Of a stretch of DNA of 9,540 bases, positions 1 to 9,540 are shown piece after piece; position 1 is the first letter of the stretch, and every line of letters starts with the position of its first letter. Location of the stretch: assembly GCA_002345845.1 (NCBI GenBank), contig DDWF01000013.1:1-9540 (forward strand). The letters run 5' to 3'. Under the pieces are notes generated by a model. It ran no database searches. It was not told the origin of the DNA and worked only from the letters and a program-made list of their open reading frames with translations. This DNA comes from Betaproteobacteria bacterium UBA2293. Its GTDB lineage: Bacteria > Pseudomonadota > Gammaproteobacteria > Burkholderiales > Rhodocyclaceae. Position numbers and translations under genes: made by a program.

Positions 1-308
1 TGCGTGTCGATTACCACGCGCTGATCGGCGTCGGCGTCCTGACCGCCGGTGCCACCGGCGTCGTCGCCTGGCTCGCCGACCGGCCGTTCCTGACCAGCGC
101 CTTCGGCCATTTCGACCTGCCGTTGATCGGCGAGTTCGAGCTGGCCTCGGCCATGGCTTTCGACATCGGCGTCTTCCTCACCGTCATCGGCGCCACCATG
201 CTGGCCCTCGCCAGCCTGTCGCGCATCGGCCGCTGGGCCGACAACCAGACCGTTCCCGAGCGACCGATGGACCATAACATCAGCCGCCGGCCGGCCAAGG
301 AGCACTGA
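1..308 (+). CDS. mrpA: Mrp cation/proton antiporter subunit A (fused A/B), C-terminal MnhB-like end, partial
   Basis: The 5' end lies outside the window; about 101 residues are readable in the frame starting at base 3, ending in TGA at 306-308. The visible part has two hydrophobic segments, one around ALIGVGVLTAGATGVVAWLA and one around FDIGVFLTVIGATMLALASL, joined by a short polar loop. This is the typical C-terminal half of the MnhB/MrpB domain. In proteobacterial Mrp/Pha/Sha operons the B domain is usually fused to the C-terminus of the large NuoL-like subunit A, and no separate mrpB precedes mrpC here, so a fused A/B gene is the likeliest reading. A free-standing mrpB cannot be excluded without upstream sequence. 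The stop is one base from the mrpC start, which indicates one transcript. It acts in the inner membrane as part of the Na+(K+)/H+ antiporter complex. Confidence 0.85.
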   Translation, partial: RVDYHALIGVGVLTAGATGVVAWLADRPFLTSAFGHFDLPLIGEFELASAMAFDIGVFLTVIGATMLALASLSRIGRWADNQTVPERPMDHNISRRPAKEH

Positions 309-309
309 G

Positions 310-696
310 ATGGAATTCCTCGTCGCCAGCGCCATCGGCGTCATGGCCGCCGCCGGCATCTACCTGATGCTGCGCGCCCGCACCTATCCGGTCGTCCTCG
401 GCCTGGCACTGCTCACCTACGCCACCAACACCTTCCTGTTCGTCTCCGGCCGCTTGACCGTCAATGCGCCGCCGGTCATCCGCGACGGCATCACCACCTA
501 CACCGACCCGCTGCCGCAGGCCCTGGTGCTGACGGCCATCGTCATTTCCTTCGGCATGACGGCAGTGATCGTCGTCCTCGGTTTGCGCAGCTATCTGGAA
601 AGCGACACCGACCAGGTCGATGGCAAGCCGGATGAGATTCACAACGAGAATCTCGAATCGGTACCGACAGCCGCCGAGCGGAAGGCCGATCAATGA
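310..696 (+). CDS. mrpC: Mrp cation/proton antiporter subunit C (NuoK-like)
   Basis: This 128-residue small membrane protein has three hydrophobic helices: residues about 3-20, 27-45 and 68-93. The segment DPLPQALVLTAIVISFG is the family signature of MrpC/MnhC, which is homologous to NuoK of respiratory complex I. A charged, probably cytoplasmic tail of about 30 residues follows the last helix. The length is close to the usual 110-130 residues. In the Mrp complex, C packs between the A and D antiporter-like subunits and is needed for assembly and ion transport. The ATG start lies one base after the upstream TGA, and the gene ends in an ATGA overlap with mrpD (start 693, stop 694-696), so translation is probably coupled. 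Confidence 0.95.
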   Translation: MEFLVASAIGVMAAAGIYLMLRARTYPVVLGLALLTYATNTFLFVSGRLTVNAPPVIRDGITTYTDPLPQALVLTAIVISFGMTAVIVVLGLRSYLESDTDQVDGKPDEIHNENLESVPTAAERKADQ

Positions 697-2231
697 GCCA
701 CTGGATCATCTTCCCCATCCTGCTGCCGGCCCTGATGGCGCCGATCCTGCTGATGGGCGCCCGCTTCGATCTGGTGCTGGCGCGCATCTTCTCGCTCGCC
801 ACCTGCGTCGCCCTGCTCGGCGTCGCCATCCGCCTGTTCCTGGCGGCCAGCGACGGTGCCGTACTGACCTACGATCTGGGCAACTGGCCGGCGCCCTTCG
901 GCATCATCCTCGTCCTCGACCGCCTGTCGGCGCTGATGCTCGTGCTCACCGCGGTCCTGGCGCTGCTCGTCCTGCTCTTCGCCATTGACGGCGACGACAC
1001 CCGCGGCCGCCACTTCCACGCCCTCTACCAATTCCAGCTGATGGGCATCAACGGTGCCTTCCTGACCGGCGACTTCTTCAACCTGTTCGTCTTCTTCGAA
1101 GTGCTGCTGATCGCCTCCTACGGCCTGATGGTGCATGGCGGCGGCCCGGCCCGGCTGAAAGCCGGCGTCCAGTACGTCTTCATCAACCTGGTCGGTTCCT
1201 CGCTGTTCCTGATTGCCGTGGCCATGATCTATTCGGTGACCGGCACGCTGAACATGGCCGATCTGGCCCGCCAGGTGCCGCAGGTCACGGCGGCCGACCA
1301 GGCCCTGCTGCAGGCCGGCAGCCTGCTCCTGCTGCTGGTCTTCTGCATCAAGGCAGCGTTGGTGCCGGTACATTTCTGGCTGCCCGCCACCTATGCCAAG
1401 GCGCCGGCCGCCGTCGCCGCCCTCTTCGCCATCATGACCAAGGTCGGCGCCTACTGCATCATCCGCCTCTACATCCTCGCCTTCGGTGCCGATGCCGGCG
1501 ACGCTGCCTGGCTGGCCGCCCCCTGGCTGCTGCCGGCGGCGCTATTCACCCTGATCCTCGGCGCCATCGGTGTCCTCGCTGCCCGCTACCTCGGCCAGCT
1601 GGCAGCCTTTGCCGTGATCGGCTCAATGGGTGTGCTGCTGTCGACTGTCGCCCTGTTCACCCCGGCCAGCCTGTCGGCGGCGCTCTACTACCTGATCCAC
1701 TCGACCATCGCCGGCGCCACGCTATTCCTCATCGCCGACCTCGTCGCCAACCGCCGCCCCGGCCACGCCGACGCGCTTTCCGTCGCCCCGCGCTTCTCGC
1801 AGCTGGCCCTGCTCGGCGGCCTGTTCTTCTTCGCTGCCATCGCCATGAGCGGCATGCCGCCGCTCTCCGGTTTCATCGGCAAGCTGCTGATCCTCGATGC
1901 GGCACGCAGCCACCCGACCGCCATCGGCTTCTGGGCAATGATCCTCGGCACCTCACTGCTGGTCATCGTTGGCTTCGGCCGCGCCGGCAGCACGCTGTTC
2001 TGGAAGAGCACCGGCGAGGCGGGTGCCTTTCCCGAACAACCGCGCCGCAACACCCTCGGTTACGTCTCGATCGGCGCCCTGCTTACCTGCTTGGTACTGC
2101 TCACCTTTTTCGCCGGGCCGCTGACCCGTTACCTCGACGCCACCGCCCTCCAGGTCTACGACACCAGCCGTTATGCCGACGCCGTGCTGCTGCCGCTGCC
2201 GCAGTTCATCGATGGAGCCGAACCGCCATGA
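693..2231 (+). CDS. mrpD: Mrp cation/proton antiporter subunit D (NuoM/N-like)
   Basis: This 512-residue polytopic membrane protein has about 14 hydrophobic helices and belongs to the proton-conducting membrane transporter family shared with NuoL/M/N of complex I. Two residues known to be essential in MrpD are visible: a glutamate in a transmembrane helix (E136, in FNLFVFFEVLLIASYG) and a lysine (K220, in FCIKAALVPVHFWLP). They match Bacillus E137 and K219. The segment HFWLPATYAKAPAAVAALF is also typical. The length is normal for the family (about 490-560). The start is the ATG of an ATGA overlap with mrpC, with GAAGG seven bases upstream inside mrpC. The end overlaps mrpE in the same way. 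It forms one of the two proton/cation channel modules of the antiporter. Confidence 0.97.
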   Translation: MSHWIIFPILLPALMAPILLMGARFDLVLARIFSLATCVALLGVAIRLFLAASDGAVLTYDLGNWPAPFGIILVLDRLSALMLVLTAVLALLVLLFAIDGDDTRGRHFHALYQFQLMGINGAFLTGDFFNLFVFFEVLLIASYGLMVHGGGPARLKAGVQYVFINLVGSSLFLIAVAMIYSVTGTLNMADLARQVPQVTAADQALLQAGSLLLLLVFCIKAALVPVHFWLPATYAKAPAAVAALFAIMTKVGAYCIIRLYILAFGADAGDAAWLAAPWLLPAALFTLILGAIGVLAARYLGQLAAFAVIGSMGVLLSTVALFTPASLSAALYYLIHSTIAGATLFLIADLVANRRPGHADALSVAPRFSQLALLGGLFFFAAIAMSGMPPLSGFIGKLLILDAARSHPTAIGFWAMILGTSLLVIVGFGRAGSTLFWKSTGEAGAFPEQPRRNTLGYVSIGALLTCLVLLTFFAGPLTRYLDATALQVYDTSRYADAVLLPLPQFIDGAEPP

Positions 2232-2755
2232 CCGCCCACCACCACTCGCCCGAAGAACTGACGCTGTTCCAGCGCTGGGTACCGCATCCGCTGCTGACCG
2301 TCACCCTGACCCTGATCTGGCTGCTGCTGGCCAACGGCTTCAGCATCGGCGGCCTACTCGTCGGACTCGCCCTCGGTCTCAGCATTCCGCGCATCACCGC
2401 CAGCTTCTGGCCCGACCGGCCGCACATCCAGAACTACGGCAAGGCATTCGCCTATGTCCTGCTGGTCCTCTACGACGTCGTCGTCGCCAACGTCCAGGTC
2501 GCCCTGATCATCCTCTTCCGCCCGCTGAAGAGCCTCAACACCTGCTGGGTCTGCGTGCCGCTCGACCTGACCAATCCGGAAGCAATCACCGTCTTCGCCG
2601 GCACCATCACGATGACACCAGGCACGGTCAGCTGCGACCTCTCGGCCGACGGCCGCGCCCTGCTCGTCCATTGCCTCGACGCCGCCGATCCGGAAGCCGC
2701 CGTGCGCGACATGAAAACGCGCTACGAGGCCCGCCTGAAGGAGATTTTCCCGTGA
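2228..2755 (+). CDS. mrpE: Mrp cation/proton antiporter subunit E
   Basis: This 175-residue protein has hydrophobic segments at about residues 20-34, 37-52 and 72-92, followed by a soluble C-terminal domain of about 80 residues. The sequence FRPLKSLNTCWVCVPLDLTN followed by TVFAGTITMTPGTVS is characteristic of MrpE/MnhE/PhaE. The segment TITMTPGT is the most conserved part of the family. MrpE is a small structural subunit needed for full antiport activity of the complex. It begins at an ATGA overlap with mrpD and its TGA stop overlaps the GTG start of mrpF, so it is an internal gene of a tightly coupled operon. Length and composition match the neighbours and no frameshift is seen. Confidence 0.95.
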   Translation: MTAHHHSPEELTLFQRWVPHPLLTVTLTLIWLLLANGFSIGGLLVGLALGLSIPRITASFWPDRPHIQNYGKAFAYVLLVLYDVVVANVQVALIILFRPLKSLNTCWVCVPLDLTNPEAITVFAGTITMTPGTVSCDLSADGRALLVHCLDAADPEAAVRDMKTRYEARLKEIFP

Positions 2756-3021
2756 TCGAAGCCGCCATTTACTATGCCTACGGCGCGCTCTGCCTGGCCC
2801 TGATCTTCAACCTCTGGCGCCTGTTCGCCGGCCCCTCGATCATCGACCGCATCCTTGCTGTCGACACCATGGTCATCAACGTCATCGCCCTGATCATCAT
2901 CTACGGCATCCACCAATCGACCCCGCTGTACTTCGAAGCCGCCCTGCTCTTCGCCATGTTCGGCTTCGTCTCCACCGTCGCCTACTGCAAATTCCTGCGT
3001 CGCGGCGACGTCATCGAATAA
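2752..3021 (+). CDS. mrpF: Mrp cation/proton antiporter subunit F
   Basis: This is an 89-residue protein of three membrane helices. The start is GTG at 2752, overlapping the mrpE stop as GTGA. The first codons read MIEAAIYYAYGAL. Longer readings of the frame into mrpE are not credible because they would overlap most of a conserved gene. The motif FAGPSIIDRILAVDTMVIN is the MrpF/MnhF signature, with an aspartate pair inside or beside the second helix. The length fits the usual 85-95 residues. It is a small subunit of the antiporter complex and is often annotated as a K+/H+ antiporter or bile-salt efflux-related subunit. It ends in TAA at 3019-3021, which overlaps the Shine-Dalgarno sequence AAGGAAAA of mrpG. 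Confidence 0.95.
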   Translation: MIEAAIYYAYGALCLALIFNLWRLFAGPSIIDRILAVDTMVINVIALIIIYGIHQSTPLYFEAALLFAMFGFVSTVAYCKFLRRGDVIE

Positions 3022-3032
3022 GGAAAACCGGC

Positions 3033-3410
3033 ATGGACAATATCGGTGAAATCCTCGTCAGCGCGCTCCTCGTCATCGGCGCCACCTTCGCCCTGGTTGG
3101 CTCCTACGGCCTGGTGCGTCTGCCGGAAATGATGACCCGCCTGCACGCCCCGACCAAGGCCACCACCCTCGGTGTCGGCGGCGCGCTGCTCGCCTCGATG
3201 TGCCATTTCCTGTTTTTTTCAGGCACCCTCTCCATCCACGAGCTGCTGATTTCCTTCTTCCTGTTCCTGACCGCGCCGATCACCGCCCACTTCATGACCA
3301 AGGCCTACCTGCACACCCGGCCGGATATCGGCGAACACCTGCCGAAACCGGAAGGCGGCGACTGGAGCACGTACGAAACGCCAAGCGGCGACGTCCGGCC
3401 GCGCACCTGA
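3033..3410 (+). CDS. mrpG: Mrp cation/proton antiporter subunit G
   Basis: This is a 125-residue protein with three hydrophobic helices (about residues 6-27, 46-63 and 68-90) and a polar C-terminal tail of about 30 residues. The loop GLVRLPEMMTRLHAPTKATT after the first helix is the signature of MrpG/MnhG/PhaG. The start ATG at 3033 is preceded by AAGGAAAA at 3020-3027, five bases upstream. It is the last gene of the C-D-E-F-G series and lies 11 bases after mrpF. No hairpin with a T-run follows it, so where the operon's transcript ends is not evident. It completes the membrane complex that exchanges Na+ or K+ for protons. Confidence 0.95.
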   Translation: MDNIGEILVSALLVIGATFALVGSYGLVRLPEMMTRLHAPTKATTLGVGGALLASMCHFLFFSGTLSIHELLISFFLFLTAPITAHFMTKAYLHTRPDIGEHLPKPEGGDWSTYETPSGDVRPRT

Positions 3411-3877
3411 AAACACACGCGAAGCCGACGCCCTCGCTGTAAGGCAGCATCTCGGGAATTAACCCGCGGCCGCCCGCTACCGTCATTCGCCGTTGCGCTG
3501 ATCCAGCACCAGGTCTGGAAGATGGCAGACACGCAGATAGCTTGGCCACTGGGTACTTCCCGGCTTGAGCGAAAGTACATGCGAAGGATTGAAAGCTTCC
3601 GCTATCAGCCAACTGCGGACGGTAGCCAACCCTCGGGCGCAGTTATCCATACGACCGCTGCACTTCCGAAACTGTCGGAAAATCAATTCCCCCTTATCGA
3701 CAATTGCGGTCGCCGTTCAATTCGCGGCCAACAGAAGTCGGAAAGGGGTCGGATGGTTGCCGCTCAGGTGAATTGGCTTAACTAATCGTCGGCCTACTCA
3801 GGAAACCCCCGTTCGCGCCCTTCTTTATTGGCGGCATAAAGGGCTTATCGCCGGTTCTTGAGGTGCCAAGAAAATTA
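3411..3877. other. non-coding stretch between convergent mrpG and the BLUF/c-di-GMP gene
   Basis: These 467 bases lie between two converging genes. Short open frames exist (for example 3522-3785 on +), but they lack a ribosome binding site and show no recognisable protein motif. The base and codon pattern is also unlike the neighbours, so I do not call a gene. There is an imperfect inverted repeat at about 3817-3844 (GCCCTT..TTAT / ATAAAGGGC) that could act as a weak terminator for the minus-strand gene, but no T-run follows it. Short near-repeats such as CAATTGCGG / CAATTCGCGG and CTGTCGGAAA / AAGTCGGAAA occur between 3670 and 3745. The stretch may be a decayed insertion or a dispersed repeat. 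Confidence 0.5.
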
Positions 3878-6800
3878 TCAATGCCTGTCGCCTGCGTAGG
3901 CCGTAATGTAGGCATAGCAGAGTTGCGGATCATCGGCGAGATCGGCGAAGCGGAATTTGCGCTTTTGCCAGGCGGAGAAGTCGGGGTAGTTACTGTTTTC
4001 GGTATAGCCGGGATTGCCCAGCAGCATGCCCCAGTCGTTGAAAATGCGCTGGAGCAGCGGGCCTTCCGCGACGATGCGAAAGTCCTCGTGCCGGTTGTCG
4101 GCGCGAATGCTGTCGCGCAGAGCATGCAGGACCTGCTGCTTGCCTTCGAGCAACTGCATGAATTCGCCGTCCTGATGGATCAGACAACCAGAGACGCCGT
4201 TCTGCCGGTTGTGGTTCTGGATGGGTTGCAGCATTTCGAGCAGTGCGTCTTGCGTCATCGGCTGTTTACAGCGGCTGACGTAGATCAGGAAGTACAGCGG
4301 TGCGCTGGTTTCACCGGCGAGTTCGCCGCGTTCGCGCTCGAAGGTTTCGCAGAAGACCTCTTTCTCCAGCGGGCGGTGAAAGTAGTAGCCCTGGATCAGG
4401 TCGCAGCCGTAGGTACATAGTTCGCGCTGCTGGAGGCCCGTTTCGACACCCTCGGCGACCAGTTTCAGACCGAGCGAACGGCCGATTCCGATGACTGCAC
4501 GGATGATGGTCCGGCTTTCCTCGCTTTTCTCGATACCGTCGACGAAAGCGCGGTCGATTTTCAAGACATTGACCGGCAGCCGGGTCAGTTGTGCCAGCGA
4601 TGAATAACCGGTGCCAAAGTCGTCGACCGCAACACGCAGGCCCAGGTCGGCCAGTCGGCGCAGGATGCGCAGATTGGTCTCGACATCAGCCATCAGCGAG
4701 GTCTCAGTAATTTCGAGCAGCAACCGGGCCGGATCGGCCCCGGTTTCCTGCAAGATGGTGCTGATTTCCTCGACCAGGCTGGCTTCGTTCAACTGGCGCG
4801 CCGAAACATTGACCGAGACATAAGGTGCTTCCTCGCCCCAGCGCTGCCGCCATTCGGCCTCCGCCCGGCAGGCTTCGCGGAAGACCCACAGGCCGATCGA
4901 TACGATAGCGCCGGTCAGCTCGGCAATCGGTATGAAGACGGCTGGAGAGATGTCACCGCCGACCGGCTTCCAGCGCAGCAGCAGTTCGGCGCCGGTGATA
5001 CGTCCGGTTTCGGCGGTGACGATGGGCTGAAAGCGCGTTGAAAACTCCTGACGCTCGATGGCCAGCCGCAATCCGTTGGTAATCGCCAGGCGCTGCTGCG
5101 CCTGCTCCTGCAGGCTGTCGCTAAAGAACTGCCAGCCATCGCGGCCGCATTCCTTGACGGCATACATCGCGGTATCGGCGTAGCGCAGCAGGTCGTCGGC
5201 CGAATGGGTGCTGCCATTGCCAATGGCGACGCCAATACTGGCGGTGACGAACAGATCGATGCCTTGAAAAACGACGACTTGGCGAAGCACATCGTTGATC
5301 CGTGCGGCCAGCACCGACATACCGATCGGCTGCTCAACCTGTTCGCAAAGGATGACGAATTCGTCTCCGGCCAGGCGGGCCACTGTGTCTCCGGGGCGTA
5401 CCTGTTCGATCAGCCGGCTGGCAACGGCTTTCAGCAATTCATCGCCGGCTTCATGGCCCTGCGTATCGTTGATCAGTTTGAAGCCATCGAGATCGACAAA
5501 GAGCAGCGCCACGTTCATGCCGCTGCGTCGTGAGCGCTGTAGGGCGTGGGTGAGGCGCTCGCGGATCAGGGCACGGTTAGGCAAGCCGGTCAGCGTGTCG
5601 TGCGTGGCACGGCGGGTCAGTTCCTCCTCGGCCCGTTTGCGCTCAGTGATGTCGCGCATGGTGACGACCAGCAACCAGTTGTCACCGTCGCGGAACTTGG
5701 CGATTGAAGCTTCGAGCGGGAAGAAGCTGCCATCCTTGCGGTAGCCCATCACCTCGGTTCGGCCGCTCATCCGCCGTTCGCTCTCTTCGCCATTGACGAA
5801 GGCCTGGAGCATTTCGGCGTGACGCTGGCGGAAATGCGGCGGCAGCAGCAGGTGGATCGACATGCCCAGCAGTTCCTGTTCCCGGTAGCCGAACAGGGCC
5901 TGGGTGCTGCGGTTTGATTCGGTGATGACACCGTGGGCATCGGTGGCGATGATCGCCATGTCGGCAATGGACAGGATGTGCTGTGCGTTGTCGATGCGCA
6001 GGCGGGCGGCGCCTATTTCAGCCGCCAGTCGCGCGGCAACGGCGGGCGAGGCCGGCGATTCGTGGAGGCGGGCAGCCTGCTTCTGCGCCCGGTAGCGTTC
6101 CGGGATTTGCGGCGGAATGCGGCCGAAATCCTGCACGATATCGAAACTGCCATCGGCTTTGCAGCAGGCCAGGTAGCTGTTGACGCTGGCGTGATGCGTT
6201 TCGGCATCCATCTCGACGACGCCCTGCGGGCCGGTGACTCGAACGCGCTCAAGGGCATCGACCAGCGCTTCGCTGGCGACGCTGCCGGCCGCTTCGGCGG
6301 CGCGGGCGAAGGCATGAACACAGAGGTAGGTGCCTTCGCCAAAATTGGTCAGAACACCGTTGCCGCGTGGCCAGATGCCGGTGACACCAGGCTGGCTGGC
6401 GAGTTGTTGCAGGTACTGGCGGTTTGCTGCCGTCTCCAGCGACATGAAATAGGTATTGCTCGAGTACAGGCCTTCGCGCACCGCTGGCGGCAACTGGCTG
6501 GCCAACATTTCATCGTAATGGCCCATGACCACGGCCATCCGTTGCTTCAGGCCCCGTTCGGCAAATTGGGTGAGCAGGGTCAACTGGTCGAGGCCGGCAA
6601 AATACGGCACGAAGACATCGGCACCCGAGCGGGCGACCTGTTCCAGCAACTGATGGATTTCCGCCGCGCTTGCGCCGATGGGCAGGTATTCCTCGCCGGC
6701 TACATGTCCGTCGACACGCTGGAGCGCACGCTTGGCGGCGTCGATGGACCCGCGCGGCCATTCGTAGTTGTTGCCGGCAAAGAACATCTTCAGGCCATAG

Positions 6801-7207
6801 CGGCGGGCCATGAACGGAATCATCTTGTCGATCTGCTGGTTGGGCAAGGCGGCAAAATGGAAAAAATAACGGCTGCTGATGCTGCCTTCGTAAAATGAGA
6901 AATTGAGCAGTGGAACCTGTCGTGGCTCAGCGACTTGAACGGTGACGGCGATACGCGAATTGGACATCAGATTGCCGATGATGGCGACGCAGTGATGTTC
7001 GTCGACCAGCCTTGTGGCGGCCGGGACAGCAGTGTCCGGCAGGCTGCCATCGTCCTCGATGATCAGTTTGATCGGCCGACCAAGGACGCCACCACGTTTA
7101 TTGATTTCGGCACAGGCGATACGAGCGGCGCTAACGATTTCCGGCCCGTAAAGGCCGACCAGCCCGGTCAGTGGAGGCATCAGGCCCAAACGAATCGGTT
7201 CAATCAA
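3878..7207 (-). CDS. AmiC-like sensor–PAS–GGDEF–EAL–BLUF cyclic-di-GMP signalling protein
   Basis: This is a 1109-residue soluble protein. Residues about 1-375 form an amide/urea-type periplasmic-binding fold, with YEG 106-108, PNQ 122-124 and NNYEWPR 146-152 matching AmiC. It begins directly at the first beta strand, so there is no signal peptide and the domain is cytosolic. A PAS domain (410-524) carries H463 and R483 at FixL/DosP haem positions. The GGDEF domain (530-690) has D572, AGDEF 613-617 and the inhibitory site RPGD 604-607. The EAL domain (715-953) has E741 (ELL variant), DD 862-863, K883, E919 and Q939. The BLUF domain (970-1065) has Y976, N1000, Q1018, W1059 and M1061 at AppA spacing, followed by a 44-residue cap. 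It should make and/or degrade c-di-GMP under the control of blue light and a small ligand. The start is TTG with GGGAG six bases upstream; no other in-frame start lies close upstream. It stands alone, convergent with mrp. Confidence 0.93.
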   Translation of the reverse strand: MIEPIRLGLMPPLTGLVGLYGPEIVSAARIACAEINKRGGVLGRPIKLIIEDDGSLPDTAVPAATRLVDEHHCVAIIGNLMSNSRIAVTVQVAEPRQVPLLNFSFYEGSISSRYFFHFAALPNQQIDKMIPFMARRYGLKMFFAGNNYEWPRGSIDAAKRALQRVDGHVAGEEYLPIGASAAEIHQLLEQVARSGADVFVPYFAGLDQLTLLTQFAERGLKQRMAVVMGHYDEMLASQLPPAVREGLYSSNTYFMSLETAANRQYLQQLASQPGVTGIWPRGNGVLTNFGEGTYLCVHAFARAAEAAGSVASEALVDALERVRVTGPQGVVEMDAETHHASVNSYLACCKADGSFDIVQDFGRIPPQIPERYRAQKQAARLHESPASPAVAARLAAEIGAARLRIDNAQHILSIADMAIIATDAHGVITESNRSTQALFGYREQELLGMSIHLLLPPHFRQRHAEMLQAFVNGEESERRMSGRTEVMGYRKDGSFFPLEASIAKFRDGDNWLLVVTMRDITERKRAEEELTRRATHDTLTGLPNRALIRERLTHALQRSRRSGMNVALLFVDLDGFKLINDTQGHEAGDELLKAVASRLIEQVRPGDTVARLAGDEFVILCEQVEQPIGMSVLAARINDVLRQVVVFQGIDLFVTASIGVAIGNGSTHSADDLLRYADTAMYAVKECGRDGWQFFSDSLQEQAQQRLAITNGLRLAIERQEFSTRFQPIVTAETGRITGAELLLRWKPVGGDISPAVFIPIAELTGAIVSIGLWVFREACRAEAEWRQRWGEEAPYVSVNVSARQLNEASLVEEISTILQETGADPARLLLEITETSLMADVETNLRILRRLADLGLRVAVDDFGTGYSSLAQLTRLPVNVLKIDRAFVDGIEKSEESRTIIRAVIGIGRSLGLKLVAEGVETGLQQRELCTYGCDLIQGYYFHRPLEKEVFCETFERERGELAGETSAPLYFLIYVSRCKQPMTQDALLEMLQPIQNHNRQNGVSGCLIHQDGEFMQLLEGKQQVLHALRDSIRADNRHEDFRIVAEGPLLQRIFNDWGMLLGNPGYTENSNYPDFSAWQKRKFRFADLADDPQLCYAYITAYAGDRH

Positions 7208-7434
7208 AAGGGGCTCCCACGGACTGTAAGAATTTACGATTCTACCGGCTACCGCAGATGTCCCGATGAGTTTGTAGTTTGCGTATGTACACGAATTTGT
7301 ATTGTTCGATTGGGTATCTATTCATAAAGCCTGTGCCTCTCCGAGTAAGCAGGAAAGTGAAGGCGCGTCCAGGCGATTACCGCCGTCCCGAAACCAGAAT
7401 GCAGCGACTAGCCAGTTCAATGGCATGAAAATGC
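7208..7434. other. non-coding upstream region of the BLUF/c-di-GMP gene
   Basis: No credible gene is seen on either strand. The part from about 7222 to 7330 is clearly more AT-rich than its surroundings and presumably contains the minus-strand promoter of the signalling gene. I could not find a -35/-10 pair good enough to call. On the plus strand this stretch ends in a strong terminator (7435-7468), so it could also hold the start of a short plus-strand transcript divergent from the signalling gene. Confidence 0.4.
7214..7218 (-). promoter_or_regulatory. ribosome binding site deciding the TTG start of the BLUF/c-di-GMP gene
   Basis: Minus-strand GGGAG lies six bases before the TTG at 7207. 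The in-frame codons immediately upstream contain no ATG, GTG or TTG. The next internal ATG (7183) lacks a comparable site and would remove the first beta strand of the ligand-binding domain. Together these support a TTG start and the absence of a signal peptide. Confidence 0.65.
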
Positions 7435-7468
7435 AAAATGGCGCAGATGAAACCTGCGCCATTTTTTT
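7435..7468 (+). terminator. strong intrinsic terminator with no obvious gene
   Basis: A perfect 12-base inverted repeat, AAAATGGCGCAG / CTGCGCCATTTT, surrounds a seven-base loop (ATGAAAC). The plus-strand copy runs straight into seven T residues. Read on the minus strand, the hairpin is followed by TTTTGCATTTTC, so it could also work leftward, more weakly. No plus-strand gene lies immediately upstream. It may end an unrecognised small RNA, or back up the termination of the copper operon to the right. Confidence 0.8.
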
Positions 7469-7682
7469 GCCGGAACCCGGGCTGAGAAAGGGTTTTTCTA
7501 CAGCGTCAACGTCAGCAACCTGCGCAACACTAGTCATTCACCTGAGGCAGATCCAATGTTCGCATTGGCCAAGTTGCTCCCAGCCAGCCACCGCTTTGTG
7601 CGACTGCTTCACTCAGCAATCAGCCTCTGGCCCCCCCGAAATAATGATGTCTCTTGTGGGCACATAGTTGCTGTTCATAGCC
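7469..7682. other. non-coding stretch between two terminators
   Basis: These are about 214 bases bounded by two intrinsic terminators, with no supported gene on either strand. The notable structure is a perfect six-base hairpin with a TTCG loop at 7553-7568 (CCAATG-TTCG-CATTGG). A weak AACCC / GGGTT pair at 7474-7494 is followed by a few T residues. A run of seven C residues lies near 7631. I see no recognisable promoter. Confidence 0.45.
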
Positions 7683-7715
7683 AAAAAAAATGGCGGCCAC
7701 CTGGCCGCCATTTTT
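7683..7715 (-). terminator. intrinsic terminator of the copper-handling operon
   Basis: Read on the minus strand, a GC-rich hairpin (AAAAATGGCGGCC, four-base loop, GGCCGCCATTTTT) ends in eight T residues. It lies 17 bases downstream of the PCu(A)C stop codon, the expected place for the end of that transcript. Five T residues on the plus side mean it may also work in the other direction. Confidence 0.88.
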
Positions 7716-7732
7716 GCCTGAGCAAGGCTCGC

Positions 7733-8200
7733 TCAGTGCTTGCTGTGATCCATCGGCATCGGTGCCGCTACCGGGCGCACCACCTTGGCGTCGACCTGCT
7801 TGCTGCTGCCGTCCTCGAAAGTGAGGGTGATCGGCACCACGTCGCCTTCCTTCATCGGTGCCTTGAGGTCGATCAGCATGACGTGCAGGCTGCCCGGCTT
7901 GAGCACGGCTTCGCCGCCGGCCTTGATCGGGATGTCGGGTACCGGGCGCATCTTCATGACGCCGCCCTCGTTGAGGTGGGTGTGCAGTTCGGTGACTTTC
8001 GATACCGGGTTGGCCGCCTTGACCACCTTGACGTCGGCGGCGCCAGCGTTGCGGATGACCATGAAGGCGCCGGTTGCCGGGGCATTCGGCGGCGCCAGGC
8101 GGACGTAGGGTTCATGCACGGTGACCTGGTCGGCGGAACCGGCCAGGGCGCCAGCGGACAGCATCAGGGCGGAAGCGAGCAGCGACAGCTTTTTCATCAT
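7733..8200 (-). CDS. PCu(A)C-type periplasmic copper chaperone
   Basis: This is a 155-residue protein from the ATG at 8200. An alternative ATG at 8215 would add five residues and overlap the sco stop. I prefer 8200 because the purine-rich AGAGAG at 8205-8210 lies just upstream of it and the product then begins MMKKLSLLASALMLSAGALA, a normal signal peptide. The copper motif H-x10-M-x21-H-x-M is exact: H73, M84, H106 and M108. A further H75 and M82 lie beside it, and the C-terminal tail MPMDHSKH could also bind metal. PCu(A)C proteins bind Cu(I) in the periplasm and pass it to Sco proteins or directly to the CuA site of cytochrome oxidase. It is the last gene of a three-gene operon, 11 bases after sco, and is followed by a terminator. 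Confidence 0.93.
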   Translation of the reverse strand: MMKKLSLLASALMLSAGALAGSADQVTVHEPYVRLAPPNAPATGAFMVIRNAGAADVKVVKAANPVSKVTELHTHLNEGGVMKMRPVPDIPIKAGGEAVLKPGSLHVMLIDLKAPMKEGDVVPITLTFEDGSSKQVDAKVVRPVAAPMPMDHSKH

Positions 8201-8211
8201 GGTTCTCTCTT

Positions 8212-8814
8212 TCATGGCTGGTTCAATACATTGCGAATCTCGGCCACCACCTGCTCCGGCGGCGCCCCGTGCGGCAGCTTGCCGAGCAGGCGACCGTCGC
8301 GGCCGATGACATAGGTTTCCGAGCTGTGGTCGACGACGTAGCCATCGCCGGCCGTCTCCACTTTCTGTTCGGCGTAGAAGACGCCGTAGCGGCGGCTGAC
8401 GTCGGCGACTTCTTCCGCCGTGCCGGTGATGCCGACGATGGCCGGATGGAAGAACTCGACGTATTCCTTGAGCCGGGCCGGCGTATCGCGCTTCGGGTCA
8501 ACTGAAATGAAGATCACGGCAACCTGCGCCAGCTCCTCGGCGCTCAGCTGATTCAGGCCGGTGGCCGTGGCTGCCAGCGAGGTTGGGCAAATGTCGGGAC
8601 AGAAGGTGTAGCCGAAATAGACCAGCACGGCCTTGCCGCGGTAGTCGGCCAGGGCGACCGGACCACTCGCCGAGGTCAGGGTGAAATCGCCGCCGGCCGG
8701 CAGGATGGCGGCTGGCAAGGGACGTTCCGGCAGCTCCGGCTCCCAGAACAGGCCGAGCCCGGTAACCAGGGCGACGAGCAGGACGACGACGGCAAGCAGA
8801 AGGCGTTCGGACAT
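8212..8814 (-). CDS. Sco1/SenC family copper chaperone and thiol-disulfide protein
   Basis: This is a 200-residue protein with an N-terminal membrane anchor (residues about 5-24) and a periplasmic thioredoxin-like domain. The copper ligands of the family are all present: C72 and C76 in FCPDICP, and H163 in VVDHSSETYVI. The motif ISVDPKRDTP and the ending of the domain are typical. Sco proteins load copper into the CuA centre of cytochrome c oxidase, or act as thiol reductases there. I chose the ATG at 8814, one base after the upstream stop (TGAGATG). A TTG at 8838 would add eight residues and overlap the upstream gene. It sits between the 156-residue membrane protein and the PCu(A)C gene, which supports a joint copper delivery role. 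Confidence 0.94.
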   Translation of the reverse strand: MSERLLLAVVVLLVALVTGLGLFWEPELPERPLPAAILPAGGDFTLTSASGPVALADYRGKAVLVYFGYTFCPDICPTSLAATATGLNQLSAEELAQVAVIFISVDPKRDTPARLKEYVEFFHPAIVGITGTAEEVADVSRRYGVFYAEQKVETAGDGYVVDHSSETYVIGRDGRLLGKLPHGAPPEQVVAEIRNVLNQP

Positions 8815-8815
8815 C

Positions 8816-9286
8816 TCAGGAATGGCTCCCGGTAACAAAGCGGAAAGGGATGGCGACGCGCTGGCTGCCGGTTTCGATCAGTACCGTCGCCTGCCACTCC
8901 ATCTGGCCGGTGATGCAGACCGGCAGCGTGACCTCGGCAGCATGCAGGCCGTTGCCGCGGTGTTTGAAGTGCGGCCGGTTGTAGCCCATGTTCATGTCCA
9001 CCCCGGCGAAATCGATTTCTACCCGTGACGGAGCAAAGCCCTGGGTCGTCACCCGCACCTCGAAGGGCTTGACCAGCGGGATCGGCAAGGTGCCCATGAG
9101 CAGTTCGACGCTGCCGCCATCAGGCAGTTCAACGCTGCATGGACCGCGTTGCAGATTGCAGGCCGGGTCCGATTTGACCACCACATCTGCCTTCGGCAGC
9201 AGCATGGGAGATAGCTTGTAGCCGACGACAACGACCAGGGCGATGAGCAGGATGCCAATCGCGTCAATCAGGATTTTCTTGTTCAA
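8816..9286 (-). CDS. membrane-anchored periplasmic protein of uncertain family, first gene of the sco operon
   Basis: This 156-residue protein has one N-terminal membrane helix (residues about 5-24) and then a soluble, mostly beta-strand region that should lie in the periplasm. The start appears to be TTG at 9286, with an in-frame stop four codons upstream and only a weak ribosome binding site. The next ATG lies after the membrane helix. Possible metal or redox residues are C43, C50 and C124, M98, M100, H106 and H109, the last four in the segment VDMNMGYNRPHFKH. That segment resembles the methionine-rich turn of FixH/YtkA-like domains, but I am not sure of the family. It ends one base before sco, so it is almost certainly co-transcribed and may help copper transfer or oxidase assembly. 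Confidence 0.8.
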   Translation of the reverse strand: MNKKILIDAIGILLIALVVVVGYKLSPMLLPKADVVVKSDPACNLQRGPCSVELPDGGSVELLMGTLPIPLVKPFEVRVTTQGFAPSRVEIDFAGVDMNMGYNRPHFKHRGNGLHAAEVTLPVCITGQMEWQATVLIETGSQRVAIPFRFVTGSHS

Positions 9287-9391
9287 CAGGGGCTTTCAGG
9301 CAACTCGACAGTAGATTCGACATTCTCCGCGATGAATGCCCGTTGGAATTAGCAGACATCAATTTTTTCACAGACCGTGCGGAATACAGTG

Positions 9392-9408
9392 TGCGACAAA
9401 TTGCCGCA
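9392..9408. promoter_or_regulatory. imperfect palindrome, possible operator
   Basis: TGCGACA and TGCCGCA form an inverted repeat around AAT, matching at six of seven positions. It lies about 70 bases before the start of the plus-strand gene at 9477, in a divergent spacer. Size and symmetry fit a dimeric repressor or activator site, but I do not recognise the regulator and chance is possible. Confidence 0.3.
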
Positions 9409-9464
9409 GGGGCAGGAAACGCCTGCGTCGATGGGGGGTAGAACGTAGGAGTTCTTGTTTTTTC

Positions 9465-9470
9465 GGGAGA
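9465..9470 (+). promoter_or_regulatory. ribosome binding site of the truncated gene at 9477
   Basis: GGGAGA lies six bases before the ATG at 9477. This good match and spacing are the main support for a real gene starting so close to the window edge. Confidence 0.7.
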
Positions 9471-9476
9471 TATCAA

Positions 9477-9540
9477 ATGAATAGATTTGCAGTCAAATCC
9501 ACCGTGCTGGCGATCGCCGCCGGCATCGGGCTTGGCGCTG
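9477..9540 (+). CDS. start of an exported protein, truncated by the window end
   Basis: Only 21 residues are visible. They begin MNRFAVKSTVLAIAAGIGLG: a short basic N-terminus followed by a hydrophobic stretch, as in a Sec signal peptide. A good ribosome binding site precedes the ATG. The function cannot be told from this fragment. Its position divergent from a copper-delivery operon makes an exported or respiratory protein plausible, but that is only context. Confidence 0.7.
   Translation, partial: MNRFAVKSTVLAIAAGIGLGA

Follow-up and report, generated by a model that had tools for sequence, protein, structure and literature searches.

A probable BldP-family protein of Betaproteobacteria bacterium UBA2293 combining an amide/urea-type domain, PAS, GGDEF, EAL and a C-terminal BLUF photoreceptor

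Results and discussion

The window analysed in this study, a stretch of 9,540 nucleotides from Betaproteobacteria bacterium UBA2293, carries on its minus strand a gene for a protein that is very likely an ortholog of BldP, i.e. a c-di-GMP phosphodiesterase that is soluble, resides in the cytosol and is activated by blue light. With 58% identity over nearly its full length, sequence comparison assigns the protein to the BldP family as a new member. The BldP-type layout is already CHARACTERISED elsewhere, in two other bacteria, and is not new. As it has characterised relatives, the architecture is no discovery in itself, and the remaining interest lies in the metabolite input. For the window protein we infer the phosphodiesterase activity, the roles of the PAS domain and of an N-terminal ligand, and an effect on motility.

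Gene and domain organization

The sequence-only reading of this DNA had described one frame of 1109 residues at positions 3878 to 7207; position and length were correct, but the frame lies on the minus strand, and the plus-strand reading of the interval contains 8 stops. The start residue coincides with the start (M) of most aligned relatives, and the gene is flanked by Mrp-type antiporter genes (plus strand) on one side and a PCu(A)C-SCO1 pair (minus strand) on the other. Within a single frame, Pfam finds Peripla_BP_6, PAS, GGDEF, EAL and BLUF, all above curated cut-offs and in the order that had been read from the translation; the domain search that had been proposed as a check thus detects both the BLUF and the binding-protein domain. 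The features are as follows:

3878..7207, minus strand: whole gene, 1109 aa, Peripla_BP-PAS-GGDEF-EAL-BLUF (BldP family, by sequence comparison); start TTG at 7207, stop at 3880-3878
7214..7218, minus strand: GGGAG, Shine-Dalgarno-like, 6 bases ahead of the TTG start (identified by eye)
6149..7198, minus strand: residues 4-353, an AmiC/UrtA-like type I periplasmic-binding-protein domain that is probably cytosolic (Pfam Peripla_BP_6, E 2.8e-70; PDB, AlphaFold2, Foldseek)
5648..5983, minus strand: PAS, residues 409-520 (Pfam, E 1.5e-14)
5138..5608, minus strand: GGDEF, residues 534-690 (Pfam, E 3.8e-44), with the AGDEF motif at 613-617 and the inhibitory-site RxxD at 604-607
4370..5071, minus strand: EAL phosphodiesterase domain, residues 713-946 (Pfam, E 9.3e-71), motif ELL, catalytic residues intact
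4025..4297, minus strand: BLUF flavin photoreceptor, residues 971-1061 (Pfam, E 7.8e-24), with Y976, N1000, Q1018, W1059 and M1061
3881..4024, minus strand: C-terminal tail past BLUF, residues 1062-1109, with a predicted helix at 1094-1106 as candidate BLUF cap

The protein has no hydrophobic N-terminal start, and the strongest of the seven 19-residue windows that reach a hydrophobicity of 1.6 (2.0, from residue 644) is located within the GGDEF domain. On both grounds the protein is likely soluble and cytosolic, in agreement with the cytosolic N-terminus that had been proposed earlier. A chance fusion, a chimera or an assembly artefact was rejected as an explanation of the domain order: residues 955-1109 as query recovered 33 proteins from 186 candidates, and all five domain types are present in 32 of these 33. 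The exception (P0006, 617 aa) is encoded on a contig of 3320 bases and is possibly cut.

Relationship to BldP

In the accessible part of the 2022 review PMC8846402, the BldP proteins of Allochromatium vinosum and Magnetococcus marinus are tabulated with BLUF, FAD, blue light (+) and phosphodiesterase activity, and an optogenetic enzyme, EB1, is given as derived from BldP. Among the matches listed, the available text of PMC8846402 was the only place where BldP was found together with BLUF. Two of the genomes included here were taken as A. vinosum DSM 180 (G013) and M. marinus MC-1 (G050); both assignments are putative. The long BLUF protein of each contains five domains in the same order as the window protein, which is 58% identical to both (636/1106 and 636/1097 aligned positions, respectively). 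G013 has one further BLUF frame, which contains BLUF only, and the three BLUF frames of G050 comprise one of 1122 residues and two of 168 and 144 aa. Since these other frames are too short to hold BLUF plus EAL, the only reading of the sequences that we see is that BldP of A. vinosum and M. marinus would have to be the five-domain protein. BldP proteins reportedly (Ryu et al. 2017) have C-terminal EAL-BLUF modules, and their light activation is said in the same work to depend on oxygen.

In the genus of Allochromatium humboldtianum, each of the 8 genomes encodes exactly one BLUF frame longer than 1100 aa, the remaining BLUF frames being 139-320 aa long. Over the part from PAS to BLUF, which is all that the loci contained, these 8 long frames are 51-57% identical to the window protein. 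The window protein shares with BldP the five domains in order, homology over the whole length, and the key BLUF and EAL residues. It differs in its host lineage, the nearest rows in our tree being Parazoarcus and Zoogloea, and in reading AGDEF where A. vinosum BldP has GGDEF. The sequence-only reading had known of no characterised protein of this layout and had held that it would be contradicted by a large number of already described proteins sharing this order. The novelty does not survive, since the A. vinosum and M. marinus proteins have the same architecture, and in substance the objection applies: many proteins have this order, two of which are functionally described. A unique layout was rejected.

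Light input and phosphodiesterase output

The BLUF domain can be aligned to AppA without gaps, which places the flavin-network residues at Y976, N1000, Q1018, W1059 and M1061; we take their photoactive counterparts in AppA to be Tyr21, Asn45, Gln63, Trp104 and Met106. Among 156 BLUF-bearing sequences (loci plus proteins, some of them near-duplicates), these residues are found in 155, 156, 156, 155 and 142 (Leu in the other 14), respectively, and in the median BLUF column the commonest residue accounts for 54% of the sequences. That BLUF is a degenerate passenger was rejected on the basis of these retained photoactive residues. Distances between BLUF domains correlate with the distances over the remainder of the protein (Mantel r 0.85, 45 rows, p 0.001), which indicates that BLUF has mostly travelled with it. 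On a quick tree of 59 GGDEF-EAL rows (L056, cut by a contig end, was left out, and there is a long-branch warning for L049), BLUF is present in 45 rows and missing from 14; this requires 7 changes, at least 5 of them on starred branches, and the light input is therefore dispensable in some lineages, a point against the BldP reading.

BLUF is joined to EAL also in BlrP1 of Klebsiella pneumoniae and YcgF/BluF of E. coli. In these proteins BLUF comes first, and they are much shorter and lack PAS, GGDEF and the binding-protein domain, whereas BLUF is last in the window protein. The N-terminal-BLUF-then-EAL order of the BlrP1/YcgF type is thus not that of the window protein, whose BLUF domain matches the BlrP1 chains weakly (E 5.2e-5 and 2.4e-4). 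Of the segments measured, the one connecting EAL and BLUF shows the lowest conservation, with a mean identity of 32% vs 78% for EAL (1500 pairs, 102 proteins), and residues 949-965 between the two domains are helical in the structural model. The light signal may be transmitted via contacts of BLUF and its cap with the EAL dimer and not via a sequence-specific linker. In the full-length model (pTM 0.38) domain packing is unreliable; among its best structural matches is DosP, which likewise has PAS-GGDEF-EAL but, unlike the window protein, contains neither BLUF nor a binding-protein domain.

For the output domains we compared 119 proteins including the window protein, after 5 of 124 had been dropped as shorter than 930 aa. 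The checked EAL residues, among them E741, N800, E832, E835, D862, D863, K883, E919, E922 and Q939, which we take to be metal- and water-positioning, are identical in 119/119, and EAL thus possesses the residue set of a competent phosphodiesterase. The RxxD site, GDEF and the other GGDEF positions checked are likewise invariant among the 119; immediately before GDEF, 109 of the proteins have A, 8 have S, 1 has G and 1 has H. GGDEF could be a cyclase of low activity or could bind nucleotide in a regulatory role.

Additional inputs and alternative explanations

The integrity of GGDEF raises the question of a two-way enzyme, in which engagement of an N-terminal sensor would lead GGDEF to make c-di-GMP, with its breakdown by EAL under blue light. 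The invariant GGDEF and RxxD positions argue for such an enzyme, and AGDEF cyclases can be active. On the other side, the FVDLDGF of the window protein is FINLDGF in the M. marinus ortholog, which thus lacks an aspartate that we presume to be metal-binding. Moreover, both BldP proteins are listed solely as phosphodiesterases in the tabulated part of PMC8846402, and we consider the two-way enzyme a possibility, albeit the less probable outcome. As for the PAS domain, 17 PDB sequences were matched, 12 of which are named FixL (7), DosP (4) or heme PAS sensor (1). His463 and Arg483 align with two FixL positions, presumably the heme ligand and the distal arginine. The histidine is present in 61/62 and the arginine in 60/62 GGDEF-class rows, compared with 1/18 and 2/18 rows of histidine kinases bearing the same N-terminal domain. 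These figures favour heme, and a heme-containing, O2-sensing PAS would fit the oxygen dependence reported for the light activation of BldP. However, among 21 aligned non-family PAS domains (five genomes gave 72 non-family matches, of which 25 loci were used), the histidine occurs in 12 and both residues in 6, so that the pair is not diagnostic and was rejected as proof of heme. Heme in the PAS of the window protein, which is of the FixL kind, is therefore no more than plausible; gas sensing is possible. An ordinary PAS without heme, with any O2 effect arising from elsewhere, appears to us just as probable as not.

The N-terminal domain had been read as an amide/urea-type binding fold, and this assignment holds for the predicted structure. 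A profile of 38 family members retrieved urea-binding proteins and AmiC as its first PDB matches. The AlphaFold2 model of the domain (pLDDT 94.4) found urea or amide binders at all of the Foldseek ranks 1-10 (TM 0.90-0.91, 24-26% identity), the next ones scoring 0.85 and below. The NCBIfam model for UrtA, TIGR03407, was not reached (152 bits vs a cut-off of 492.75). The domain of the window protein has its fold in common with AmiC and UrtA-type proteins but is joined to PAS and output domains; AmiC also signals in the cytosol, as proposed here for the sensor. In the alignment with AmiC, S85 and Y150 are found unchanged, whereas S104 stands in place of T106, N102 of Y104, E149 of I151 and W150 of Y152, and H230 occurs besides. 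We assume that S85, Y104, T106, Y150 and Y152 of AmiC are ligand contacts; this set is not conserved in the window protein, and the putative pocket would thus differ from that of AmiC. With these replacements, and with no gene family recurring among the neighbours, the nitrogenous ligand proposed by the sequence-only reading would be hypothetical.

In the most far-reaching reading, BldP would be a three-input gate: a cytosolic metabolite (AmiC-like domain), O2 (heme PAS) and blue light (BLUF) together set c-di-GMP, with a putative sensor pocket common to several phyla and to both c-di-GMP enzymes and histidine kinases as outputs. The N-terminal domain also heads 18 histidine kinases, and on the tree a single starred branch separates these from 61 GGDEF-class rows, after omission of 5 truncated or contig-end rows. 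Ten putative pocket positions, S82, N102, S104, E107, Y148, E149, W150, H230, D232 and E233, are identical in 62/62 GGDEF-class and 18/18 histidine-kinase rows (4 unclassed rows left out), although five of them (N102, S104, Y148, E149, W150) lie inside the peptides used for the search, AGNNYEW and P[LY]LNFSFY, so that their constancy is partly built in. This makes the three-input gate less likely and a rival more likely, namely that the N-terminal domain has lost ligand binding and serves solely as a structural or dimerisation module. The rival is also consistent with the absence of a recurrent gene neighbourhood, no neighbour cluster exceeding 6 of the 84 loci (975 neighbours in mechanically chosen frames, clustered without annotation). 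Against it stand S82, E107, H230, D232 and E233, which lie outside the search peptides and are nevertheless constant in the same 62 and 18 rows, and the invariance of all ten positions in 119 proteins retrieved by other means (words from residues 1-400 or from the C-terminal region), most of which are close relatives. A purely structural role is thus rather improbable in our view, and the three-input gate as a whole is a tentative and somewhat unlikely reading.

Proposed mechanism and implications

In the BldP-like mechanism that we prefer, blue light would be absorbed by the flavin of the C-terminal BLUF domain, and rearrangement of the Tyr-Gln-flavin network would signal to the adjacent EAL dimer. 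The EAL dimer would then hydrolyse c-di-GMP, favouring the motile state. PAS, possibly with heme and sensing O2, and the amide/urea-type domain might additionally gate this output.

According to the accessible part of PMC8846402, which calls the domains of the periplasmic-binding-protein clan periplasmic, SBP_bac_3 is the sole clan member to have been investigated in c-di-GMP networks. The domain described here is a different and apparently cytosolic clan member of the amide/urea type, which in many loci shares its enzyme with a blue-light switch. The identity of its ligand would tell which metabolite is weighed against light, and such a ligand could provide BldP-based optogenetic tools with a chemical co-input. 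If the three-input gate were true, the sensor would represent a new, widespread ligand-sensing module for light-exposed oxic-anoxic interfaces.

Distribution of the family

Searches of the window against Rfam gave no match and the viral fold library no relevant one, and a plasmid search returned 4 records only, every one matching via the Mrp antiporter. With residues 1-400 as query, 836 of 7997 scored proteins passed, and BLUF was counted by hand in 99 of the best 120 of these 836. In GTDB species genomes, relatives of the N-terminal domain were located by the two search peptides in 162 stretches, with identities of 66-81% in the best 80 of 162. The spread is patchy: a BLUF frame longer than 1100 aa occurs in 3 of 81 genomes of the family to which the Parazoarcus genome belongs, that genome included, and any BLUF in 23 of the 81. 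Among the matches listed, no publication on the Peripla_BP-PAS-GGDEF-EAL-BLUF architecture was found in titles and abstract beginnings; one 'BLUF-GGDEF/EAL' protein of Methylomicrobium alcaliphilum is tabulated in the accessible part of PMC4844311. Many hosts of the relatives, whose names were taken from the best 80 of the 162 N-terminal-domain loci, are metagenome bins. They include what we take to be purple sulfur, iron-oxidising, methanotrophic, magnetotactic and nitrifying bacteria, and these lifestyles suggest that the family is tied to life at light-exposed redox gradients.

Variants of the family

The AmiC-like domain, followed by PAS, also forms the N-terminal part of histidine kinases in several phyla. 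Such kinases are encoded at loci L026, L030, L034, L041, L046, L055, L057, L058, L059, L061, L062, L065, L066, L067, L069, L072, L073 and L076 of GTDB species genomes. The putative pocket residues are identical between the histidine kinases (18 loci) and the family members with GGDEF output (c-di-GMP class); unlike the pocket, the PAS domain of these kinases differs from its c-di-GMP-class counterpart.

At loci L056, L063, L071 and L074, about 100-117 extra residues, perhaps an added domain, separate the binding domain from the aligned PAS when compared with the window protein. The 779-residue relative P0066 contains Peripla_BP, PAS and GGDEF; its precomputed domains include neither EAL nor BLUF, and it is perhaps a cyclase-only form of the BldP-type family. 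Two family genes end early, within a contig:

L008, 8962-10743: 593 aa
L025, 8950-10323: 457 aa

Frameshift, decay and assembly error are alternative explanations for both short genes.

Genomic context and other BLUF proteins

The family gene is flanked in the window by:

310-3410, forward strand: Mrp-type antiporter subunits (Oxidored_q2, Proton_antipo_M, MNHE, PhaG_MnhG)
within 7733-9286, reverse strand: genes for a PCu(A)C copper chaperone and for SCO1/SenC, lying upstream of the family gene
8816-9286, reverse strand: 156-aa protein, also upstream, without Pfam match

The antiporter genes head towards the 3' end of the family gene; an MnhF-like stretch, recognized by eye, is contained in a longer frame ending at 3021.

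BLUF domains were also detected in two frames of other surveyed genomes, which may represent further multidomain BLUF proteins:

G119, contig C11: BLUF at 220234-220509, in a frame of 736 aa
G088, contig C1: BLUF at 102366-102638, in a frame of 519 aa
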